A stretch of DNA of 64,000 bases, taken from positions 372,001 through 436,000 of the forward strand of contig NZ_VKKX01000022.1 of the NCBI RefSeq assembly GCF_008271655.1, given 5' to 3'. Each line of letters opens with the position of its first letter. Positions within the stretch are counted from its first letter, which is position 1. A model generated the notes under the pieces. That model was not told where the DNA came from, made no database searches, and saw only the letters and a list, made by a program, of their open reading frames with translations. The stretch comes from Gemmobacter caeruleus (lineage in GTDB: Bacteria; Pseudomonadota; Alphaproteobacteria; Rhodobacterales; Rhodobacteraceae). Positions 1 through 64,000 of the stretch are shown here, piece after piece. Both the position numbers and the translations under genes were made by a program.

Positions 1-183
1 ACGGTGGTGGGTGTGGGCCATGCCGCCAAGCAGCAGATCGACCATATGGTGCGGCTGCATCTGCCGGGCGTCGTGATCGCCGGGCCGGATGCGGCGGACG
101 CGCTGGCGGTGGCGATCTGCCATGCGCATCACTGTCAATCCGGCGGCCGGCTTGAGGCTGCCTTGCGGAGGGCGGCGGGATGA
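1..183 (+). CDS. ruvC: RuvC Holliday junction endonuclease, C-terminal 60 residues (5' end outside window)
   Basis: RuvC is the nuclease that cuts Holliday junctions moved by RuvAB. Only the last 60 codons are present. They read through a [10 protein letters not shown] segment and a MVRLHLPG segment, which match the conserved C-terminal part of RuvC (G-x-G-x-A-x-K-x-Q followed by the M-V-x-x-L helix), and then a short divergent tail. The stop codon TGA overlaps the ATG of ruvA in an ATGA junction, so the two genes are translationally coupled. The identification depends on this short motif stretch and on the ruvA neighbour; together they leave little doubt. Confidence 0.9.
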
Positions 184-854
184 TCGGCAAGATCTCGGGG
201 CGGCTGGACTGGCGCGGCGCGGATAATGTGCTGATCGACGTGCGCGGCGTGGGCTATATCGTGCATGTCAGCGACCGCACGCTGGCCGCCCTGCCCGGCA
301 TCGGCGAGGCCTGCGCGCTTTATACCGAACTGGTGGTGCGCGAGGATCTGCTGCAACTGATCGGCTTTCCCACCATGCTGGAAAAGGAATGGCATCGCCT
401 GCTGACCACGGTGCAGGGCGTGGGCGCCAAGGCGGCGCTGTCGATCCTGGGCGCGCTCGGCGCCGAGGGGACGGCGCGGGCGATCACGCTGGGCGATGCG
501 CGGGCCATTCAGGCGGCGCCGGGGATCGGGCCGAAAATCGCGCAGCGCGTGGTGCTGGAGCTGAAATCCAAGGCCCCCGCCATCATGGCGCAGGGTGCGG
601 CGCTGCATGCCGAACCCGTGCTGGATGCGGTCATCGAACCCGCCGCCCCCACGCGCCCTGGCCGCAAGGCGGCCGCGCCCCCCGTGGTCGCGCGCGCGGC
701 TTATAGTGCCGATGCGCTGTCGGCGCTGCTCAACCTGGGTTATGGTCAGGCCGATGCGGCGCAGGCCGTGGCGCAGGTTTCGGGCGAACAGCCCGAGGCC
801 GATACCGCCGCCCTGATCCGTCACGCGCTGAAGCTGCTGATGCCACGCAACTGA
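180..854 (+). CDS. ruvA: RuvA, Holliday junction DNA helicase subunit
   Basis: RuvA binds the four-way DNA junction as a tetramer and loads the RuvB motor. The 224-residue product starts MIGKISGRL and shows the N-terminal OB-fold (about residues 1-64), the helix-hairpin-helix region around [14 protein letters not shown] and the second one around [11 protein letters not shown], a flexible Ala/Pro-rich linker near 145-175, and a C-terminal three-helix domain ([18 protein letters not shown]) that contacts RuvB. Length is slightly above the usual 200 because of the linker. The start ATG overlaps the ruvC stop. The usual partner ruvB does not follow directly; htpX lies between. Confidence 0.97.
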
Positions 855-909
855 CCGCCCCCTTGTCGCGCCGGGCCCTGCTGCCAATATTCACCGCAGG
901 AGGTGCCCG

Positions 910-1794
910 ATGACCGGATATTTCAAGACAGCCCTGCTGATGGCGGCGATGACCGCGCTGTTCATGGCGGCGGGGGCGCTGATCGGCGGGACAACCGGGG
1001 CGGTGATCGCGCTGGTCATCGCGGGGGCGATGAACCTGATGACCTGGTGGGGCAGCGACAAGGCCGTGCTGTCGATGACCGGCGCACGGCTGGTGACGGC
1101 GCAGACCGCGCCCGAATTCGTGTATCTGGTCAATGATCTGGCCGACCGCGCCGGCATGCCGCGCCCGGCAATCTATGTGATCGACAGCGATCAGCCCAAT
1201 GCCTTTGCCGCCGGCCGCGACCCGCAGAATGCCGCCGTGGCGGCCTCGACCGGGTTGTTGCAGCGCCTGACCCGCGACGAGATCGCCGGGGTCATGGCGC
1301 ATGAGCTGGCCCATATCCGCAATCGTGACACGTTGATCATGACGATCACCGCCACCATGGCCGGCGCCATCGGCATGCTGGGCAATTTCGCCTTTTTCTT
1401 TGGCGGCAACCGCGACCGCGAGGGCGGCTTTCTGGGCGCGCTGCTGGTGATGATCTTTGCGCCGCTGGCCGCCGCCATCGTGCAAATGGCCATTTCGCGG
1501 TCGCGCGAATATGAGGCCGACCGGGGCGGGGCCGAAATCAGCGGCGCGCCGCTGGCGCTGGCCTCGGCGCTGCGCAAGATCGACCATTACGCGCGCGGCA
1601 TCGACAACCGGCAGGCCGAGGCGAACCCCGCGCTTGCGCATATGTTCATCATCAATCCGCTGCATGGGCAGGCCCGCGACGCGCTGTTTTCCACCCATCC
1701 GAACACCGAGAACCGCATTGCCGCGCTGGTCGCCATGGCCGAGGCCGGCGGCGGGCAGAGCCGCGCGACCTCCATCCCGCGCGTGCGGCGCTGA
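910..1794 (+). CDS. htpX: HtpX, membrane-bound M48 zinc metalloprotease
   Basis: HtpX is an inner-membrane protease that degrades misfolded membrane proteins. The 294-residue product has two N-terminal hydrophobic segments (about residues 7-45), the zinc motif HELAH at 131-135 with the catalytic Glu, two more membrane segments at about 143-193, and the third zinc ligand region EYEAD at about 200-204. Length matches the family. An AGGAGG-type ribosome site precedes the ATG by about 6 bases. It lies on the same strand between ruvA (55 bp upstream) and ruvB (52 bp downstream), which splits the normal ruvCAB set. The C-terminal tail after residue 270 is short and basic. Confidence 0.95.
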
Positions 1795-1846
1795 GGGGAC
1801 CGCGGCAAGGCTTGCCAAATCGGGCGCGTTCGGCAATTGTTCCGCC

Positions 1847-2872
1847 ATGACGCAATCCGACCCCACGCTTCGCCCCGACCGCCTGCCCGAGGATGCCGAC
1901 CGCGCCTTGCGCCCGCAGGTGCTGGAGGATTTCGTGGGCCAGGCCGAGGCGCGGGCGAACCTGCGCATCTTCATCGAAAGCGCCCGCATCCGGTGCGAGG
2001 CGATGGATCACACGCTGTTCCATGGCCCGCCCGGTCTGGGCAAGACGACGCTGGCGCAGATCATGGCGCGCGAGCTGGGCGTGGGGTTTCGCATGACCTC
2101 GGGGCCGGTGCTGGCGAAACCCGGCGATCTGGCGGCGATCCTGACCAATCTGGAACCGCGCGACGTGCTGTTCATCGACGAGATCCACCGCCTTTCCCCC
2201 GTGGTGGAGGAGGTGCTCTATCCGGCGATGGAGGATTTCGCGCTGGATCTGGTGATCGGCGAAGGCCCGGCGGCGCGCACCGTACGGATCGACCTTCAGC
2301 CCTTCACGCTGGTCGGCGCCACCACGCGGCTGGGCCTTTTGACCACGCCGCTGCGCGACCGTTTCGGCATCCCGACCCGGCTTCAGTTCTATACCGAGGA
2401 CGAGCTGGATCATATCGTGACCCGGGGCGCGCGCCTTTTGGGGATTGACCCGCTGCCCGATGGCACGCGCGAGATTGCCCGCCGCGCGCGCGGCACGCCA
2501 CGCATCGCCGGCCGGCTGCTCCGCCGGGTGGTTGATTTCGTCACGGTCGAGGGCGATGGCCGGCTGACCCGTGCGATTGCCGACAAGGCGCTGACCCGCA
2601 TGGGGGTCGATCATCTGGGGCTTGATGGGGCTGACCGCCGCTACATGTTGCTGCTGGCCGAAAATTATGGCGGCGGGCCGGTGGGGGTGGAAACCATCGC
2701 CGCCGCCCTGTCGGAAAGCCGCGACGCCATCGAGGAGGTGATCGAACCTTACCTCTTGCAACAGGGCCTGATCCAGCGCACCCCGCGCGGGCGGATGCTG
2801 GCGGCAAAGGCCTGGCGCCATATCGGGCTGGAGCCGCCCAAGGCGCCGGCGCAGGGCGGGTTGTTCGATTAA
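1847..2872 (+). CDS. ruvB: RuvB, Holliday junction branch migration ATPase
   Basis: RuvB is the hexameric AAA+ motor that drives branch migration with RuvA. The frame is open far upstream, but homology begins at the ATG at 1847 ([19 protein letters not shown]), giving 341 residues, the normal size. Visible are Walker A GPPGLGKT (60-67), Walker B with DEIH (111-114), the GATTR sensor region, and the C-terminal winged helix with the basic end RTPRGRMLA. The stop overlaps the 3' end of the convergent permease gene by 4 bp. No strong Shine-Dalgarno is visible, and the 52 bp before it carry an inverted pair TTGCC/GGCAA, which could be a promoter element. Confidence 0.97.
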
Positions 2873-3705
2873 AGCCGGGTGACGATCACGCCCGCCACGA
2901 TCAGCACCGCCGCCATGGCCTTGTCGCGCGTCATGCGTTCGCCAAAGGCCAGCCAGCCGATCAGCACCGCGAACAGGATCGAGGTCTCGCGCAGCGCGGC
3001 GACGACCGCAATCGGGGCCACGGTCATCGCCCAGATCGAAATGGCATAGGCCCCGTAAGAGGCCAGCGAGGCAAAGCTGCCCACCACCCAGGCACGCGGC
3101 GCGCGCGGCACCACCCCGGGCCCGCGCCAGAGCAGGCTGCCCAGCGTGAAGATCAGCCCATCGGCCACAAAGACCCAGGCGACATAGCTGACCGCATCGC
3201 CCGAGACGCGGGCGCCCAGCCCGTCCAGCATCGTATAGGTCGCCGTCGCCGCCGCCGAGCCAAGCGCGAAGGGGATCAGATGCCGGCTTTCACCATCGGT
3301 GAACACCCCCCGCGCCATCAGCGCGATGCCACAGGCCAGAAGGGCGATGCCGGCATATTGCGCGCCGGTGATCGCGTCATTCAGTATGACCGCCCCGACC
3401 AGCGCCACCGCCAGCGGCGCCGCCCCGCGCGCCAGCGGGTAGACCCGGCTCAGATCGCCCCGGTCATAGGCAAAGACCAGAAAGGTCTTGTAAAAGAAAT
3501 GCGTGCAGCCCGCCGCGATGACCCAGGGCCAGGCCTCGGTGTTCATCGGCGCGCGGGGCAGCGCGATGGCGAGGCCGATCGGCACCTCGGCCACCGACAG
3601 GATCACCATCGCCCCCACCCGCGAGGTGCCGATCTTGATCAGCGCATTCCACAGCGCGTGCAGGAACGCCGCGCCCAGAACCGCCAGAAGCACCCAGAGT
3701 GTCAC
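2869..3705 (-). CDS. DMT-superfamily permease (EamA-type)
   Basis: This is a 278-residue integral membrane protein with about ten hydrophobic segments in two repeated halves of five, the pattern of EamA drug/metabolite transporters. Clear segments are [20 protein letters not shown] at the N-terminus, [20 protein letters not shown] at mid-length, and [20 protein letters not shown] with FGERM near the end; the -W-N- in the first helix and the E-R motif before the last helix are typical. The substrate cannot be read from the sequence. It is convergent with ruvB (4 bp overlap of the ends) and stands 76 bp upstream of ogt on the same strand. Confidence 0.88.
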
Positions 3706-3781
3706 GCCCGCGCCCCGCTGTTTTGCCCCATGGGTAGGGCGTCGCGGCGGGTTTGGCTATGCGGAAAGCGACCAGACCCTG

Positions 3782-4225
3782 TCAGATCAGCAAACCCGCC
3801 GCCCCTTCGTGGCGCAGCAGGGCCACCTTGGTCTCGACCCCGCCCGGCGCGGAAAACCCGCCCAGCCTGTTGCGCCCCAGCACCCGGTGGCAGGGGATGA
3901 TCAGCGGCAGCGGATTGGCGCCACAGGCCTGCCCGACCGCCTGCGCCGGGGCGCCGATTGCGCGCGCGATGTCGCCATAGCTGCGGGTTTCGCCAAAGGG
4001 GATGGCGGCCATGGCCCGGCGCACCGCCGCATGCAGCCCCTGCCCCCAGTCCAGCGGCAGGTCAAAGCCGCGCGGGTCCCCGGCGAAATAGGCCGCAAGC
4101 TGGCGCAGCCCCTCGGCCACCAGCGGCGTGGCGGGGCCATCGCCGGCATGCCAGTCAAGCGCGATCAGAACACCGTCCCTTTCACGCAGCGAGACCGGAC
4201 CAAAGGGTGTCTCAAGCCGGTTCAT
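3782..4225 (-). CDS. ogt: Methylated-DNA--protein-cysteine S-methyltransferase (Ogt/AGT)
   Basis: This enzyme removes alkyl groups from O6 of guanine by transfer to its own cysteine. The 147-residue protein has the active-site PCHRV motif at 111-115 (acceptor Cys112) and the DNA-recognition helix ETRSYGDIARAIG at about 79-91; the following GRNRLGGFSAPGGVETK is the usual conserved segment. No Ada-type N-terminal domain is present, so it is the constitutive Ogt-like form. The start ATG overlaps the stop of the upstream P1 peptidase gene by 4 bp, indicating coupled translation. Its 3' end carries a CAAACCCGCCG sequence (3791-3801) that is the inverse of one at 3745-3755, which could form a hairpin in the mRNA tail. 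Confidence 0.95.
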   Translation of the reverse strand: MNRLETPFGPVSLRERDGVLIALDWHAGDGPATPLVAEGLRQLAAYFAGDPRGFDLPLDWGQGLHAAVRRAMAAIPFGETRSYGDIARAIGAPAQAVGQACGANPLPLIIPCHRVLGRNRLGGFSAPGGVETKVALLRHEGAAGLLI

Positions 4226-5193
4226 GCCGCCCCCCTTGCGATCCGCAGGCCCCGCACCTGTGCCGGCCGATCCGCTGTCGCGTCATGGCCCGTCATATCC
4301 CCGGCCATCAGTAGCGCGTTCAGGATCGCCTCCTCGGTCGTCTCGATCACCGCCTCGAACAGGGGCGAACAGGCGGCATTGTCCAGATCGCCGCGCGCGG
4401 TCGCAAAGGCCAGCGCATAATCGCCCGACCCGTTCGACAAGGCCGATCCCGTGCGCGCCAGCCCGGCAAAGCTGCGGCTGGCCATTCGGGTCAGATTGCG
4501 CGATGACAGGGGCGCGTCGGTCGCGATCACGATCACGATCGACCCGTCGGCATCGGCCTGCGGGCTGTGCCAGACCTGCCCGTCGATACGCAGCACCCCG
4601 CCATAATTCGCCTGCACCAGCACACCCAGCCGATGCGGCCCGACAAGACGCGAGGCGGTGCCGATCCCGCCTTTCAGCCCGAAACACACCGTGCCGGTGC
4701 CCGCGCCAACAGCGCCTTCGGCCACCGGGCCGGGCGCAGCCGCCGTCAGGGCAGCGCGCATCTCGGCCAGCGTGGGCCGCGCCGCGCGGATGTCGTTCAG
4801 CCGCCCGTCATTGGTTTCCCCCACCACGGCATTGACCGACGTCACACGCTCATTTCCCGGCTGGGCAAGGGTATGGACGATCAGCGCCTCCATCCCTCGG
4901 CCCACGGCCAGCGTATTGGTCAGCAGGATCGGCGTTTCCAGCTCGCCCAGTTCCTGCACCTGCGTGCTGCCGGCAAATTTGCCAAATCCGTTCAGCACCG
5001 CAAAGCCCGCCGGCACGCGGTCGCGAAACAGGTTGCCGCCATGCGGCAGGATCGCCGTCGCGCCGGTGCGTGTGCGCGCGCCCTCGATCAGCGTGACATG
5101 GCCGACCCGCACCCCGGCGACATCGGTGATCGCGTTCAGCGGGCCGGGTTCATACTGGCCGATGGTCAGGCCAAGGTCACGGGCGCGGGGCAT
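4222..5193 (-). CDS. P1-family peptidase (DmpA-like L-aminopeptidase/D-esterase)
   Basis: The 323-residue product begins with GLTIGQYEPGPLNAITDVAG and continues with VRVGHVTL, the characteristic opening of the S58/P1 family, Ntn-fold aminopeptidases that mature by self-cleavage into two chains. Other family-typical segments are VLNGFGKFAGSTQVQELG, ETPILLTNTLAVG, VVGETNDGRLND and GAVGAGTGTVCFGLKGGIGT. The second chain should begin after the NGSGDYALAFAT region near residue 250. There is no signal peptide, so it is probably cytoplasmic. It overlaps ogt by 4 bp and starts 12 bp downstream of the LysR gene, so these three minus-strand genes may share a transcript. Physiological substrate unknown. 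Confidence 0.9.
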   Translation of the reverse strand: MPRARDLGLTIGQYEPGPLNAITDVAGVRVGHVTLIEGARTRTGATAILPHGGNLFRDRVPAGFAVLNGFGKFAGSTQVQELGELETPILLTNTLAVGRGMEALIVHTLAQPGNERVTSVNAVVGETNDGRLNDIRAARPTLAEMRAALTAAAPGPVAEGAVGAGTGTVCFGLKGGIGTASRLVGPHRLGVLVQANYGGVLRIDGQVWHSPQADADGSIVIVIATDAPLSSRNLTRMASRSFAGLARTGSALSNGSGDYALAFATARGDLDNAACSPLFEAVIETTEEAILNALLMAGDMTGHDATADRPAQVRGLRIARGAA

Positions 5194-5205
5194 GGCGGGT
5201 TCCTT

Positions 5206-6063
5206 TCACGGCAGGGCCTCGGCAAAGGTGGCGCGCAGGCAATCGGTCAGGGCATTGAGCGCCGCCCCCTCGGCCGCTGGGTGGCGATGCAGCATGAGGC
5301 ATGACGCATCGACCAGCGGAAAGCCATCCACCTCGGTCAATTCGCGGCAGCCTTCGGGGATGGTGCTGCGCGCCAGCGCGACGACGGCCAGACCGCTGCG
5401 CAGCGCCGCCCAGAAGCCGGGCGTGGTGTTGCACAGAAAGGCCGGGCGATAGACGATGCCCCGCCGCTCCAGCCCGCCCAACATGCGCTGCGCGCACCAG
5501 TCGCTGTCGAAATAGGCCGCGACCGGCAGCGGGTGGCGCAGATGCTGGTTGTGCCGGGTCGATGTCACCCAGACTGTCGGATCAAGCGCCAGCAGCTCGC
5601 CCTGACCCGGCGGGCCGCCCGCATCAAAGACCACGGCAAGGTCGAGTTCGCCCCGGTCCAGCGCGGCAAGGCTGGGCCGGGAATAATCGCTGCGCACCGT
5701 CACCTCGACCTGCGGGAAAAGCGGGCTGAACCGGCCCAGGATCGCCGGCAGCAGCGTTTCGCAATATTCCGGCGGCAAGCCCACACGCAGCGGCCGGGGC
5801 GCCGGGCTGTCGCAGAGATCGCGGCGCGCGGCCTCCAGCGTGGCCAGCACCTGCCGGGCATGGGGCAACAGCCGCAGCCCCGCCGGGGTCAGTGCCACGC
5901 CGCGCGGCAGACGATGGAACAGCGGCTGACCCAGGGCCTCTTCCAGCCGGCGCAACTGCATGCTGACCGCCGATTGCGTGCGCCCCAGCCGGTCGGCAGC
6001 GGCGGTGACACTCCCGGCCTCGGCCAGTGCGAGAAAGCTGCGCATCAGATCGCTGTCCAGCAT
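5206..6063 (-). CDS. LysR-family transcriptional regulator
   Basis: The 285-residue protein has the N-terminal winged helix-turn-helix of LysR regulators: SFLALAEAGSVTAAADRLG followed by RTQSAVSMQLRRLEEALGQP (about residues 9-48) and LFHRLPRGVALTPAG. The remainder (about 90-285) is a two-lobed co-inducer domain starting RPLRVGLPPEYCE. It lies immediately upstream of the P1 peptidase and ogt on the same strand and is divergent from the DUF1127-type gene, separated by 99 bp, so it may control either side. The domain style resembles regulators of small-molecule catabolism, but no ligand can be assigned. Confidence 0.92.
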   Translation of the reverse strand: MLDSDLMRSFLALAEAGSVTAAADRLGRTQSAVSMQLRRLEEALGQPLFHRLPRGVALTPAGLRLLPHARQVLATLEAARRDLCDSPAPRPLRVGLPPEYCETLLPAILGRFSPLFPQVEVTVRSDYSRPSLAALDRGELDLAVVFDAGGPPGQGELLALDPTVWVTSTRHNQHLRHPLPVAAYFDSDWCAQRMLGGLERRGIVYRPAFLCNTTPGFWAALRSGLAVVALARSTIPEGCRELTEVDGFPLVDASCLMLHRHPAAEGAALNALTDCLRATFAEALP

Positions 6064-6162
6064 CGCCGCCCCATGGCATCAGAATTTCAGATGGGAACCA
6101 TCATATCTATTCGCTCGATTCATGTCCACGCAGATGCGATCCTGACCGGACCGGAGGATGAC

Positions 6163-6381
6163 ATGACCCTGATCCAGTTCCTGCACCATATCCTGCGCCA
6201 GCAGGCCGACGGACGCGCCGCCCGCATCGCCCTTGGCCGGTTGCTGGCCAAACCCGACGATCACCTGATCGCCGATATCGGCCTGACCCGCGCCGAGGTG
6301 GAGGCGCTGCACAGACAAGGGGGCGAGCCTGCGGCCCGCCCCCCGAAAGACGATCTCACCCCCTGTCGCGGCGGCGCCTAG
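6163..6381 (+). CDS. DUF1127-type small protein
   Basis: The 72-residue product carries the DUF1127 signature near its middle: RAARIALGRLLAKPDDHLIA followed by DIGLTRAEVEAL. Proteins of this short, basic, alphaproteobacterial family include some that bind RNA and influence phosphate and carbon metabolism; the function of this one is unknown. A GGAGG-type site stands just before the ATG at 6163. The gene is divergent from the LysR gene and its stop overlaps the ileS stop on the other strand by 4 bp. The C-terminal tail (EPAARPPKDDLTPCRGGA) is unlike the family core and may be variable. Confidence 0.82.
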   Translation: MTLIQFLHHILRQQADGRAARIALGRLLAKPDDHLIADIGLTRAEVEALHRQGGEPAARPPKDDLTPCRGGA

Positions 6382-9317
6382 CCAAGCGCCTCGTTGCAGC
6401 GGGCGCAGGTATGGGCATGTTTGTGGCTGCCCACATCGGGCAGGATCTGCCAGCAACGCGCGCATTTCTCGCCCTCGGCGGTTTCAAACACCACCGCGAT
6501 GCCGGGCAGTTCCGGCAGGCGGAACGCCTCGCCCGGGGCGGGGTCGGCGGTGACCTGAATGCCGCTGGTGATGCAGACCTGCGCGAAATCGACCGAGCGC
6601 AGCGCGGCCAGCATCGCCGGATCCTCGACATGCACCACGGGCGCGGCCTCCAGCGAGGCGCCGATGACCTTGGCGCTGCGCTGCACCTCCAACGCGGCGG
6701 TGACCACACGGCGGGCCTGCCGCACCTGCGCCCATTTCGCCGCCAGCGGCTCATTCAGCCAGTCCTTCGGCGTGTCGGGGAAATCGGCCAGATGCACCGA
6801 AGACCCCGCCTCGGGGAACCGCTCCAGCCAGACCTCCTCGGTGGTGAAGACCAGGATCGGCGCAAGCCAGGTCGTCAGGCGGTGGAACAGGATATCCAGC
6901 ACCGTGCGCGCGGCCCGGCGGCGGATGCTGCCCGGCGCATCGCAATACAGCACGTCCTTGCGGATATCGAAATAGACCGAGGACAGATCGACCGTGCAGA
7001 AGGTGAACAGCTTCTGGAACACGCCCTGGAAATCATAGGCGGCGTAGCCCTTGCGCACCTCGGTATCCAGCTCGGCCAGACGGTGCAGCACCCATTGCTC
7101 CAGCTCCGGCATCTCGGCCGGCGCCAGCCGTTCGGCCTCGGTGAAGCCCGCCAGATTGCCCAGGATATAGCGCATGGTATTGCGCAGCCGGCGATAGCTG
7201 TCGGCCACGCCTTTCAGGATTTCCTTCCCGATGCGCAGATCGACCGTATAGTCGGACAGGGCCACCCAAAGCCGCAGGATATCGGCGCCGTATTCGTCGA
7301 TGACCTGCTGCGGCGCGACCGTATTGCCCAGCGACTTGGACATCTTCATGCCCTTCTCGTCGAGCGTGAAGCCATGGGTCAGCACGCCGCGATAGGGCGC
7401 CCGCCCCTTGGTGCCACAGGCCTGCAAGAGCGAGGAATGGAACCAGCCGCGATGCTGGTCGGTGCCTTCCAGATAGAGGTCCGCCAGCCCGTCGGCGCTG
7501 CCATCGGGCCGGTCGCGCAGCACGAAGGCATGGGTCGATCCGCTGTCGAACCACACATCCAGCACGTCATAGACCTGCTCATAGGCCTCGGGGTCCACGA
7601 TGCCGGCCAGCACCTTTTCCTTGAAGCCCGGCTGATACCAGACATCCGCGCCCTCGGCCTCGAAAGCGGCGATGATGCGGCTGTTGACCTGCGGGTCGCG
7701 CAGCAGGAAATCCGCGTCGGTCGGCCGCGCGCCCTTTTTGGTGAAGCAGGTCAGCGGCACGCCCCAGGCGCGCTGGCGCGACAGAACCCAGTCGGGCCGG
7801 GCTTCGATCATGGAATGCAGGCGGTTGCGGCCCGATACCGGCGTGAACTGCACCAATTGGTCGATCGAATGCAGCGCACGGGTGCGGATCGTCTCGCCAT
7901 AGGTGGAAAGGCCATCTTCCAGCTTGCGGTCGATCGCAGCAAACCATTGCGGCGTGTTGCGATAGATCAGCGGCGCCTTGGACCGCCAGCTATGCGGGTA
8001 GCTGTGCTTCAGCTTGCCCTTGGCAAACAGCGCCCCGGCCCCGTGCAGCGCCTTGATATTGCTGACATTGGCCAGGCCTTCCTTGCCATCGGGATTGATG
8101 ATCGCCTGCCCGCCAAAGACCGGCAGATCGGCGCGATAGCTGCCATCGGCCTCGACATTATAGGTCATCGGCAGGCCGAATTTCAGCCCCATCTGATAGT
8201 CGTCATCACCATGCGACGGCGCGGTATGCACAAAGCCCGTGCCCGCATCATCGGTGACATGATCACCGGGCAACATGGGCACGTCGAAATCCCATTCGCC
8301 GTTTTCGGCGAGGCCACGGTAGGGGTGGGCCAGCGTCAGCCCGGCCAGTTCACCGGCCGCGACATCGCGCACCCGCTCGAACGCCTCGACCTTGCCGGCC
8401 TTCATGACCTCGGCCGCCAGCTTGTCGGCCAGCAGAACCGTCTCGCCGGCCCGCGCGGTCGCGCCCTCGGCGGCGGCGGTCACACGATAGAGCCCATAGG
8501 CCAGTTCCGGCCCGAAAGACACCGCCCGGTTCTGCGGGATGGTCCAGGGCGTCGTGGTCCAGATCACCACCGTCGCCTGCAACAGCTGACTGTCGATGCA
8601 GCCGTCCAGCTGCGGGAAATCCGCCGCCGCGACGACGGGGAAGCGCACCCAGATCATATGGCTGGTATGGTCGTGATATTCGACCTCCGCCTCGGCCAGC
8701 GCGGTCTTTTCGACCGGCGACCACATGACGGGCTTCGATCCCTGATACAGCGCACCATTCATCAGGAATTTCATGAACTCCTCGGCGATCACCGCCTCGG
8801 CATGGTAATCCATGGTGAGGTAAGGGTCGGCCCAGTTGCCGGTCACGCCCAGCCGCTTGAACTCCTCGCGCTGGATGTCGATCCAGCCCTCGGCAAACTT
8901 GCGGCATTCCTGCCGGAAGGCGACGATATCCACATCGTCCTTGTTCAGCCCCTTGGCGCGGTACTGCTCCTCGATCTTCCATTCGATCGGCAGGCCGTGA
9001 CAATCCCAGCCGGGCACATAGCGCGCGTCATGGCCCAGCATCTGCTGGCTGCGCACGATGAAATCCTTGAGGATCTTGTTCAGCGCGTGACCGATATGCA
9101 GATGCCCGTTGGCATAGGGCGGGCCGTCATGCAGCGTAAAGGGCGGGCGGCTGCCATCGGCGGCCTTTTCGCGCAGCCGGTCATAGATGCCGATCCCGGC
9201 CCAGCGGGCCAGCCAGCCGGGTTCACGCTGCGGCAGGCCCGCGCGCATCGGAAAGCCGGTTTCCGGCAGGAAGACGGGGTATTTCAGGTCGGCATTCTCA
9301 GGCGTATCGGCGCACAT
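6378..9317 (-). CDS. ileS: Isoleucyl-tRNA synthetase
   Basis: IleS charges tRNA-Ile and edits valine. The 979-residue protein shows the class I HIGH motif in YANGHLHIGHALN (HIGH at 74-77), the CP1 editing domain with TTPWTIPQNRA, the KMSKS loop near residue 657 (GMKMSKSLGN), the anticodon-binding domain, and a C-terminal zinc ribbon with CARCWQILPDV and HTCARCNEAL. All key motifs are intact and the length is normal for the bacterial type-1 form. A AAGGACG site precedes the ATG. It is transcribed alone; the 5' side carries the dispersed repeat at 9508. An open frame over 1000 codons long runs antisense to it but is only a codon-bias shadow. Confidence 0.98.
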   Translation of the reverse strand: MCADTPENADLKYPVFLPETGFPMRAGLPQREPGWLARWAGIGIYDRLREKAADGSRPPFTLHDGPPYANGHLHIGHALNKILKDFIVRSQQMLGHDARYVPGWDCHGLPIEWKIEEQYRAKGLNKDDVDIVAFRQECRKFAEGWIDIQREEFKRLGVTGNWADPYLTMDYHAEAVIAEEFMKFLMNGALYQGSKPVMWSPVEKTALAEAEVEYHDHTSHMIWVRFPVVAAADFPQLDGCIDSQLLQATVVIWTTTPWTIPQNRAVSFGPELAYGLYRVTAAAEGATARAGETVLLADKLAAEVMKAGKVEAFERVRDVAAGELAGLTLAHPYRGLAENGEWDFDVPMLPGDHVTDDAGTGFVHTAPSHGDDDYQMGLKFGLPMTYNVEADGSYRADLPVFGGQAIINPDGKEGLANVSNIKALHGAGALFAKGKLKHSYPHSWRSKAPLIYRNTPQWFAAIDRKLEDGLSTYGETIRTRALHSIDQLVQFTPVSGRNRLHSMIEARPDWVLSRQRAWGVPLTCFTKKGARPTDADFLLRDPQVNSRIIAAFEAEGADVWYQPGFKEKVLAGIVDPEAYEQVYDVLDVWFDSGSTHAFVLRDRPDGSADGLADLYLEGTDQHRGWFHSSLLQACGTKGRAPYRGVLTHGFTLDEKGMKMSKSLGNTVAPQQVIDEYGADILRLWVALSDYTVDLRIGKEILKGVADSYRRLRNTMRYILGNLAGFTEAERLAPAEMPELEQWVLHRLAELDTEVRKGYAAYDFQGVFQKLFTFCTVDLSSVYFDIRKDVLYCDAPGSIRRRAARTVLDILFHRLTTWLAPILVFTTEEVWLERFPEAGSSVHLADFPDTPKDWLNEPLAAKWAQVRQARRVVTAALEVQRSAKVIGASLEAAPVVHVEDPAMLAALRSVDFAQVCITSGIQVTADPAPGEAFRLPELPGIAVVFETAEGEKCARCWQILPDVGSHKHAHTCARCNEALG

Positions 9318-9507
9318 CTGCGGGCGTCCTTGATCATCGGTCAGAGAGGGGGGCGGCGCGGCGGCCGCAAAGCACTGGCTTTACCCGGCGGCTCGTCAGC
9401 ACGCCGGGACCGTAATTCGCAGACCCGAAGCCGGGCCGGAATGCTGGCAAATCCTCGTCATGGCGCGCTTATACGCAAGCCCGGCTGGCGGGTCCAGACG
9501 GCTTGCC

Positions 9508-9579
9508 TTTCATCTGTTCGCAAATATCCTCGGGGGGTGAATGGGCCGCCAGGCCCAGAGGGGGGCAGACAGCCCCCCT
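9508..9579 (+). repeat. Dispersed GC-rich repeat, copy A
   Basis: This copy has the block TTTCATCTGTTC, then AAATATCCTCGGGGG, then a 26-base insertion absent from the other copies, then GGGGGGCAGACAGCCCCCC, a self-complementary end able to fold into a hairpin. It lies between the GH25 gene (whose stop is at 9586) and the promoter side of ileS, so it may also end transcription of the GH25 gene. Related copies are at 15884-15930, 19643-19698 and 21691-21744. The conserved 5' block argues that it is a family of related elements and not a set of unrelated terminators. Confidence 0.85.
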
Positions 9580-9585
9580 GCCCGC

Positions 9586-10407
9586 TCAGGGCTGGGCGCG
9601 CCGTGCCAGCCAGTCGCCCCATTGCGCGGCATCGCCGGCATAGACGTTGATATCCACCGCGCCGCCGATCCCCGGGATCTGCCCGGTCGAGGTATATTGC
9701 CAGAAGGCCCAATGCTGGCCGGGATAGCGGTCCGACGGATGCGCAGCGACCGAGCGCAGCCAGAAATCCACCCCCTTCAGCCGCCACATCTGGTTGTCTT
9801 CGTAGAAATCCACCGTTGTATACAGGATCGGCGCGGTGCCGTAATGCTGGGTGAACATGCGGATCAGCACCTCCGCATCGGCCCGGATTACCTCGGGCGC
9901 GCGGCGGATGGTGCAGGTCGGGCTGGTCGGCGTCCATTCCATGTCGATCACCGGCGGCAAATCGCCCGACCGTTTCGGCACGTGGCGGAAGAACCAGCGC
10001 GCCTGTTCCTCGGGCGCGCGACAATGGTAGAAAAAGTGATAGGCGCCGCGCCGCACGCCGGCCGCGGCGGCACCGCGCCAATGGCTGTGGAACATCTCGT
10101 CCACCCGGTCGCCGCCCTCGGTGGCCTTGATGAAGGCGAAATTCACCCCGTTGGCGCGGGCGGTCGGCCAGTCCACGGCCAGTTGGAACCGTGCCACGTC
10201 GATGCCATGCACGTCATGCTTGCGGATGGCCGCCGCCAGTTCGGGATGCGGATCGGCATCCGAGAAATTCGCCCGCGTCACCTGCCCCGGCGCGGCGGCG
10301 GGCGCGGCGTGCTGAAGCCGCCCGCCCCCGTCATGGCGCCCCCCGCCCCCTCCACAGGCCGCAAGAAAAGACAGGCAGGCCAGCAGGGCAAAACGGGGCA
10401 GATTCAT
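9586..10407 (-). CDS. GH25-family lysozyme-like lipoprotein
   Basis: The 273-residue protein begins with a lipoprotein signal peptide ending in the lipobox LAAC, then a Gly-rich linker, then a glycoside hydrolase family 25 domain from about residue 65: HGIDVARFQLAVDWPTARAN, FAFIKATEGGDRVD, GAYHFFYHCRAPEEQARWF, LPPVIDMEW and FWQYTSTGQIPGIGGAVDIN. These include the Asp, Asp-x-Glu and Trp-Gln-Tyr positions of the family active site. It should cleave peptidoglycan from the outer membrane or periplasmic side. A GAGG site precedes the ATG. It follows the EF-hand gene on the same strand by 71 bp and is followed by the dispersed repeat. Confidence 0.93.
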   Translation of the reverse strand: MNLPRFALLACLSFLAACGGGGGRHDGGGRLQHAAPAAAPGQVTRANFSDADPHPELAAAIRKHDVHGIDVARFQLAVDWPTARANGVNFAFIKATEGGDRVDEMFHSHWRGAAAAGVRRGAYHFFYHCRAPEEQARWFFRHVPKRSGDLPPVIDMEWTPTSPTCTIRRAPEVIRADAEVLIRMFTQHYGTAPILYTTVDFYEDNQMWRLKGVDFWLRSVAAHPSDRYPGQHWAFWQYTSTGQIPGIGGAVDINVYAGDAAQWGDWLARRAQP

Positions 10408-10478
10408 GAAAACCTCGACGTGAATACTCCGCCCGCATCGTGGCCGAGGCGGGCGGGATTGTCACGGCGGAATCGGGC

Positions 10479-11048
10479 TCAGCGGGCGAAATCCGCCGCA
10501 GTGACAGCGCCGTCACCATCGCGATCCAGCGTGGCGAAAAGCCGGTCGGTCGCCGCCACGAATTCGGCCTCGGTCACGCTGCCATTGCCATCGGCATCGT
10601 TGAAGGCGGGGCTCATCGCCTCATGCATGGCGGCGCCGGGGCCGTTGCCACCATGGCCCTGGCCTTGTCCCTGACCATGCCCCTTGCCCTGACCTTGGCC
10701 ATGCCCCTTGCCCTGGCCATGCCCTTTGCCCTGCCCCGGACCGTGGCCCTTGCCCTGACCTTGGCCCTGACCGGCCATCGCACCGCCGGCCTTGCTCTCC
10801 ATCTCGGCCTGCATGTGGTCTTCGACCAGCGCCCATTCCTCGGCGCTCAGCGTCTTGTCATTGTCGCTGTCGAACATGAAGAACACCTCGCCCCGCTTGG
10901 TGCGGGCTTCGTCCAGGGTGACCTTGCCATCGGCATTGCCGTCCCACTGTTCCATGAAATGCGGGCCGGGATCTTCGGCCTGTGCCAGCGCAGGCAGGGC
11001 GAAACCCATCGCGATCAGGACAGGCAGGGTGAAAACAGTCGAGCGCAT
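10479..11048 (-). CDS. Secreted EF-hand protein with Gly/His/Gln/Lys-rich repeat
   Basis: From the ATG at 11048 (GGAG site upstream) the 189-residue product has a signal peptide (MRSTVFTLPVLIAMGFALPA, cleaved after LAQA) and four EF-hand loops: DGNADGKVTLDE and DSDNDKTLSAEE in the first half, DADGNGSVTEAE and DRDGDGAVTAAD in the second. The two halves are separated by about 45 residues built only from Gly, Gln, His, Lys and an occasional Pro. It should bind calcium in the periplasm or outside; the His-rich part could bind transition metals. The frame continues upstream to 11267, but the signal peptide fixes this start. It lies 65 bp downstream of the CMD-like gene and may share its FNR-type control. 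Confidence 0.88.
   Translation of the reverse strand: MRSTVFTLPVLIAMGFALPALAQAEDPGPHFMEQWDGNADGKVTLDEARTKRGEVFFMFDSDNDKTLSAEEWALVEDHMQAEMESKAGGAMAGQGQGQGKGHGPGQGKGHGQGKGHGQGQGKGHGQGQGQGHGGNGPGAAMHEAMSPAFNDADGNGSVTEAEFVAATDRLFATLDRDGDGAVTAADFAR
10651..10774 (-). repeat. Degenerate tandem repeat encoding the Gly/His/Gln/Lys linker
   Basis: On the minus strand this stretch repeats GGC-CAX-GG units that encode GQGKGHG-type heptads in several variants. On the plus strand it appears as reiterated CATGCCCCTTGCCCTGGC-like units of about 18-24 bases. Near-identity between units suggests recent expansion by slippage, and copy number is likely to vary between strains. It stays in frame with the EF-hand gene throughout. 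Confidence 0.85.
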
Positions 11049-11113
11049 CGGAATCTCCATCATATGCATCATTTCATATACGTTGATCCGTCCTGCTTCC
11101 GTCGCAGTTTTCT

Positions 11114-11449
11114 TCATGCCGCCAGCTCGTCCCACGCGGCCAGCGCATGTGCGGCATACATCACCGCCGGCCCGCCGCCCATCTGGACCGCCATCGCCAG
11201 CACGTCGCCCAGTTCCTCGCGCGTGGCGCCGGATTTCATCAGCGCCTCGACATGGAAATTGATGCACGGCTCGCAGCGCTGCGAAATCGCGATGCCAAGC
11301 GCGACATATTCCTTTTCCTTGTCGCCCAGCGGCCCGTTATCCTTGGCCGCGCGCGACAGGGCGCCAAAGCCCGCCATCGCCTCGGGGATCAGCTTGTTCA
11401 TCACACGCAACTCGGCGCGCATCGCGGAAATCTTGTCCTTGCAGGTCAT
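11114..11449 (-). CDS. Carboxymuconolactone decarboxylase-family protein (AhpD-like)
   Basis: The 111-residue protein has the CMD fold signature, including the redox CEPC motif followed two residues later by His (ISQRCEPCINFHVEAL, about residues 55-70) and the downstream GATREELGDVLAMA helix. Members with Cys-x-x-Cys act like AhpD in peroxide reduction or carry out small redox steps; true carboxymuconolactone decarboxylases lack this pair. An AGGAGGG site stands 5 bases before the ATG. An FNR-type palindrome lies 55 bp upstream of the start codon, so expression is probably raised or lowered with oxygen. The EF-hand gene follows on the same strand. The actual substrate is unknown. Confidence 0.92.
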   Translation of the reverse strand: MTCKDKISAMRAELRVMNKLIPEAMAGFGALSRAAKDNGPLGDKEKEYVALGIAISQRCEPCINFHVEALMKSGATREELGDVLAMAVQMGGGPAVMYAAHALAAWDELAA

Positions 11450-11503
11450 CGGTCCCTCCTGTGGTCATGCCGCAGGGGTGGCATGGGCCAGAGGGCCGCG
11501 CCT

Positions 11504-11517
11504 TGACATATATCAAA
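11504..11517 (-). promoter_or_regulatory. Probable FNR/FnrL (Crp-Fnr family) binding site
   Basis: The sequence TTGACATATATCAA fits the FNR-type consensus TTGAY-N4-ATCAA with dyad symmetry. Its centre is about 61 bp upstream of the CMD-like start codon, which would place it near -41.5 for a transcript beginning around 11469, the class II activator position. It lies 13 bp beyond the end of the FAD oxidoreductase gene, so the CMD-EF-hand unit is the likely target. DNR- or NnrR-type relatives recognise similar sites, so the exact regulator is not certain. Confidence 0.62.
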
Positions 11518-11529
11518 AAATGAATGTGA

Positions 11530-12606
11530 TCAGCCGAACCTCGCCGGCGACAGGCGCGCCGCCAGATCGGCGCCAATCGCCAGGCTGCGACCGGCCAGCA
11601 GATCGGCCACCAGCCCCGCCGCCGCCGGCGAGGTCTGAAAGCCATAGCCGCCCTGCCCCGCCAGCCAGAAAAAGCCCGGCACATGCGGGTCAGGCCCGAT
11701 CACCGGCACCCGATCGGGCGCAAAGGTGCGCAGCCCCGCCCAATTCGCCACAAGGCGCTTCACGGGTTCGGTCACCATCGCCTCATAACGGGCCAGCCCC
11801 TCGGCCAGCACCATGTCATCGGCCCAGGCATCCTGCGGCGGAAGCGGGTCTTCCTCGGCGGGTGACACGATCAACGCGCCGGCATCGGGCTTGGCATACC
11901 AGCTTTCGCCGCAGCCAAAGATCATCGGCCAGCGTGCCACGTCCAGCCCGCCCGGCGCCGGGATGCGCGCCATCGACCGGCGCAGCGGGGTAAAGCCCAG
12001 CGGCGCCACCCCGGCCAATGCGGCCACCGCATCCACCCAGGCGCCCGCGGCATTGATCAGCACCGGCGCGGCATGATCACCCTGCGGCGTGGTCACCCGC
12101 CACAGCCCGCCCGCGTGACGGATGGCCCCGACCCGCGCCCCGGTCATGAGCTGCCCGCCGGCCGCGCGCAGGCGGCGGATATGGGTCTGGATCAGCAGAT
12201 CGGTGTCGATATCCCAGGCGTGATCGGCCAGACCGGCAAAGGCCACGCTTTCGGGGTTGAGGATCGGCACCACCGCGCGGGCGGTCTCGGTCGTGATTTC
12301 CTCCAGCTGAAATCCGGCCAGATCACGCTCAAAGGCCGCGCGCTGATCGGCGCCCGCAACGATCATCAACCCGCGATCCGACAGGATGCCTGGCTGGGCG
12401 CGAAAGGCCGGCCCCGAGGCCAGCGACAGCTCGACGACCGGCGGCAGACCATAGCGCGGCTCATAAAGCGCGGCCGACCGACCCGAGGCGTGATGCGCCG
12501 GGTGGGACTCGGCCTCCAACACCAGAACCCGACCGAGATCCGATAGGGCCGACGCGGCAGAAAGGCCGGCGATCCCGGCGCCGATGATGATGAAATCCTG
12601 TGTCAT
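11530..12606 (-). CDS. FAD-dependent oxidoreductase (DAO/glycine oxidase-like)
   Basis: The 358-residue product begins with the Rossmann dinucleotide motif IIGAGIAGLSAASAL and the acidic end LVLEAE, then HHASGRSAALYEP, where FAD is held, and ends with a DAO-domain C-terminus (PVIGPDPHVPGFFWLAGQGG followed by YGFQTSPAAAGL). This is the layout of D-amino-acid or glycine oxidases and related dehydrogenases. The substrate is probably an amino acid or N-methyl amine, but it cannot be fixed. There is no signal peptide. It stands alone on the minus strand between the FNR-type site and the terminator of the purine operon. Confidence 0.9.
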   Translation of the reverse strand: MTQDFIIIGAGIAGLSAASALSDLGRVLVLEAESHPAHHASGRSAALYEPRYGLPPVVELSLASGPAFRAQPGILSDRGLMIVAGADQRAAFERDLAGFQLEEITTETARAVVPILNPESVAFAGLADHAWDIDTDLLIQTHIRRLRAAGGQLMTGARVGAIRHAGGLWRVTTPQGDHAAPVLINAAGAWVDAVAALAGVAPLGFTPLRRSMARIPAPGGLDVARWPMIFGCGESWYAKPDAGALIVSPAEEDPLPPQDAWADDMVLAEGLARYEAMVTEPVKRLVANWAGLRTFAPDRVPVIGPDPHVPGFFWLAGQGGYGFQTSPAAAGLVADLLAGRSLAIGADLAARLSPARFG

Positions 12607-12667
12607 GAAGGCAGGTTAGGCAGCGCATAGCCGCCGCGCTTGCCCATTTGCGACTTGGGCAAGCGAA

Positions 12668-12691
12668 AGGCCCGCCGGTGAGGGCGGGCCT
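12668..12691 (-). terminator. Hairpin terminator of the xdh-ABC operon
   Basis: AGGCCCGCC and GGCGGGCCT form a perfect 9-bp stem with a 6-base loop, 22 bp beyond the stop of the BMP-type protein gene. On the minus strand the stem is followed by TTTCG, a weak U-run. It is the most probable end of the seven-gene operon that starts at xdhA. Confidence 0.75.
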
Positions 12692-12712
12692 GTGCCAGAG
12701 CCATGGCGGCCC

Positions 12713-13798
12713 TTATTTCGGGATGTCGCCGGTGATGCCTTCGACGTAGAAATTCATGCCCAGCAGATCGCCATCCGGCGCGGTCGCGCCCTCGGCCAGC
12801 CAGTCAGAGCCATCCTGTTTCTTGATCGGGCCGGTAAACGGGTGATAGGTGCCCGCCGCGATATCGTCGCGCAGCTTCTCGGCCTCGGCCTTGACCTCGG
12901 CCGGCACGGCCTCGGTGATGTCACCGATCAGCACCTCGCCGCCGGCGATGCCTTCCCAGGCATCGGCCTGCTGATAGCTGCCATCCATCAGGGCGCCGAC
13001 GCGCTTGACGTAATAGGGGCCCCAGTTGTCGATGATCGACGACACGCGCGGGCTGGGCTTGTATTCCGACATGTCCGACGCCTGGCCAAAGCCGATGACC
13101 TTGCCGCCCGCCTTGGCGGCCTCGGCCAGCGGCGCGGTGGAATCGGTGTGGCTGGCGATCACGTCCACGCCCTGTTCGATCATCGCCTTGGCGGCGTCGG
13201 CCTCTTTCGCCGGGTCGAACCAGGTGAAGGCCCAGACCACCGTCAGTTCGACATTCGGGTTCACCTTCTTGGCGTGCAGGTAATAGCTGTTGATCCCCAT
13301 CACCACCTCGGGAATCGGGAACGAGCCGATATAGCCGATCTTGTTCGATTTGGTCATGCGGCCCGCGATGGTGCCCTGCACGGCGCGGCCCTCATAGAAG
13401 CGCGCGTTATAGGTCGAGACATTGGGATGTTCGCGCTTGAACCCGGTCGCATGTTCGAATTTCACGTTCGGGAACTTGGCCGCCACGGCATTCGTCGCGT
13501 CCATGTAGCCGAAAGAGGTGGTGAAGATGATGTTGCAGCCACCAAGCGCCATCTGCGTCAGCACGCGCTCCGCATCGGCGCCTTCGGGCACGTTTTCCTG
13601 CCAGGCGATCTCCACCTTGTCGCCAAAGGCCTTTTGCACGTCCAGCGCGCCCTGATGGTGCTGATAGGTCCAGCCGCCATCGCCGATCGGGCCGACATAG
13701 ACAAAGCAGGCCTTGGTCTTGTCCTGCGCCATGGCGGCGCCGCCAAAGGCCATCGAAAGGCCAAGCGCGGCAGTGGCAAGAAGATGTCTGCGTTTCAT
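12713..13798 (-). CDS. BMP-family ABC transporter substrate-binding protein (nucleoside/purine type)
   Basis: The 361-residue protein starts at 13798 (MKRRHLLATAALGLSMAFGG) with a signal peptide ending in AMA or AMAQ; an ATG 8 codons upstream lacks a ribosome site. The mature part, with FVYVGPIGDGGWTYQHHQGA, FTTSFGYMDA, FEHATGF and GYIGSFPIPEV, is the basic-membrane-protein family, periplasmic receptors for purine nucleosides and related compounds. No lipobox Cys is seen, so it should be soluble in the periplasm. It is the last gene of the operon that begins with xdhA, and the transporter genes directly precede it. The likely ligand is a purine base or nucleoside, inferred from xdhABC linkage. 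Confidence 0.92.
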   Translation of the reverse strand: MKRRHLLATAALGLSMAFGGAAMAQDKTKACFVYVGPIGDGGWTYQHHQGALDVQKAFGDKVEIAWQENVPEGADAERVLTQMALGGCNIIFTTSFGYMDATNAVAAKFPNVKFEHATGFKREHPNVSTYNARFYEGRAVQGTIAGRMTKSNKIGYIGSFPIPEVVMGINSYYLHAKKVNPNVELTVVWAFTWFDPAKEADAAKAMIEQGVDVIASHTDSTAPLAEAAKAGGKVIGFGQASDMSEYKPSPRVSSIIDNWGPYYVKRVGALMDGSYQQADAWEGIAGGEVLIGDITEAVPAEVKAEAEKLRDDIAAGTYHPFTGPIKKQDGSDWLAEGATAPDGDLLGMNFYVEGITGDIPK

Positions 13799-13846
13799 TC
13801 GCAAGCTCCCTGTTGGGGTCAAGGCCCCGGTTGAATGGTTCCGCGT

Positions 13847-14776
13847 CTAGCGCGCGGCGTGGAAATTCTGTCCCAGACAGGCCGGCGCGTTCAGCGCCGC
13901 CTTGCCCCGCCCCGACGACATCAGGACCAGCACAAGGATGGTTATCAGATAGGGCGACATCGACAAGTACTCCACCGGGATGCCGACCTGCGCCGCCTGA
14001 AGGTTGAGCTGAAGCACGGTTATCCCGCCGAACAGCCAGGCCCCGAGCAGCGCGCGCCACGGTTTCCAGCTGGCAAAGACCACGATGGCCAGCGCGATCC
14101 AGCCCGCCCCGGCGGTGATGCCATCCACCCATTGCGGCACACGCACGAGGCTCAGATAAGCGCCGCCCAAGCCCGCCATGGCACCGCCGAACATGATCGC
14201 CAGCATGCGGATGCGCACCACCTTGTAGCCAAGCGCATGCGCCGCGTCATGGCTTTCGCCCACGGCCCGCAGGATCAGCCCGCCCCGGCTGAATTTCAGA
14301 AAGGCCCAGACCGCCGCCACGGCGATGATCGACAGATAGACAAACGGGTCATGGCCAAAGACCACCCGCCCCAGAAACGGAATATCGGCCAGCGGACCAA
14401 AGGGCACGGCGCCGGTATGGGGCGGCTTGATCCCCACGTAATTCTGCCCCAGCAGCGACGACAGCCCCAGCCCGAACAGGGTCAGCGCCAGGCCCGAGGC
14501 CACCTGATTGGCCTGCATCACCTGCGTCAGCGCGGCAAACAGCAGGCTCAGCGCCGCGCCGCCCGCCGCGCCGCCCAGAAAGCCCAGGGTGGGGCTGCCG
14601 GTCTCGACCGCGGTGATGAAGCCGCAGATCGCGCCCATGATCATCATCCCCTCGACGCCGAGGTTCAGCACCCCTGCCTTTTCCACCACCAGCTCACCCA
14701 CGGCCGCCAGCAGGATCGGCACCGACGCCACCATGAGCGAGGCAATCAGCAGCGCCGGATCAATGCCCCCAAACAT
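13847..14776 (-). CDS. ABC transporter permease (nucleoside type), second subunit
   Basis: The 309-residue membrane protein has about eight to nine hydrophobic segments and the [20 protein letters not shown] motif (around residues 36-55), typical of the BPD_transp_2 permeases such as YufQ/NupQ. Its [15 protein letters not shown] loop and [20 protein letters not shown] coupling region, in which the EAA-like loop contacts the ATPase, are intact. The start codon shares a base with the stop of the preceding permease (position 14776). It is followed by the binding-protein gene after 48 bp. It would form a heterodimeric channel with the other permease. Confidence 0.9.
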
Positions 14777-15861
14777 CAGCGTGCCTCCCCCTTCTTGGCC
14801 AGACGGATACGGAAATTGGTCAACAGATCGCAGGCCAGCAGAAAGAACAGCAGCATCCCCTGAAAGGCCTGGATCGCCGCCGAAGGCAGGCCCAGATTGG
14901 TCGAGGCCATCTCACCCCCGATATAGGTCAGCGCCATCAGCAGCCCCGCAAACAGGATCCCCACCGGATTGAGCCGGCCGAGAAAGGCCACGATGATCGC
15001 GGTGAAGCCGTAGCCGGAATTGAAGTCGATGGAGATCTGCCCCGCCGGCCCCGTCACCTCAAAGAGGCCCGCCATCCCCGCCAGCGCGCCGGCCACCCCC
15101 ATGCACAGCATGACCAGCCGATCGGGCTGCACGCCGGCATAACGCGCGGCGCGCGGCGCCTGCCCCGACAGCTTGATCTGGAACCCCAGCATGTGCCGCT
15201 GCAACAACACATAGGCCGCAACCACCGTGGCCAGCGCCATCACGCCGCCCCAATGCAGCCCCGCCCCCTCCCACAGAAAGCCGTTGCGTGCCGCCGCATA
15301 GCCCGAGAAATTGCGACTGCCCGGAAAGCCCATCCCCTCCGGGTTGCGCAGAAACCCGGTCGAGGCCATGGCCAGCACCGTCTGCGCCACATAGACCAGC
15401 ATGAGCGAAACCAGGATCTCATTGGTGTTGAAGCGCGTCTTCAGCACCGCCGGGATCATCGCCCAGGCCCAGCCCCCCAGGGCGCCCGCCACCACCATGG
15501 CCGGAAAGATCAGCCGGTTCTCGGTCGGAAACACCGCAAGGCCAAGCGCCGCCCCGCAGATCGCGCCCATGATATACTGGCCCTCGGCACCGATATTCCA
15601 GATACCCGCGCGGAACCCCAGGCTCAGCCCGACCGCGATCAGGATCAGCGGCCCCGCCTTCACCAGCAATTGCCCGCGCAGATAAAAGGCAAATTCCCCG
15701 AACAGCGGATCCCAGAAGATCGTGCGGATCGCCTCGAACGGGTTCTTGCCCAGCACGGCGAACATGATCCCGCCCGCCACCATCGTCAGCGCCACCGCCA
15801 GAACCGGGGTCGCCCGGCTCCACATCACCGAAGGCGAAGGGCGCTTTTCCAGTTTCAGCAT
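14776..15861 (-). CDS. ABC transporter permease (nucleoside type), first subunit
   Basis: The 361-residue protein has a cytoplasmic N-terminus, a first helix AVALTMVAGGIMFAVLGKNP, then LRGQLLVKAGPLILIAVGLS and the family motif WNIGAEGQYIMGAICGAALG (around residues 94-113), matching the YufP/NupP-like permeases. Later helices include YGFTAIIVAFLGRLNPVGIL. It is separated from the ATPase gene by 96 bp that hold copy B of the dispersed repeat, and its stop abuts the next permease in a one-base overlap. With that permease, the ATPase and the BMP protein it would import purines or nucleosides. Confidence 0.9.
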   Translation of the reverse strand: MLKLEKRPSPSVMWSRATPVLAVALTMVAGGIMFAVLGKNPFEAIRTIFWDPLFGEFAFYLRGQLLVKAGPLILIAVGLSLGFRAGIWNIGAEGQYIMGAICGAALGLAVFPTENRLIFPAMVVAGALGGWAWAMIPAVLKTRFNTNEILVSLMLVYVAQTVLAMASTGFLRNPEGMGFPGSRNFSGYAAARNGFLWEGAGLHWGGVMALATVVAAYVLLQRHMLGFQIKLSGQAPRAARYAGVQPDRLVMLCMGVAGALAGMAGLFEVTGPAGQISIDFNSGYGFTAIIVAFLGRLNPVGILFAGLLMALTYIGGEMASTNLGLPSAAIQAFQGMLLFFLLACDLLTNFRIRLAKKGEAR

Positions 15862-15883
15862 GGCATGCGCCCCCTGCCTTCTT

Positions 15884-15930
15884 CTTTTCCTGCATATCCT
15901 TGGGCGGTGCGGAGGGCCGACAGCCCCCCG
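15884..15930 (+). repeat. Dispersed GC-rich repeat, copy B (diverged)
   Basis: A diverged copy fills most of the spacer between the ATPase and the first permease of the nucleoside transporter. Recognisable pieces are ATATCCTTGGGCGG and GGGCCGACAGCCCCCCGG; the TTCATCTGTTC end has decayed. It is on the plus strand, opposite to the operon. As RNA it would form a hairpin between two cistrons, so it could alter the relative expression of ATPase and permease. Confidence 0.65.
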
Positions 15931-15957
15931 GCGACGCCCGCCCGCCCCGCGCCGGTC

Positions 15958-17487
15958 TCAGGCCCCATGATGCGCCACCTCCATGCCATGCGCGCCGCCC
16001 ATCATCAGGCCGATCTCATCCACCGTCAGCCCCGCCACCGGGCGGGGCTTGCTCAGCCGGCCCTCGTTCAGCGCGGCGAAACTGTCGGCGATCTCCAGCA
16101 GTTCATCCAGATCCTGACTGATCACCACCACCGCCGCGCCCTGCGCCGCACGGTCAAGGATCGCCTGACGGATCGCCGCCGCCGCCGCGGCATCGACACC
16201 CCAGGTCGGCTGGTTGATCACGATCACCTCGGGGCTTTGCGACAATTCCCGCCCGACCACGAATTTCTGAAGGTTCCCGCCCGAAAGCGCCCGCGCCGCG
16301 ACATGGGTGCCCGGCGTGCGCACGTCGAAATCGCGGATCACCGCCGCGGCAAAGGCCTCGGTCTTGCGCCAGTCGATGAAGCCCCGCCGGGTCAACCCCT
16401 GCCGGGTCGCCCCGGTCAGCAGTGCGTTTTCAGTGAGCGACATGTTGGGCGCCGCCGCGTGGCCCAGCCGTTCCTCGGGTGCCGCCACCAGCCCGGCGCG
16501 CCGCCGCGCCTCCGGTCCCAGATCGCCCACCGGCCGGCCATGGATGCGCACCCGGTCGGCATCGCTGCGCAATTCGCCCGACAGCGCCAGCAACAGCTCG
16601 TCCTGGCCGTTGCCCGCGACGCCCGCGATGCCCAGCACCTCGCCACGCGCCACGGTAAAGCTCACCGATTTCAGGCTGGTGCCAAAGGGGATGGGCGAGG
16701 GAACTGACAGGTCGCTCACGCCAAGCGCCACCTCGCCGCGGGTGCCGGCGCGCCGCTCCGGCGGGGTCAGCGTCGCGCCGACCATCATCTCGGCCATCTC
16801 GCGCGCGGTCTTTTCGCGCGGGGTGCAGGTTGCCACCACCTTGCCCCGCCGCAGGATCGTCGCCTCGTCGCACAGCGCCCGGATCTCCTCCAGCTTGTGC
16901 GAGATATAAAGGATCGAGGTGCCCTCCGCCTTCAACTGCCGCAGCGTCTTGAACAGGATTTCCACCTCTTGCGGCGTCAGCACGCTGGTCGGTTCGTCCA
17001 TGATCAGCAGTTTCGGCGATTGCAGCAGACAGCGGATGATCTCCACTCGCTGACGCTCACCCGCCGACAGATCGCCCACCATGCGCGACGGGTCGAGCGG
17101 CAGGCCATATTCCTCGCTCACCGCGCGGATCCGCGCCGCCAGTTCGCGCATCGGCGGCGGGGTTTCCATGCCAAGCGCCACATTCTCGGCCACCGACAGC
17201 GCCTCGAACAGGCTGAAATGCTGGAACACCATCGCCACGCCCGAGGCCCGCGCCGCCGAGGGCTTGGCCGGCGCATAGGGCGCGCCGCGCCAGACCATGC
17301 GCCCCTGATCGGGCTTCACCAGCCCGTAGATCATCTTGACGAGGGTCGATTTGCCGGCGCCATTCTCGCCCAAAAGGGCGTGGACCTCACCCTCATGGAT
17401 GGTGAAGGACACGTCGCTATTGGCCACGACGCCCGGATAGGCCTTGGTCACGCCCTCGATGCGCAACAGCGCGGCGTCGCTGGTCAT
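15958..17487 (-). CDS. Nucleoside-type ABC transporter ATP-binding protein (double ABC domain)
   Basis: The product from the ATG at 17487 is 509 residues (MTSDAALLRIEGVTKAYPGV) with two ABC domains in tandem, as in RbsA or YufO. Domain 1 has Walker A GENGAGKST (40-48), signature LSAGERQRVEII and Walker B LLIMDEPTSVLT. Domain 2 has a degenerate Walker A (GVAGNGQDELL), signature LSGGNLQKFVVG and VIVINQPTWGVD in place of the Walker B Glu. Only the first site should hydrolyse ATP, as is usual here. The start is set by the ATGA overlap with the xdhC stop at 17484; the longer upstream frame is not homologous. It energises the two permeases downstream. Confidence 0.94.
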   Translation of the reverse strand: MTSDAALLRIEGVTKAYPGVVANSDVSFTIHEGEVHALLGENGAGKSTLVKMIYGLVKPDQGRMVWRGAPYAPAKPSAARASGVAMVFQHFSLFEALSVAENVALGMETPPPMRELAARIRAVSEEYGLPLDPSRMVGDLSAGERQRVEIIRCLLQSPKLLIMDEPTSVLTPQEVEILFKTLRQLKAEGTSILYISHKLEEIRALCDEATILRRGKVVATCTPREKTAREMAEMMVGATLTPPERRAGTRGEVALGVSDLSVPSPIPFGTSLKSVSFTVARGEVLGIAGVAGNGQDELLLALSGELRSDADRVRIHGRPVGDLGPEARRRAGLVAAPEERLGHAAAPNMSLTENALLTGATRQGLTRRGFIDWRKTEAFAAAVIRDFDVRTPGTHVAARALSGGNLQKFVVGRELSQSPEVIVINQPTWGVDAAAAAAIRQAILDRAAQGAAVVVISQDLDELLEIADSFAALNEGRLSKPRPVAGLTVDEIGLMMGGAHGMEVAHHGA

Positions 17488-18434
17488 GCCCGTCTCTCCC
17501 CTCTTGTCCGCGGACGGCTGGCCGCCTGCCCTGCCCCGGCCAGCAGGCTGGCCGCGATTCCCAATGCGATGGCCTGCGGGTGCTTGCCAAGGCGCACATC
17601 GCCGATCGGACAGGTAATCCGTTGAATTTCCGTAACCAAATGCCCCAGATCGTGCAACCTTGCCCGAAAACGCGCCGCTTTTGTCTGCGACCCGATCACC
17701 CCGAGCCCGGCAAAGCCATGGCCCAGAATGCGGTGGCACAGTTCCAGATCCAGCGCATGCGAATAGGTCAGAACCAGATGCTCCGCCCCCTGCGGCGCAT
17801 AGGCCACCAGCCCGGCGGGATCGGCCGCCGGCACCACCGTCACCCCGGGCGGGATCGCGGTCGGAAAGCGTTCGGGCGCCGTATCGACCCAGGTGATCGC
17901 CAGATCCGGCAGGGGCGCCAGCACGCCCACCAGCGCGCGGCCCACATGCCCCGCGCCCCAGATCCAGATCTGCCGCGACGGGCGGGCGACCGGCTCCACG
18001 AACCAGCCCTGCACCAGCTGGCAGTCAGGCGCCACGCCCTGCGCCCGCTGCGCCGCCAGAACCCGGCGCACCGCCAGCGGCATCGCGCCAACCGCCGCCG
18101 CCGTGACCGGCCGCGCGATGACCTCGCCCTCCGGCACGGCCTCGAACCGCTCGAACAGCAGCGCCACCGCGCCGCCGCAGCACTGGCCAAGCGCCGGCCC
18201 CAGCGGATAGCGCGCCAGATGCCGCAGCTCACCCCGCACCAGCATCTCGCGCGCGCGCACCGTCGCCAGATGCTCCAGCGCGCCGCCGCCGATGGTGCCG
18301 GCCTGCCCGCCGGGCCAGACCAGCATCGCCGCCCCCACCTCGCGCGGCGAGGATCCCTTCACCTCGGCGATGACCACCCGCAAGACCACAACCTGCGCCG
18401 CCAGCGCCTCTGCCAACTCGTCCCGGTCAAGCAT
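17484..18434 (-). CDS. xdhC: XdhC, xanthine dehydrogenase molybdenum cofactor maturation protein
   Basis: XdhC binds molybdopterin and inserts the sulfurated cofactor into XdhB. The 316-residue protein starts at the ATG at 18434 ([11 protein letters not shown]), overlapping the xdhB stop by 8 bp; the longer frame upstream lies in xdhB. It has the XdhC/CoxI N-terminal region, VIAEVKGSSPREVGAAMLV and GTIGGGALEH, the GQCCGGAVALL motif with its Cys pair, and a Rossmann-like C-terminal domain with IWIWGAGHVGRAL and the IGSQTKAARFRARL segment. Its stop overlaps the ATPase start (ATGA), which physically links cofactor insertion and the transporter in one transcript. Confidence 0.95.
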   Translation of the reverse strand: MLDRDELAEALAAQVVVLRVVIAEVKGSSPREVGAAMLVWPGGQAGTIGGGALEHLATVRAREMLVRGELRHLARYPLGPALGQCCGGAVALLFERFEAVPEGEVIARPVTAAAVGAMPLAVRRVLAAQRAQGVAPDCQLVQGWFVEPVARPSRQIWIWGAGHVGRALVGVLAPLPDLAITWVDTAPERFPTAIPPGVTVVPAADPAGLVAYAPQGAEHLVLTYSHALDLELCHRILGHGFAGLGVIGSQTKAARFRARLHDLGHLVTEIQRITCPIGDVRLGKHPQAIALGIAASLLAGAGQAASRPRTRGERRA

Positions 18435-20844
18435 CGCCGCCCTGCCTTTGCACGGCGGCCAGCACCCGCTCCGCCGTTGCGGGGGCATCGAGCGCCGGAT
18501 AGGCCGCGCCATCGCCACAGGCCGCCACGGCATCCGACAGCGCCATCAAGGCCGAGATCCCCAGCATGAAGGGCGGCTCGCCCACGGCCTTGGACCGGCC
18601 CGCCGTTTCCTCGCGGTTGGGGCGGTTCCACAGCGCCACGTTGAAGACCGGCGGGCGGTCGGAACAGGCCGGGATCTTGTAGGTCGAGGGCGCGTGGGTC
18701 ATCAGCCGGCCCTTGCCATCCCAGACCAGTTCCTCGGTGGTGAGCCACCCCGCGCCCTGCACATAGGCGCCCTCGACTTGGCCGATATCAATCGCCGGGT
18801 TCAGGCTGGCGCCGGTATCATGCAGGATATCGGTGCGCAGAATGCGGTTCTCGCCGGTCAGCGTGTCGATCACCACCTCGGTCACCGCCGCGCCATAGGC
18901 GAAATAGAGGAACGGCCGCCCCTGCCCCTTCACCCGGTCCCATTGCAGCTTGGGCGTGGCATAGAACCCGGTTGCCGACAGCGAGACCCGCGCCTGATAG
19001 GCCCAGGCCGCGACCTGCGCAAAGGCGAAAGCCTCGCCTGCCACCCGCACCATGCCGCCCTCGAACCGGACCTGCCCCGGCTCCACCCCGAACTTGCCGG
19101 CCATGAACGCCGCCATCCGGTCGCGGATGGTCAGACAGGCCGCCTGCGCCGCCATCCCGTTCATGTCGCTGCCCGATGAGGCCGCCGTGGCCGAGGTATT
19201 GGGCACCTTGGCCGTATCCGTCGCGGTGATCTTCACCGCCGCCACATCCACGCCAAACACGCTGGCGGCCACCTGCGCGACCTTCAGGAACAGCCCCTGC
19301 CCCATCTCGGTCCCGCCATGGTTCAGCCGGATCGAGCCGTCCTGATAGACATGGACCAAGGCCCCCGCCTGATTGAGCCAGGTCAGCGTGAAGGAAATCC
19401 CGAACTTCACCGGCGTCAGCGCAATGCCGCGCTTCAACACCGGCGATCCGGCATTCCAGCGCGCAATCTCGGCCCGCCGCGCGGCATAATCCGAGCTGCG
19501 CTCCAGCTCGTCCAACATGGCGCGCAGACAGAAATCCTCGACCGGCATGCCATAGGGCGTGGCCTGCACCACCGCTTTCGGCGAATGCGCCCCGCCATAG
19601 CGATGCCCCGTCCCCGGCGCGGCTGCGCGAAACGCGCCTGACTTCATCTGTTCGGAAATATCCTCGGGGGGGACGGGGGGGGCAGACAGCCCCCCCTCCG
19701 CCATCTCCGCATAGAAATTCCGCCGCCGCACCGCGACCGGGTCCAGCTTCAACGCATGGGCGACGTGATCCACCACCCGCTCGATCCCCACCACGCCCTG
19801 CGGCCCGCCGAACCCGCGATAGGCGGTGTTCGACTGGGTGTTGGTGCGCAGCCGGTGGCTCTCGATGCGGATATGCTCCAGAAAATAGGCGTTGTCGGCA
19901 TGCAGCATCGCCCGGTCGGCGACCGGCAAGCTCAGATCCTGGCTCCAGCCGCAGCGGAACAGATGGGTGAACTCCACCCCCAGGATCCGCCCCGTCGCGT
20001 CAAACCCCGCCCGATAGCCGATCTTCAGGTCATGGCGCTTGCCGGTGATGACCATGTCGTCATCGCGGTCATAGCGCATCTTGCAAGGACGCCCGGTCGC
20101 GCGCGCCGCCATGGCGCAGGCAATCGCCAGGTGGTTGCCCTGGCTTTCCTTGCCGCCGAAGCCGCCGCCCATGCGGCGGGTCTCGACCCGCACCGCGCTC
20201 ATCGGCAGATGAAGCGCATGGGCGACCTTGTGCTGGATCTCTGTCGGGTGCTGGGTGGAGGCGTAGACCACCATATCGCCGCCCTCTTGCGGCAGGACGG
20301 CGGCGACCTGACCTTCCAGATAGAAATGCTCCTGCCCGCCGACCTCGAACTGGCCTTCCACCACCTGCGGCGCCTTGCCGATCGCCGCCGCCGCATCGCC
20401 CCGCGCCCAGATCACCGGGCCGGCCTCGAACCGGCTGTTCGCGGCCAGTGCGGCCTCGACCGTCAGCAGCGCCGGGCGTTCGTCATAACTGATCTTGCCC
20501 AGACGCGCGGCCTTGCGCGCGGCCAGATGGCTGTCGGCCACTACCAGAAACACCGGCTGGCCGACATAATGCACCTCGCCCGTGGCCAAGAGCGGCTCGT
20601 CGCCCAGCGAGGGCGAGCAATCGGGCATCTCGGACCAGTCTTCGGCGGAAAACACCGCGACCACCCCGGGGGCGGCCCGCACCGCCGACAGGTCCATCGC
20701 GGTGATCGCGCCATGGGCGCAGGTCGAAAGCCCGAAAGCCAGATGCAGCGCATCTGCCGGCAGCGGGATGTCGTCGGTATAGCGCGCAGCCCCGGTCACA
20801 TGCAGGGCGGCGGCATCATGCGGAAGCGATTTGCCCATGCTCAT
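18427..20844 (-). CDS. xdhB: XdhB, xanthine dehydrogenase molybdopterin-binding subunit, with in-frame repeat insertion
   Basis: XdhB holds the molybdenum cofactor that oxidises hypoxanthine and xanthine. The 805-residue protein has the moco-contact motifs [13 protein letters not shown] (about 224-236), [10 protein letters not shown] (341-350) and [10 protein letters not shown], and the catalytic Glu in VGEPPF near the C-terminus. It is about 28 residues longer than the Rhodobacter capsulatus protein as I recall it (777). The extra length corresponds to residues about 382-404, [18 protein letters not shown] and flanks, encoded by copy C of the dispersed repeat read antisense, between NFYAE and the segment leading to [10 protein letters not shown]. 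No frame is broken, so the enzyme should still fold if the loop is at the surface. Its ATG overlaps the xdhA stop by 4 bp. Confidence 0.96.
19643..19698 (+). repeat. Dispersed GC-rich repeat, copy C, inside xdhB
   Basis: TTCATCTGTTCGGAAATATC continues into a run of Gs, then GGGCAGACAGCCCCCCC. It is on the plus strand while xdhB is on the minus strand, so the gene reads its complement, as [10 protein letters not shown] preceded by GLSAPP. The element contains no stop in that frame and its length keeps the reading frame. Confidence 0.92.
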
Positions 20845-22238
20845 GCCCGCACCTCATGCAGATCGGTGGCGGTGCCGCTGAGGTCGTGGAAATAGCGCAG
20901 CGCCATGTTGCCCGCGGCCTCAAGCCGGTAGGCGGCGCTGGCGCGCATGTCGCTCAGCGGGGTGAAATCCTGCGCGGCGGCGGCGCGGGCGGCCTCGAAG
21001 GCCGGCCGGGCGAAGGGCTGGCCGATCAGCGCGGCCTCCATCGCGGCGGCGCGTTTGGGGATGCCGGCCATGCCGCCAAAGGCGATGCGGGCGGCGGTGA
21101 TCGTGCCATCCGCAACCGTCAGGTTGAAGGCGCCCAGCACGGCGGAAATATCCTGATCGAAGCGCTTGGACAGTTTCCAGACCCGCAGCCCCGGCGCGCG
21201 GGCGGGGATGGTGACCGCCTCGACGAATTCGCCGGGCTGGCGGTCCTGCTTGCGGTAATCTAGGAAGAAATCCTCCAGCGGCAGGTCGCGCCGCGCGGCG
21301 CCTTTGCGCAGATGCAGTCGCGCGCCAAGCGCGATCAGCGCGGGCGGCCCGTCCCCGATGGGCGAGCCATTGGCGATATTGCCGCCGATCGTCGCGGCGT
21401 TGCGCACCTGTTCGCTGGCAAAGCGGGTCAGCATGGCGGCGAAATGCGGATGCGGCCCGGCCATGGCGGCGTGCAGATCGGTCAGGGTGACGCCGGCACC
21501 GATGCGGATGCTGTCGCCCTGCGTCTCGATCCTTTGCAGATCGGCGATGCCGTTCAGGAAGGCGACCTCAGGCAGGTCACGCAGCTGTTTGGTAACCCAA
21601 AGGCCGATATCTGTGGCGCCCGCGACCAGCGTCGCCTCGGGATGGGCTTCATACCAGTCGGCCAGTTCATCCGTGGTTTCGGGGCGGAAAGCCCCGGGGG
21701 CTGTCTGCCCCCGGACCCCCGAGGATATTTCGGAACAGATGAAAGCGGCATCGTCGCGCATCCAGTCGGGGACGGGTTGGGCGGCGGCGGCCTCGGCCGC
21801 GCGGATGATCGGGGCATAGCCGGTGCAGCGGCAGAGATTGCCCGCCAGCACCACGTCATGATCGCGGCGGCCCTGCGCATGGGCGGCGGCCATCGAGGCG
21901 ATGAAGCCCGGGGTGCAAAAGCCGCATTGGCTGCCGTGATGGTCGATCATGGCCTGCTGGACGGGGTGCATTTCGCCCGAGGGGCCGGACAGCGCCTCGA
22001 CCGTGCGGATGGATTTGCCCTGCAATTGCGGCAGGAACAGGATGCAGGCATTCATCGCGCGCGGGCCGCTCTCATCGCTGACGATCACGGTGCAGGCGCC
22101 GCAATCGCCTTCGTTGCAGCCCTCCTTCGTGCCGGTCAGCCCGCGATCTTCGCGCAGATATTGCAAGAGCGTGCGCGTCGGGTTCACCCCGCACAGGCGC
22201 ACCGGCGTTCCGTTCAGCAGAAACGCGAGGTCGGTCAT
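20841..22238 (-). CDS. xdhA: XdhA, xanthine dehydrogenase iron-sulfur/FAD subunit, with in-frame repeat insertion
   Basis: XdhA carries electrons from the molybdenum site through two [2Fe-2S] clusters to FAD and NAD. The 465-residue protein has the plant-type cluster motif [16 protein letters not shown] (about 36-51), the second cluster in CGFCTPG (105-111) and NLCRCTGY (134-141), and the FAD domain with [17 protein letters not shown] near 202 and [20 protein letters not shown]. Between the two domains, residues about 165-184 ([19 protein letters not shown]) are encoded by copy D of the dispersed repeat. This is the interdomain linker, where extra residues are tolerable. It is the first gene of the operon; 262 bp separate it from divergent dnaE. 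The ribosome site is weak (GGGAC). Confidence 0.96.
21691..21744 (-). repeat. Dispersed GC-rich repeat, copy D, inside xdhA
   Basis: On the minus strand this reads TTTCATCTGTTCCGAAATAT, then CCTCGGGGGTCC, then GGGGGCAGACAGCCCCCGG. It is in the same orientation as xdhA, opposite to copy C in xdhB, and it is read as FICSEISSG followed by [10 protein letters not shown]. No stop is introduced and the frame is kept. Confidence 0.92.
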
Positions 22239-22501
22239 ACGTCGTCCCGCCGCGATACTCCCCGGGCCGGTGCATCCCCCCTGATGCGGCGTAAGAGGGG
22301 CGGCCCTTGTTGTGGTTATTTCCAGCAGACCCCATGCCGGGCCGGTCTGGCAAGCATTACCTTTCCGTGAAAGCCGAAAGCACCTGATGGAAATGCACGA
22401 AAATCAGGCGCGCGGGCGGGGCAATGCCCAGCAAAGCGGCGCGGGCGTCACGGGCACCGGCGGGGCTTTCGGGGCCGGCGGGGCTGCGCTAGTCTGCCGC
22501 C
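22239..22501. promoter_or_regulatory. Divergent promoter region between xdhA and dnaE
   Basis: These 263 bp hold no convincing gene. They must contain the promoters for the minus-strand purine operon and for dnaE. An 11-base direct repeat, CCGGCGGGGCT, occurs at 22457-22467 and 22475-22485, close to the dnaE start. I see no clear operator palindrome for a purine-responsive regulator, and no regulator gene of the operon lies in the window. Confidence 0.5.
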
Positions 22502-25500
22502 ATGTCAGAACCCGTCCGATTCATCCATCTCCGCGTCCATACCGAATATTCGTTGCTGGAAGGCGCGGTGCCGGTCAAGAAGCTGGTGGGCCTCTGCGCC
22601 GCGCAATCCATGCCGGCGGTGGCGGTCACCGACAGCAACGCCATGTTCGCCGCGCTGGAATTTTCGACCCTTGCGGCGGGGGCCGGGGTGCAGCCCATTG
22701 TCGGCTGCCAGATGGCCCTGATGCACGACCCCGCCCGCATGGGCGAAAAGCCGCGCCCCCCCGCGCCGCTGGTGCTGCTGGCGCAGTCGGAGGCGGGGTA
22801 TCTGAACCTCATGGCGCTTTCGACCTGCCTTTACATCGAGAAATCCGGCCAGATCCCGCATCTGACGCTGGAGGATCTGGCGGCCCATGCCGAGGGGCTG
22901 ATCTGTCTGACCGGCGGGGCCGAGGGGCCGGTGGGCAAGTTCCTGCAAACCGGCAACCGCGCGCGGGCCGAGGCGCTGATCGACCGGCTGGCGGAGATTT
23001 TTCCCGACCGGCTCTATGTCGAATTGCAGCGTCACCCCGGCGAGGGTGGCCGCCTGATGGAGGCCGAGGCGCTGACCGAGCGCGGCTTTGTCGAGATCGC
23101 CTATGACAGGGGTCTGCCGCTGGTCGCGACCAATGATGTCTATTTCCCCAAGGCCGAGATGTATGAGGCGCATGACGCGCTGATCTGCATCGCCGAGGGC
23201 GCCTATGTCGATCAGGCGGAACCGCGCCGGCGGCTGACGCCACAGCATTATTTCAAATCCGAAGCCGAGATGTGCGCGCTGTTCGCCGATCTGCCCGAGG
23301 CGCTGGCCAATACGGTGGAGATCGCGCGGCGCTGCGCCTACAAGGCCGCGAAGATCGCGCCCCTGCTGCCGCGTTTTGCCGATAACGAGGTGGAGGAGCT
23401 GCGCCGCCAGAGCTGGGACGGGCTGCGCGCCCGGCTGGCGGTGATCCCCCATGCCGCGCCGGTGGAGGAATACGAAAAGCGGCTGGAATTCGAGCTGGAC
23501 ATCATCGAGCGGATGAAGTTCCCCGGCTATTTCCTGATCGTGGCCGATTTCATCAAATGGGCCAAGGCGCATGAAATTCCGGTCGGGCCGGGGCGGGGGT
23601 CGGGGGCCGGGTCGCTGGTGGCCTATGCGCTGACCATCACCGACCTTGACCCGCTGCGCTATGCCCTGCTGTTCGAGCGCTTTCTGAACCCGGAACGGGT
23701 GTCGATGCCCGACTTCGACATCGACTTCTGCATGGATCGCCGCGAGGAGGTGATCCGCTATGTGCAGGAGCGTTACGGGCGCGACAAGGTGGGGCAGATC
23801 ATCACCTTCGGCGCGCTTCTGTCCAAGGCCGCCGTGCGCGATGTGGGGCGCGTGTTGCAGATGCCCTATGGGCAGGTGGACCGGCTGTCGAAGATGATCC
23901 CGGTCGAGGGGGTGAAGCCCGTTTCCATCCAGAAGGCGCTGATCGACGAGCCGCGCCTGCGCGAGGCCGCCAAGGCCGAGGAGGTGGTGGACCGCCTGCT
24001 GAATTACGGCATGCAGATCGAGGGGCTGTTGCGCAACGCCTCGACCCATGCGGCCGGTGTGGTGATCGGCGACCGGCCGCTGGACCGGCTGGTGCCGCTC
24101 TATCAGGATCCGCGCTCGGACATGCCGGCGACCCAGTTCAACATGAAATGGGTCGAGGCCGCCGGGCTGGTGAAGTTCGACTTTCTGGGCCTCAAGACGC
24201 TGACGGTGATCCAGAACGCCATCGACCTGATCCGGGGCGGCGGGCGGCAATTGCATGAAGGCGCCGATGGCACGCGGCTTTATGACCCGAAACCGGGGGC
24301 CGAGAACGATATCGGCCATATCCCGCTGGATGACCGAGCCACCTATGAGCTGTATTCGCAGGCCAAGACGGTCGCGGTGTTCCAGGTGGAAAGTTCGGGC
24401 ATGATGGATGCGCTGCGGCGCATGAAGCCCACATGCATCGAGGATATCGTGGCGCTGGTGGCGCTGTATCGCCCCGGCCCGATGGAGAATATCCCGGTCT
24501 ATTGCGAGGTGAAGCACGGGCTTCGGCCCCTGGAAAGCCTGCACCCGACCATCGACCCGATCCTGGCGGAAACCCAGGGCATCATCGTCTATCAGGAACA
24601 GGTGATGCAGATCGCGCAGATCATGGCCGGCTACAGCCTGGGCGGGGCCGACCTCTTGCGCCGCGCCATGGGCAAGAAGATCGCAGAGGAAATGGCCAAG
24701 GAACGCCCGAAATTCATCGAAGGCGCCAAGGCCACCCATAATATCGACGCCAAGAAGGCCGGCGAGGTTTTCGACCTGCTGGAGAAATTCGCCAATTACG
24801 GCTTCAACAAGTCGCACGCGGCGGCCTATGCGGTGGTCAGCTATCAGACCGCCTGGCTGAAGGCCAATCACCCGGTCGAATTCATGGCCGGGGTGATGAA
24901 TTGCGATATCCATCTGACGGACAAGCTGGCCATCTACAAACGCGAGCTGGACAAGCTGGATATCCCGGTGGTGCCGCCCTGCGTGAACCGCAGTCTGGCC
25001 ACGTTCAGCGTGGATCAGGGCCGCGTCGTCTATGCGCTTGGCGCGCTCAAGAACGTGGGCGTGGAGGCGATGCGGATGATCGTCGAGGCGCGGGGGGCAA
25101 AGCCCTTTGCCTCGCTGTTCGATGTGGCGCGGCGGGTTGACCTCAAGCGCGTGGGCAAGCGCCCGCTGGAGATGCTGGCCCGGGCCGGGGCGTTCGACGT
25201 GCTGGACGGCAACCGCGCCCGGGTGTTCGAGGGGCTGGATGCGCTGGTGGCCTATTCGGCGGCGGTGCATGATGCGGCGGCCTCGGATCAGGTGTCGCTG
25301 TTCGGCGAGGGGGGCTCCGACATCCCCGAACCGCGGCTGCGCAACCGCGACGACTGGTTGCCGGTCGAACGGCTGGGGCATGAACATCAGGCCATCGGCT
25401 TTTACCTCTCGGGGCATCCGCTGGACGATTACATGGCGCCGCTCAAGCGCAAGAACGTGATGACGCTGGTCGAACTGACCGCCGCCTGCGAACAGCGCGG

Positions 25501-25996
25501 CGTGGTGACGGGCAAGCTGGCGGGTTCGGTCAGCAGCCGGCAGGAACGCAAATCGGCCAAGGGCAACCGTTTCGCCTTTGTGCAATTGTCGGATCCGACC
25601 GGGCTTTACGAGGTCACGGTGTTTTCCGACACGCTGGAGCAATGCCGCGATCACCTGGAGCCGGGCAAGAATGTCGTCCTCACCGTTGAGGCCAATCTGG
25701 AGGGCGAGACGCTGAAGCTTCTGGCGCGCGCGGCCTCGCCCATCGACAGTGTGGCGGCCGAGGCCGGCGGGTCGAACCTGCGCATCCATCTGGACCGGGC
25801 CGAGGCGGTGGCCTCGGTCGCGGCGCTGTTCGGGCGGATCGAGGCCGGGCGCCAGCGCGGCCAGATCACCTTTACCGTGGCCGACGATCAGGGCCGCGAG
25901 ATCGACCTGACCCTGCCCGACCCCTACCCCGTCACCCCGCAGATCAAGGGGGCGATCAAGGCCATGCAGGGCGTGGTCATGGTCGAGGAGGTCTGA
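22502..25996 (+). CDS. dnaE: DNA polymerase III alpha subunit
   Basis: This is the replicative polymerase catalytic subunit, 1164 residues, of the DnaE1 type. The N-terminal PHP domain begins FIHLRVHTEYSLLEGAVPVK, and the polymerase core contains GRGSGAGSLVAYAL and the catalytic PDFDIDF at about 402-408. Later are FNKSHAAAYAVVSYQTAWLK, the HhH region around PFASLFDVA, and an OB-type domain near 1000 (GVVTGKLAGSVSSRQERKS). The clamp-binding sequence QVSLFG lies near residue 930. The length is normal for the family. It is divergent from xdhA and convergent with the antiporter gene, with only 25 bp between the stops. A 1219-codon antisense frame is a shadow. Confidence 0.98.
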   Translation: MSEPVRFIHLRVHTEYSLLEGAVPVKKLVGLCAAQSMPAVAVTDSNAMFAALEFSTLAAGAGVQPIVGCQMALMHDPARMGEKPRPPAPLVLLAQSEAGYLNLMALSTCLYIEKSGQIPHLTLEDLAAHAEGLICLTGGAEGPVGKFLQTGNRARAEALIDRLAEIFPDRLYVELQRHPGEGGRLMEAEALTERGFVEIAYDRGLPLVATNDVYFPKAEMYEAHDALICIAEGAYVDQAEPRRRLTPQHYFKSEAEMCALFADLPEALANTVEIARRCAYKAAKIAPLLPRFADNEVEELRRQSWDGLRARLAVIPHAAPVEEYEKRLEFELDIIERMKFPGYFLIVADFIKWAKAHEIPVGPGRGSGAGSLVAYALTITDLDPLRYALLFERFLNPERVSMPDFDIDFCMDRREEVIRYVQERYGRDKVGQIITFGALLSKAAVRDVGRVLQMPYGQVDRLSKMIPVEGVKPVSIQKALIDEPRLREAAKAEEVVDRLLNYGMQIEGLLRNASTHAAGVVIGDRPLDRLVPLYQDPRSDMPATQFNMKWVEAAGLVKFDFLGLKTLTVIQNAIDLIRGGGRQLHEGADGTRLYDPKPGAENDIGHIPLDDRATYELYSQAKTVAVFQVESSGMMDALRRMKPTCIEDIVALVALYRPGPMENIPVYCEVKHGLRPLESLHPTIDPILAETQGIIVYQEQVMQIAQIMAGYSLGGADLLRRAMGKKIAEEMAKERPKFIEGAKATHNIDAKKAGEVFDLLEKFANYGFNKSHAAAYAVVSYQTAWLKANHPVEFMAGVMNCDIHLTDKLAIYKRELDKLDIPVVPPCVNRSLATFSVDQGRVVYALGALKNVGVEAMRMIVEARGAKPFASLFDVARRVDLKRVGKRPLEMLARAGAFDVLDGNRARVFEGLDALVAYSAAVHDAAASDQVSLFGEGGSDIPEPRLRNRDDWLPVERLGHEHQAIGFYLSGHPLDDYMAPLKRKNVMTLVELTAACEQRGVVTGKLAGSVSSRQERKSAKGNRFAFVQLSDPTGLYEVTVFSDTLEQCRDHLEPGKNVVLTVEANLEGETLKLLARAASPIDSVAAEAGGSNLRIHLDRAEAVASVAALFGRIEAGRQRGQITFTVADDQGREIDLTLPDPYPVTPQIKGAIKAMQGVVMVEEV

Positions 25997-26021
25997 GCGC
26001 CGCAGCGCCCTGTCGGCGGGT

Positions 26022-28550
26022 CTAGGCTGCGGTCCCCGTCTCGGCCGGCGGGCGCGGGGCGGGGCCGGCCTCGCCCTCCAGCAAGCGGCGGCGGCGGGTG
26101 CTTTCCTCGACGGCCTGTCGCAGCGTGTCATCCTTGGACAACAGCGTGAGAAAGCGTGCCTCATCCAGCCGGAGCAGCGTGCAATGGGTGATGGCGGTCG
26201 CCTGCGCGCGGCGCGGGCGGCGGGTCAGGATGCCCAGTTGCCCGAAGATTTCGCCCCGGCCCAGCCGCTGCAACTGTCCGGCAAAGGCCACCTCCACCGC
26301 GCCCGAGGCGATGAAGAACACATGCCGCGCCGGGTCGCCCTTGCGGATCAGCACATCGCCGGGCTGCGCGTAAACCGTGGCGATGCCCTTTTGCACCATG
26401 CGCAACTGCGCCGCATCCAGCCCGGCCAAGGCCGGCAACTGGCGCAGCATTTCGGTCTTCTGCACCGCCAGATCGAGGCGCGGGCGGATGGTCAGCCGCT
26501 TGCGCTGCCCGGCCAGCGATTGCCGCAGCGCGGTGTGCAATTCGCGCCCGATCAGCCCATCTTTCAGCAGCGTGTCATATTCACGTTCCTCCAGCCGCAG
26601 GGCGAGACGGCGGATGAAGCGGCGCTCCAGCTCCTCGGCATAGCCGGGATATTGCAGCCGCAGCGCGTCCAGCGCCAGCGCGCCGGCATCCTGCCGGGTC
26701 TTCAGCACCTGATGCAGCAGCTCTGCCACGCGGCGGCCATGGATGCGGCGGATCTTGGTGTCGATGTAAAGGTGCAGTTCCTCAAGGATCCGGCGTTGGC
26801 TCAGCAGCATCTCGAAGCGCCGCGCGATCAGCGCCGCCAACGGGCGCGAGATGCGCAGGCGGTTGTGCAGCTCGATCACCACCCGCTCGCCCCGGGCAAA
26901 GCGCAGCGCGCGCCGGGCGCCCCGCAGATAGCCCGCGCGCCCGCCGCTGCGCGTGGCTTCCAGCAGGCGGTCGGTATCGGAGAGCATCCGCTCCGCCTCC
27001 TCGGGTGACAATTCCTGATCGTGGAATGCCTCCAGCACCATGTCGCGTTCGCGCCCGGTCATGGCCAGCAGGCCCAGCGGGATGCGGTCCTTTTGCCGGA
27101 TCGCGTCATCCGCATCGGCCAGCGCCACCGCCTGATCCAGCCGCGCGGCAAAGCCCTTGGCCTCGGACCGGACGATGTCATGGGTCAGGTCGTGGTCCTT
27201 CACGCTTTCGGCCACTTCCTCGCGCACGGTTTGCAGCGCGACCGCGACCACCTGCCGCGACAGCGCCAGGTCGATCGGCGCGAGGCGCGCAAGCCCCAGC
27301 CCCCGGATGACCCGACGCAGGCTGGAGCCCTGGATGAAGAGCGTATAGAGCGTGAAGCCGGTGGCCAGGATGCCCAGTTCGCGCCGGATATCGGCGGGCA
27401 CACGCCAGTTTTCTGTCACGGCCAGCGCCAGGGCCAGCGTGACCGCACCGCGCAAGCCCCCCCAGAGGATCGCGATGCGATAGGGCCGCTCCACCTGCGG
27501 CGAGAGGTTCAGCGCCGACAGCATCGGCAGCACGCCCCAGAGCATGACCACCCGCGCCGCCGTGGCGGCCAGGATCACCACGAGGATCAGCAGGAAATCC
27601 CAGGGCCGCGCATCGCTCAAGAGCCGCGGGATCAGCAGCGAGGCCATGACGAAGATCAGCGCCCCGGCCCAATGCGCCAGCAGATCCCAGGTCTCGCGAA
27701 GGTTGGTCCAGACGGCGGGGGCCAGCCGGCCGGGGCCGACCCAGTTCAGCGTCATCCCCGCCACCACCACCGCCACCACGCCCGAGGCGCCCAGCAGCGT
27801 ATCGGCGATGATATAGGTGCCATAGGGTACCGCGATCGACAGCGACAATTGCGCCAGCGGCCAGGCCGCCAGCAGCCGCATCGCCCGCAGCGCCACCCGC
27901 GCGATCAGCCAGCCGGTCAGCACGCCGGTCGCGATGATGGTGGGCAGGCCGATAAAGGCATCGCGCAGCGTGGGGTTCGGCACGCCGGCCATGACGAAGG
28001 TCAGAAAGAACCCGAACAGCGCGATGGCGGCGGCGTCGTTCAGCAGGCTTTCGCCCTCCACGATCCTTGCCAGACGCTGCGGGGCGGCCAGGCTGCGAAA
28101 GATGCCGACCACCGCCGAAGGGTCGGTGGTGGAGACGACCGCCCCGAGCAGGAAACAGGCCAGCACCGGCATGGAACTGAACGGCGTCAGCGCCAGCCCG
28201 ACAAAGGCGGTCGCCACCAGCACCGCCAAGACCGCCATGACAAGGATCGGCACCCAGTCATCCAGCATCCGCCGCAGATCGAGGCCCAGCGCCACCTGAA
28301 AGATCAGCGTCGGCAGAAAGACATAGAGGAAGACGCTTGATTTGATCGGCAGCGCGAGCAGCGTGGTGACGCTTTCGGGCAGCTGGTCGCCCCAGGCGGT
28401 CGAAAGCCCGACCGAGGCCGCGCCCAGCGCCGCCCCCACCACGGCCAGCACCACCGAATAAGGCAGGCGCAAACGCTCCGCCACCGGCTCGGCCAGGGCG
28501 ATGACGACGAACAGCAGCGCAAGCGCCGATACGAGCAAAACGATATCCAT
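26022..28550 (-). CDS. CPA1-type cation:proton antiporter with C-terminal cyclic-nucleotide-binding domain
   Basis: The 842-residue protein has an N-terminal sodium/proton exchanger domain of about 12 hydrophobic segments (1-430). It includes FLPTLIFQVALGLDLR, STTDPSAVVGIFRSL and VEGESLLNDAAAIALFGFFL, where the acidic pairs in helices 5-6 are expected. A long cytoplasmic linker of about 280 residues, rich in Arg and Leu helices, follows. A cNMP-binding domain lies at about 715-815: GDVLIRKGDPARHVFFIASG then FGQLGILTRRPRRAQATA, resembling the GELGLLxxxPRxAT pocket with the Arg present. This suggests gating or activation by cAMP or cGMP, by analogy with SpNHE-type fusions. It is convergent with dnaE. 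Confidence 0.9.
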   Translation of the reverse strand: MDIVLLVSALALLFVVIALAEPVAERLRLPYSVVLAVVGAALGAASVGLSTAWGDQLPESVTTLLALPIKSSVFLYVFLPTLIFQVALGLDLRRMLDDWVPILVMAVLAVLVATAFVGLALTPFSSMPVLACFLLGAVVSTTDPSAVVGIFRSLAAPQRLARIVEGESLLNDAAAIALFGFFLTFVMAGVPNPTLRDAFIGLPTIIATGVLTGWLIARVALRAMRLLAAWPLAQLSLSIAVPYGTYIIADTLLGASGVVAVVVAGMTLNWVGPGRLAPAVWTNLRETWDLLAHWAGALIFVMASLLIPRLLSDARPWDFLLILVVILAATAARVVMLWGVLPMLSALNLSPQVERPYRIAILWGGLRGAVTLALALAVTENWRVPADIRRELGILATGFTLYTLFIQGSSLRRVIRGLGLARLAPIDLALSRQVVAVALQTVREEVAESVKDHDLTHDIVRSEAKGFAARLDQAVALADADDAIRQKDRIPLGLLAMTGRERDMVLEAFHDQELSPEEAERMLSDTDRLLEATRSGGRAGYLRGARRALRFARGERVVIELHNRLRISRPLAALIARRFEMLLSQRRILEELHLYIDTKIRRIHGRRVAELLHQVLKTRQDAGALALDALRLQYPGYAEELERRFIRRLALRLEEREYDTLLKDGLIGRELHTALRQSLAGQRKRLTIRPRLDLAVQKTEMLRQLPALAGLDAAQLRMVQKGIATVYAQPGDVLIRKGDPARHVFFIASGAVEVAFAGQLQRLGRGEIFGQLGILTRRPRRAQATAITHCTLLRLDEARFLTLLSKDDTLRQAVEESTRRRRLLEGEAGPAPRPPAETGTAA

Positions 28551-28647
28551 TTCCGCAGGATATGCGATGCGGCGCGGGGGCGGAACGGGCCTTCACGGTT
28601 TTTTGCGGCGGGTATCGCGGGGCCGGGCAGTCGGTGGCACGACTCGG

Positions 28648-28682
28648 TTGCTGCATTTGCAGGTTAATGCTACATATGCAGG
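28648..28682 (+). promoter_or_regulatory. Two direct repeats upstream of the SorC/DeoR regulator, probable operator
   Basis: TTGCTGCATTTGCAGG (28648-28663) and ATGCTACATATGCAGG (28667-28682) match at 13 of 16 positions and start 19 bp apart. The first contains the inverted repeat CTGCA-TT-TGCAG, and the second nearly the same. The second copy overlaps the initiation region just before the ATG at 28684. This places the pair where an autoregulating SorC-type repressor would block both transcription and translation initiation. Alternatively the AT-rich patch could be the promoter itself. Confidence 0.55.
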
Positions 28683-28683
28683 C

Positions 28684-29688
28684 ATGACCCTGCCCGACCC
28701 CGCCCCCAACCCCGGCTATGCCGCGCGCCTGCCGGCCGATGAAAGCCGCGATCACCTGATGGTTCAGGTGGCAAAACTCTATTACGAGCTGAACCGCACC
28801 CAGGCCGAAATCGCCGCCGATCTGGGCCTGACGCGATGGCAGGTCGGCAAATTGCTGACCGAGGCGCGGGCCGAAGGCGTGGTGCGGATCGAGATCCAGC
28901 CCCGCGCCAACCGCGCCGCCGGGCTGGAGGTGGCGCTACAATCCCGCTGGGGCTTGCGCGAGGCTATCGTGGTGCCGATGGGCGGCGCCAGCGATCAGGG
29001 TCTGCTGAACGATGCCGTGGCGCAGGCCGCCGCGCGCTGGCTGGCGGGGCTGCATCCGCGCCCGGCGCTGATGGGGGTCAGCTGGGGCCGCACCATGGCC
29101 GCGCTGGCCCGCGCCCTGCCGCAGGGCTGGGCGCCGGGGCTGGAGGTGGTGCTGGTCAACGGCGCCGCCGCCCTGACGGTGACCGACGCCGCCAGTTCCG
29201 CCGTGGCCGAGGCGGTGGCGCAGGCCGCGGGCGGGCGGGCGACGCTGTTGCCGGTGCCGGCCATTCTGGGCCAGTCCGCCACCCGTGACGCGCTGGAATC
29301 CGATCCGGTGATCGCCCGCGCCCTAGCCCGGGCCGAGGCCGCGCCGCTGCTGGCCTTTTCCATGGGCGGCGTCTCCGAGGATTCGGTGCTGCATGCCCAG
29401 GGCTATCTGACCGCCGCAGACATGGCCCAGCTGCGCGCGCACGGCGCCGTGGGCGATATTCTGGGCCGTTTCGTGACAGCCGATGGCGCGATTGCCGACC
29501 CTGCCCTTGATGCGCGCACGCTGGGGCTGCGGCTGGACCGGCTGCGCGACAAGCCCCATACCCTCGCGCTGGTCGCGGGGGCCGAGAAACAGGCCGTGGC
29601 GCGTGCCGCGCTCAGGGCCGGATATGTCACCGTGCTGGTCACCGACGATGCGACCGCACGCGCCTTGCTGGAGGAAAGCGATGACTGA
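28684..29688 (+). CDS. SorC/DeoR-type sugar-binding transcriptional regulator
   Basis: The 334-residue product starts at the ATG at 28684. A helix-turn-helix lies at about 30-60 (YYELNRTQAEIAADLGLTRW then QVGKLLTEARAEGVV), followed by the SorC sugar-phosphate-binding domain: LMGVSWGRTMAALARALPQG, VVLVNGAAA, and toward the end TAADMAQLRAHGAVGDILGR. The C-terminal segment VAGAEKQAVARAALRAGYVT is family-typical. It is the first gene of an operon with deoC (8 bp overlap) and the double ALDH. The inferred effector is a deoxyribose phosphate. It probably represses its own operon through the direct repeats at its start. Confidence 0.9.
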   Translation: MTLPDPAPNPGYAARLPADESRDHLMVQVAKLYYELNRTQAEIAADLGLTRWQVGKLLTEARAEGVVRIEIQPRANRAAGLEVALQSRWGLREAIVVPMGGASDQGLLNDAVAQAAARWLAGLHPRPALMGVSWGRTMAALARALPQGWAPGLEVVLVNGAAALTVTDAASSAVAEAVAQAAGGRATLLPVPAILGQSATRDALESDPVIARALARAEAAPLLAFSMGGVSEDSVLHAQGYLTAADMAQLRAHGAVGDILGRFVTADGAIADPALDARTLGLRLDRLRDKPHTLALVAGAEKQAVARAALRAGYVTVLVTDDATARALLEESDD

Positions 29689-30640
29689 AGCCACAGGCTT
29701 TGCCCGCATGACGGGCACGCCCTTCACCCCCGACTGGTTCGAGACCGTCTCGGTCAATACCTCGGCCGCCGAACGCCGGGCGGCCAGCCTGCCGGGGCGG
29801 CGCACGGTCAAGAAGGACTGGCAGGCGGCCTGGCTGGCCCGCGCCATCACCTGCATCGACCTGACCACGCTTGCGGGCGACGATACCGCCGGACGGGTGC
29901 AGCGCCTCTGCGCCAAGGCGCGCCAGCCGCTGCGCGCCGACCTGGCCGAGGCCCTGGGGCTGGAGGGGCTGACGGTGGGCGCGGTCTGCGTCTATCCGAC
30001 CATGGTGGCCCATGCGGTCAAGGCGCTGGCCGGGTCGGGCATCCCGGTCGCCTCGGTCGCCACCGGCTTTCCCGCCGGGCTGACGCCCCTGCCGCTGCGG
30101 CTGGCGGAGATCCGCTATGCGGTGGAGATGGGCGCGGCCGAGATCGACATCGTCATCACCCGCGAACATGCGCTGACCGGCAACTGGGCCGCGCTGTATG
30201 ACGAAATCGCCCAGATGCGCGAAGCCTGTGGCGCGGCGCATATGAAGGCGATCCTTGCGACCGGCGATCTTAAGACGCTGAGCAATGTCTACAAGGCCAG
30301 CATGGTGGCGATGCAGGCGGGGGCTGATTTCATCAAGACCTCCACCGGCAAGGAGGAGGTGAACGCCACCCTGCCCGTCTCGCTGACCATGGTGCGAGCG
30401 CTGCGCGACTTTCGCGACCGGACCGGGCAATGGGTGGGCTTCAAGCCCGCCGGCGGGTTGAAGACCGCCAAGGATGCGATGAACTGGCTGATCCTGATGA
30501 AAGAGGAGATGGGCACGCGCTGGTGCATGCCCGATCTGTTCCGCATCGGTGCCTCGTCCATGCTGGGCGATATCGAGCGGCAGTTGGAACATCATGTGAC
30601 GGGCCGCTATTCGGCCGCCAACCGGCACGCCCTGGCCTGA
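29681..30640 (+). CDS. deoC: Deoxyribose-phosphate aldolase
   Basis: DeoC splits 2-deoxyribose 5-phosphate to acetaldehyde and glyceraldehyde 3-phosphate. From the ATG at 29681 the protein is 319 residues, longer than the 250-260 of Escherichia coli and close to the human-type DERA in size. The core includes VGAVCVYPTMVAHAVKAL, EIDIVITREHAL, MKAILATGDLKTL and the Schiff-base Lys in DFIKTSTGK (about residue 219), plus GFKPAGGLKTAKDAMNWL. The N-terminal 80 residues hold a segment typical of the long form. The start overlaps the regulator stop by 8 bp and a GAGG site precedes it. The ALDH gene follows after 13 bp. Confidence 0.95.
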   Translation: MTEATGFARMTGTPFTPDWFETVSVNTSAAERRAASLPGRRTVKKDWQAAWLARAITCIDLTTLAGDDTAGRVQRLCAKARQPLRADLAEALGLEGLTVGAVCVYPTMVAHAVKALAGSGIPVASVATGFPAGLTPLPLRLAEIRYAVEMGAAEIDIVITREHALTGNWAALYDEIAQMREACGAAHMKAILATGDLKTLSNVYKASMVAMQAGADFIKTSTGKEEVNATLPVSLTMVRALRDFRDRTGQWVGFKPAGGLKTAKDAMNWLILMKEEMGTRWCMPDLFRIGASSMLGDIERQLEHHVTGRYSAANRHALA

Positions 30641-30653
30641 GGAGACCGAGACC

Positions 30654-33026
30654 ATGCCCGCCATCAAGGACATCATGCAGACCATGGAATACGGCCCCGC
30701 CCCCGAAGCCCATGCCGAAGCCGCTGCCTGGATCGCCGACCGCCCGGTGCTGGGCCATTTCATCAATGGCCGCTTCACCGCCCCCGAAGGCCCGACGACC
30801 GAGGTGCTGAACCCCGCCACCGGTGCCGTGCTGTGCCGCGTGGCGCTTGGCACCGGGGCCGAGGTCGATGCGGCCATGCGCGCGGCCCGCGCGGCGCAAC
30901 CGAAATGGGCCGCCCTGCCCGGCCATGAACGGGCGCGGTTCCTCTATGCCATCGCGCGCCATGTGCAAAAGCGCGAGCGCTTTCTGGCGGTGCTGGAAAC
31001 GCTCGACAATGGCAAGACCATCCGCGAGACGCGCGATATCGACATCCCGCTGGTGGCGCGGCATTTCTATCATCATGCCGGCTGGGCCGAGGTGCTGGAG
31101 ACCGAATTGCCCGGCCTTGCGCCGGTGGGCGTCTGCGGCCAGATCATCCCGTGGAACTTCCCGCTGCTGATGCTGGCCTGGAAGGTGGCGCCGGCACTGG
31201 CCGCCGGCAATACGGTGGTGCTGAAACCCGCCGACCTCACGCCGCTGACCGCCTATGCCTTTGCCGAGATCTGCCGCGAGATCGGCCTGCCCGCTGGCGT
31301 GTTGAACATCGTCAATGGCGACGGGGCGACCGGCGCCGCGATTGCCGGGCATCCGGGCGTGGACAAGTTGGCCTTCACCGGCTCGACCGAGGTGGGGCGC
31401 ACGATCCGCCGCCAGATCGCCGGATCGGGCAAGAAGCTGTCGCTGGAACTGGGCGGCAAATCGCCCTTCATCGTCTTTGAGGATGCCGATCTGGATGCGG
31501 CGGTGGAAGGCGTGGTGGATGCGATATGGTTCAACCAGGGCGAGGTCTGCTGCGCCGGGTCGCGCATTCTGGTGCAAGAGGGCGTGGCGCCGCGCTTTTT
31601 CGCCAAGCTGACCGCGCGGATGGAAACGCTGCGGGTCGGCGATCCGCTGGACAAGACGATGGATGTGGGCGCCCTCGTGTCGCAGCGCCAGCGCGCCCGG
31701 ATCGAGGCGCTGCTGGCGCAGGGCGAGGCCGAGGGCGCGGTGCTGCATCGCGCACCGGGGCAGTTGCCGGCCAAAGGCGCCTTCTGCGCGCCGGGCTTTT
31801 TCACCGGCACCGCCCCCGCCCATGCGGTGAACCAGACCGAGATCTTCGGCCCCGTCGCCACCACGCTGACCTTCCGCACCCCGGATGAGGCGGTGACGCT
31901 GGCCAATGACAGCCGCTATGGGCTGGCGGCCTCGGTCTGGTCGGAAAACATCAACCGCGCGATCGAGGTGGCGGCGCAGGTCAAGGCCGGGGTGGTCTGG
32001 ATCAACGCGACCAATATCTTTGACGCGGGCGCGCCCTTTGGCGGCTATCGCGAAAGCGGCTTTGGCCGCGAGGGCGGGCGCGCGGGGATGCTGGAATATC
32101 TGGCCCCGGCCTGGGAAAAGGCCGGCAAGCCCCGCCCTGCCCCCGCCCCCGTGCCCGCCGTGACGCCGGCCGACCGCGCCCAGCCCGACGGGATCGACGT
32201 GACGGCCAAGCTCTATATCGGCGGCAAGCAGGCCCGGGCCGATGGCGGGCAAAGCTACAGCGTCACCGGCAAGGGCGGCGCGGTTCTGGGTCAGGCCGCG
32301 CTGGCCAACCGCAAGGATGTGCGCAACGCGGTCGAGGCCGCGGCCAAGGCTGGCGGCTGGGGCGGCGTCACCGCGCATAACCGCGCGCAGGTGCTGTATT
32401 TCCTGGCCGAGAATCTGGCGCAGCGTCAGGCCGAATTCGTGGCCGCGCTGACCGCCGCCGGCACACCCAAACCGGCGGCCGAAGTGGAGACGACGATCCG
32501 CCGCGCCTTCTGGTATGCCGCGCAGGCCGACAAGTTCGACGGCGCGGTGACCGCCACCAAGACCCGCCATGTGACGATGACGGTGAACGAAGCCTTTGGC
32601 ACGATGGGCCTGATCGCGCCCGACGAGGCGCCGCTTCTGGGCCTGATGTCGCTGATCCTGCCCGCCATCGCCATGGGCAACCGCGTGGTCGCGGTGGCAA
32701 GCCAAAGCCAGCCGCTGATCGCGGCGCGGCTCTATCAGGTGCTGGAAACCTCGGACCTGCCGGCGGGGGTCGTCAACCTCTTGACCGGCGAGCGTGATGC
32801 ACTGGCCCGCACGCTGGCCGATCACGACGATGTGGCGGCGCTCTGGTATTGCGGCAGCGCCGAAGGCGCCGGCATGGTCGAGACCGCCAGCGCCGGCAAC
32901 CTCAAGCCGGTCTGGACCGATCAGGGCCGCCTGCGCGACTGGCTCGACCCGGCGCAGGGTCAGGGTCGCGACTGGCTGCGCCGCGCCTGTCAGGTCAAGA
33001 CGATCTGGCTGCCCTACGGCGCCTGA
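30654..33026 (+). CDS. ALDH16-type double aldehyde dehydrogenase
   Basis: The 790-residue protein is a fusion of two aldehyde dehydrogenase domains. Domain 1 (about 1-500) is complete: PWNFPLLMLAWKVAPALAAG, LAFTGSTEVG, LELGGKSP with general-base Glu265, and NQGEVCCAGSR with nucleophile Cys299, then EIFGPVATTLTF and PFGGYRESGFGREGG. A Pro-rich linker follows. Domain 2 (about 525-790) keeps the fold's front half but lacks the ELGGK and catalytic Cys motifs, so it is a pseudo-enzyme half, as in the bacterial ALDH16 group. It lies 13 bp after deoC and ribosome-site GGAGACC precedes its ATG. It likely oxidises the acetaldehyde made by DeoC. Confidence 0.93.
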   Translation: MPAIKDIMQTMEYGPAPEAHAEAAAWIADRPVLGHFINGRFTAPEGPTTEVLNPATGAVLCRVALGTGAEVDAAMRAARAAQPKWAALPGHERARFLYAIARHVQKRERFLAVLETLDNGKTIRETRDIDIPLVARHFYHHAGWAEVLETELPGLAPVGVCGQIIPWNFPLLMLAWKVAPALAAGNTVVLKPADLTPLTAYAFAEICREIGLPAGVLNIVNGDGATGAAIAGHPGVDKLAFTGSTEVGRTIRRQIAGSGKKLSLELGGKSPFIVFEDADLDAAVEGVVDAIWFNQGEVCCAGSRILVQEGVAPRFFAKLTARMETLRVGDPLDKTMDVGALVSQRQRARIEALLAQGEAEGAVLHRAPGQLPAKGAFCAPGFFTGTAPAHAVNQTEIFGPVATTLTFRTPDEAVTLANDSRYGLAASVWSENINRAIEVAAQVKAGVVWINATNIFDAGAPFGGYRESGFGREGGRAGMLEYLAPAWEKAGKPRPAPAPVPAVTPADRAQPDGIDVTAKLYIGGKQARADGGQSYSVTGKGGAVLGQAALANRKDVRNAVEAAAKAGGWGGVTAHNRAQVLYFLAENLAQRQAEFVAALTAAGTPKPAAEVETTIRRAFWYAAQADKFDGAVTATKTRHVTMTVNEAFGTMGLIAPDEAPLLGLMSLILPAIAMGNRVVAVASQSQPLIAARLYQVLETSDLPAGVVNLLTGERDALARTLADHDDVAALWYCGSAEGAGMVETASAGNLKPVWTDQGRLRDWLDPAQGQGRDWLRRACQVKTIWLPYGA

Positions 33027-33113
33027 CGCCCGCGCCTCGCGGCCGGGAACCATTGCCCCGGCCGCGGGTTGCGCTCGTGCGGAATTGCGCGTGACAGAGC
33101 CCGCCCTTTCCGT

Positions 33114-33146
33114 GCAAACCTTGGGCAAACCTTGGGCAAACCTTGG
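33114..33146 (+). repeat. Tandem repeat, three perfect 11-base copies
   Basis: The unit GCAAACCTTGG occurs three times end to end (33114-33124, 33125-33135, 33136-33146). It lies in the 151-bp spacer between the ALDH gene and the AI-2E family gene, 31 bp before the latter's start. The 11-base period is close to one helical turn, so a protein could bind the copies on one DNA face; slippage-prone promoter spacing is another possibility. No protein is assigned. Confidence 0.9.
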
Positions 33147-33177
33147 CCCCGCGGCCGGCACGAAGGAGAATGCGGCA

Positions 33178-35136
33178 ATGCCCCTGAGAAACGCCGCCGC
33201 GACAGAGCCCCCCGCCGAGGCACCGCAGGCCCGCCGCATGACCCTGTCGCATCTGGCGGTGATCGTCGGGGTCGCGGCGGTGCTGCATCTGGGGCAAGAG
33301 GTGTTCCTGCCTCTGTCCATCGCGGTGCTACTGGCCTTTGCCCTGTCGCCCGCCGTCACCCGTTTCCGCAAGCGCGGCGTGCCGCTGACGGCCTCGGTGC
33401 TGATCGTGGCCTTTCTGGCCTTTTCCGCCATCGCGGTGTTTTCGGTCGTGGTGGCCAGCCAGCTTTCATCGCTGGCCCGCGATCTGCCGGGATTTCAGGA
33501 AAACATCCTGGTCAAACTGGAGGCGCTGAAGGACGAGGGATCGGGCAATCGCATCGTGCGGCGGCTGGCCGACATGGCCGGCACGATCAATGCCGAAATC
33601 AGCGATGCCCTGCCCGGCGCCACCACCGGCGACCCGCCGCCGCGCGCCGGGGCCGGCCCGATGCAGGTCGAGGTGATCGAGCGCCAAAGCCCCACCGACA
33701 CGCTGGTCAACCTTGTCCTGCCCATCGTCAAGCCGGTCGCTACCGCCGGCCTGGTCGTGGTGGTGGTGATCTTCATGCTGCTGGAGCGCGAGGAGCTGCG
33801 CGACCGTTTCATCCGGCTGATCGGGTCGAACGACCTGCACCGCACGACACAGGTGCTGGAGGATGCGGGCAGCCGCGTCGGGCGCTATCTGCTGATTCAG
33901 CTGCTGGTCAACGTGATCTATGCGGTGCCGATCGGTCTGGGCCTATGGCTGATCGGGGTGCCCAATGCGCCGCTTTGGGGGTTGCTCACGCTGGTCCTGC
34001 GCTTTGTGCCCTATATCGGGTCGATCCTGTCGGCGGCCTTTCCGCTGTTCCTGGCCTTTGCGGTCAGCCCGGAATGGTCGGCCGTGCTGTGGACGGCGGC
34101 CCTGTTCATTCTGGTGGAACTGGCCACCTCCAACGTGATCGAACCCTGGCTTTATGGGTCGCGCACCGGGGTTTCGCCGCTGGCCATCATCATCAGCGCG
34201 ATCTTCTGGACCTGGATCTGGGGGCCGCTGGGCTTGGTTCTGTCCACGCCGCTGACGGTCTGCCTTGTGGTGCTGGGCAGGCACCTGCCGCAATTCGAAC
34301 TGTTCGACATCCTGTTCGGCGACGAACCCGTGCTGGCGCCGCATGCGCGGCTGTATCAGCGCTGGCTGGCGGGCGATTCCATCGAAAGCACCTATCGCGC
34401 CGAAGACGCGCTGGAGGAGGAATGGCTGGCCGATTACTATCGCGACACCGCGCTGCCGGCGCTGTTGCTGGCGCAGAACGACTGGTCGCGCGGCGTGTTG
34501 ACCAGCGCGCAGGAAAGCCGCGTGGCGGCCACCGCGCTGGCCATGGTGTCGGATCTGCAAACCGTGGTGGGCGACGAGCTGGAGGAAAGCCGCAGCGATG
34601 CCGAAGGCCCCTTGCCCGGCGCGGGGCGGCGGGTGCTGTGCCTGGGCGGGCGCAGCGATCTGGACGATGTGGCGGCGGCGATGCTGGCGCAGGCCCTGGC
34701 GGCCGAAGGGGCCGAGACCACGGCCCACGGGCATGACGACCTCGCGCCGTCGCGGCTGTCGGGCTTGGATCTCGCCTCGGCGCAGGTGGTGATCCTGAAC
34801 TTCCTGGACCCGGCGCCGGCGCGGCTGTCGCTGTTGCATCTGCGGCGGCTCAAGCGCGGCTGGCCGCATCTGCGGGTCGGCGTGGTGCTGTGGCGGATGC
34901 CGGCGCTGCCGGGCGACGAGGGCAATGGCGCCGCCCCCGTGGCCGCCCCGCCGAATGAGGCCAAACACCGCGAGGCCGAGGCGATCGGCGCCGATTTTGT
35001 GGTGGACGGATTGGAACCGGCGCTGGCCGAAGCGCTTGTTGATACAGAGCCCCGGCCGTTGCCCGCAACCAGCGGACCCGGCACGGGGCGCCCGCGCAAG
35101 CGTCGCACCACCGCGGCCCGCGCAGCAGACAGATGA
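33178..35136 (+). CDS. AI-2E/PerM-family permease with long C-terminal cytosolic domain
   Basis: The 652-residue protein begins at the ATG at 33178 (AAGGAG site 8 bases upstream). Residues about 25-380 are an AI-2E exporter-type membrane domain: LGQEVFLPLSIAVLLAFALS, LVVVVVIFMLLEREELRDRF, LRFVPYIGSILSAAFPLFLA and SPLAIIISAIFWTWIWGPLG. Classic family members end near residue 360; this one adds about 270 residues. The tail includes an acidic helical stretch (SIESTYRAEDALEEEWLADY) and, from about 483, an alternating strand/helix domain (RRVLCLGGRSDL...) resembling a B12-binding or receiver-like Rossmann fold but without the DxHxxG cobalamin motif. A basic end (RPRKRRTTAARAADR) closes it. The substrate is unknown. 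Confidence 0.88.
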   Translation: MPLRNAAATEPPAEAPQARRMTLSHLAVIVGVAAVLHLGQEVFLPLSIAVLLAFALSPAVTRFRKRGVPLTASVLIVAFLAFSAIAVFSVVVASQLSSLARDLPGFQENILVKLEALKDEGSGNRIVRRLADMAGTINAEISDALPGATTGDPPPRAGAGPMQVEVIERQSPTDTLVNLVLPIVKPVATAGLVVVVVIFMLLEREELRDRFIRLIGSNDLHRTTQVLEDAGSRVGRYLLIQLLVNVIYAVPIGLGLWLIGVPNAPLWGLLTLVLRFVPYIGSILSAAFPLFLAFAVSPEWSAVLWTAALFILVELATSNVIEPWLYGSRTGVSPLAIIISAIFWTWIWGPLGLVLSTPLTVCLVVLGRHLPQFELFDILFGDEPVLAPHARLYQRWLAGDSIESTYRAEDALEEEWLADYYRDTALPALLLAQNDWSRGVLTSAQESRVAATALAMVSDLQTVVGDELEESRSDAEGPLPGAGRRVLCLGGRSDLDDVAAAMLAQALAAEGAETTAHGHDDLAPSRLSGLDLASAQVVILNFLDPAPARLSLLHLRRLKRGWPHLRVGVVLWRMPALPGDEGNGAAPVAAPPNEAKHREAEAIGADFVVDGLEPALAEALVDTEPRPLPATSGPGTGRPRKRRTTAARAADR

Positions 35137-35149
35137 AAGGATGACCCAC

Positions 35150-35488
35150 ATGGCCCAGACCCAACGCACCGCTGAAGACAAGATCCTCGACACCGAGGAA
35201 AAGGCCCGGCTGGAGGCGCAGATCTCTGCGCTGCGCGCCGATCTCGCCGCCATGGCCGAAACCGTGAAATCGGTGGTCGCCAGCCGCGGGGCGGCCTTTG
35301 CCGAAATGGCCGGGGCCGAGGCGGAAAAGCTGCGCGCCAAGGGCGAGGCGGCGATGGCCGGCATGTCGGATCAGGCCGGGCAGACCGTGGAGGAAGCCCG
35401 CGCCTATGTGCGGGAAAACCCGATGACCGCGATCGGCATCGCCGCCGGCGCCGGGCTGGTCTTCGGCCTTCTGTTCGGGCGGCGCTGA
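35150..35488 (+). CDS. DUF883/ElaB-YqjD-type membrane-anchored protein
   Basis: The 112-residue protein from the ATG at 35150 has a long amphipathic coiled region (LEAQISALRADLAAMAETVK to GQTVEEARAYVRENPMT) and a C-terminal glycine-zipper membrane anchor, IGIAAGAGLVFGLLFGRR. This is the layout of ElaB, YqjD and YgaM, which are stationary-phase, inner-membrane, ribosome-associated proteins. An in-frame ATG three codons earlier (35141) is too close to its ribosome site. It starts 13 bp after the permease and its stop overlaps the next ATG by one base, so the three genes form an operon. Confidence 0.85.
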   Translation: MAQTQRTAEDKILDTEEKARLEAQISALRADLAAMAETVKSVVASRGAAFAEMAGAEAEKLRAKGEAAMAGMSDQAGQTVEEARAYVRENPMTAIGIAAGAGLVFGLLFGRR

Positions 35489-35883
35489 TGTGGACCCTGC
35501 TTCTGGGTCTGGCCAGCGGTCAGGCCGCGCGCAGCGCGCAGAATTTCGCGCGGCGGGCGGCATTGACCGCGCTGGCGGGGCTGCTGGCGCTGATCGGCGC
35601 GGGGTTTCTGGTCGGCGCGGCCTTTCTGGCGGTCTTGCCGCATCTGGGCGCGATCCTCACCGCGCTGCTGTTTGGCGGGGTGTTCCTGGTCATCGCGCTG
35701 ATCGTCTGGGCAAGCGCCCGCCACCGCCCGCAACCCGCGCTGACCACCCCGCTGGCCGGGCTGGAAACCGAGGCCGCGCAGGCGATGGCCGCCGTGCCGC
35801 GCGCGGTGGCCAAGGCGCCGGGCCTGTCGCTCATGACCGCCTTTGCCGGCGGGCTGATCCTGGCGATGAAGCTGCGCAAATAG
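35488..35883 (+). CDS. Phage-holin-superfamily (YqjE/DUF1469-like) small membrane protein
   Basis: This 131-residue protein has two closely spaced hydrophobic helices (about residues 26-50, LTALAGLLALIGAGFLVGAA, and 55-75, LTALLFGGVFLVIALIVWAS) and a C-terminal tail ending with a third weak one, LMTAFAGGLILAMKLRK. Pairing with a DUF883 protein in a TGATG overlap is the same pairing as yqjD-yqjE in enterobacteria. It probably stabilises the membrane under stress; function is not known. The stop is three bases from the stop of the convergent pseudouridine synthase gene. Confidence 0.78.
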   Translation: MWTLLLGLASGQAARSAQNFARRAALTALAGLLALIGAGFLVGAAFLAVLPHLGAILTALLFGGVFLVIALIVWASARHRPQPALTTPLAGLETEAAQAMAAVPRAVAKAPGLSLMTAFAGGLILAMKLRK

Positions 35884-35886
35884 CGC

Positions 35887-36537
35887 TCAGAACGGCACGG
35901 GCGCGCTGAAGGTCTGGGTCTTGCCGGTTTCGGGGTGGCGCAGGCGAAGGCTTTCGGCGTGCAGCATCATGCGCGGATAGTCCAGCGCCTCGCCCGTGGC
36001 ATAGATCGGGTCACCCAGGATCGGGTGACCCAGTTCCAGCATATGCACCCGCAATTGATGGCTGCGCCCGGTCAGCGGCATCAGCCGCACGCGGGTCGTC
36101 TTGCCATCATGGCGCTGCACCCGCCAATCGGTGATGGCGGGCTTGCCCTGTTCATGGTTCACATGCTGGCGCGGACGGTTCGGCCAATCGACGCACAAGG
36201 GCAGGTCAACCCGGCCCTCCTTCGGCTCCAGATGCCCCCAGAGCCGCGCGAGATAGACCTTTTTTGTCTGCCGTTTCTCGAATTGCTGGCCCAGATTGCC
36301 CTGCGCCGCCTTGTTCAGCGCGAAGACCATCACGCCCGAGGTATCGCAATCCAGCCGATGCACCAGCAGCACCTCGGGGAAGACTCGGCGCAGGCGGTCG
36401 ATCAGGCAATCTTCCTTGCCCGGATCCTTGCCCGGCACCGAGAGCAGCCCGGCCGGCTTGTCCACGATCAAGAGCGCGCTGTCGTGATGCAGGATCGACA
36501 GCGGCACATCGGGCGGGTTGTATTCATAGGGCGGCAT
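35887..36537 (-). CDS. RluA-family pseudouridine synthase
   Basis: The 216-residue enzyme starts at 36537 (MPPYEYNPPDVPLSILHHDS); the frame extends further upstream only through the next gene. The active-site motif is HRLDCDTSG (60-68), with nucleophile Asp63, preceded by LLIVDKPAGLLSVPG. RVRLMPLTGRSHQLRVHMLE near 155 and LGDPIYA complete the RluA fold. No S4 domain is present. The small size and sequence match the RluA/YciL-like group that modifies 23S rRNA and tRNA position 32, but the exact target is not certain. Its ATG overlaps the stop of the homocysteine methyltransferase gene by one base. Confidence 0.9.
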   Translation of the reverse strand: MPPYEYNPPDVPLSILHHDSALLIVDKPAGLLSVPGKDPGKEDCLIDRLRRVFPEVLLVHRLDCDTSGVMVFALNKAAQGNLGQQFEKRQTKKVYLARLWGHLEPKEGRVDLPLCVDWPNRPRQHVNHEQGKPAITDWRVQRHDGKTTRVRLMPLTGRSHQLRVHMLELGHPILGDPIYATGEALDYPRMMLHAESLRLRHPETGKTQTFSAPVPF

Positions 36538-37433
36538 CAGACGATCTCGTGCCCGGCGGCGCGCAACCGGCGCGCAAGTTCCGCGATATGGGCGGGGCCG
36601 ACATCGCAGCAGCCGCCGACGATGGTCGCCCCCTGCGCCACCCAACCCATCGCGAAATCGGCATATTTTTCGGGCGTCAGGTCGTGGCGATGCGTCAGTT
36701 CCGCCACCGTCGGCGCGTCTTCAAGGAACCCGTCGGAAATATGGGTAAAGCCATTGGCATAGGCGCCGAAGGGCAGACCGAACGTGCCCAGCACCGCAAG
36801 CGCATCGGCCATCGCCTCGGGCACCGAACAATTCGCTAGCATCGAGGCCGGGCGCCAGGCGGCCACCAGCGGCGCCAGATCCGCCAATGCCTCGCCCGAG
36901 CGGAGCCGCTCGCCCTGCCGGTCATGGACCGAGACCGACAGCCAGACCGGCTTGCCCGCCTGCACGGCGCCCTTCAGCGCGCCTTCGATCTGGGTCAGGC
37001 TGACCAGTGTCTCCAGCAGGATGAAATCGACCTGCGGCGCCAGCAGGCGCGCGACCTCGGCCACCTTTGGGGCGGCCTCATCCACCGGCAGGACCACATC
37101 GTCGCGATAGGTGGCGACCAGCGGCCCGATGGAACCGGCGATGCGACCGTGGCCATGCGCGGCGCGCGCCTCGGTCGCGGCGGTCAGCGCCGCCCTGTGC
37201 AGCGCGGTGAACTGGTCATCCAGCCCGAAACGCTCCAGCCGGTCATGATGGATCGCATAGGTATTGGTGGTGGCGATGGTCGCCCCGGCGGCAAAGTAAT
37301 CGTCATGGATCGCCCGCACGAGGCCGGGATGATCCAGCATCACCCGTGTCGCCCAGAGCGGCGTCGGCGCATCGCCCGACCGCGCCACCAGTTCCTGCCC
37401 CATGCCGCCATCCAGCAGCGTGATCCGTGCCAT
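36537..37433 (-). CDS. Homocysteine S-methyltransferase family protein
   Basis: This 298-residue zinc enzyme is in the BHMT/MmuM family, which moves a methyl group from betaine or S-methylmethionine to homocysteine to make methionine. Conserved are the start LLDGGMGQEL, NTYAIHHDRL, IAGSIGPL, FILLETLVSLTQIEGAL, and the zinc site formed by Cys in ANCSVPEAM and the pair in GGCCDVGPAHI. The ATG at 37433 is used because it follows the LysE stop by 2 bp; another ATG 4 codons upstream would overlap it. Methyl donor undetermined. Interest is raised by the betaine oxygenase genes elsewhere in the window, but they are not linked. Confidence 0.88.
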   Translation of the reverse strand: MARITLLDGGMGQELVARSGDAPTPLWATRVMLDHPGLVRAIHDDYFAAGATIATTNTYAIHHDRLERFGLDDQFTALHRAALTAATEARAAHGHGRIAGSIGPLVATYRDDVVLPVDEAAPKVAEVARLLAPQVDFILLETLVSLTQIEGALKGAVQAGKPVWLSVSVHDRQGERLRSGEALADLAPLVAAWRPASMLANCSVPEAMADALAVLGTFGLPFGAYANGFTHISDGFLEDAPTVAELTHRHDLTPEKYADFAMGWVAQGATIVGGCCDVGPAHIAELARRLRAAGHEIV

Positions 37434-37435
37434 GC

Positions 37436-38056
37436 CTATTCCCATACCAGCCGCACGGCCAATGCCCCGAACAGCACCGCCGCCACCTTGTTCAGCGCCC
37501 CCATGCGCCGCCCGAGCGCCTGCCCCGCCAGACCGGCGACCAGGCCATAGCCGGATGTAATCGCGGTGCCGGTCAAGGTAAACACCAGACCCAGGATCAG
37601 GATCTGCTGCCAGACCGGCCCGCGCGCCGGATCGGTGAATTGCGGCAGAAACGCCAGCACGAACAGCGCGACCTTGGGGTTCAGCGCATTGGTGACAAAG
37701 CCGCGCCACAAGGCACGCGCGGCCCGCCCCTCGCCCTGTCGGGGCGCCGCGTCGCCCGCGCGCCAGCTCTTGACGGCGAGATAGGCCAGATAGGCCGCGC
37801 CCGCCCATTTCAGCGCGACCAGCGCCGACGGATGCGCGGCCAGGAGCGCACTCACCCCCAGAACCGCCAGCGTGACATGGAAGAACCCGCCCAGCCCGAC
37901 CCCCAGCCCCGCGACCGCCCCGGCCCGCGGCCCGCCTTGCAGGCCGGATGCGGTGGCGAACATCACATCCGCGCCCGGCGTCAGGTTCAGCACGATACCG
38001 GCGGCCAGAAAGGCCAGCAGTTCGGGCAAGGGGATCAGCGTCAGAATATCGGTCAT
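37436..38056 (-). CDS. LysE/RhtB-family amino acid exporter
   Basis: The 206-residue membrane protein from the ATG at 38056 (AGGAG site upstream) has five to six hydrophobic segments. The family motif NLTPGADVMFATASGLQGGP (near residues 22-45) is followed by GLGVGLGGFFHVTLAVLG and LKWAGAAYLAYLAVKSWRAG, then FVTNALNPKVALFVLAFLPQ. This pattern is the RhtB homoserine/threonine type of LysE exporters. It may export homoserine, homocysteine-related compounds or threonine, since the next gene in the operon (2 bp away) is a homocysteine methyltransferase; that is inference. Confidence 0.92.
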   Translation of the reverse strand: MTDILTLIPLPELLAFLAAGIVLNLTPGADVMFATASGLQGGPRAGAVAGLGVGLGGFFHVTLAVLGVSALLAAHPSALVALKWAGAAYLAYLAVKSWRAGDAAPRQGEGRAARALWRGFVTNALNPKVALFVLAFLPQFTDPARGPVWQQILILGLVFTLTGTAITSGYGLVAGLAGQALGRRMGALNKVAAVLFGALAVRLVWE

Positions 38057-38174
38057 GGGCGGCTCCTGCGATCGGGCGACATTCCGGGGCGTGGGGCGAA
38101 AGATCAAGCCTTGTCATTTGCGCCCGGCGCCGCCCCGCGCCATCCTGGGCCGGAACAACCGCAGGGGCGCCGCG

Positions 38175-38603
38175 ATGGATTACGACACGATATCGGCGCG
38201 GGATTTCGGTCAGGGTCTGCGCGGGCTTGGCCTGAACCTGCTATGCCGCGACCTGCGGCGCGAGGCGGCCTTCCTGACCGATGTCTTCGGCATGGCGGCG
38301 CATCGGGTCTCGGATGCCTTTGCGATCATGACGCTGGGGGGCGATCTGTTCCAGCTGCATGGCGATATCGCCTTTGCCACCCATCCGCTGCATGGCCTGC
38401 TGCCCGAGGCGAGACCGCGCGGCGCGGGGCTGGAATTGCGGCTTTACGATTGCGACCCCGATGCCGCCTGTGCCCGCGCGGCGGCGCATCCGGATGCGAC
38501 GATCCTGCATCCGCCGACCGACAAGGCCGGCCATGGCCTGCGCGAGGCGGTGATACTGTCGCCCGAGGGTTATGCCTGGGTGCCCTCGCGCCCGCTGGGT
38601 TAG
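38175..38603 (+). CDS. VOC-family (glyoxalase/dioxygenase fold) protein
   Basis: The 142-residue protein starts at the ATG at 38175 (MDYDTISARDF). It has the beta-alpha-beta-beta-beta pattern of vicinal-oxygen-chelate proteins: GLGLNLLCRDLRREAAFLTD, FGMAAHRVSDAFAIMTLGGD, LFQLHGD and GAGLELRLYDCDPDAACARA, finishing with GLREAVILSPEGYAWVPSRP. The single domain should form a homodimer. Metal ligands cannot be assigned with confidence. It is divergent from the LysE operon and convergent with the DeoR gene (4-bp overlap). Function unknown; many such proteins are detoxification enzymes. Confidence 0.8.
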   Translation: MDYDTISARDFGQGLRGLGLNLLCRDLRREAAFLTDVFGMAAHRVSDAFAIMTLGGDLFQLHGDIAFATHPLHGLLPEARPRGAGLELRLYDCDPDAACARAAAHPDATILHPPTDKAGHGLREAVILSPEGYAWVPSRPLG

Positions 38604-39370
38604 GCGGCGGGATCGGCGACATGCACCGCCGTTCCGGCCTCGGCGCAGAGCTTCATCAGCGCGGGCGGCAGCGGCGCATCGGTAAAGATCGCGTCGATCC
38701 CGGCCAGATTGCCCAACCGCACCGGCGCGCCCCGGCTGAACTTTGACGCATCCGCCACCAGAAACACCTGCCGCGACTGCCGGATGATGGTTTCGGACAC
38801 CCGCACCTCGCTGAGGTCGTAATCCAGCAGGTCGCCATCCTGGTCGATGGCCGAAATCCCGATCACCCCGAAATCGACCTTGAATTGCTGCATGAACTGG
38901 CTGGCCAGATCGCCCACCAGACCGCCATCCGCCCGGCGCAGCGCGCCGCCCGCCACCATGATGTCGCAAGAGGGGTTGGCGACCAGGATATTGGCGACAT
39001 TCATGTTGTTGGTGACGACCGTGATCTGGCGATGCTGCACCAGTTCGCGCGCGACCGCCTCGGTCGTGGTGCCGATATTGAGGATCATCGAGCAATTGTC
39101 GGGAATTTCGCGCGCGCAGGCCCGGCCAATGGCCGCCTTGGCCGCGTCATGCAGGCTGCGGCGTTCCTCATAGCCGATATTGCTGACCCCGCTGCGCAGG
39201 ATCGCGCCGCCATGCACGCGGTCCAGCAGGCCGGCATCGGACAATTCGGTCAGGTCGCGCCGGATGGTCTGAAGCGTCACGCCAAAGCGTTCGGCCAGGC
39301 TCTCCACCACCACCCGGCCCTCGCTGCGGGCCAGTGCAAGAATTTCGGTCTGCCGGAAACTGAGCGCCAC
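38600..39370 (-). CDS. DeoR-family transcriptional regulator (GTG start)
   Basis: The 256-residue repressor has a helix-turn-helix at about 20-45 (VESLAERFGVTLQTIRRDLT) and RVHGGAIL, followed by the DeoR sensor domain with SMILNIGTTTEAVARELVQH, TVVTNNMNVA, MVAGGALRRADGGLVGDLAS and FSRGAPVRLGNLAGIDAIFT. GTG at 39370 is the start: a GGAGG site lies 6 bases before it and homology begins at ALSFRQTEILAL. Family members, such as GlpR, sense sugar phosphates. No target operon is adjacent: on its 5' side is the GFA protein gene (46 bp), which is unlikely to be a sugar gene. The regulated genes may be elsewhere. Confidence 0.88.
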   Translation of the reverse strand: MALSFRQTEILALARSEGRVVVESLAERFGVTLQTIRRDLTELSDAGLLDRVHGGAILRSGVSNIGYEERRSLHDAAKAAIGRACAREIPDNCSMILNIGTTTEAVARELVQHRQITVVTNNMNVANILVANPSCDIMVAGGALRRADGGLVGDLASQFMQQFKVDFGVIGISAIDQDGDLLDYDLSEVRVSETIIRQSRQVFLVADASKFSRGAPVRLGNLAGIDAIFTDAPLPPALMKLCAEAGTAVHVADPAA

Positions 39371-39416
39371 CTGTTCCTCCACCTTTCCCCGGTCCTGCCA
39401 CAAGCGGCACGAAAAG

Positions 39417-40205
39417 TCATGCGTCGGACGCATCTTTGGCGTGCTGCGGCAATCCGTCGCCGATCGTGTAATAATCGCCCATCGACGCCACATGGATATG
39501 CCGCGCCAGCCGCCCGCCTGTCGGCCCGTCCACCACGCCCGCCTCGACCGAAAAGCGGCCATCGGCGGCGCGGAACCACAGCTTGCTGCCGCAGGTCGCG
39601 CAAAAGCCGCGCGAGGCGCCGCCGGGGGTGGTGAACACACGTTCCGACAGGCGGGACTGCCAGCGCAGGCTGTTGGGATCGGCGTCGAAACTGGCGCTGA
39701 AATGGCCTGACAGAACGCGGCATTGCAGGCAATGGCAGGCGGTCACCGGGCCGGCCGGGGCGGGCAGGTCAAAGCGGCAATCGCCGCAAAGGCAACTGGC
39801 CGGCAGCCGTTCGGGCAGGCCTTGCGGGGGGGCATTGGCCTCGGGGTCGTAATCGCCGCCATCCTCGGTGAACCAGCGTTCGGCGATGGTCAGGCCGGTT
39901 GTGCCCTCCAGCGCGCCTGCCGCGAACGAGATCCGCGCCTCGCCCGCCGGTTCCCAGAACAGAAAGGCGCCGCACTGCCCGCAATGGCCGCGCCGCGCGC
40001 TGTCCGAGGCGTGGAACCACCGCAGGCCCGTGTCGCGGATCAGGCGAAAACGGTCATGCGGCACCGAGGTCGCCGCCCAGAAATGCCCCGATTGCTTGCG
40101 GCATTGCGTGCAATGGCAGGTGGTCACCGGGCGCAGGGGGGCATCGACCTCGAACACCACCCCGCCACAGAGGCAGGCGCCGCGATGGGTTTCAGGCCGC
40201 GTCAT
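39417..40205 (-). CDS. GFA/CENP-V-type zinc protein with two tandem domains
   Basis: The 262-residue protein is a duplication of a GFA (glutathione-dependent formaldehyde-activating-like) zinc domain. Domain 1 has GACLCGGVVFEV, CHCTQCRKQSGHFWA and GHCGQCGAFLFW. Domain 2 has CLCGDCRFDL, CHCLQCRVLSGHFSAS and GFCATCGSKLWF. Each set supplies the Cys ligands for two zinc ions. It starts at the ATG at 40205, overlapping the fRMsr gene by 14 bp. GFA enzymes handle S-hydroxymethylglutathione, but most small GFA proteins have no tested function. The duplication of the domain in one polypeptide is less common than the single form. Confidence 0.9.
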   Translation of the reverse strand: MTRPETHRGACLCGGVVFEVDAPLRPVTTCHCTQCRKQSGHFWAATSVPHDRFRLIRDTGLRWFHASDSARRGHCGQCGAFLFWEPAGEARISFAAGALEGTTGLTIAERWFTEDGGDYDPEANAPPQGLPERLPASCLCGDCRFDLPAPAGPVTACHCLQCRVLSGHFSASFDADPNSLRWQSRLSERVFTTPGGASRGFCATCGSKLWFRAADGRFSVEAGVVDGPTGGRLARHIHVASMGDYYTIGDGLPQHAKDASDA

Positions 40206-40650
40206 GGAACACCCGGGCCAGAATGGCCTCCAATGCGCGGGCATCGGTTTCGGTAAAGGCGGCCTCGGTATCGCTGTCGAGATCGAGCACCCCCAAAAGC
40301 CGCCCTGCCCCGTTCCACACCGGCAAGACCAGTTCCGACCGGGTCGAGGAGGAACAGGCGATGTGATCCGCAAAGGCCTCCACATCCGGCACGATCTGGG
40401 TCTGGCCGGTGCGCGCCGCCGCCCCACAGACCCCGCGCGCGAAGGGAATCACCAGACAGCCATGCCCGCCCTGATAGGGCCCGATCTTGAGGGTTTCCGG
40501 CCCGGTCACGCGGTAAAATCCGGTCCAGTCCGACAGGGGGTGGCCGTGATGCAGCTCGCACACCACCGTTGCCATCAGCGCGACCGTATCGGTTTCGCCA
40601 TGGCACAGCGCGTCGATCCGGGCGCCAAGGTCATTGTAATCCACCGCCAT
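40192..40650 (-). CDS. msrC: Free methionine-(R)-sulfoxide reductase (GAF domain)
   Basis: fRMsr reduces free methionine R-sulfoxide. The 152-residue GAF-domain protein contains the three catalytic cysteines at their usual positions: Cys65 in GGHGCLVIPF, Cys75 in RGVCGAAARTG and Cys99 in HIACSSSTRSE. DWTGFYRV near residue 42 is also typical. Length and motifs match the enzyme from Escherichia coli and yeast. Its 3' end overlaps the GFA gene by 14 bp, so the two are likely co-translated; both deal with sulfur and aldehyde damage, which may be relevant. Confidence 0.93.
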   Translation of the reverse strand: MAVDYNDLGARIDALCHGETDTVALMATVVCELHHGHPLSDWTGFYRVTGPETLKIGPYQGGHGCLVIPFARGVCGAAARTGQTQIVPDVEAFADHIACSSSTRSELVLPVWNGAGRLLGVLDLDSDTEAAFTETDARALEAILARVFHDAA

Positions 40651-40734
40651 GCCGCTGTCCTTTCATTGCGCCGGTTACCGAATGCTAACGAACGGCGCTT
40701 AGCCTGCAAAGGAGTCAGAAGGAAGGAGTCGCGG

Positions 40735-41070
40735 ATGGAACTTATCGCCACGCAATTGCCGGGCCTGTTGCTGGTTCGGGTCGGGCAGGATCGTATCGAC
40801 GCCGCCGGGGCCATCCAGTTCAAGGATCGCATGCGCGAACTGATCGCTCCGGCACAGGGGCGTGTCATGCTCGACATGTCGCAGGTCGGTTTCCTCGACA
40901 GTTCGGGGCTGGGCGCCGTCGTCGGCGTGATGAAGCTGCTGGGGCCGGATCGCAAGCTGGAACTGGCGGCGCTGACCGCCAATGTGGAAAAGGTGCTGCG
41001 GCTGACGCGCATGGATTCGGTCTTTGTCATTCACCCGGCGGCGCCCGATGATCTGCGCGATGCGGGCTGA
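40735..41070 (+). CDS. STAS-domain anti-anti-sigma factor (SpoIIAA/RsbV-like)
   Basis: This is a small antagonist of an anti-sigma kinase. The 111-residue product from the ATG at 40735 (AAGGAG site) has the STAS core: VRVGQDRIDAAGAIQFKDRM, VMLDMSQVGFLDSSGLGAVV and LAALTANVEKVLRLTRMD. The phospho-acceptor Ser lies in the DSSG motif (residues 55-58, Ser57 by alignment to SpoIIAA). The kinase partner gene follows at once. No PP2C-type phosphatase (RsbU/SpoIIE) is seen nearby, so the activating signal must come from another locus. Confidence 0.92.
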   Translation: MELIATQLPGLLLVRVGQDRIDAAGAIQFKDRMRELIAPAQGRVMLDMSQVGFLDSSGLGAVVGVMKLLGPDRKLELAALTANVEKVLRLTRMDSVFVIHPAAPDDLRDAG

Positions 41071-41092
41071 CTTCGGGTCAGGCGGGTTCACC

Positions 41093-41521
41093 ATGCCACA
41101 GCCGGATCTGCGACTGGAAATCGACAGCACCCCCCTCGCCGTGCGCGCGGCGCTGTCGCAGGTGCTGGGGCATCGGCTGGCCACCGGGCTGGCACCACAT
41201 CGCCGGGGGGATCTGGAACTCGTGCTGGCAGAGGTGCTGAACAATATCGTCGAACATGCCTATGCGCAGGGGCAGGGCACGATCCTGCTGGAGCTGGGGG
41301 CGCGGCCGGGTGGGCTGCAATGCCGGGTGCAGGATTGGGGGCAGGCCATGCCGGGCGGCGCGCTGCCCGCCGGGCAATTGGCCCCGCGCCTGCCCGATGA
41401 CCTGCCCGAAGGGGGATTCGGCTGGCATCTGATCCGCTGTCTGACCCGAGACTTGAGCTATGCGCGCGTCGGCGGCAGCAATGTGGTGACCTTTTCCATT
41501 CCGGAAACGGACAAGGACTGA
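41093..41521 (+). CDS. RsbW-like serine kinase / anti-sigma factor (HATPase_c fold)
   Basis: The 142-residue protein has the GHKL ATPase fold of anti-sigma kinases: the N box EVLNNIVEHAYAQGQGTI, the D-x-G box VQDWGQAMP, then PEGGFGWHLIRCLTRDLSY with a GxGxxL-like ATP lid, and NVVTFSIP at the end. It should phosphorylate the STAS protein encoded just upstream and/or sequester a sigma factor. The ATG at 41093 is chosen as start; an ATG at 41060 is also in frame and would overlap the STAS gene. No sigma factor gene is in the window. Confidence 0.9.
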   Translation: MPQPDLRLEIDSTPLAVRAALSQVLGHRLATGLAPHRRGDLELVLAEVLNNIVEHAYAQGQGTILLELGARPGGLQCRVQDWGQAMPGGALPAGQLAPRLPDDLPEGGFGWHLIRCLTRDLSYARVGGSNVVTFSIPETDKD

Positions 41522-41732
41522 TGGCCCGGGTTGTTCGCGCAAGCGCAACATCGCCCTGAAAATGCCTTGATGGCTTCGCAATACCGCCTTGCCGTTACGG
41601 CAGTCTGTCCCTGTAGCTGCATAAAGCTTCCCTCGGCGCCGCGAGCAATGCCCCCACCCAGATCGTGGCGCCGAGGCACTTCCCCCCGCCCCTCCGCATG
41701 CTTAGTCTGGCCCCAGACAGGGGAGGACTGCG

Positions 41733-43304
41733 ATGCGCGATTTCCAGATGCCGGGCCGGTCGGCGGTCTTTGCCAGCAATGCGGCCTGTGCGACCTCGCA
41801 CCCGCTGGCGGCGAAGGTGGCGCTCGACATTCTGGCGCAAGGCGGCACGGCGGCGGATGCCGCCATCGCGGGCGCCGTGCTGCTGGGGATCTGCGAGCCG
41901 CAGATGACCGGCATCGGCGGCGATTGCTTTGTGTTACTGAAACCCGCGGGCGAGGAGCGGGTGATCGGCCTGAACGGGTCGGGCCGCGCGCCGGCCACGC
42001 TGGATGCCGCGGCGCTGCGGGCGGCGGGTCATGCGAAAATGCCGATCCACGGCATCGAGACGGTCACCCTGCCCGGCGCGATGGATGCCTTTCTGCGCCT
42101 GCATGCGGCGCAGGGTCGCCTGCCGCTGGCCGATGTGCTGGCCCCCGCCATTCACTACGCCGAGGAGGGCGTGCCGGTGGCGCCGCGCGTGGCGCGCGAC
42201 TGGGCCGAGGATGCGTCGGTGCTGCAAGGCGATGCCCGGGCGCATTACCTGCTGGCCGGCGCAGCGCCGCAGACAGGGCAGGTCTTCCGCGCCCCGGGCC
42301 AGGCCGAAGTGCTGCGCCGGGTTGCCCGCGCGGGTCGCGCCGGGTTTTATGAGGGCGAGGTGGCCGAGGACATCATCGCCTCGCTCAACGCCCTGGGCGG
42401 CGGGCACAGCCATGCCGACCTCGCCGCCGTGCAGGCCGACTGGACCGACCCGATCACCGCCCGCTATCGCCGGGTGGATGTGCTGGAACACCCGCCGAAC
42501 GGCCAAGGCGCGACGGCGCTGCTGATGCTCAACATCCTGCGGCAGTTCGATCTGGCCGCGCTCGACCCCTTTGGCGCCCCGCGCGCCCATCTGGAGGCCG
42601 AGGCCGCGAAACTGGCCTATGACGCGCGCAACCGCTTCATCGCCGATCCGACCGCGCGGCTCGATCACATGCTGGCGCCGGAAACCGCCGCACGACTGGC
42701 CGCGCTGATCGACCCGCACCGCGCGATGCCCGACCCTGCCTCGCTGACCGAGGCCGTCCACAAGGACACCGTCTATATCACCGTGGTCGATCGTGATCGC
42801 ATGGCGGTGTCGCTGATCTATTCGATCTTCTGGGGCTTCGGTTCGGGCCTTGCCTCGCGCAAGTTCGGCATCATCTTCCAGAATCGCGGCGCCGGGTTCA
42901 GCCTGACCCCGGGACATCCGAACGAGGCGGCCGGCGGCAAGCGCCCGATGCACACGATCATCCCCGGCATGATGGCGCAGGACGGGCGGGTGGTCATGCC
43001 CTTTGGCGTGATGGGCGGCGCCTATCAGCCCTGCGGCCATGCCCGGCTGATCACCAATCTGGAGGATTACGGCATGGACCTGCAAAGCGCGATCGACGCG
43101 CCACGCTGCTTTGCCGGGCCCGAAGGTCTCAAGCTGGAGCGCGGCTATGCCCCCCCGATGCTGAACGCGCTGCATGCCATGGGCCACAGGGTGCAGCCGG
43201 CCGACGAACCGCTGGGCGGCGCGCAGGCGATCGTGATCCATCCGTCAGGCGTGCTGGAGGCCGCGTCGGACCCGCGCAAGGATGGCTGCGCCCTGGGGAT
43301 GTGA
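41733..43304 (+). CDS. Gamma-glutamyltransferase-family Ntn hydrolase (possibly cytoplasmic HpxW-like)
   Basis: The 523-residue protein is an autoprocessing Ntn hydrolase of the GGT family. The N-terminal part has VALDILAQGGTAADAAIAGA, EPQMTGIGGDCFVL and ILRQF, and the new N-terminal Thr of the small subunit is Thr346 in HKDTVYITVVDRD. The small-subunit PMHTIIPGMM and GVMGGAYQPCGHARLITNLE are present. It lacks a signal peptide, unlike periplasmic GGT. Oxamate hydrolases (HpxW), which act in purine breakdown, belong to the same family, so the substrate is open. An AGGGGAGG site precedes the ATG. Confidence 0.88.
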   Translation: MRDFQMPGRSAVFASNAACATSHPLAAKVALDILAQGGTAADAAIAGAVLLGICEPQMTGIGGDCFVLLKPAGEERVIGLNGSGRAPATLDAAALRAAGHAKMPIHGIETVTLPGAMDAFLRLHAAQGRLPLADVLAPAIHYAEEGVPVAPRVARDWAEDASVLQGDARAHYLLAGAAPQTGQVFRAPGQAEVLRRVARAGRAGFYEGEVAEDIIASLNALGGGHSHADLAAVQADWTDPITARYRRVDVLEHPPNGQGATALLMLNILRQFDLAALDPFGAPRAHLEAEAAKLAYDARNRFIADPTARLDHMLAPETAARLAALIDPHRAMPDPASLTEAVHKDTVYITVVDRDRMAVSLIYSIFWGFGSGLASRKFGIIFQNRGAGFSLTPGHPNEAAGGKRPMHTIIPGMMAQDGRVVMPFGVMGGAYQPCGHARLITNLEDYGMDLQSAIDAPRCFAGPEGLKLERGYAPPMLNALHAMGHRVQPADEPLGGAQAIVIHPSGVLEAASDPRKDGCALGM

Positions 43305-43308
43305 CCGA

Positions 43309-43635
43309 TCAGTTCAGGTTGAACTGCAACGGATAGCGCCCATCCTCGAAATCGCCGAACAGATCGCCCAGATCGGGGTGATCGACTGGTTCGCCCGTGT
43401 CATCCGGGATCAGATTCTGTTCCGAGACATAGGCGACGTAAAAGCTCTGATCGTTTTCGGCCAGCAGGTGATAGAAGGGCTGGTCACGGTCGGGGCGGCT
43501 TTCCTCGGGGATGGCGGCATACCATTCCTCGGTATTGGAGAACATCGCATCCACGTCGAAGACCACGCCCCGAAAGGTGTGCTTGCGATGCCTGAGCACC
43601 TGACCAAGATGATATTTGGCTTGTGTTTTCAACAT
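43309..43635 (-). CDS. hspQ: Heat shock protein HspQ
   Basis: HspQ is a small protein that promotes Lon-dependent proteolysis and binds hemimethylated DNA. The 108-residue protein starts at 43635 (MLKTQAKYHLGQVLRHR) and has the conserved FRGVVFDVDAMFSNTEEWY (around residues 22-40), RPDRDQPFYHLLAENDQS and YVSEQNLIPDDTGEPVDHP. Some annotation starts 5 codons upstream, but GGGGGA lies 8 bases before this ATG. It is convergent with the GGT-like gene by 4 bp. No heat-shock promoter is recognisable. Confidence 0.93.
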   Translation of the reverse strand: MLKTQAKYHLGQVLRHRKHTFRGVVFDVDAMFSNTEEWYAAIPEESRPDRDQPFYHLLAENDQSFYVAYVSEQNLIPDDTGEPVDHPDLGDLFGDFEDGRYPLQFNLN

Positions 43636-43854
43636 CTGACAGTCCCCCAACAGATTAGTAATCCTTTTGGGCTGTGCCGTCCATCAGCCGAGGGGTGATT
43701 CGCAGGAAACAGTCTGTCGGCCCGAATCAGACAAAGGCGGCGGAATTGCGGCCCCGCCTCGCGGATTTCTGATGCGGCAGCCGGTCGCGCCCCATTCACT
43801 CGCCCGCGGAATTGCCTTATCCTTGTGGGCAATAACAAGACACGCGAGGGGCAG

Positions 43855-44442
43855 ATGAGCAGACTTCTCCGTGCGTCGATCCTATTGTTGTTGCTGGCCT
43901 CCTGCGGGGGCGGTGGCAAGTTTTCGGCGCCCCGCAATCTGGATGACGCTTGCGCCCTGCTGCGCGAGCGGCCGGAATATTACCGTGCCATGCAGGCGAC
44001 CGAACGCCGCTGGGGCATTCCGATCCATGTGCAGATGGCCACCATCCATCAGGAAAGCAAATTCGTCGGCAATGCCAAAACGCCGCACCGTTTCGTGCTG
44101 GGCATCATCCCGATGGGGCGACAAAGCACGGCCTATGGCTATAGTCAGGCGCTTGATGGCACCTGGGAGGAATATCAGCGCGAAACCGGCAATCGCAGCG
44201 CGCGCCGTGACCGGATCGCCGATGCGACCGATTTCATGGGCTGGTACATGAATGGCACCGAACAACGGCTGGGCGTGTCGAAATTCGACGCCCGCAGCCA
44301 GTATCTTGCCTATCACGAAGGGCGGACCGGCTTTGCCAATGGCAGCTATAACGCAAAGTCCTGGCTGGTCGATGTGGCAGATCGTGTGGGACAGCGCTCG
44401 CAGACCTACCAGATGCAGCTGGCGGCCTGCGGGCGGCTGTAG
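43855..44442 (+). CDS. Lysozyme-like (transglycosylase SLT-fold) lipoprotein
   Basis: The 195-residue product starts at the ATG at 43855 with a signal peptide and lipobox (LLLLLASC). The mature domain has GIPIHVQMATIHQESKFVGN, where the catalytic Glu of the transglycosylase fold is expected, then GYSQALDGTWEEYQRETGN and AHEGRTGF-like AYHEGRTGFANGSYNAKSW. It is best read as a peptidoglycan lytic transglycosylase tethered to the outer membrane. Many Rhodobacteraceae carry this short lipoprotein. The gene is convergent with lolA (3 bp between stops). Confidence 0.83.
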   Translation: MSRLLRASILLLLLASCGGGGKFSAPRNLDDACALLRERPEYYRAMQATERRWGIPIHVQMATIHQESKFVGNAKTPHRFVLGIIPMGRQSTAYGYSQALDGTWEEYQRETGNRSARRDRIADATDFMGWYMNGTEQRLGVSKFDARSQYLAYHEGRTGFANGSYNAKSWLVDVADRVGQRSQTYQMQLAACGRL

Positions 44443-44445
44443 GCG

Positions 44446-45045
44446 TTATTTGCGCCGCTGGGTCGCGATCTCGATCGAAAAGGTCGAGGGCTTGTAGTCG
44501 CGGCCCTTGGTCATGTCGCCCAGGATCATCGTGGTCTGCGACCCGGCATCATCGGTGATGATCCATTGCCGCAGCTCCACCGGATTGGCGGTGAACACCA
44601 TCTCGATCGAGCCATATTCAGGATGCTGCGGATCCTGCGCGCGCACGACCGTCTTGTTGCCGTTCTCGCGGTGGCCGACGACCATCTTGGCGCGCGTCAG
44701 GTCGATCTTGTCGGCCAGAATCAGGTTCAGCGGCGTGCGTTTCAGCGGATATTGTTCGGGCGGCTGGTTGGATTTGCCGTCAAAGATCGCGACCTGCCCG
44801 CCCGAGGCCAGCACCAGATTGCGGTCGGGCGGCGCGTATTCGAACCGCACGCGACCGGGCCGTTTGATGAAGATGCGCCCGGTGGCGATGGAGCCATCGG
44901 CATTCACCTGGGTAAATTCCGCCTCGGCCGTGGTCAGGCTGTTGAGATATTTGGAAATCGCGGCAAGCGAGATTTTCTCGGCCTGCGCGGGAAAGGCGAG
45001 GGCCAGCGAGACGAGCGGGGCGAGAAGCGCGATACGACGGTTCAT
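44446..45045 (-). CDS. lolA: LolA-family outer-membrane lipoprotein carrier protein
   Basis: The 199-residue protein starts at 45045 (MNRRIALLAPLVSLALAFPA) with a signal peptide cut after AQA. The mature protein has the LolA beta-barrel pattern: AAISKYLNSLTTAEAEFTQV, RIFIKRPGRVRFEYAPPDR, LVLASGGQVAIFDGKSNQPP and QYPLKRTPLNLILADKIDL, ending FSIEIATQRRK. It carries lipoproteins from LolCDE to the outer membrane. It is convergent with the lysozyme-like lipoprotein gene, whose product would be a client, and divergent from the AGE gene by 117 bp. Confidence 0.9.
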   Translation of the reverse strand: MNRRIALLAPLVSLALAFPAQAEKISLAAISKYLNSLTTAEAEFTQVNADGSIATGRIFIKRPGRVRFEYAPPDRNLVLASGGQVAIFDGKSNQPPEQYPLKRTPLNLILADKIDLTRAKMVVGHRENGNKTVVRAQDPQHPEYGSIEMVFTANPVELRQWIITDDAGSQTTMILGDMTKGRDYKPSTFSIEIATQRRK

Positions 45046-45162
45046 GCGACAGATATAGTGCAGCCCGGCGCGCCGCACAGCCCCCTTCCGGATTTCGTGA
45101 GCGGGTCGCCGCATCTTGTGAGGGGCGCCAAGCTGCGCCACACTCTGCACAGGAGGTGCCCC

Positions 45163-46410
45163 ATGCCGCATACCCATCTTGGCCCTGCCGATGCCCCGGG
45201 CCATTGGCGCGACCATCCGGCGCATCGCAACTTTCTGCGCGCCGAGGCCGCGCGGCAATTCGCGTTCTTTGCCGCCAGCCCCCGGCGCTATCCACGCGCG
45301 GCCCCGGGTTTTCATGTGCTGGGCCATGACGGCGCCCCGCTGCCCGACGCGCTGCAAGAGCTGCATACCACCACGCGGCTGGTGCATTCCTATGCGCTTG
45401 GGGTGGCGGCGGGCGTGGCCGGGGCGGGTGAGATCGTCGATCAGGGCATGGAATATCTGTGGTCGCATCACCGTGATTCGCGCCATGGCGGCTATGTCTG
45501 GGGCACCGAGGGGCGCAAGGTCGCCGACGGGCGCAAGCTGGCCTATGGGCATGTCTTCGTGCTGCTGGCCGGGGCTTCGGCCAAGCTGGCGGGCCATCCC
45601 GACGCCGACCGGCTGATCGGCGATGTCTGGGCGGTGCTGGACGAACGGTTCTGGGAGGAAGGGCCGGGCCTGTTCGCCGATGAGTTCAACCGCGACTGGA
45701 CGCCGTTTTCCACCTATCGCGGGATGAATGCCAACATGCACGCGACCGAGGCGCTGCTGACCGCGCATGAGGCGACGGGCGAGGCGGTGTTTCTTGACCG
45801 CGCGGGGCGCATCCTGGATTTCTTTCTGGGCCGCATGGCCCCGGCCGAGGGCTGGCGCATCCCCGAACATTACCATGCCGACTGGACCCCGGATCGCGCC
45901 TATGCCGGCAATCCGATGTTCCGCCCGGCGGGCACGACACCGGGACATTCCTTTGAATTTGGCCGACTTGCGCTGCAATGGTGGGATCTGGCCGGGCGAC
46001 CCGAGGATGGCACGCCCGACCGGGCGCGGGCGCTGATCGACACCGCCTTGCAGGCCTGGCTGCCCGAGGGCGGCTTTGCCTATACGCTGCATTTCGACGG
46101 GCGGGTCGATGTGGCGAACCGCTATTGGTGGCCGGTGACCGAGGCAATCGGCGCCATTGCCGCGCTGATCAAGCTGGCGCCGCGCCCCGCGGATGAGGTC
46201 TGGTATCGCCGGCTCTGGACCTTTGCCGATGCCCGTCTGATCGACCATGCGCGCGGCGGCTGGTTCCCCGAACTGGATGCCGCCGGCCGCCCCGCCGCGA
46301 CCCAGTTCCACGGCAAGCCCGACATCTATCATTCGGTGCAGGCCGCGCTGTTTCCGCTGGTCCCCGGCTTGTCGCATGCGGCGCGCGGGCTGGCCAACTT
46401 GGCGGATTAA
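45163..46410 (+). CDS. AGE-family sugar isomerase/epimerase (YihS/mannose isomerase-like)
   Basis: The 415-residue protein, started by an ATG at 45163 behind an AGGAGG site, is an (alpha/alpha)6-barrel of the N-acylglucosamine 2-epimerase family. Recognisable features are TTTRLVHSYALGVAAGVAGA, HRDSRHGGYVWGTEGRKVAD, LAYGHVFVLLAGASAKLAGH, TYRGMNANMHATEALLTAHE, the GHSFEFGRLAL helix with its active-site His, and FHGKPDIYHSVQAALFP. Members isomerise mannose, fructose or sulfoquinovose; the DIYHS end is shared by YihS and mannose isomerases. Substrate not fixed. A symmetric sequence follows the stop. Confidence 0.88.
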   Translation: MPHTHLGPADAPGHWRDHPAHRNFLRAEAARQFAFFAASPRRYPRAAPGFHVLGHDGAPLPDALQELHTTTRLVHSYALGVAAGVAGAGEIVDQGMEYLWSHHRDSRHGGYVWGTEGRKVADGRKLAYGHVFVLLAGASAKLAGHPDADRLIGDVWAVLDERFWEEGPGLFADEFNRDWTPFSTYRGMNANMHATEALLTAHEATGEAVFLDRAGRILDFFLGRMAPAEGWRIPEHYHADWTPDRAYAGNPMFRPAGTTPGHSFEFGRLALQWWDLAGRPEDGTPDRARALIDTALQAWLPEGGFAYTLHFDGRVDVANRYWWPVTEAIGAIAALIKLAPRPADEVWYRRLWTFADARLIDHARGGWFPELDAAGRPAATQFHGKPDIYHSVQAALFPLVPGLSHAARGLANLAD

Positions 46411-46417
46411 CGCTTTC

Positions 46418-46447
46418 TCAACCTTTTGCGTTCAACCTGAAGGTTGA
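46418..46447. promoter_or_regulatory. Repeated TCAACCT motif with dyad symmetry
   Basis: TCAACCT occurs at 46418-46424 and 46432-46438, and its inverse AGGTTGA at 46441-46447, so the last two form a 7-bp inverted repeat with a 2-base centre. It lies between the AGE gene stop and the possible small ORF. It may be an operator for the small ORF plus mpg unit. The stem is AT-rich for this genome, which makes it stand out. Confidence 0.45.
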
Positions 46448-46451
46448 CGCG

Positions 46452-46664
46452 GTGTCGTTCCTGCGTTCACATTTCGGAAACAATACCGGCAAGGCAGGCA
46501 CGCATAAGGGGCGAGCTATCAGCAGATCGAGGCAGCGGATGCGGACGGGAATTTCGGGAAGACGGCCCTGTATCGGGGCTGAGGCGGCACGGGGCTGGTG
46601 GATATTGCCCTCCATCTCGCTCGGATCGGGGATGTGGCTGATGCTCGGCCTTGCGCTGCTCTGA
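46452..46664 (+). CDS. Possible small protein with C-terminal membrane helix
   Basis: This 70-residue frame begins with GTG (MSFLRSHFGNNTGKAGTHKG) and ends with a hydrophobic stretch, GWWILPSISLGSGMWLMLGL, followed by ALL. The first half is basic and Ser-rich with an RSRQRMRTG segment. It overlaps the 5' end of the mpg gene by 14 bp, which would couple translation. I do not recognise a family. It may be a real small membrane protein or chance; a clear ribosome site is missing, and the only strong support is the clean membrane helix and the position behind a palindromic sequence. Confidence 0.4.
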   Translation: MSFLRSHFGNNTGKAGTHKGRAISRSRQRMRTGISGRRPCIGAEAARGWWILPSISLGSGMWLMLGLALL

Positions 46665-47241
46665 CCGCACGCCCTTTCCCGCCATCTTTTTCGACCGTCC
46701 CGCGCCCGAGGTCGCCCCCGATCTGATCGGTGCCTGGCTGCGGATCGGCGCCACCGCCGGCCTGATCACCGAAACCGAGGCTTACGGCGCCAACGACCCC
46801 GCCTCACACAGCTTTCGTGGCCCCACAGCGCGCAATGCGGCGATGTTCGGCCCGCCGGGGCATGCCTATGTCTATCGCTCCTACGGGGTGCATTGGTGCC
46901 TGAACGTGGTCTGCCGGCGCGGTGAGGCCGTGCTGTTTCGCGCGCTGGACCCGCAACTGGGCCTTGACCTGATGGCCGCGCGGCGCGGCGCCGATCGGCC
47001 GGCGTTGCTGGCCCGCGGGCCAGGGCGGCTGGGACAGGCGCTTGGCGTGACCCGCGCCTTGGACGGCCTGCGCTTTGACCAGCCCGACCTCTGCCTTTCG
47101 CCGGGCGAGACACCGGCAGTCCTGACCGGGACACGCATCGGAATCACCCGCGCGGCCGACCTGCCCTGGCGCTTTGGCTGGGCCGGCTCGCCGCATCTGT
47201 CGCGCCGCTTTCCCGCCACCACCGCCTCCGCCCCCGGCTGA
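46651..47241 (+). CDS. DNA-3-methyladenine glycosylase (AAG/MPG family)
   Basis: The enzyme removes alkylated and deaminated purines from DNA. The 196-residue protein has FFDRPAPEVAPDLIGAWLR, then ITETEAYGANDPASHSFRGP where the catalytic Glu lies, AMFGPPGHAYVYRSYGVHWC and LNVVCRRGEAVLFRAL, and ARGPGRLGQALGVTRAL. These match the AAG fold, and the size is standard. The only in-frame start near the homology is TTG at 46651 (MRCSDRTPF), overlapping the upstream small frame; this is an inference. Together with ogt at 3782 it provides a second alkylation repair path in the window. Confidence 0.92.
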   Translation: MRCSDRTPFPAIFFDRPAPEVAPDLIGAWLRIGATAGLITETEAYGANDPASHSFRGPTARNAAMFGPPGHAYVYRSYGVHWCLNVVCRRGEAVLFRALDPQLGLDLMAARRGADRPALLARGPGRLGQALGVTRALDGLRFDQPDLCLSPGETPAVLTGTRIGITRAADLPWRFGWAGSPHLSRRFPATTASAPG

Positions 47242-47317
47242 TCCCGCGCGCCGTCCGCAATTGCAGCGCCGCATGTCGCAATTCGCCCATGCGGCATGTC
47301 GTTTTTGCCGTAGCGTC

Positions 47318-47476
47318 AGCTTGCAAGGTGCCGCCTCGCGGAGAATTGGGAAGCCGGTGCAACCCCGGCGCTGCCCCCGCATCGGTGACGGAAGACCGCG
47401 TGCAGACCCCCGGGAGGTGCATCCCGGGCCGGTCGCAAGCGTCGCTTCCCCAGCCCGGATACCAGCCTTGCACGCT
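47318..47476 (+). ncRNA. Cobalamin (AdoCbl-type) riboswitch upstream of gbcA
   Basis: The aptamer closes with AGC-TTGCAAGG (47318-47328) pairing to CCTTGCA-C-GCT (47466-47476), forming P1. Inside are GGTGCC at 47327, AATTGGGAAGCCGGTG, the ACCCCGGCGCTGCCCCCGCA core with the conserved GCTGCCCCCGC run, GGTGACGG, a variable GC-rich arm (CCCCCGGGAGGTGCATCCCG), and the B12 box AGCCCGGATACCAGCC at 47452-47467. All are in the order and spacing of the cobalamin riboswitch. Downstream, 47487-47504 and 47525-47542 can form short stems, the second embedding a GGGGAGG run ahead of the start. It is expected to lower gbcAB expression when cobalamin is abundant; the control step, transcription or translation, cannot be told here. 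Confidence 0.92.
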
Positions 47477-47560
47477 ATGCGGGAATTGCGGCCCAGGGAC
47501 CGCAGCGCCCGTGCCAACAGGAAACGCCTGCGCGGGGAGGCGCGGGTCAGCGAGGATATG

Positions 47561-48796
47561 ATGCTCAGCCAGTCCGACATGCTGGCGCGCCTTGGCGCGC
47601 GCCGTCCGAATTATGCGCTCGATCAGGCGCTTTATTGCGATCCGGGCGTCTATGCCCATGATCTGCAACATATTTTCTATCGGGAATGGCTGTTCGCCAT
47701 CCCCGCCTGCGAATTGCCCAAGCCCGGCGCCTTTGCCACGCTTCAGATCGGCGCCTATCCGGTGGTGATCACGCGCGGCAATGACGGCATGATCCGCGCC
47801 TTCCACAATGTCTGCCGCCATCGCGGCCAGCGGCTTTGTGCGAAACCCACCGGCAGCAGCCCGAAACTGGTCTGCCCCTATCACCAGTGGACCTATGATC
47901 TGGATGGCAAGCTGCTTTATGCGCGCGACATGCAAGAGGGGTTCGACCCTGCGGAGCATGGGCTGAAAAAGGTGCATTGCGTCGATCTGGGCGGCATGGT
48001 CTTTGTCTGCCTGGCCGAGGTGCCGCCGCCGATCGCCGATCTGGCCAAGGTGATGATGCCCTATCTCGCCCCTTCGGGGCTGAAGAATGCCAAGGTCGCC
48101 CACAGCTCGACCATCGTCGAAAAGGGCAACTGGAAGCTGGTTATCGAAAACAACCGCGAATGCTATCACTGCGGCGGCTCGCACCCCTCGCTGTGCCGGA
48201 CCTATTCCGACAACCCGCGCATGACCGCGATGGAAGGCCCGGATTCGGCCAGCCCCGACATTCTCGCGCATTGGAAGCGCTGCGAGGCGGCGGGCCTGCC
48301 CTCGCGTTTCGTGAACCATCCGCGGATGCAGTGGCGGCTTGCGCGCATTCCGCTGCTGAACAATGCCGAAAGCTATACGATGTCCACCAAGGCCGCCGTG
48401 GCGCGACGCATGGGCACGATGCCATTCAGCGATGCCGGCAGCCTGCTGTTCTTCCACTATCCGAACACCTGGAACCACTTCCTGCCCGATCACGCGATCG
48501 TCTTCCGCATTCTGCCGATCAGCCCGACGGAGACCGAAGTGACGACGAAATGGCTAGTGCCCGAGGATGCGGTGGAAGGGGTGGATTACGATCTGCAAAA
48601 CCTGACCGAAGTCTGGATGAACACCAATGACGAAGACCGCCAGGTGGTCGAGGAAAATCAGGCCGGCATCCTGTCGCCCGCATATGAGCCCGGCCCCTAT
48701 TCGACGATCCAGGAAGAGGGCGTGATCCAGTTCGTTGACTGGTATTGCGGCACCATGACCGAGCGGCTGTCGCCCGCTTCCGTCGCGGCGGAGTGA
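47561..48796 (+). CDS. gbcA: Rieske non-heme iron oxygenase alpha subunit, glycine-betaine monooxygenase type (GbcA)
   Basis: The 411-residue protein matches GbcA, which oxidatively removes a methyl from glycine betaine to give dimethylglycine and formaldehyde. The Rieske [2Fe-2S] ligands are in CRHRGQRLC (Cys85, His87) and CPYHQWTYDL (Cys105, His108). The mononuclear iron ligands are in ENNRECYHCGGSHP (His203, His208), with the third acidic ligand further on. RYPNTWNHF-like FFHYPNTWNHFLPDHAIVFR and TTKWLVPEDAVEGVDYD complete the family pattern. An ATG one codon upstream (47558) is also possible; GAGGA precedes both. It lies 84 bp after a cobalamin riboswitch. Carnitine or stachydrine as substrate is possible, but GbcA is the closest in sequence that I recall. 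Confidence 0.9.
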   Translation: MLSQSDMLARLGARRPNYALDQALYCDPGVYAHDLQHIFYREWLFAIPACELPKPGAFATLQIGAYPVVITRGNDGMIRAFHNVCRHRGQRLCAKPTGSSPKLVCPYHQWTYDLDGKLLYARDMQEGFDPAEHGLKKVHCVDLGGMVFVCLAEVPPPIADLAKVMMPYLAPSGLKNAKVAHSSTIVEKGNWKLVIENNRECYHCGGSHPSLCRTYSDNPRMTAMEGPDSASPDILAHWKRCEAAGLPSRFVNHPRMQWRLARIPLLNNAESYTMSTKAAVARRMGTMPFSDAGSLLFFHYPNTWNHFLPDHAIVFRILPISPTETEVTTKWLVPEDAVEGVDYDLQNLTEVWMNTNDEDRQVVEENQAGILSPAYEPGPYSTIQEEGVIQFVDWYCGTMTERLSPASVAAE

Positions 48797-48801
48797 CCGG
48801 C

Positions 48802-49878
48802 ATGGGCAAGTATCGCGCCAATTGGTCGGCCGAGCCGTGGCAGGACAGCGAATTGCTGGAATGCGCCATGATCGTGCCGGAAACCAGCGACACGGCAACC
48901 TTCACCTTCCGCGCGCCTTCGGGCGCGTGGTTCGACTATCAGCCGGGGCAGTTCGTCACGCTGGATCTGCCGGTGCCCGGCGGCAATGTGCAGCGCACCT
49001 ATACGATTTCCTCCAGCCCGTCGCGGCCCTTGTCAATCTCCATCACGGCCAAGGCACAGGCGGACAGCATCGGCACGCGCTGGATGCTGGACCATCTGAA
49101 ACCGGGGATGAAGATCCGCGCCTATGGCCCCAACGGCATCTTCAGCTTTCACAAGCACCCGGCGCGGAAATACCTGTTCATCTCGGCAGGGTCGGGCATC
49201 ACCCCGATGATGGCGATGACGACCTGGGCCTGGGATTCGGGCGAGATGCCCGACATCGTCTTTGTCCATGCTGCCAAGCGCCCCTCCGAGATCATCTTCC
49301 GCGAACGGCTGGAGCAATTCGCCAATCGCGTGCCCGGCTTGCAGCTGCGCTTTACCGTGAAGGAGCCCGATCCCTTCCGCGTCTGGCACGGGTTCAGCGG
49401 GCGGCTCAACCAGATCATGCTGGGCCTGATGGCGCCGGATTATCTGGAACGCGAGGTGTTCTGCTGCGGGCCGGAGCCGTTCATGCAGGCGGTGCGCGAC
49501 ATGCTGAACGCGCTTGGCTATGACATGAGCCGCTATCATCAGGAAAGCTTTGGCGCCCCCGTCGCGACCGAGGCCGAGGCGCCGGTGCTGGACGATGTGG
49601 TGCCCGATGCCACGTCAAAGGCCAGCGTGACCTTCGCCGCCTCGGGCGTGACCACCGCCTGCGCCGAAACCGATACGGTGCTGGCCGTGGCGAAACGGTC
49701 GGGGCTGAACATCCCCTCGGGCTGCACCTTTGGCCTTTGCGGCACCTGCAAGGTGAAAAAGACCGAAGGCGAGGTGCATATGGTGCATAACGGCGGCATT
49801 TCCGACGAGGATATCGCCAAGGGCTATATCCTGGCCTGCTGTTCGCACCCCCTGGGCGCGGTCAGCGTCGAGGTCTGA
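48802..49878 (+). CDS. gbcB: Ferredoxin-NAD(P)H reductase partner of the Rieske oxygenase (GbcB)
   Basis: The 358-residue protein starts at the ATG at 48802, 5 bp after the gbcA stop. It has an FAD-binding ferredoxin-reductase domain (RTYTISSSPSRPLSISI, about 65-81), an NAD-binding part (KYLFISAGSGITPMMAMTTW, VFCCGPEPFMQAVRDML), and a C-terminal [2Fe-2S] domain with PSGCTFGLCGTCKVKKTEG and LACCSHP. This layout, flavin-NAD-ferredoxin, is the GbcB class that passes electrons from NADH to the Rieske centre of GbcA. The pair therefore forms a complete two-component oxygenase. A terminator-type hairpin follows. Confidence 0.93.
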   Translation: MGKYRANWSAEPWQDSELLECAMIVPETSDTATFTFRAPSGAWFDYQPGQFVTLDLPVPGGNVQRTYTISSSPSRPLSISITAKAQADSIGTRWMLDHLKPGMKIRAYGPNGIFSFHKHPARKYLFISAGSGITPMMAMTTWAWDSGEMPDIVFVHAAKRPSEIIFRERLEQFANRVPGLQLRFTVKEPDPFRVWHGFSGRLNQIMLGLMAPDYLEREVFCCGPEPFMQAVRDMLNALGYDMSRYHQESFGAPVATEAEAPVLDDVVPDATSKASVTFAASGVTTACAETDTVLAVAKRSGLNIPSGCTFGLCGTCKVKKTEGEVHMVHNGGISDEDIAKGYILACCSHPLGAVSVEV

Positions 49879-49886
49879 AATGGCAA

Positions 49887-49909
49887 GGGGCCGCAACGGC
49901 TGCGGCCCC
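49887..49909. terminator. Bidirectional terminator between gbcB and aspA
   Basis: GGGGCCGC and GCGGCCCC pair in an 8-bp stem around a 7-base loop. It lies 8 bp after the gbcB stop and 13 bp before the aspA stop, so it can end both convergent transcripts. The trailing T content is low, which is usual at this GC level. Confidence 0.72.
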
Positions 49910-49922
49910 CTCCCCCCGCCTG

Positions 49923-51338
49923 TCAGGCGACAATCTTTTGCGGCCGGGTCAGTTCCTCGGGGCGCAGGATGCGGTCGAGGCGGGTCTGGCTCATCAGCCC
50001 CTTTTCCAGCACCAGCTCATAGACGCCCTTGCCGGTGCGGTGCGCCTCCATCGCGACCTCGGTCGCGGCGGCATAGCCGATATAGGGGTTCAGCGCGGTG
50101 ACAAGGCCAATCGACCGCTCCACCGTCTCGCGCAGCAACTCGCGGTTGGCGGTGATGCCGCGCACGCAGTTTTCCTCCAGCGTCTTGCAGGCGGCGGACA
50201 GATGGCTGATCGAGCGGAACAGGCTGTAGGCGATCACCGGCTCAAAGGCATTGAGCTGAAGCTGCCCGCCCTCGGCCGCCATGGTGATGGTCATGTCATT
50301 GCCGATCACCTCGAAGGCGACCTGATTGACCACTTCGGGGATCACCGGGTTCACCTTGCCCGGCATGATCGACGATCCGGCCTGTTTGGCGGGCAGGTTG
50401 ATTTCGTTGAAGCCCGCGCGCGGCCCCGAAGACAGCAGCCGCAGGTCGTTGCAGGTCTTCGACAGTTTCACCGCGACGCGCTTCAGCACGCCAGACACCT
50501 GCACGAAGGCGCCGCAATCCTGCGTGGCCTCGACCAGATCGGCGGCGGTGATGACCGGAATGCCGGTCACCTCGGCCAGACGTTCGCGCACGCGCTCGGC
50601 ATAATCCGGGTGGGCGGTGATGCCGGTGCCGATGGCGGTGGCGCCCAGGTTGATCTCGCGGATCAGCTGCGCGGCCTCGGCCAGGCGGGCCTCATCCTCG
50701 CCCAGCATGACGGCGTAGGTGTTGAATTCCTGCCCCAGCGTCATGGGCACGGCCTCCTGAAGCTGGGTGCGGCCCATCTTCAGCACATCGGCGAATTCGA
50801 CCGCCTTGTCGGCAAAGGCGCCGCGCAGCGAGGCCATGGCTGCAATCAGCCGGTGCATCCCCGCCCAGGCCGCCAGACGCAGCGCGGTCGGATAGACATC
50901 GTTGGTGGACTGGCTCAGGTTCACATGCTCGTTCGGGTGCAGGTGGCGATAATCGCCCTTCTTGCGGCCCATGATTTCCAGCGCGCGATTGGCGATGACC
51001 TCATTGGCGTTCATGTTGGTCGAGGTGCCGGCGCCGCCCTGGATCTGATCGACGATGAACTGGTCATGCAGCTTGCCGGCGCGAATCTCCTCGCAGGCGG
51101 CGACGATGGCGTCGCGGCGCACCGGCGACAGCAGCCCCAGATCGGCATTGGCCAGTGCTGCGGCCTGCTTGATCGCGGCCAGCGCCACGATCAGATCCGG
51201 CACCTGACCGATGCTCTGGCCCGAGATCGGGAAATTCTCCACCGCGCGCAGGCTGTGGACCCCCCAATAGGCCGTCGCCGGCACATCGCGGTCGCCAAGA
51301 AGATCGTGTTCGCTGCGGGTTCTTTTCATGGGTTCCAT
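49923..51338 (-). CDS. aspA: Aspartate ammonia-lyase (fumarase/aspartase superfamily)
   Basis: The enzyme splits aspartate into fumarate and ammonia. The 471-residue protein has the superfamily signature AGSSIMPGKVNPVIPEVV (near residue 325) with the catalytic Ser, the active-site region GTSTNMNANEVIANRALEIM (about 104-123) and NLSQSTNDVYPTALRLAA (about 140-157), and EHDLLGDRDVPATAYWGVHS at the N-terminus, a start like Escherichia coli AspA. Fumarase C proteins begin differently, so aspartase is preferred. ATG codons at 51338 (used) and 51329 are both possible. The LysR gene is upstream on the same strand, separated by 155 bp with two palindromes. Confidence 0.88.
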   Translation of the reverse strand: MEPMKRTRSEHDLLGDRDVPATAYWGVHSLRAVENFPISGQSIGQVPDLIVALAAIKQAAALANADLGLLSPVRRDAIVAACEEIRAGKLHDQFIVDQIQGGAGTSTNMNANEVIANRALEIMGRKKGDYRHLHPNEHVNLSQSTNDVYPTALRLAAWAGMHRLIAAMASLRGAFADKAVEFADVLKMGRTQLQEAVPMTLGQEFNTYAVMLGEDEARLAEAAQLIREINLGATAIGTGITAHPDYAERVRERLAEVTGIPVITAADLVEATQDCGAFVQVSGVLKRVAVKLSKTCNDLRLLSSGPRAGFNEINLPAKQAGSSIMPGKVNPVIPEVVNQVAFEVIGNDMTITMAAEGGQLQLNAFEPVIAYSLFRSISHLSAACKTLEENCVRGITANRELLRETVERSIGLVTALNPYIGYAAATEVAMEAHRTGKGVYELVLEKGLMSQTRLDRILRPEELTRPQKIVA

Positions 51339-51457
51339 CGCATGAAGGTGCTGGGGCCGCGCAAGGCGGAATGCCCGGCGGTCATGCAGGATTGGACTTT
51401 GTTTGATCTCACATGGCCTGTTCGCGGCCGGTATCGCTGAGATATGCCCAAGGAAGC

Positions 51458-51504
51458 GGCATTTCCAATGCCAATATCGGCAAGGTTATTCCGTTACGGA
51501 ATAA
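51458..51504. promoter_or_regulatory. Two inverted repeats between the LysR gene and aspA
   Basis: GGCATT-TCC-AATGCC (51458-51472) is a perfect 6-bp inverted repeat. TTATTCCG-TTA-CGGAATAA (51486-51504) is a perfect 8-bp inverted repeat whose centre is the LysR stop codon. Both are AT-richer than their surroundings and stand upstream of aspA. They could be operator half-sites for the LysR protein acting on aspA; this is unproven. The 19-bp palindrome could also act as a weak terminator of the LysR transcript. Confidence 0.45.
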
Positions 51505-52381
51505 TCTCAAGACTGGCCGCCGCGGCCCAGACCCGGTTGGTCAAGCCACGCCCGCGCGCGGCGTTGCGATAGAGCCGGATTTCCAGCGGCAGCTCTGGCC
51601 CGACCACGGCCAGCCGCCCGTCGGCCAGTTCCGCCGCGACCATGCGGCGCGGCAGCCAGACGATGCCATGCCCCTCTACCGCCATGGATTTCATCGCCTC
51701 GGCCATGCTGGCCTCGTTGGTATGGGCGACATAGACGCGCGGGGCGCCGGGCTGGGCCTGGGCAATCGCCGCCATCAGGCCCAGGAACGACCCGCGCGAA
51801 TATTGCAGAAGCGGCATCGCCTCGCCCTCGGTCGCCCAGAGCGCGGGGCGGTTGGGCCGGGCCACGGCGACCAGCGCATCCTGCCCCACCACCAGATGTG
51901 GAAAGCCGCGCGGATCCAGCGGTGTCGGCACCGCATCATGGTGAAATGTCAGAAAGAAATCATAACCGCCCTCGGTCAGCGCCTCCAGGCAGCGGTCGTA
52001 ATTCTCGGGCTTGACCCGGGTCGCCACCGGCCCCAGCACCTCGCGCAGACGGGTCAGCCAATGCGGCAGAAAGGTCACCGTCAGGCTGTGCAGCGCCACC
52101 AGCGCGATGACCGGGCCGCTGTCCTTCTGGTGGCGAAACTCGGCCCGGCGGGCGTCGATCATGCGCACCGCCTCCTCGGCGGTTTCGCGAAACAGCCGCC
52201 CCTCTGGGGTCAGCGTCACGGGAAAGCTGTCGCGGCTGACCAGTTCCGCGCCCATCCAGTCTTCCAGCGCGCGGATGCGGCGGGAAAACGCGCTTTGCGT
52301 CACGCCGCGCTGTTCGGCGGCGCGCGAAAAGCTGTGCGTGTCACACAGGCTCAGGAAATCTTCCAGCCATTTGAAATCCAT
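51494..52381 (-). CDS. LysR-family transcriptional regulator
   Basis: The 295-residue protein has a helix-turn-helix at about 15-45: CDTHSFSRAAEQRGVTQSAF then SRRIRALEDWMGAELV, followed by DSFPVTLTPEGRLFRETAEE. The co-inducer domain from 90 includes VIALVALHSLTVTFLPHWLT and EGGYDFFLTFHHDAVP, and the QYSRGSFLGLMAA segment. This opening (DFKWLEDFLSLCDT) is like HypT/YjiE-type regulators. The position directly upstream of aspA on the same strand makes regulation of aspA the natural guess. No ligand is apparent. Confidence 0.9.
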   Translation of the reverse strand: MDFKWLEDFLSLCDTHSFSRAAEQRGVTQSAFSRRIRALEDWMGAELVSRDSFPVTLTPEGRLFRETAEEAVRMIDARRAEFRHQKDSGPVIALVALHSLTVTFLPHWLTRLREVLGPVATRVKPENYDRCLEALTEGGYDFFLTFHHDAVPTPLDPRGFPHLVVGQDALVAVARPNRPALWATEGEAMPLLQYSRGSFLGLMAAIAQAQPGAPRVYVAHTNEASMAEAMKSMAVEGHGIVWLPRRMVAAELADGRLAVVGPELPLEIRLYRNAARGRGLTNRVWAAAASLEIIP

Positions 52382-52573
52382 CCGCGCCCCCCGGTCGCCA
52401 TCTTATGCAAGCCGGGCGGCGGCGAAAAGCCGTGTCGGCGCTGCATCACGCGGGCGCTGCCCGCGCCTTGCCCCCCTTGCGGCGCGCCCCGCCCCGACGC
52501 TATCCTTGGTGGATAAAAGGCCAAAGGCCACGAGCAGTCGCGGGCATCCCCTGCCCGATCACAGGAGCCAGTC

Positions 52574-53284
52574 ATGCGTTTTCCCCGTTTCACCGCGGCC
52601 CTTGCCGTATTTGCCATCCTGCCCGGCATCGCCAAGGCCGAATTCCTGGGCGGTCGCGCCGAGGTGAGCCATTCGATGTTCGTCAATGACGGCAGCCTGG
52701 CCAAATCCACCGCCGGGGTGCAGCTGGAATGGGGCTTTGGCCCGGGCTTCGTGACGCAGACCGACCTGTCGCTGAGCGGGCTGCATGCGCTGGATGACAC
52801 GGCGCTGAACATCACCACCCACCTGGGCTGGTCCTTCGGCGAGATGGGCACCGCCGGCCTGTTCTATGGCTGGGACAAGGTGGTGGGCAGCGAAGATTTC
52901 TACGGGCTGGAATATGCCCGCGCCCTGGGCGGGACCGAGGTTGAGGGCTTTGTCGCCATCATCGACGAACCGGGCAGCAATGGCACCATGGCGGGCCTGT
53001 CGGGCCGCATGGCGATGAATGACCGGATCGGGCTTGGCGCCTCGGTCGATTACATGTCGTCGGACAATCTGGCCGATGGCACGCGCATTGGCCTGAACGG
53101 CGATTACACGCTGGGCGCCTCCACACGGCTGCGGGGCGAGCTGGGGCGTGTGAATGCCGATGACAATGCCGGCAATTCGGTGAACGAGACCTATGTGAAG
53201 CTGGGCGTCGATTTCCGCTTTGGCCAGAAGGGCGGCACCAGCTTTGGCACGCGGTCGCTGTTCAACTTCCTGCCGGGGATGTAA
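52574..53284 (+). CDS. Outer-membrane beta-barrel/porin-like protein
   Basis: This is a 236-residue secreted protein with a signal peptide (MRFPRFTAALAVFAILPGIA, cut after AKA). The mature part alternates polar and hydrophobic residues in successive strands (LGGRAEVSHSMFVND, GVQLEWGFGPGFVTQTDLSL, IGLGASVDYMSSDN, TRLRGELGRVN, ETYVKLGVDFRFG) and ends in a strand with terminal FNFLPGM. About eight to ten strands are visible, which suits a small outer-membrane barrel of the kind abundant in Rhodobacteraceae. Pore function is not shown. It is divergent from the LysR gene (192 bp) and is followed by a hairpin. Confidence 0.78.
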   Translation: MRFPRFTAALAVFAILPGIAKAEFLGGRAEVSHSMFVNDGSLAKSTAGVQLEWGFGPGFVTQTDLSLSGLHALDDTALNITTHLGWSFGEMGTAGLFYGWDKVVGSEDFYGLEYARALGGTEVEGFVAIIDEPGSNGTMAGLSGRMAMNDRIGLGASVDYMSSDNLADGTRIGLNGDYTLGASTRLRGELGRVNADDNAGNSVNETYVKLGVDFRFGQKGGTSFGTRSLFNFLPGM

Positions 53285-53293
53285 GGCGGCGGC

Positions 53294-53313
53294 GCGGGCC
53301 GGAAACGGCCCGC
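53294..53313. terminator. Terminator hairpin with GAAA loop
   Basis: GCGGGCCG and CGGCCCGC enclose a GAAA tetraloop, 9 bp after the barrel-protein stop and directly at the irr stop. The 8-bp perfect stem suits a bidirectional terminator for both convergent genes. The GNRA loop adds stability. Confidence 0.78.
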
Positions 53314-53742
53314 CTATTTGCGGCGCAGGCGGATCACCACATCGACGCGCGCCAGTTCGGTGCCTTCGGGCAGGGTCGGCAGGCGCGCGATCTCCAGCTC
53401 CTCCGCCGGGGCGTCGGTCAGGAGGGCGCTGTCTTCCCAGAAGAAATGCGGGTGGTCATCCATGCGCGTGTCGAAATAGCTGCGCGCGCCATCCACCACG
53501 ACCTCTTGCATCAGCCCGGCCTCGCAAAACGCCTTGAGCGTGTTGTAGACCGTGGCAAGGCTGACCTTTTCGGGGCCGCTGGTGGTGGCGGCGAACAGGC
53601 TTTCGGCGGTCACATGGCGGTCATGGCCATCGCCGACCAGCAACCGGGCCAGCGCCATGCGCTGTCGCGTCGGGCGCAGGCCACCACGGGCCAGCCAGCC
53701 CGTCGCGCGTTCCGTCGCCATTTCCTCGGTGATCGCCGTCAT
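53314..53742 (-). CDS. irr: Irr-type Fur-family iron response regulator
   Basis: Irr controls iron and haem genes in alphaproteobacteria and is degraded or blocked when haem is present. From the ATG at 53742 the product is 142 residues. It has the Fur winged helix RPTRQRMALARLLVGDGHDR-HVTAESLFAA, VSLATVYNTLKAFCEAGLMQ, and DDHPHFFWED in the metal/haem-binding part. The initial ATERATGWLARGGLRPTRQR is Irr-like. Earlier starts at 53763 or GTG 53787 add residues without homology. The gene lies at the end of the MFS unit; fabA is next on the other strand. Confidence 0.88.
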   Translation of the reverse strand: MTAITEEMATERATGWLARGGLRPTRQRMALARLLVGDGHDRHVTAESLFAATTSGPEKVSLATVYNTLKAFCEAGLMQEVVVDGARSYFDTRMDDHPHFFWEDSALLTDAPAEELEIARLPTLPEGTELARVDVVIRLRRK

Positions 53743-53819
53743 CCTGCGTGTCCGCTGCTGCATATCGCGCAAATCTAGGCGTTCCACTGCCGAATTTCAA
53801 ATGCAAACCCGCGCGCGGT

Positions 53820-55082
53820 TCAGTTCGGGGCAGGCGCAGCCCCCGGCAACAGGCGCCCCAGCGGTTGCCAGACCCGGATCGTCAGGGCCAGCGTGCCCGC
53901 CGCCGCCAGCCAGATCGGCGCCTCCAGCGCGCCGATGCGACCCAGCGGCCCCTCGCCCCAGCGGATCACCTGCCCAGCCAGCAGCGCCCCCACCGGCATC
54001 ATGCCCCAGGCCAGCAGCCGGTACAGGCTGTTCACCCGCCCGCGCAGCGCATCCGGCACCAGCCGCTGCCGGGTCGAGACCGAGACGATGTTCCAGGTCG
54101 TGCCCCAGAACCAGGCCATGCCCAAGGCAAGGCCCAGGGTCATGGCCCCCGGCGCGACGGTCAGGAGGGCAAAGCAGGGCGCGCCCGACAGGCAGGCCAC
54201 GCGCATCAGCGGCACCGTGCCCATGGCCCGCACGACCCGTTCCCCCACCAGCCCCGAGGCGATGCCCCCCAGTGCCGCCGCGGCCAGCACCAGCCCGTAG
54301 CTCTGCGCGGGCAGGCCCAGCTTTTCCTGCGCCAGCAGCACCAGCGCGAACATGACCATGCTGTCAAACATGTTCCAGAACCCCGTGGTCACCGCCAGCA
54401 TCCGCAAGAGCGGCGATCCCCGCAGATAGGCCCAGCCCTCGGCCAGTTCGCGCCGCCAGTTGCGCAGCGCCCGCGCCGCCGCCGGCCCGCGCCGGGTGGC
54501 GATGCGCGCAACCAGCGCCCCGGCCAGCAGATAGGCCAGCGCATTCACGCCAAAGGGCAAAGGCAGCGCCAGGCCCAGCAGGCTGGCGCCCAGGGCGGGG
54601 CCGATCAGCGCGTTGCCGATATTCTCCACCGTCCAGAGCCGGGCATTGGCGCGTTCCAGATCCGCCGGCGCGACGATGGCGGGCAGAAAGGATTGCGCGG
54701 CATTGTCGCGAAACACCTCGGCCACGCCGACGGTCAGCGCGGCCAGACAGAGCGCGGCAAACAGCGGGACCGAGCTGACCCCGGCCGCCGGCGCGGGCGG
54801 CAGCGGCAGCGCCCGCCACAGCGCCAGCGCCGCCAGCGCAAAGCCCGCGGCGCGCAGCGCATCCATCGCCACGATGATGCGCCGCCGGTCATGCCGGTCG
54901 GCCAGCAGCCCCGCCGGCAGCGCGCAGATCACCCAGGGCAGGCGCAGCGCCACCGGCACCAGCGCGATCAGCCCCGCATCGCGCGTCAGCAGCGTCGCCA
55001 CCCAGATCCAGGTCACCGTCGCGATGCCGTCGGCCAGATTGGCCAACCCCGTCGCAGCGATAAAATACCGCAAACCCTTCAT
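53820..55082 (-). CDS. MFS exporter (DHA3/EntS-like)
   Basis: The 420-residue transporter has twelve predicted helices. The signature after helix 2 is GLLADRHDRRRIIVAMDALR (about residues 58-77), and VAEVFRDNAAQSFLPAIVAP, ANARLWTVENIGNALIGPAL and ALRGRVNSLYRLLAWGMMPV are typical of DHA3-type exporters, which release drugs or siderophores such as enterobactin. The position between irr (77 bp downstream) and fabA (127 bp upstream, divergent) fits a role in iron handling only by context. Substrate unknown. Confidence 0.88.
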   Translation of the reverse strand: MKGLRYFIAATGLANLADGIATVTWIWVATLLTRDAGLIALVPVALRLPWVICALPAGLLADRHDRRRIIVAMDALRAAGFALAALALWRALPLPPAPAAGVSSVPLFAALCLAALTVGVAEVFRDNAAQSFLPAIVAPADLERANARLWTVENIGNALIGPALGASLLGLALPLPFGVNALAYLLAGALVARIATRRGPAAARALRNWRRELAEGWAYLRGSPLLRMLAVTTGFWNMFDSMVMFALVLLAQEKLGLPAQSYGLVLAAAALGGIASGLVGERVVRAMGTVPLMRVACLSGAPCFALLTVAPGAMTLGLALGMAWFWGTTWNIVSVSTRQRLVPDALRGRVNSLYRLLAWGMMPVGALLAGQVIRWGEGPLGRIGALEAPIWLAAAGTLALTIRVWQPLGRLLPGAAPAPN

Positions 55083-55209
55083 CTCGCACCTCTTGCGGCC
55101 CTTTTGCCGCCGCCCCTACCCTTGCCACGGCCAAAGCCGGGGTGATAGAGGAAACCAAAGGGCGCCTGCACGGGCATGACGCCCGGTCATGACGAGGGGG
55201 CGGGACAAA

Positions 55210-55719
55210 ATGGCGCTTTATCCGGCAAGCTTCACCAAGGACGACTTGTTGAAATGCGCGCGGGGCGAGTTGTTCGGGCCGGGCAATGCCCAGCTTCCGG
55301 CGCCGCCGATGCTGATGATGGACCGCATCACCGACATTTCCGAAGACCGGGGCGAACATGGCAAGGGCCATGTGGTTGCCGAATTCGACATCACCCCCGA
55401 CCTGTGGTTCTTCGACTGCCATTTTCCCGGCAACCCGATCATGCCCGGCTGCCTGGGCCTTGACGGGCTGTGGCAGCTGACCGGCTTCAATCTGGGCTGG
55501 CGCGGCTGGCAGGGGCGCGGCTATGCGCTTGGCGTGGGCGAGGTCAAGCTTACCGGCATGGTGCGGCCCGACCGCAAGATGCTGACCTACAAGGTCGATT
55601 TCACCAAGGCCCTCCAGACCCGCCGCCTGACCATGGGCGTGGCCAACGGCATCGTCGAGGCCGATGGCGAGGTCATCTATCAAGTCACCGACATGAAGGT
55701 CGCCCTCTCGGCCTCCTGA
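55210..55719 (+). CDS. fabA: 3-hydroxydecanoyl-ACP dehydratase/isomerase
   Basis: FabA introduces the double bond that begins unsaturated fatty acid synthesis in bacteria lacking a desaturase for this purpose. The 169-residue enzyme starts at 55210 ([20 protein letters not shown]). The active site has His71 in [20 protein letters not shown] and Asp85 in the same stretch. Length is standard. A purine-rich run (GAGGGGGCGGGAC) precedes the ATG. It is divergent from the MFS gene and 20 bp from fabB, with which it forms a unit. Confidence 0.97.
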
Positions 55720-55739
55720 TCCCGGAAGGAATGAACACC

Positions 55740-56969
55740 ATGCGTCGCGTCGTCATCACCGGCATCGGTATCGTCTCGCCCATCGGCAACAATGCCGCCG
55801 AGGTGGAAGCCAGCCTGCGCGCCGGGAAATCCGGCATCGTCTTTGCCCCCGACTATGCCGAACACGGCTTCCGCAGCCAGGTTCACGGCATGCCGCAGAT
55901 CGTGCTGGAAGATCATATCGACAAGCGCGACCTGCGCTTCATGGGGCCGGGCGCGGCCTACAACTTTCTCGCCATGCAGCAGGCCATCGCCGATAGCGGG
56001 CTGGACGAAGGCGACGTGTCGAACGAACGGACCGGGATCATCGTCGGCTCGGGCGGGCCTTCGACCTCCAACTTCTTCCAGGCGCACAAGATCGTGGTCG
56101 AAAAGGGCGCGCCCAAGCGGATGGGGCCGTTCATGGTCACCCGCTGCATGTCCTCGACCAACTCTGCCTGCCTTGCCACGCCGTTCAAGATCAAGGGCGT
56201 GAACTATTCGATCACCTCGGCCTGCTCGACCTCGGCGCATTGCATCGGCAACGGCACCGAACTGATCCAGATGGGCAAGCAGGACATCGTCTTTGCCGGC
56301 GGCGGCGAGGAACTGGACTGGACGCTGTCCTGCCTGTTCGACGCCATGGGCGCGATGTCGTCCAAGTATAACGACACGCCCGCCACCGCGAGCCGCGCCT
56401 TCGACGCCACGCGCGACGGGTTCGTCATCGCCGGCGGCGGCGGGGTCGTGGTACTGGAGGAGCTGTCGCATGCCCTGGCACGCGGCGCGAAGATCTATGC
56501 CGAGGTCACCGGCTATGGCGCCACCTCCGACGGGCATGACATGGTCGCGCCCTCGGGTGAGGGCGGCGAACGCTCGATGCGGCTGGCGGTTGCCACGCTG
56601 CCGGAAGGCCGCAAGATCAGCTATATCAACGCCCATGGCACCTCGACCCCCGCGGGCGACGTGACCGAGGTGAAGGCCATCCGCCGCGTCTTTGGCGAAG
56701 GCCATGTGCCGCCGATCTCCTCGACCAAATCGCTGACCGGGCACAGCCTGGGCGCGACCGGGGTGCATGAGGCGATCTATTCACTGCTGATGCTGCAAGG
56801 CGATTTCATCACCGCTTCGGCCAATGTCACCCAGCTTGACCCGGAACTGAAGCCCGAGGAAATCGCCACCACCTATCGCGAGAATGTCGGCATGGATTCC
56901 GTCCTGTCGAACAGCTTTGGCTTCGGCGGCACCAATGCGACGCTGGTGATGAGCAAGTATCGCGACTGA
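55740..56969 (+). CDS. fabB: 3-oxoacyl-ACP synthase I
   Basis: FabB elongates the unsaturated intermediate made by FabA. The 409-residue enzyme starts at the ATG at 55740, 9 bases after a GGAAGGA site (an ATG at 55731 is too close). The catalytic Cys162 is in [11 protein letters not shown]; the two His are in [12 protein letters not shown] and [11 protein letters not shown], and [11 protein letters not shown] is the usual C-terminal motif. All residues are intact. A terminator-like stem follows the stop, then a palindrome, then fabI. Confidence 0.97.
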
Positions 56970-56978
56970 GCGCAGGTT

Positions 56979-57016
56979 TCGGGGCCGCCGCGCCCCGATT
57001 TTTCGACGAAAAATCG
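56979..57016. promoter_or_regulatory. Hairpin with T-run plus near-perfect palindrome between fabB and fabI
   Basis: TCGGGGC and GCCCCGA (56979-56985 and 56992-56998) form a 7-bp stem followed by TTTTT, a good intrinsic terminator. Overlapping it, CGATTTTTCG and CGAAAAATCG (56996-57005 and 57007-57016) form a 10-bp inverted repeat around a single A. This is AT-rich and could bind a regulator or form a second hairpin. Together they imply that fabI is expressed partly apart from fabAB. Confidence 0.7.
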
Positions 57017-57032
57017 TTTGACGGAGAAGGCC

Positions 57033-57821
57033 ATGGCCGGATTGATGGCAGGCAAGCGGGGCCTTGTGATGGGCGTTGCCAATGAACGCTCGATCGCCTG
57101 GGGGATCGCCAAGGCATTGGCGGATGAAGGGGCGCAACTGGCCTTTTCCTATCAGGGCGAGGCCTTTGGCAAACGGGTGGAACCGCTGGCCGCCTCGGTC
57201 GGCAGCGATGTGCTGGTCGATGTCGATGTGACCAATGACGAAAGTCTGGATGCCTGCTTTGCCGCGCTGAAGGACCGTTGGGGGACGATGGATTTCCTCG
57301 TCCATGCCATCGCCTTTTCCGACAAGAACGAGCTGACCGGGCGGTTCATCAATACCAGCCGGGCGAATTTCAAGCATTCGCTGGATATTTCGTGCTTTTC
57401 CTTTATCGACGTGGCCCGCCGCGCCGCCGAGATGATGCCCGAGGGCGGCAGCCTGATCACGCTGACCTTCCAGGGGTCGAACCGCGTGACACCGAATTAC
57501 AACGTGATGGGCGTGGCCAAGGCCGCGCTGGAAAGCGCCACGCGCTATCTGGCGAATGATCTGGGTCCGCAGGGCATTCGCGTCAACGCCATCTCGCCCG
57601 GGCCGATGAAGACGCTGGCCGGGGCCGCCATTGGCGGGGCGCGCGCCACCTATCGTCATACCGAACAGAATGCCCCGCTGCGCTCCAACGCCACGCTGGA
57701 GGCCGTGGGCGGCACCGCAGTCTGGCTTTGCTCCGATTACGGCGCCTTTACCACGGGCGAAGTTGTGCGGGTGGATGGGGGCTTTCACGTCCTCGGCATG
57801 CCGCAGGCCGATAATCTCTGA
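57033..57821 (+). CDS. fabI: Enoyl-ACP reductase (NADH), FabI type
   Basis: FabI performs the last reduction of each fatty acid elongation round and is the triclosan/diazaborine target. The 262-residue SDR enzyme starts at 57033 (MAGLMAGKRGLVMGVANERS), with the nucleotide-binding ANERSIAWGIAKAL. The catalytic Tyr156 and Lys163 are in NYNVMGVAKAALE, matching Escherichia coli numbering. The residue at the Tyr146 position is Phe (LTFQGSN). GGAGAAGG precedes the start. A strong hairpin and a terminator follow the stop. Confidence 0.96.
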   Translation: MAGLMAGKRGLVMGVANERSIAWGIAKALADEGAQLAFSYQGEAFGKRVEPLAASVGSDVLVDVDVTNDESLDACFAALKDRWGTMDFLVHAIAFSDKNELTGRFINTSRANFKHSLDISCFSFIDVARRAAEMMPEGGSLITLTFQGSNRVTPNYNVMGVAKAALESATRYLANDLGPQGIRVNAISPGPMKTLAGAAIGGARATYRHTEQNAPLRSNATLEAVGGTAVWLCSDYGAFTTGEVVRVDGGFHVLGMPQADNL

Positions 57822-57846
57822 GGGATCGGCGCCTGAACAGGAATTT

Positions 57847-57879
57847 CGTGATGCGGGTATCCCCAGTACCCGCATCACG
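57847..57879. repeat. Perfect 13-bp stem-loop after fabI
   Basis: CGTGATGCGGGTA and TACCCGCATCACG pair perfectly around a 7-base loop (TCCCCAG). It lies 25 bp after the fabI stop and just before the terminator at 57885. No T-run follows, so it is not a simple terminator. It may protect the 3' end of the fab mRNA from exonucleases. Confidence 0.8.
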
Positions 57880-57884
57880 GATCG

Positions 57885-57912
57885 GAAGGCCGGGGGGATG
57901 CTCCCGGCCTTC
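57885..57912 (+). terminator. Terminator of the fabA-fabB-fabI unit
   Basis: GAAGGCCGGG and CCCGGCCTTC pair in a 10-bp stem with an 8-base loop, followed by TTCATT. It is the last structure before the tRNA region and is the likely end of the fab transcript. On the other strand it could serve tRNA-Gly readthrough. Confidence 0.85.
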
Positions 57913-58028
57913 TTCATTGCATCGCGGCGATCATGCCACCGGATGCAATCGCAGGCCATGATGGCACGGGGGCGCGCGAAAGGCGCGACTGCCATCCGGG
58001 AAACAGGCCGAAATCGTCAGGGAAGAAC

Positions 58029-58102
58029 TGGAGCGGGTAGCGGGAATCGAACCCGCCCCATCAGCTTGGAAGGCTGAGGCGCTACCACTACACCATACCC
58101 GC
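58029..58102 (-). tRNA. tRNA-Gly (anticodon TCC)
   Basis: Read on the minus strand, the acceptor stem GCGGGTA pairs with TACCCGC, the D-arm loop is AGTGGTA, the anticodon stem TCAGC/GCTGA holds the loop CTTCCAA with anticodon TCC, and the T-arm is GCGGG-TTCGATT-CCCGC. The discriminator base is T and the CCA end is encoded (58029-58031). The whole cloverleaf has no mismatches apart from G-T pairs in the D stem. The anticodon reads GGA and, with modification, GGG. It is transcribed alone. Confidence 0.97.
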
Positions 58103-58341
58103 CGCTCTGACCCCCGCTTATCATCGGGCTGGCCGGATCCGCAACCCCCCGGGATGGTCGCGCGGGCCATATTCGATCAGACCAAGGTCCGGTGACAGTG
58201 CCCGAACATTGCCGGATGATGGGGTGGCGGAGGTCTGCCGCCCCGGCGCAAAGGTCGGGCCGGGATGGGCGCGGGGCCGGGCCCGTGTCACCACGGAAAG
58301 GCCCCGTCACTTCCGGCGGGCCAGGACCGGAGACGACGACC
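58103..58341. other. Intergenic region between tRNA-Gly and the secreted repeat proteins
   Basis: I find no gene in these 239 bp. They should contain the promoter of tRNA-Gly on the minus strand and of the Asp/Arg-rich pair on the plus strand. Nothing resembling an attachment site or direct repeat flanking the tRNA is visible, so the tRNA is not an evident integration site. Open frames that start here and run into the next gene are not supported by a ribosome site. Confidence 0.5.
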
Positions 58342-58875
58342 ATGACCAAGACCCCTTTCCCCGCCCCGCTTTTCCCGCTTTCTCGTCATGGGGGCGTATT
58401 GCTGGCGCTGGCCACGCTGATGGCCGCCACGCCGCTGTCCCTGCGGCTTGATCCGCAGGACGGCACCGTGACGGTGCAGGCCAGCATCGCCGAGGCACGG
58501 GGCGGCCATGACGATTCGGGTCGCGATGATCGGGGCGGGCGCGATGACCGCCGGGACGATCGCAGCGGCGATGACCGGCGGGGCGGCCGCCATGGTGCCG
58601 ATGATGACAATGACGACCGTGCCGGCCATCGCCGGGGGCGCAGCACCGATGACCATCGGCCCGATGACCGCCGTCCGCGCGGCACCGCCACCCGTGCCGG
58701 TCGTCAGGTGGTGGAGATCGAGCGCAGCGCGGGCCACATCGAGGTGCACTATGCGAATGGCTGGAAGGAAGAGATCGAATTTGGCATTTATGAACGCAAG
58801 AACCCCGCCGGCCGCACCGTGACCCGCCGGACCGCCACCACCGCCGATTACACCCGTCTGAGAGGCCTGCGCTGA
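58342..58875 (+). CDS. Secreted Asp/Arg/Gly-rich protein with C-terminal conserved module (uncharacterised)
   Basis: The 177-residue product (ATG 58342) has a signal-like N-terminus with a hydrophobic core (GGVLLALATLMAATPLSL) and a probable cut after SIAEA. Residues about 54-120 are a low-complexity stretch of Asp, Arg, Gly and His, as in GGRDDRRDDRSGDDRRGG. The C-terminal 55 residues are structured: HIEVHYANGWKEEIEFGIYE then RTVTRRTATTADYTRLRGL. The same module occurs in the next gene, 6 bp away. I know no named family. The stretch is likely disordered and may bind polyanions or ions. It lies convergent to a two-component pair. Confidence 0.72.
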   Translation: MTKTPFPAPLFPLSRHGGVLLALATLMAATPLSLRLDPQDGTVTVQASIAEARGGHDDSGRDDRGGRDDRRDDRSGDDRRGGRHGADDDNDDRAGHRRGRSTDDHRPDDRRPRGTATRAGRQVVEIERSAGHIEVHYANGWKEEIEFGIYERKNPAGRTVTRRTATTADYTRLRGLR

Positions 58876-58881
58876 ACTGCC

Positions 58882-59499
58882 ATGCTGGAGCGTCGTCTTT
58901 TCCTGCTGACACTGCTTGTGGGCCTGCCGATGCAGGGGCTGGCGGCCCCGGCATGGGCACGGGGTGGCAATGATGGCGATGATGACGACGACGACGATGA
59001 TGACGACAGTGGCTCGGGCGGCGGGGGTGACGACCGGGGCGACGACGATGACGACGATGTTGATGACAAGAGCGGGCCGGGCGGTGGTGGGTCGGACGAT
59101 GATGACGACCACGATCACAGGTCCGATTCGCGCCGCGCCAGCGACCGCCCTGACAGCCTGCCCCGCCTGCCCGAAGGCGTGATCCGCCTGTCGCGCGATG
59201 GCAGCCGCGAACAGATCCGGCGCGGGCAGTATCAGCGCAGCAATGCCCGTGGTCAGCTTGTGGAACACCGCGCCGCCACCGCGACCGATCGCAACCGGCT
59301 GACCCGCCGCGTCGATAGCGGCTTTGCCGCGCTGATCGACATTCGCCCCGGCAAGATCACCATCACCGACAGCGCCGGCTGGCGCGAGGAGTTTGGCGCG
59401 CGGCGCTATCGGCTGTTCGACCCGCGCGGCAATATCGTCAGCCGCCGGCCGCTGACCACCGAAGACACCGCGCGGCTGCGCCAGATGATCCCGCGCTAG
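58882..59499 (+). CDS. Secreted poly-Asp/Gly protein with two copies of the same C-terminal module (uncharacterised)
   Basis: The 205-residue product starts with a signal peptide (MLERRLFLLTLLVGLPMQGL, cut after APAWA) followed by an extremely acidic Asp/Gly stretch (residues about 29-80) containing a run of ten Asp. It then has two tandem modules: EGVIRLSRDGSREQIRRGQY to NRLTRR, and KITITDSAGWREEFGARRYR to DTARLRQM. Both align with the C-terminus of the upstream protein (pattern I-x-GW-x-EE-x-Y-x-G-x-V-x-R-x-T-x-D-x-RLR). The poly-Asp part could bind calcium or another cation. The two genes look like a duplicated pair. Its stop overlaps that of the response regulator by 4 bp in convergent orientation. 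Confidence 0.72.
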   Translation: MLERRLFLLTLLVGLPMQGLAAPAWARGGNDGDDDDDDDDDDSGSGGGGDDRGDDDDDDVDDKSGPGGGGSDDDDDHDHRSDSRRASDRPDSLPRLPEGVIRLSRDGSREQIRRGQYQRSNARGQLVEHRAATATDRNRLTRRVDSGFAALIDIRPGKITITDSAGWREEFGARRYRLFDPRGNIVSRRPLTTEDTARLRQMIPR

Positions 59500-60146
59500 C
59501 GCGGCTTCAGATGTTCGCGCGCCAGCACCGCCGCCTCGACCCGATTGCGCAGATGCAGCTTTTGCAGGATCGAGGTCATGTAATGCTTGACGGTCTTTTC
59601 CTGCAAATCCAGTGACAGACCGATTTCCTTGTTGCTGCGCCCCTCGGCGACCAGCCGCAGGATATCTTCCTCGCGTTTCGACAGATCGGCCAGCGGATTG
59701 GCCTGCCGGGCCGCCGCGCCGCCATCGCGTATCGCCGCCAGCAGCCGCGCCGCCAGCACCGGCGAGACATAGCTTTGCCCGCGCGCCAGATCCTTGACGA
59801 TGCCGATCAGGTCGCGCGCACCCACGCCCTTCAACACATAGCCAAGCGCCCCGGCCTTGAGCGCCTGCATCACCTCGTCATCCTCTTCGGAGGCCGTGAG
59901 CATGGCGATGACCGGGGGCTTGGGCAGGGCGCGCACCTCACGCAGCGCGGCCAGACCGCCGCCCCCGGGCATGGAAATATCAAGCAGCAGAAGATCCGGC
60001 GACAGGCGCCGCGTCAGTTCCACCGCCGAGGGCGCGTCCTGCGCCTGCCCCACGACCGACAGGCCCGCATCCTCCATCAGGCTGCGCGCCACGCCCTCGC
60101 GATAAAGCGGGTGGTCATCCGCGATGACGATCCTGATCTGGTCCAT
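59496..60146 (-). CDS. NarL/FixJ-family response regulator
   Basis: The 216-residue regulator starts at 60146 (GAGGGA site) with receiver domain IVIADDHPLYREGVARSL, phospho-acceptor Asp56 in LLLLDISMPG and the Lys in GYVLKGVGARDL. A LuxR-type helix-turn-helix follows: LSKREEDILRLVAEGRSNKE then IGLSLDLQEKTVKHYMTSIL. An alternative ATG at 60158 overlaps the kinase stop. It pairs with the kinase gene 8 bp upstream. No promoter of a target is evident; the secreted repeat proteins are a possible target because of their position, which is unproven. Confidence 0.93.
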   Translation of the reverse strand: MDQIRIVIADDHPLYREGVARSLMEDAGLSVVGQAQDAPSAVELTRRLSPDLLLLDISMPGGGGLAALREVRALPKPPVIAMLTASEEDDEVMQALKAGALGYVLKGVGARDLIGIVKDLARGQSYVSPVLAARLLAAIRDGGAAARQANPLADLSKREEDILRLVAEGRSNKEIGLSLDLQEKTVKHYMTSILQKLHLRNRVEAAVLAREHLKPR

Positions 60147-60154
60147 TCCGTCCC

Positions 60155-61528
60155 TCATGCCGATGCGGGCGTCAGCGTCATGCGCAACTCGGCCCCGCCC
60201 CCGGGCCGGTTCGCCATGGTGAAGGTGCCGCCCAGGGCCTCGATCCGGTCGCGCAGCCCGGCCAGGCCCATGCCGTCAGAGGCGGCCGGGTCGGCCGGCA
60301 GGCCGGGGCCGCGATCGCTGACGGTCAGCACCAGCTGCTCGCCCTGCATGACCAGCGTCACCGCCTGATCCTGCCCGTCGGCATGGCGCCAGGCATTGTT
60401 CAGCCCCTCTTGCACAAAGCGGTACAGGCAGGTCTTTTCGGCCACGCCCAGCACCGGCAGGCCGGTGTCGTCGCAGCTGACGGCGACCGGCGCGCCGCTG
60501 CGCGCGGCATGGGCCTCGGCCAGGCCCTGCACGATGTCGCAGGCATTGCGCGCCGCGATATCGGGCAGCGCCACCCCCCGCGCGATGGAGCGCAGTTCGC
60601 GGATGCCATCCTTGACCGCGCGTTCCACTTCTTGCAGGCGCTCGGTCGCGCTGTCGTGCACCGGCATTCCATCCAGCCGCAGCGCCGCATAGCCCAGCAA
60701 TTGCGCCGGCCCATCATGCAGATCGGCCCCGATCTGGCGCATCACCTGATCCTGCGCCGCGGCGACCCGCGCCGCCGCCCCCTGCACCCGCAGCCGCAGC
60801 ACGCGGTTATGTTCCGACATTTCGGCCAGCGCGGCGACCTGCCGTTCCAGCTCTGCCCGCTGGCTGGTGATCATGGCGCTGCCGCGCGCCACGATCCCCC
60901 ACAGCGCCAGCGCGATGCCGCCAAAGACGGCGGCCACGGTGGCCCAGCTGCGTTGCTGCGCCAGGGCGATATCGCCGATCAGCCCGTCGGCCCGTTCATA
61001 GAATTCCACCACGCCGATCACCCGGCCCGACCAGACCTCGCGGATGGGGCTGTAGATTTCCAGCAACTCCATCCCCAGCGAGGCCTCGCCCACGTTTTCG
61101 GCCGCGTCCAGCGCCGAAAGCTCGGCCGATACCTCGCCGCCCCAGGCGGCCTTGAGGTGATCATCCACCGCAAAGCGCTGTCCCAACAGGCTGTGATCCG
61201 AGGCATCGACCACCAGCCCGCCCTTTTTCCAGATCTTGTATGACACCACCCTTTCGCCCAGCGAGGTGGCCTGAAACACCTCGTCCAGCGCGCGATGCGC
61301 CAGCGGGCTCAGCTCATCGCTGGCGGCCAGATCCTGACTGAGCGGCGAGATGAAGCTTTCCATGTATAGGGCGGTCGCGTTGGCCCAGTTGCGGATCACC
61401 GTCTCCTCGATCCGCGCGGCAACCCATTGGCCGACGACCAGCATCGCGACCAGCATGACCACGCCCCCGGCCAGCGCGAATTGCGCGGCAAGCGAAAGGC
61501 GGCGCCAGAAGGTGATTTGGCCAGTCAT
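60155..61528 (-). CDS. NarX/DegS-type sensor histidine kinase
   Basis: The 457-residue kinase has a first membrane helix (FALAGGVVMLVAMLVVGQWV, about 17-36), a periplasmic sensor region (about 40-190) that includes VVSYKIWKKGGLVVDASDHS and EIYSPIREVWSGRVIGVVEF, a second helix (TVAAVFGGIALALWGIVARG), a coiled linker, and the HisKA_3 dimerisation motif GADLHDGPAQLLGYAALRLD with phospho-His271. The ATPase part has FVQEGLNNAWRHADGQDQAV and SDRGPGLPADPAASDGMGLA. The sensor resembles single-cache folds. The cognate regulator gene follows. Signal unknown. Confidence 0.93.
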   Translation of the reverse strand: MTGQITFWRRLSLAAQFALAGGVVMLVAMLVVGQWVAARIEETVIRNWANATALYMESFISPLSQDLAASDELSPLAHRALDEVFQATSLGERVVSYKIWKKGGLVVDASDHSLLGQRFAVDDHLKAAWGGEVSAELSALDAAENVGEASLGMELLEIYSPIREVWSGRVIGVVEFYERADGLIGDIALAQQRSWATVAAVFGGIALALWGIVARGSAMITSQRAELERQVAALAEMSEHNRVLRLRVQGAAARVAAAQDQVMRQIGADLHDGPAQLLGYAALRLDGMPVHDSATERLQEVERAVKDGIRELRSIARGVALPDIAARNACDIVQGLAEAHAARSGAPVAVSCDDTGLPVLGVAEKTCLYRFVQEGLNNAWRHADGQDQAVTLVMQGEQLVLTVSDRGPGLPADPAASDGMGLAGLRDRIEALGGTFTMANRPGGGAELRMTLTPASA

Positions 61529-61581
61529 GCCCCTGTTCTAGCGCGCCTTTCGGCGGGCGCATACGGGCCAAGGTCCGAAGA

Positions 61582-61851
61582 TCACTTCTTCTTGGTGGCC
61601 TTGCCATCCGCGGCGGCAGCTTCCAGCGCGGCCAGACGGGCAGACAGCGCCTCATTCTCCTCGCGGGCCTTTTGGGCCATGGCGCGCACGGCGTCAAATT
61701 CCTCGCGGCTGACGAAGTCGCGATCGGCCAACCAGCGGTCGATCAGGCTTTTCATCGCGGTTTCGGCCTCGGTCTTCGCGCCCTGCGCCACGCCCATGGC
61801 ATTGGTCATCAGTTGCGAAATGTCGTCGAGGATCTTGCTGCGCGTCTGCAT
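61582..61851 (-). CDS. ubiK: UbiK-family accessory factor (YqiC/BMFP)
   Basis: UbiK is a coiled-coil membrane-associated factor for ubiquinone synthesis. The 89-residue product has [20 protein letters not shown] at the start, and a conserved amphipathic helix [20 protein letters not shown], then [14 protein letters not shown] and a Lys-rich end. The two-part pattern (FDVVRxMxxKAREEN, LxxRLxxLE) is diagnostic of BMFP. It is alone on the minus strand between the kinase and lgt. Confidence 0.88.
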
Positions 61852-61997
61852 GGGCCTACTCCTGTGCCATGCTGCCTATATGCGGTGCCGGGGCGCCGCC
61901 CGCAAGGGCCGGGGGCGGGTGGCGGCGGTTGACAATGCCGCAGCCCCGCCCGACAACCGGGCCAGTTCCGCCCGCCGGACCCACCCCGGAGACCCGC

Positions 61998-62915
61998 ATG
62001 TCCAGCCTGCCCTTCCCCGGCCTCTCGCCCGAGATTTTCGCGATCGACCTGTTCGGCCTGCATCTGGCGCTGCGCTGGTATGCCCTGGCCTATATCGCGG
62101 GGCTGCTGATCGGCTGGTGGCTGGTGGCACGCGCGATCCGCACCCCGCGCCTGTGGTCCGCCGCGCCGCCACTGAGCCCAGAGCAACTGGACCGGCTGCT
62201 GACCTGGATCATCCTTGGCGTGGTGATCGGCGGGCGGCTGGGTTTCGTGCTGTTCTATCAGCCGGGCTATTACCTGTCGCACCCGTTCGACATCCTTAAA
62301 GTCTATGAGGGGGGCATGTCGTTTCACGGCGGCTTCCTCGGGGTTGTCGTGGCGGGGCTGATCTTTTGCCGGCGCGAGGGGATCGCGCTTTTGCCGATGG
62401 CCGATCTGCTGGCGCTGGCCGCGCCGCCGGGCCTGCTGCTGGGGCGGCTGGCGAATTTCATCAATGCCGAACTGTGGGGCCGCGCCACGGAGATGCCCTG
62501 GGGCGTGATCTTCCCGACCATGTGCCACGACCCGGCCGCGCAGGGCTGCCCGGTGCCGGGGCAGTGGTTCCTGACCGGGGCCGAAGTGCCGCGCCACCCC
62601 AGCCAGCTCTATGAGGCGGGGCTGGAGGGGCTGCTGCTCGGGCTTGTGCTGCTCTGGCTCGTCTTCGGGGCGAGGAATGCGCTGCGCCGGCCCGGCCTGA
62701 TCGCCGGCATCTTCTTTGCGGGTTACGGTCTGGCGCGGTTCACGGTCGAATTCTTCCGCCAACCGGATGCGCAATTCGTGACACAAGACAACCCGCTGGG
62801 CCTTTATCTGCAACTGGGCGGTTACGGCCTGACCGCCGGGCAATTGCTGTCGCTGCCGATGATCGCGGCGGGGCTGTGGTTCGTGATCCGGGCGGCGCGT
62901 CGTGACCCCGCTTGA
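61998..62915 (+). CDS. lgt: Prolipoprotein diacylglyceryl transferase
   Basis: Lgt adds diacylglycerol to the lipobox Cys of pre-lipoproteins such as those encoded at 9586 and 43855. The 305-residue membrane enzyme starts at 61998 ([20 protein letters not shown]), with a GGAG site 7 bases before the ATG. The catalytic region is [11 protein letters not shown] (His110) and [20 protein letters not shown]; the end has [17 protein letters not shown]. All match the family. The start of the next gene overlaps its 3' end by 14 bp. Confidence 0.96.
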
Positions 62916-63957
62916 GGCGCTGCTGATCCGGCGCATCCGCGCTACCGGGCCGATCCGGCTGGCCGATTACATGGCCGAATGCCTGCTGCACCCGCAGCAT
63001 GGCTATTACACCACGCGCCCGCCCTTTGGCGCCGAGGGCGATTTCACCACCGCCCCCGAAATCAGCCAGATGTTCGGCGAATTGCTGGGGCTGGCGCTGG
63101 CGCAAGCCTGGCTCGATCGCGGGGCGCCCGCGCCCTTTACCCTGGCCGAACTGGGGCCGGGCCGGGGCACCCTGATGGCCGACATCCTGCGCGCCACCGC
63201 CCGCGTGCCCGGCTTTCACGCCGCCGCACAGGTGGTGCTGGTCGAGGCGTCTCCCGCGCTGCGGGACCGGCAACGCGCCACGCTGGGCACCCATCCTGTG
63301 GCCTGGGCCGACACGGCAGGCGCCCTACCCGAGGCGCCGCTGTTCCTGATCGCCAACGAATTCTTCGACGCCCTGCCGATCCGGCAATTCACCCGCGATG
63401 CGGCCGGCTGGCGCGAAACCATGGTCACCGCGCCCGACCGGCTGGCCTTTGCGCGCGCCGCGCCGGCGCCGATTGCGGCGCTCGATCACCGGCTGGCCGA
63501 TACCAGCCCCGGCGAGGTGGTGGAGATCTGCCCCGCCGCCGCCCCGATCATGGCCGAGATCGCCTCCCGGATCGCCCACCATGGCGGCGTCGCGCTGATC
63601 GTCGATTATGGTGGCTGGCGGTCGCGCGGCGACACGTTCCAGGCCCTGCGCCACCACGCCTTTGCCGATCCGCTGGCCGCGCCGGGTGAGGCCGACTTGA
63701 CCGCCCATGTCGATTTCGAGGCCCTGGCCCAGGCCGCTGCCCCCTGCGCCGGCGCCTGCGTCACCCAGGGCGCGCTGTTGGCCGCGCTTGGCATCGCCGC
63801 ACGCAGCACCGCGCTGGCCGCCCGGCTGACCGGACCGGCGCTTGAATCCCATCTCGCCGCCACGCGCCGCTTGACCGACCCCTCTGAAATGGGGACGCTG
63901 TTCAAAGCGCTCGCGCTGCATGCCCCCGGAACCCCGCCCCCGCCCGGATTTGCCTGA
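62902..63957 (+). CDS. MidA/NDUFAF7-type SAM-dependent methyltransferase
   Basis: The 351-residue protein starts with GTG at 62902 ([20 protein letters not shown]). The core has [40 protein letters not shown], the SAM-binding [33 protein letters not shown] and [20 protein letters not shown]. This is the DUF185 family whose mitochondrial member methylates an Arg of NDUFS2 in complex I. The bacterial substrate is likely the same complex I subunit by analogy. It is coupled to lgt by a 14-bp overlap. Confidence 0.92.
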
Positions 63958-63960
63958 CCC

Positions 63961-64000
63961 ATGCCCCATGTCGCCCAGATCGAGATCATCACCTCTGACG
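63961..64000 (+). CDS. Start of a gene cut by the window end, probably pgeF (YfiH, laccase-domain protein)
   Basis: An ATG at 63961, 3 bp beyond the MidA gene stop, opens a frame whose 13 visible codons read MPHVAQIEIITSD. In Rhodobacteraceae, as I recall it, the gene after lgt and this methyltransferase is the peptidoglycan editing factor YfiH/PgeF, whose start often contains EILTSD-like residues. The call rests on synteny and a few residues. Confidence 0.45.
   Translation, partial: MPHVAQIEIITSD

Follow-up and report, generated by a model that had tools for sequence, protein, structure and literature searches.

Both covariance-model scoring and gene arrangement show a cobalamin riboswitch directly upstream of a two-gene operon encoding a Rieske oxygenase and its reductase in the window, i.e. 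the whole stretch of 64000 nucleotides of Gemmobacter caeruleus DNA analysed here, and we regard this observation as confirmed. Our preferred reading, to which we assign a probability of roughly 0.6, is that this RNA is an OFF-type translational switch on an O2-dependent, B12-independent demethylase, which would spare scarce corrinoid for methionine synthesis.

The aptamer corresponds to a match to RF00174 (Cobalamin) at window positions 47309–47484 on the + strand, which cmscan aligned over the full length of the model (1–189 of 189) with a score of 80.9 bits and an E-value of 2.4e-18. The gathering threshold is 31.5, and the aptamer that the original prediction had recognized in the sequence thus passes the covariance model. 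The same site was recovered in a search of the whole genome (3.99 Mb in 55 contigs), which contains five RF00174 sites, the other four of which lie, as judged by eye, upstream of CobW/COG0523-type and CbtA-type genes. In the window the aptamer is flanked by a DNA-3-methyladenine glycosylase gene, which ends at 47241, and by the oxygenase gene; the cmscan alignment places the last base of P1 at approximately 47477, so that the oxygenase start lies approximately 80–83 nt downstream, which bears out the predicted distance of 84 bp. Two elements of the aptamer can be picked out on the + strand: a short hairpin at 47370–47380 with a C-rich loop, GCUGCCCCCGC, which we take to be a candidate L5 and in which CUGCCCCCGC is invariant across an alignment of 33 leaders, and the stretch at 47452–47467, AGCCCGGATACCAGCC, which is the B12 box and carries one A>T change that is absent from all other aligned leaders (n=33).

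The first gene of the operon (47558–48796, + strand) encodes the alpha subunit of a Rieske oxygenase that belongs to the GbcA/Stc2-type family of quaternary-amine demethylases. Its start is at 47558 or 47561, with 47561 the more likely, as judged from orthologues and Shine–Dalgarno spacing. The Rieske and catalytic domains are both present (PF00355, 62.4 bits; PF00848, 130.6 bits), and residues Cys86, His88, Cys106, His109, His204, His209 and Asp360, which we take to be the metal ligands, are invariant in ten orthologues. After a gap of 5 nt there follows an FAD/NAD/2Fe-2S reductase gene of the GbcB type (48802–49878, + strand; PF00970, PF00175 and PF00111), giving an operon span of 47558–49878, and as the next gene, for an aspartate ammonia-lyase, is convergent, the operon comprises only these two genes.

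The target had been named gbcA, and the pair GbcAB, in the original prediction. This holds in so far as the best NCBIfam matches are GbcA (NF058607) and GbcB and the genes form a Rieske oxygenase/reductase pair, but both proteins score below the curated cut-offs (500.3 against an equivalog cut-off of 670 for the oxygenase and 374.3 against 500 for the reductase), and because of the former value we do not file the oxygenase as GbcA. As a separator of paralogues the GbcA cut-off proved uninformative, since no alphaproteobacterial member tested reaches 670, ten of ten relatives missing it with scores of 491.6–542.5 and one further member missing it as well (0/1). The glycine betaine mono-oxygenase GbcAB of Pseudomonas and Chromohalobacter, as best NCBIfam match, shares the two-gene oxygenase/reductase make-up, whereas the window operon, besides falling below the curated cut-off, has a riboswitch leader and lacks an OYE-type demethylase gene alongside. 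Among the structures in the PDB, 3n0q (594 bits) and the Stc2-type demethylase (3vca, 559 bits, and 4qup) are close full-length homologues of the oxygenase at 559–594 bits, 3vca being the stachydrine demethylase Stc2 itself; in a tree of 99 proteins, 3n0q groups among riboswitch-linked Roseobacter genes and 3vca in a group without the riboswitch.

The operon probably uses O2 to demethylate a quaternary amine, the most likely substrate being glycine betaine or a compound close to it, for instance proline betaine. An alternative of appreciable weight, although clearly short of an even chance, is that the same switch and the same logic serve another quaternary amine (proline betaine, hydroxyproline betaine or carnitine) that the oxygenase shares with another MttB-family protein. 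The sub-threshold GbcA score, the closeness of 3vca and the presence of five MttB-family matches in the window genome would fit such a substrate, as would a second, divergent GbcA-like oxygenase in genome G009 whose neighbours are genes for an MttB protein and a hydroxyproline-dehydratase-like protein. However, the missed GbcA cut-off says little when none of the other alphaproteobacterial members tested reached it (0/10 and 0/1), and the window genome possesses an MttB protein resembling the one beside MtgC in Sinorhizobium medicae. In G009 itself (L138:7149–12952) the second oxygenase gene is divergent from those for the MttB-family methyltransferase and the dehydratase-like protein, which places oxygen- and corrinoid-dependent demethylases next to each other; a similar pair of MttB and dehydratase-like genes, without an oxygenase, is found in the window genome at L137:10220–13015.

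The pairing of riboswitch and oxygenase gene recurs in relatives, which rules out chance as its origin. The oxygenase gene has a riboswitch immediately ahead of it on the same strand in seven of 20 loci from the window genome and related genomes and in 30 of the best 80 named relatives, so that 37 loci in all show a gbcA-like gene preceded by the aptamer; three of these (L007, L058 and L106) score below 38 bits and the L106 match is partial. The distance from aptamer to assigned start, measured in 33 leaders, is 63–144 nt. The hosts include Rhodobacter, Cypionkella, Pseudogemmobacter, Hoeflea, Ruegeria and Shimia, together with Sulfitobacter, Roseibium, Aquibium, Mesorhizobium and Sinorhizobium medicae. 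On the tree of 99 proteins the riboswitch label sits in three separated parts and needs 12 changes, at least seven of them forced, compared with a mean of 30 for shuffled labels. No riboswitch was found with any of the 13 Paracoccus sequences of the window's larger clade. No hidden RF00174 match emerged at E-values up to 5 at loci L010 (genome G006), L013 (G007), L014 (G056), L055, L061, L082, L088 and L096, and the remaining non-riboswitch loci were judged at the gathering cut-off. At the Pseudogemmobacter hezensis locus (L056:1902–2008) a TPP riboswitch on the opposite strand lies just upstream of the cobalamin riboswitch.

How well the window aptamer itself is conserved was assessed from an alignment of 33 of the 37 leaders (L012 and the three lowest scorers, L007, L058 and L106, being omitted), in which columns with at least 84% agreement were taken as conserved (n=86). 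The window aptamer deviates at ten of these 86 columns, the second highest number among the 33 leaders; one Roseibium leader deviates more, and six leaders show no deviation at all. The changes include the A>T in the B12 box, which converts GGAAACC into GGATACC, and an A>T in GCAACGG, and the CCACUG...GGGAAGG element is also altered. The core and B12 box had been described as well conserved: the conserved core, B12 box included, is indeed present despite these changes, and the full-length match and sound total score agree with that description, but it is overstated for an aptamer with this many altered columns and a substituted B12 box.

A decaying riboswitch that senses cobalamin poorly, so that control would be vestigial here and real in relatives, is a rather unlikely explanation, although one to which these deviations lend some substance. 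So does erosion within the genus, since the riboswitch of the same-genus genome G005 is weak (37.8 bits) and two others, G006 and G007, have no RF00174 match at the oxygenase gene at E-values up to 5 though they keep the hairpin near the ribosome-binding site. Against it stand the full-length match of 80.9 bits and the intact C-rich loop and ribosome-binding-site hairpin of the window leader. The two leaders concerned (L010:1385–1515 in G006 and L013:1385–1515 in G007) look as if the riboswitch had decayed around the hairpin, which is retained where the aptamer is undetectable.

The hairpin in question suggests how our preferred switch might act. At 47527–47546 (+ strand) a 7-bp stem, formed by CCUGCGC and GCGCGGG and closed by the loop GGGGAG, stops just 5′ of a Shine–Dalgarno-like GAGG at 47552–47555 (+ strand); the loop is complementary to the C-rich loop of the aptamer at 47370–47380, and we consider the hairpin a candidate P13/L13. 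Among nine distinct window-clade hairpins, which were chosen by eye from 16 aligned leaders for sharing this form, 95.2% of the pair cells form and both sides change in three of the seven pairs, and the covariation score of these rows, 0.270, exceeds the shuffled mean of 0.162, with slid versions scoring lower. A strict GGGG-loop hairpin near the start occurs in 14 of the 33 leaders, where shuffles would lead one to expect approximately one, and the remaining leaders have, by eye, different hairpins at the ribosome-binding site, so the platform is not uniform between clades. Thermodynamic folding of the window leader was no stronger than that of shuffled sequences (z 0.20). No terminator-like site was found on the + strand between the aptamer and the oxygenase gene, and this rules out an attenuator unrelated to that gene, a possibility that the original prediction had itself raised. 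Since there is no such terminator and the hairpin abuts the ribosome-binding site, the riboswitch likely controls translation of the oxygenase/reductase pair. With enough cobalamin the aptamer would bind its ligand and fold, its C-rich loop would dock on the hairpin in a predicted L5–L13 kissing loop, and the oxygenase/reductase pair would then not be made, as expected for an OFF-type switch.

A B12-independent enzyme under such control calls attention to the corrinoid-dependent route of the same cells. In Ruegeria pomeroyi, MtgC and MtgD have been reported to be needed for betaine demethylation and methionine synthesis alike, a dual role of the B12-dependent MtgC system described in 2025 (PMC12478193). 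We searched 62 genomes, 32 with the riboswitch and 30 without, for counterparts. MttB-family methyltransferases were found in all 32 riboswitch genomes and in 23 of the 30 others (Fisher p 0.004, kinship ignored), and within the window clade in 15 of 15 against three of eight (p 0.0017, kinship ignored). As a clean discriminator MttB presence fails in one direction, as those 23 non-riboswitch genomes have it too. Taking the lower of two PF02607 score groups as MtgC-type, we found such a score in 30/32 riboswitch genomes and 23/30 others (p 0.077, kinship ignored), the riboswitch-bearing genomes lacking a match being G005 and the metagenome-assembled G106. MetH-type proteins were less frequent with the riboswitch (11/32 compared with 20/30; p 0.02, kinship ignored). 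An MtgC-type protein was the sole type of methionine synthase in 19/32 compared with 10/30 genomes when only strong MetE matches were counted (p 0.047, kinship ignored), and this shrinks to 14/32 compared with 9/30 if, in a recount by hand, any PF01717 match is accepted as MetE. A kinship-aware pair test on the tree yielded five well-supported independent pairs, too few to decide.

The window genome has genes for MtgE-like, MtgC and DUF1638 proteins together, and its five MttB-family matches and MtgC make up the candidate B12-dependent counterpart; one of its MttB proteins shares 64% identity with the MttB encoded next to MtgC in S. medicae, and neither MetH nor a PF01717 MetE scored in this genome. 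In G005, whose riboswitch is low-scoring, the MttB family is represented by one match of lower score (E 1.8e-129). In G056 the orthologue is present without a riboswitch, and neither MttB nor an MtgC-type match occurs in that genome. G006, G126 (L061) and G128 (L071) have MttB and MtgC-type matches with no riboswitch at the window-clade gene.

The neighbourhoods of riboswitch and non-riboswitch copies also differ. An OYE-family gene, which we take to encode a DgcA/StcD-like demethylase, lies within approximately 2.5 kb of 16 of the 50 non-riboswitch copies and of none of the 30 riboswitch copies; such a neighbour typifies a cluster dedicated to catabolism. Conversely, a second RF00174 site is nearby in five of the 30 riboswitch copies and in none of the 50 others. 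This second site precedes nrdI-nrdE at L111 and an unnamed gene followed by the cobalt-transport gene cbiM at L083; at L120:2846–3060 it scores 136 bits and stands directly 3′ of the reductase gene and 5′ of a metal-type ABC ATPase gene, and extra RF00174 sites are also present near the oxygenase copy at L058 and L078. In genome G036 a second riboswitch lies ahead of nrdI-nrdE-nrdF. A core MetE gene adjoins the Hoeflea copy (L078), and CbiQ/CbiO-like cobalt-transport genes adjoin the L058 copy. Five Paracoccus loci (L065, L066, L067, L068 and L072) have the oxygenase gene and nrdI-nrdE in divergent orientation, with no cobalamin riboswitch above gathering in the stretch examined, and the locus of Paracoccus sp. 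MKU1 (L071:5562–5620) contains a match of 80.4 bits to the selenocysteine insertion element SECIS_3.

Cobalt-transport genes beside two riboswitch copies, together with the report that betaine increases the B12 yields of production strains (PMC8123684), could be taken to place the operon in the part of the regulon that serves cobalamin synthesis, low B12 leading to more betaine oxidation and hence to a supply of glycine and one-carbon units from which the corrin ring is built. We consider this improbable, as no cobalamin-synthesis gene was seen among the annotated neighbours, which are a subset of all neighbours, and the GbcAB reaction yields formaldehyde (PMC12478193), an indirect source of methyl groups.

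Cobalamin riboswitches are found on genes for B12-independent isozymes such as MetE and NrdAB/NrdEF. This category is known (Sun et al. 2013, PMC3766115), and the present case has in common with it the aptamer family and a target able to replace a B12-dependent enzyme, but here that target is an oxygen-using N-demethylase. The main text of PMC3766115, whose gene lists stand in supplements, has no words beginning with ‘betaine’ or ‘Rieske’, and the only places where ‘riboswitch’ and ‘Rieske’ turn up in PMC12478193 are the titles of cited papers. Within the open-licence PMC literature searched, we recognized no report of the riboswitch–oxygenase pairing, i.e. the kind of regulation is known and a betaine-type oxygenase as its target was not found there. 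The likely B12-dependent counterpart is the betaine methyltransferase/methionine synthase system MtgBCDE of R. pomeroyi (PMC12478193), which is corrinoid-dependent, unlike the window oxygenase, and of which the window genome has MtgC-, MtgE- and MttB-family homologues.

Taken in this context, the oxygenase/reductase pair probably serves the same cell as a B12-independent isozyme of the corrinoid route that runs through MttB-family proteins and MtgC, made when B12 is scarce and then demethylating the quaternary amine with O2. The original prediction had offered two models. In the first, scarcity of B12 lifts the repression of an oxidative, B12-independent route, which then takes the place of a corrinoid methyltransferase route; this model gains from the recurrence at 37 loci, the MttB family in 32/32 riboswitch genomes and the neighbouring B12-independent isozyme genes, but cobalamin binding, repression and substrate are steps that we infer. 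The second, that freed one-carbon units compensate for a weak MetH, was not borne out, as the window genome has only the MtgC-type system with no MetH or MetE scored. In a better form of it, use of the oxygenase when B12 is low would leave MtgC-bound corrinoid free for methionine synthesis, a role suggested because MtgC carries the methyl groups for methionine synthesis in R. pomeroyi and the window genome scored neither of the other synthases. The broader proposal, which we advance tentatively at a little under even odds, is that this is a B12-sparing valve with which several alphaproteobacterial lineages shift betaine demethylation from MtgC to the oxygenase at low B12, reserving MtgC for methionine.

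Betaine is abundant as an osmolyte. Should the proposed switch operate, it would explain why both demethylation routes are retained, and the choice between them would be testable through one RNA. Betaine use in soil and marine bacteria would likewise become predictable from B12 supply, and the valve, if true, would tie methionine supply, osmolyte catabolism, oxygen and B12 together through a single RNA.
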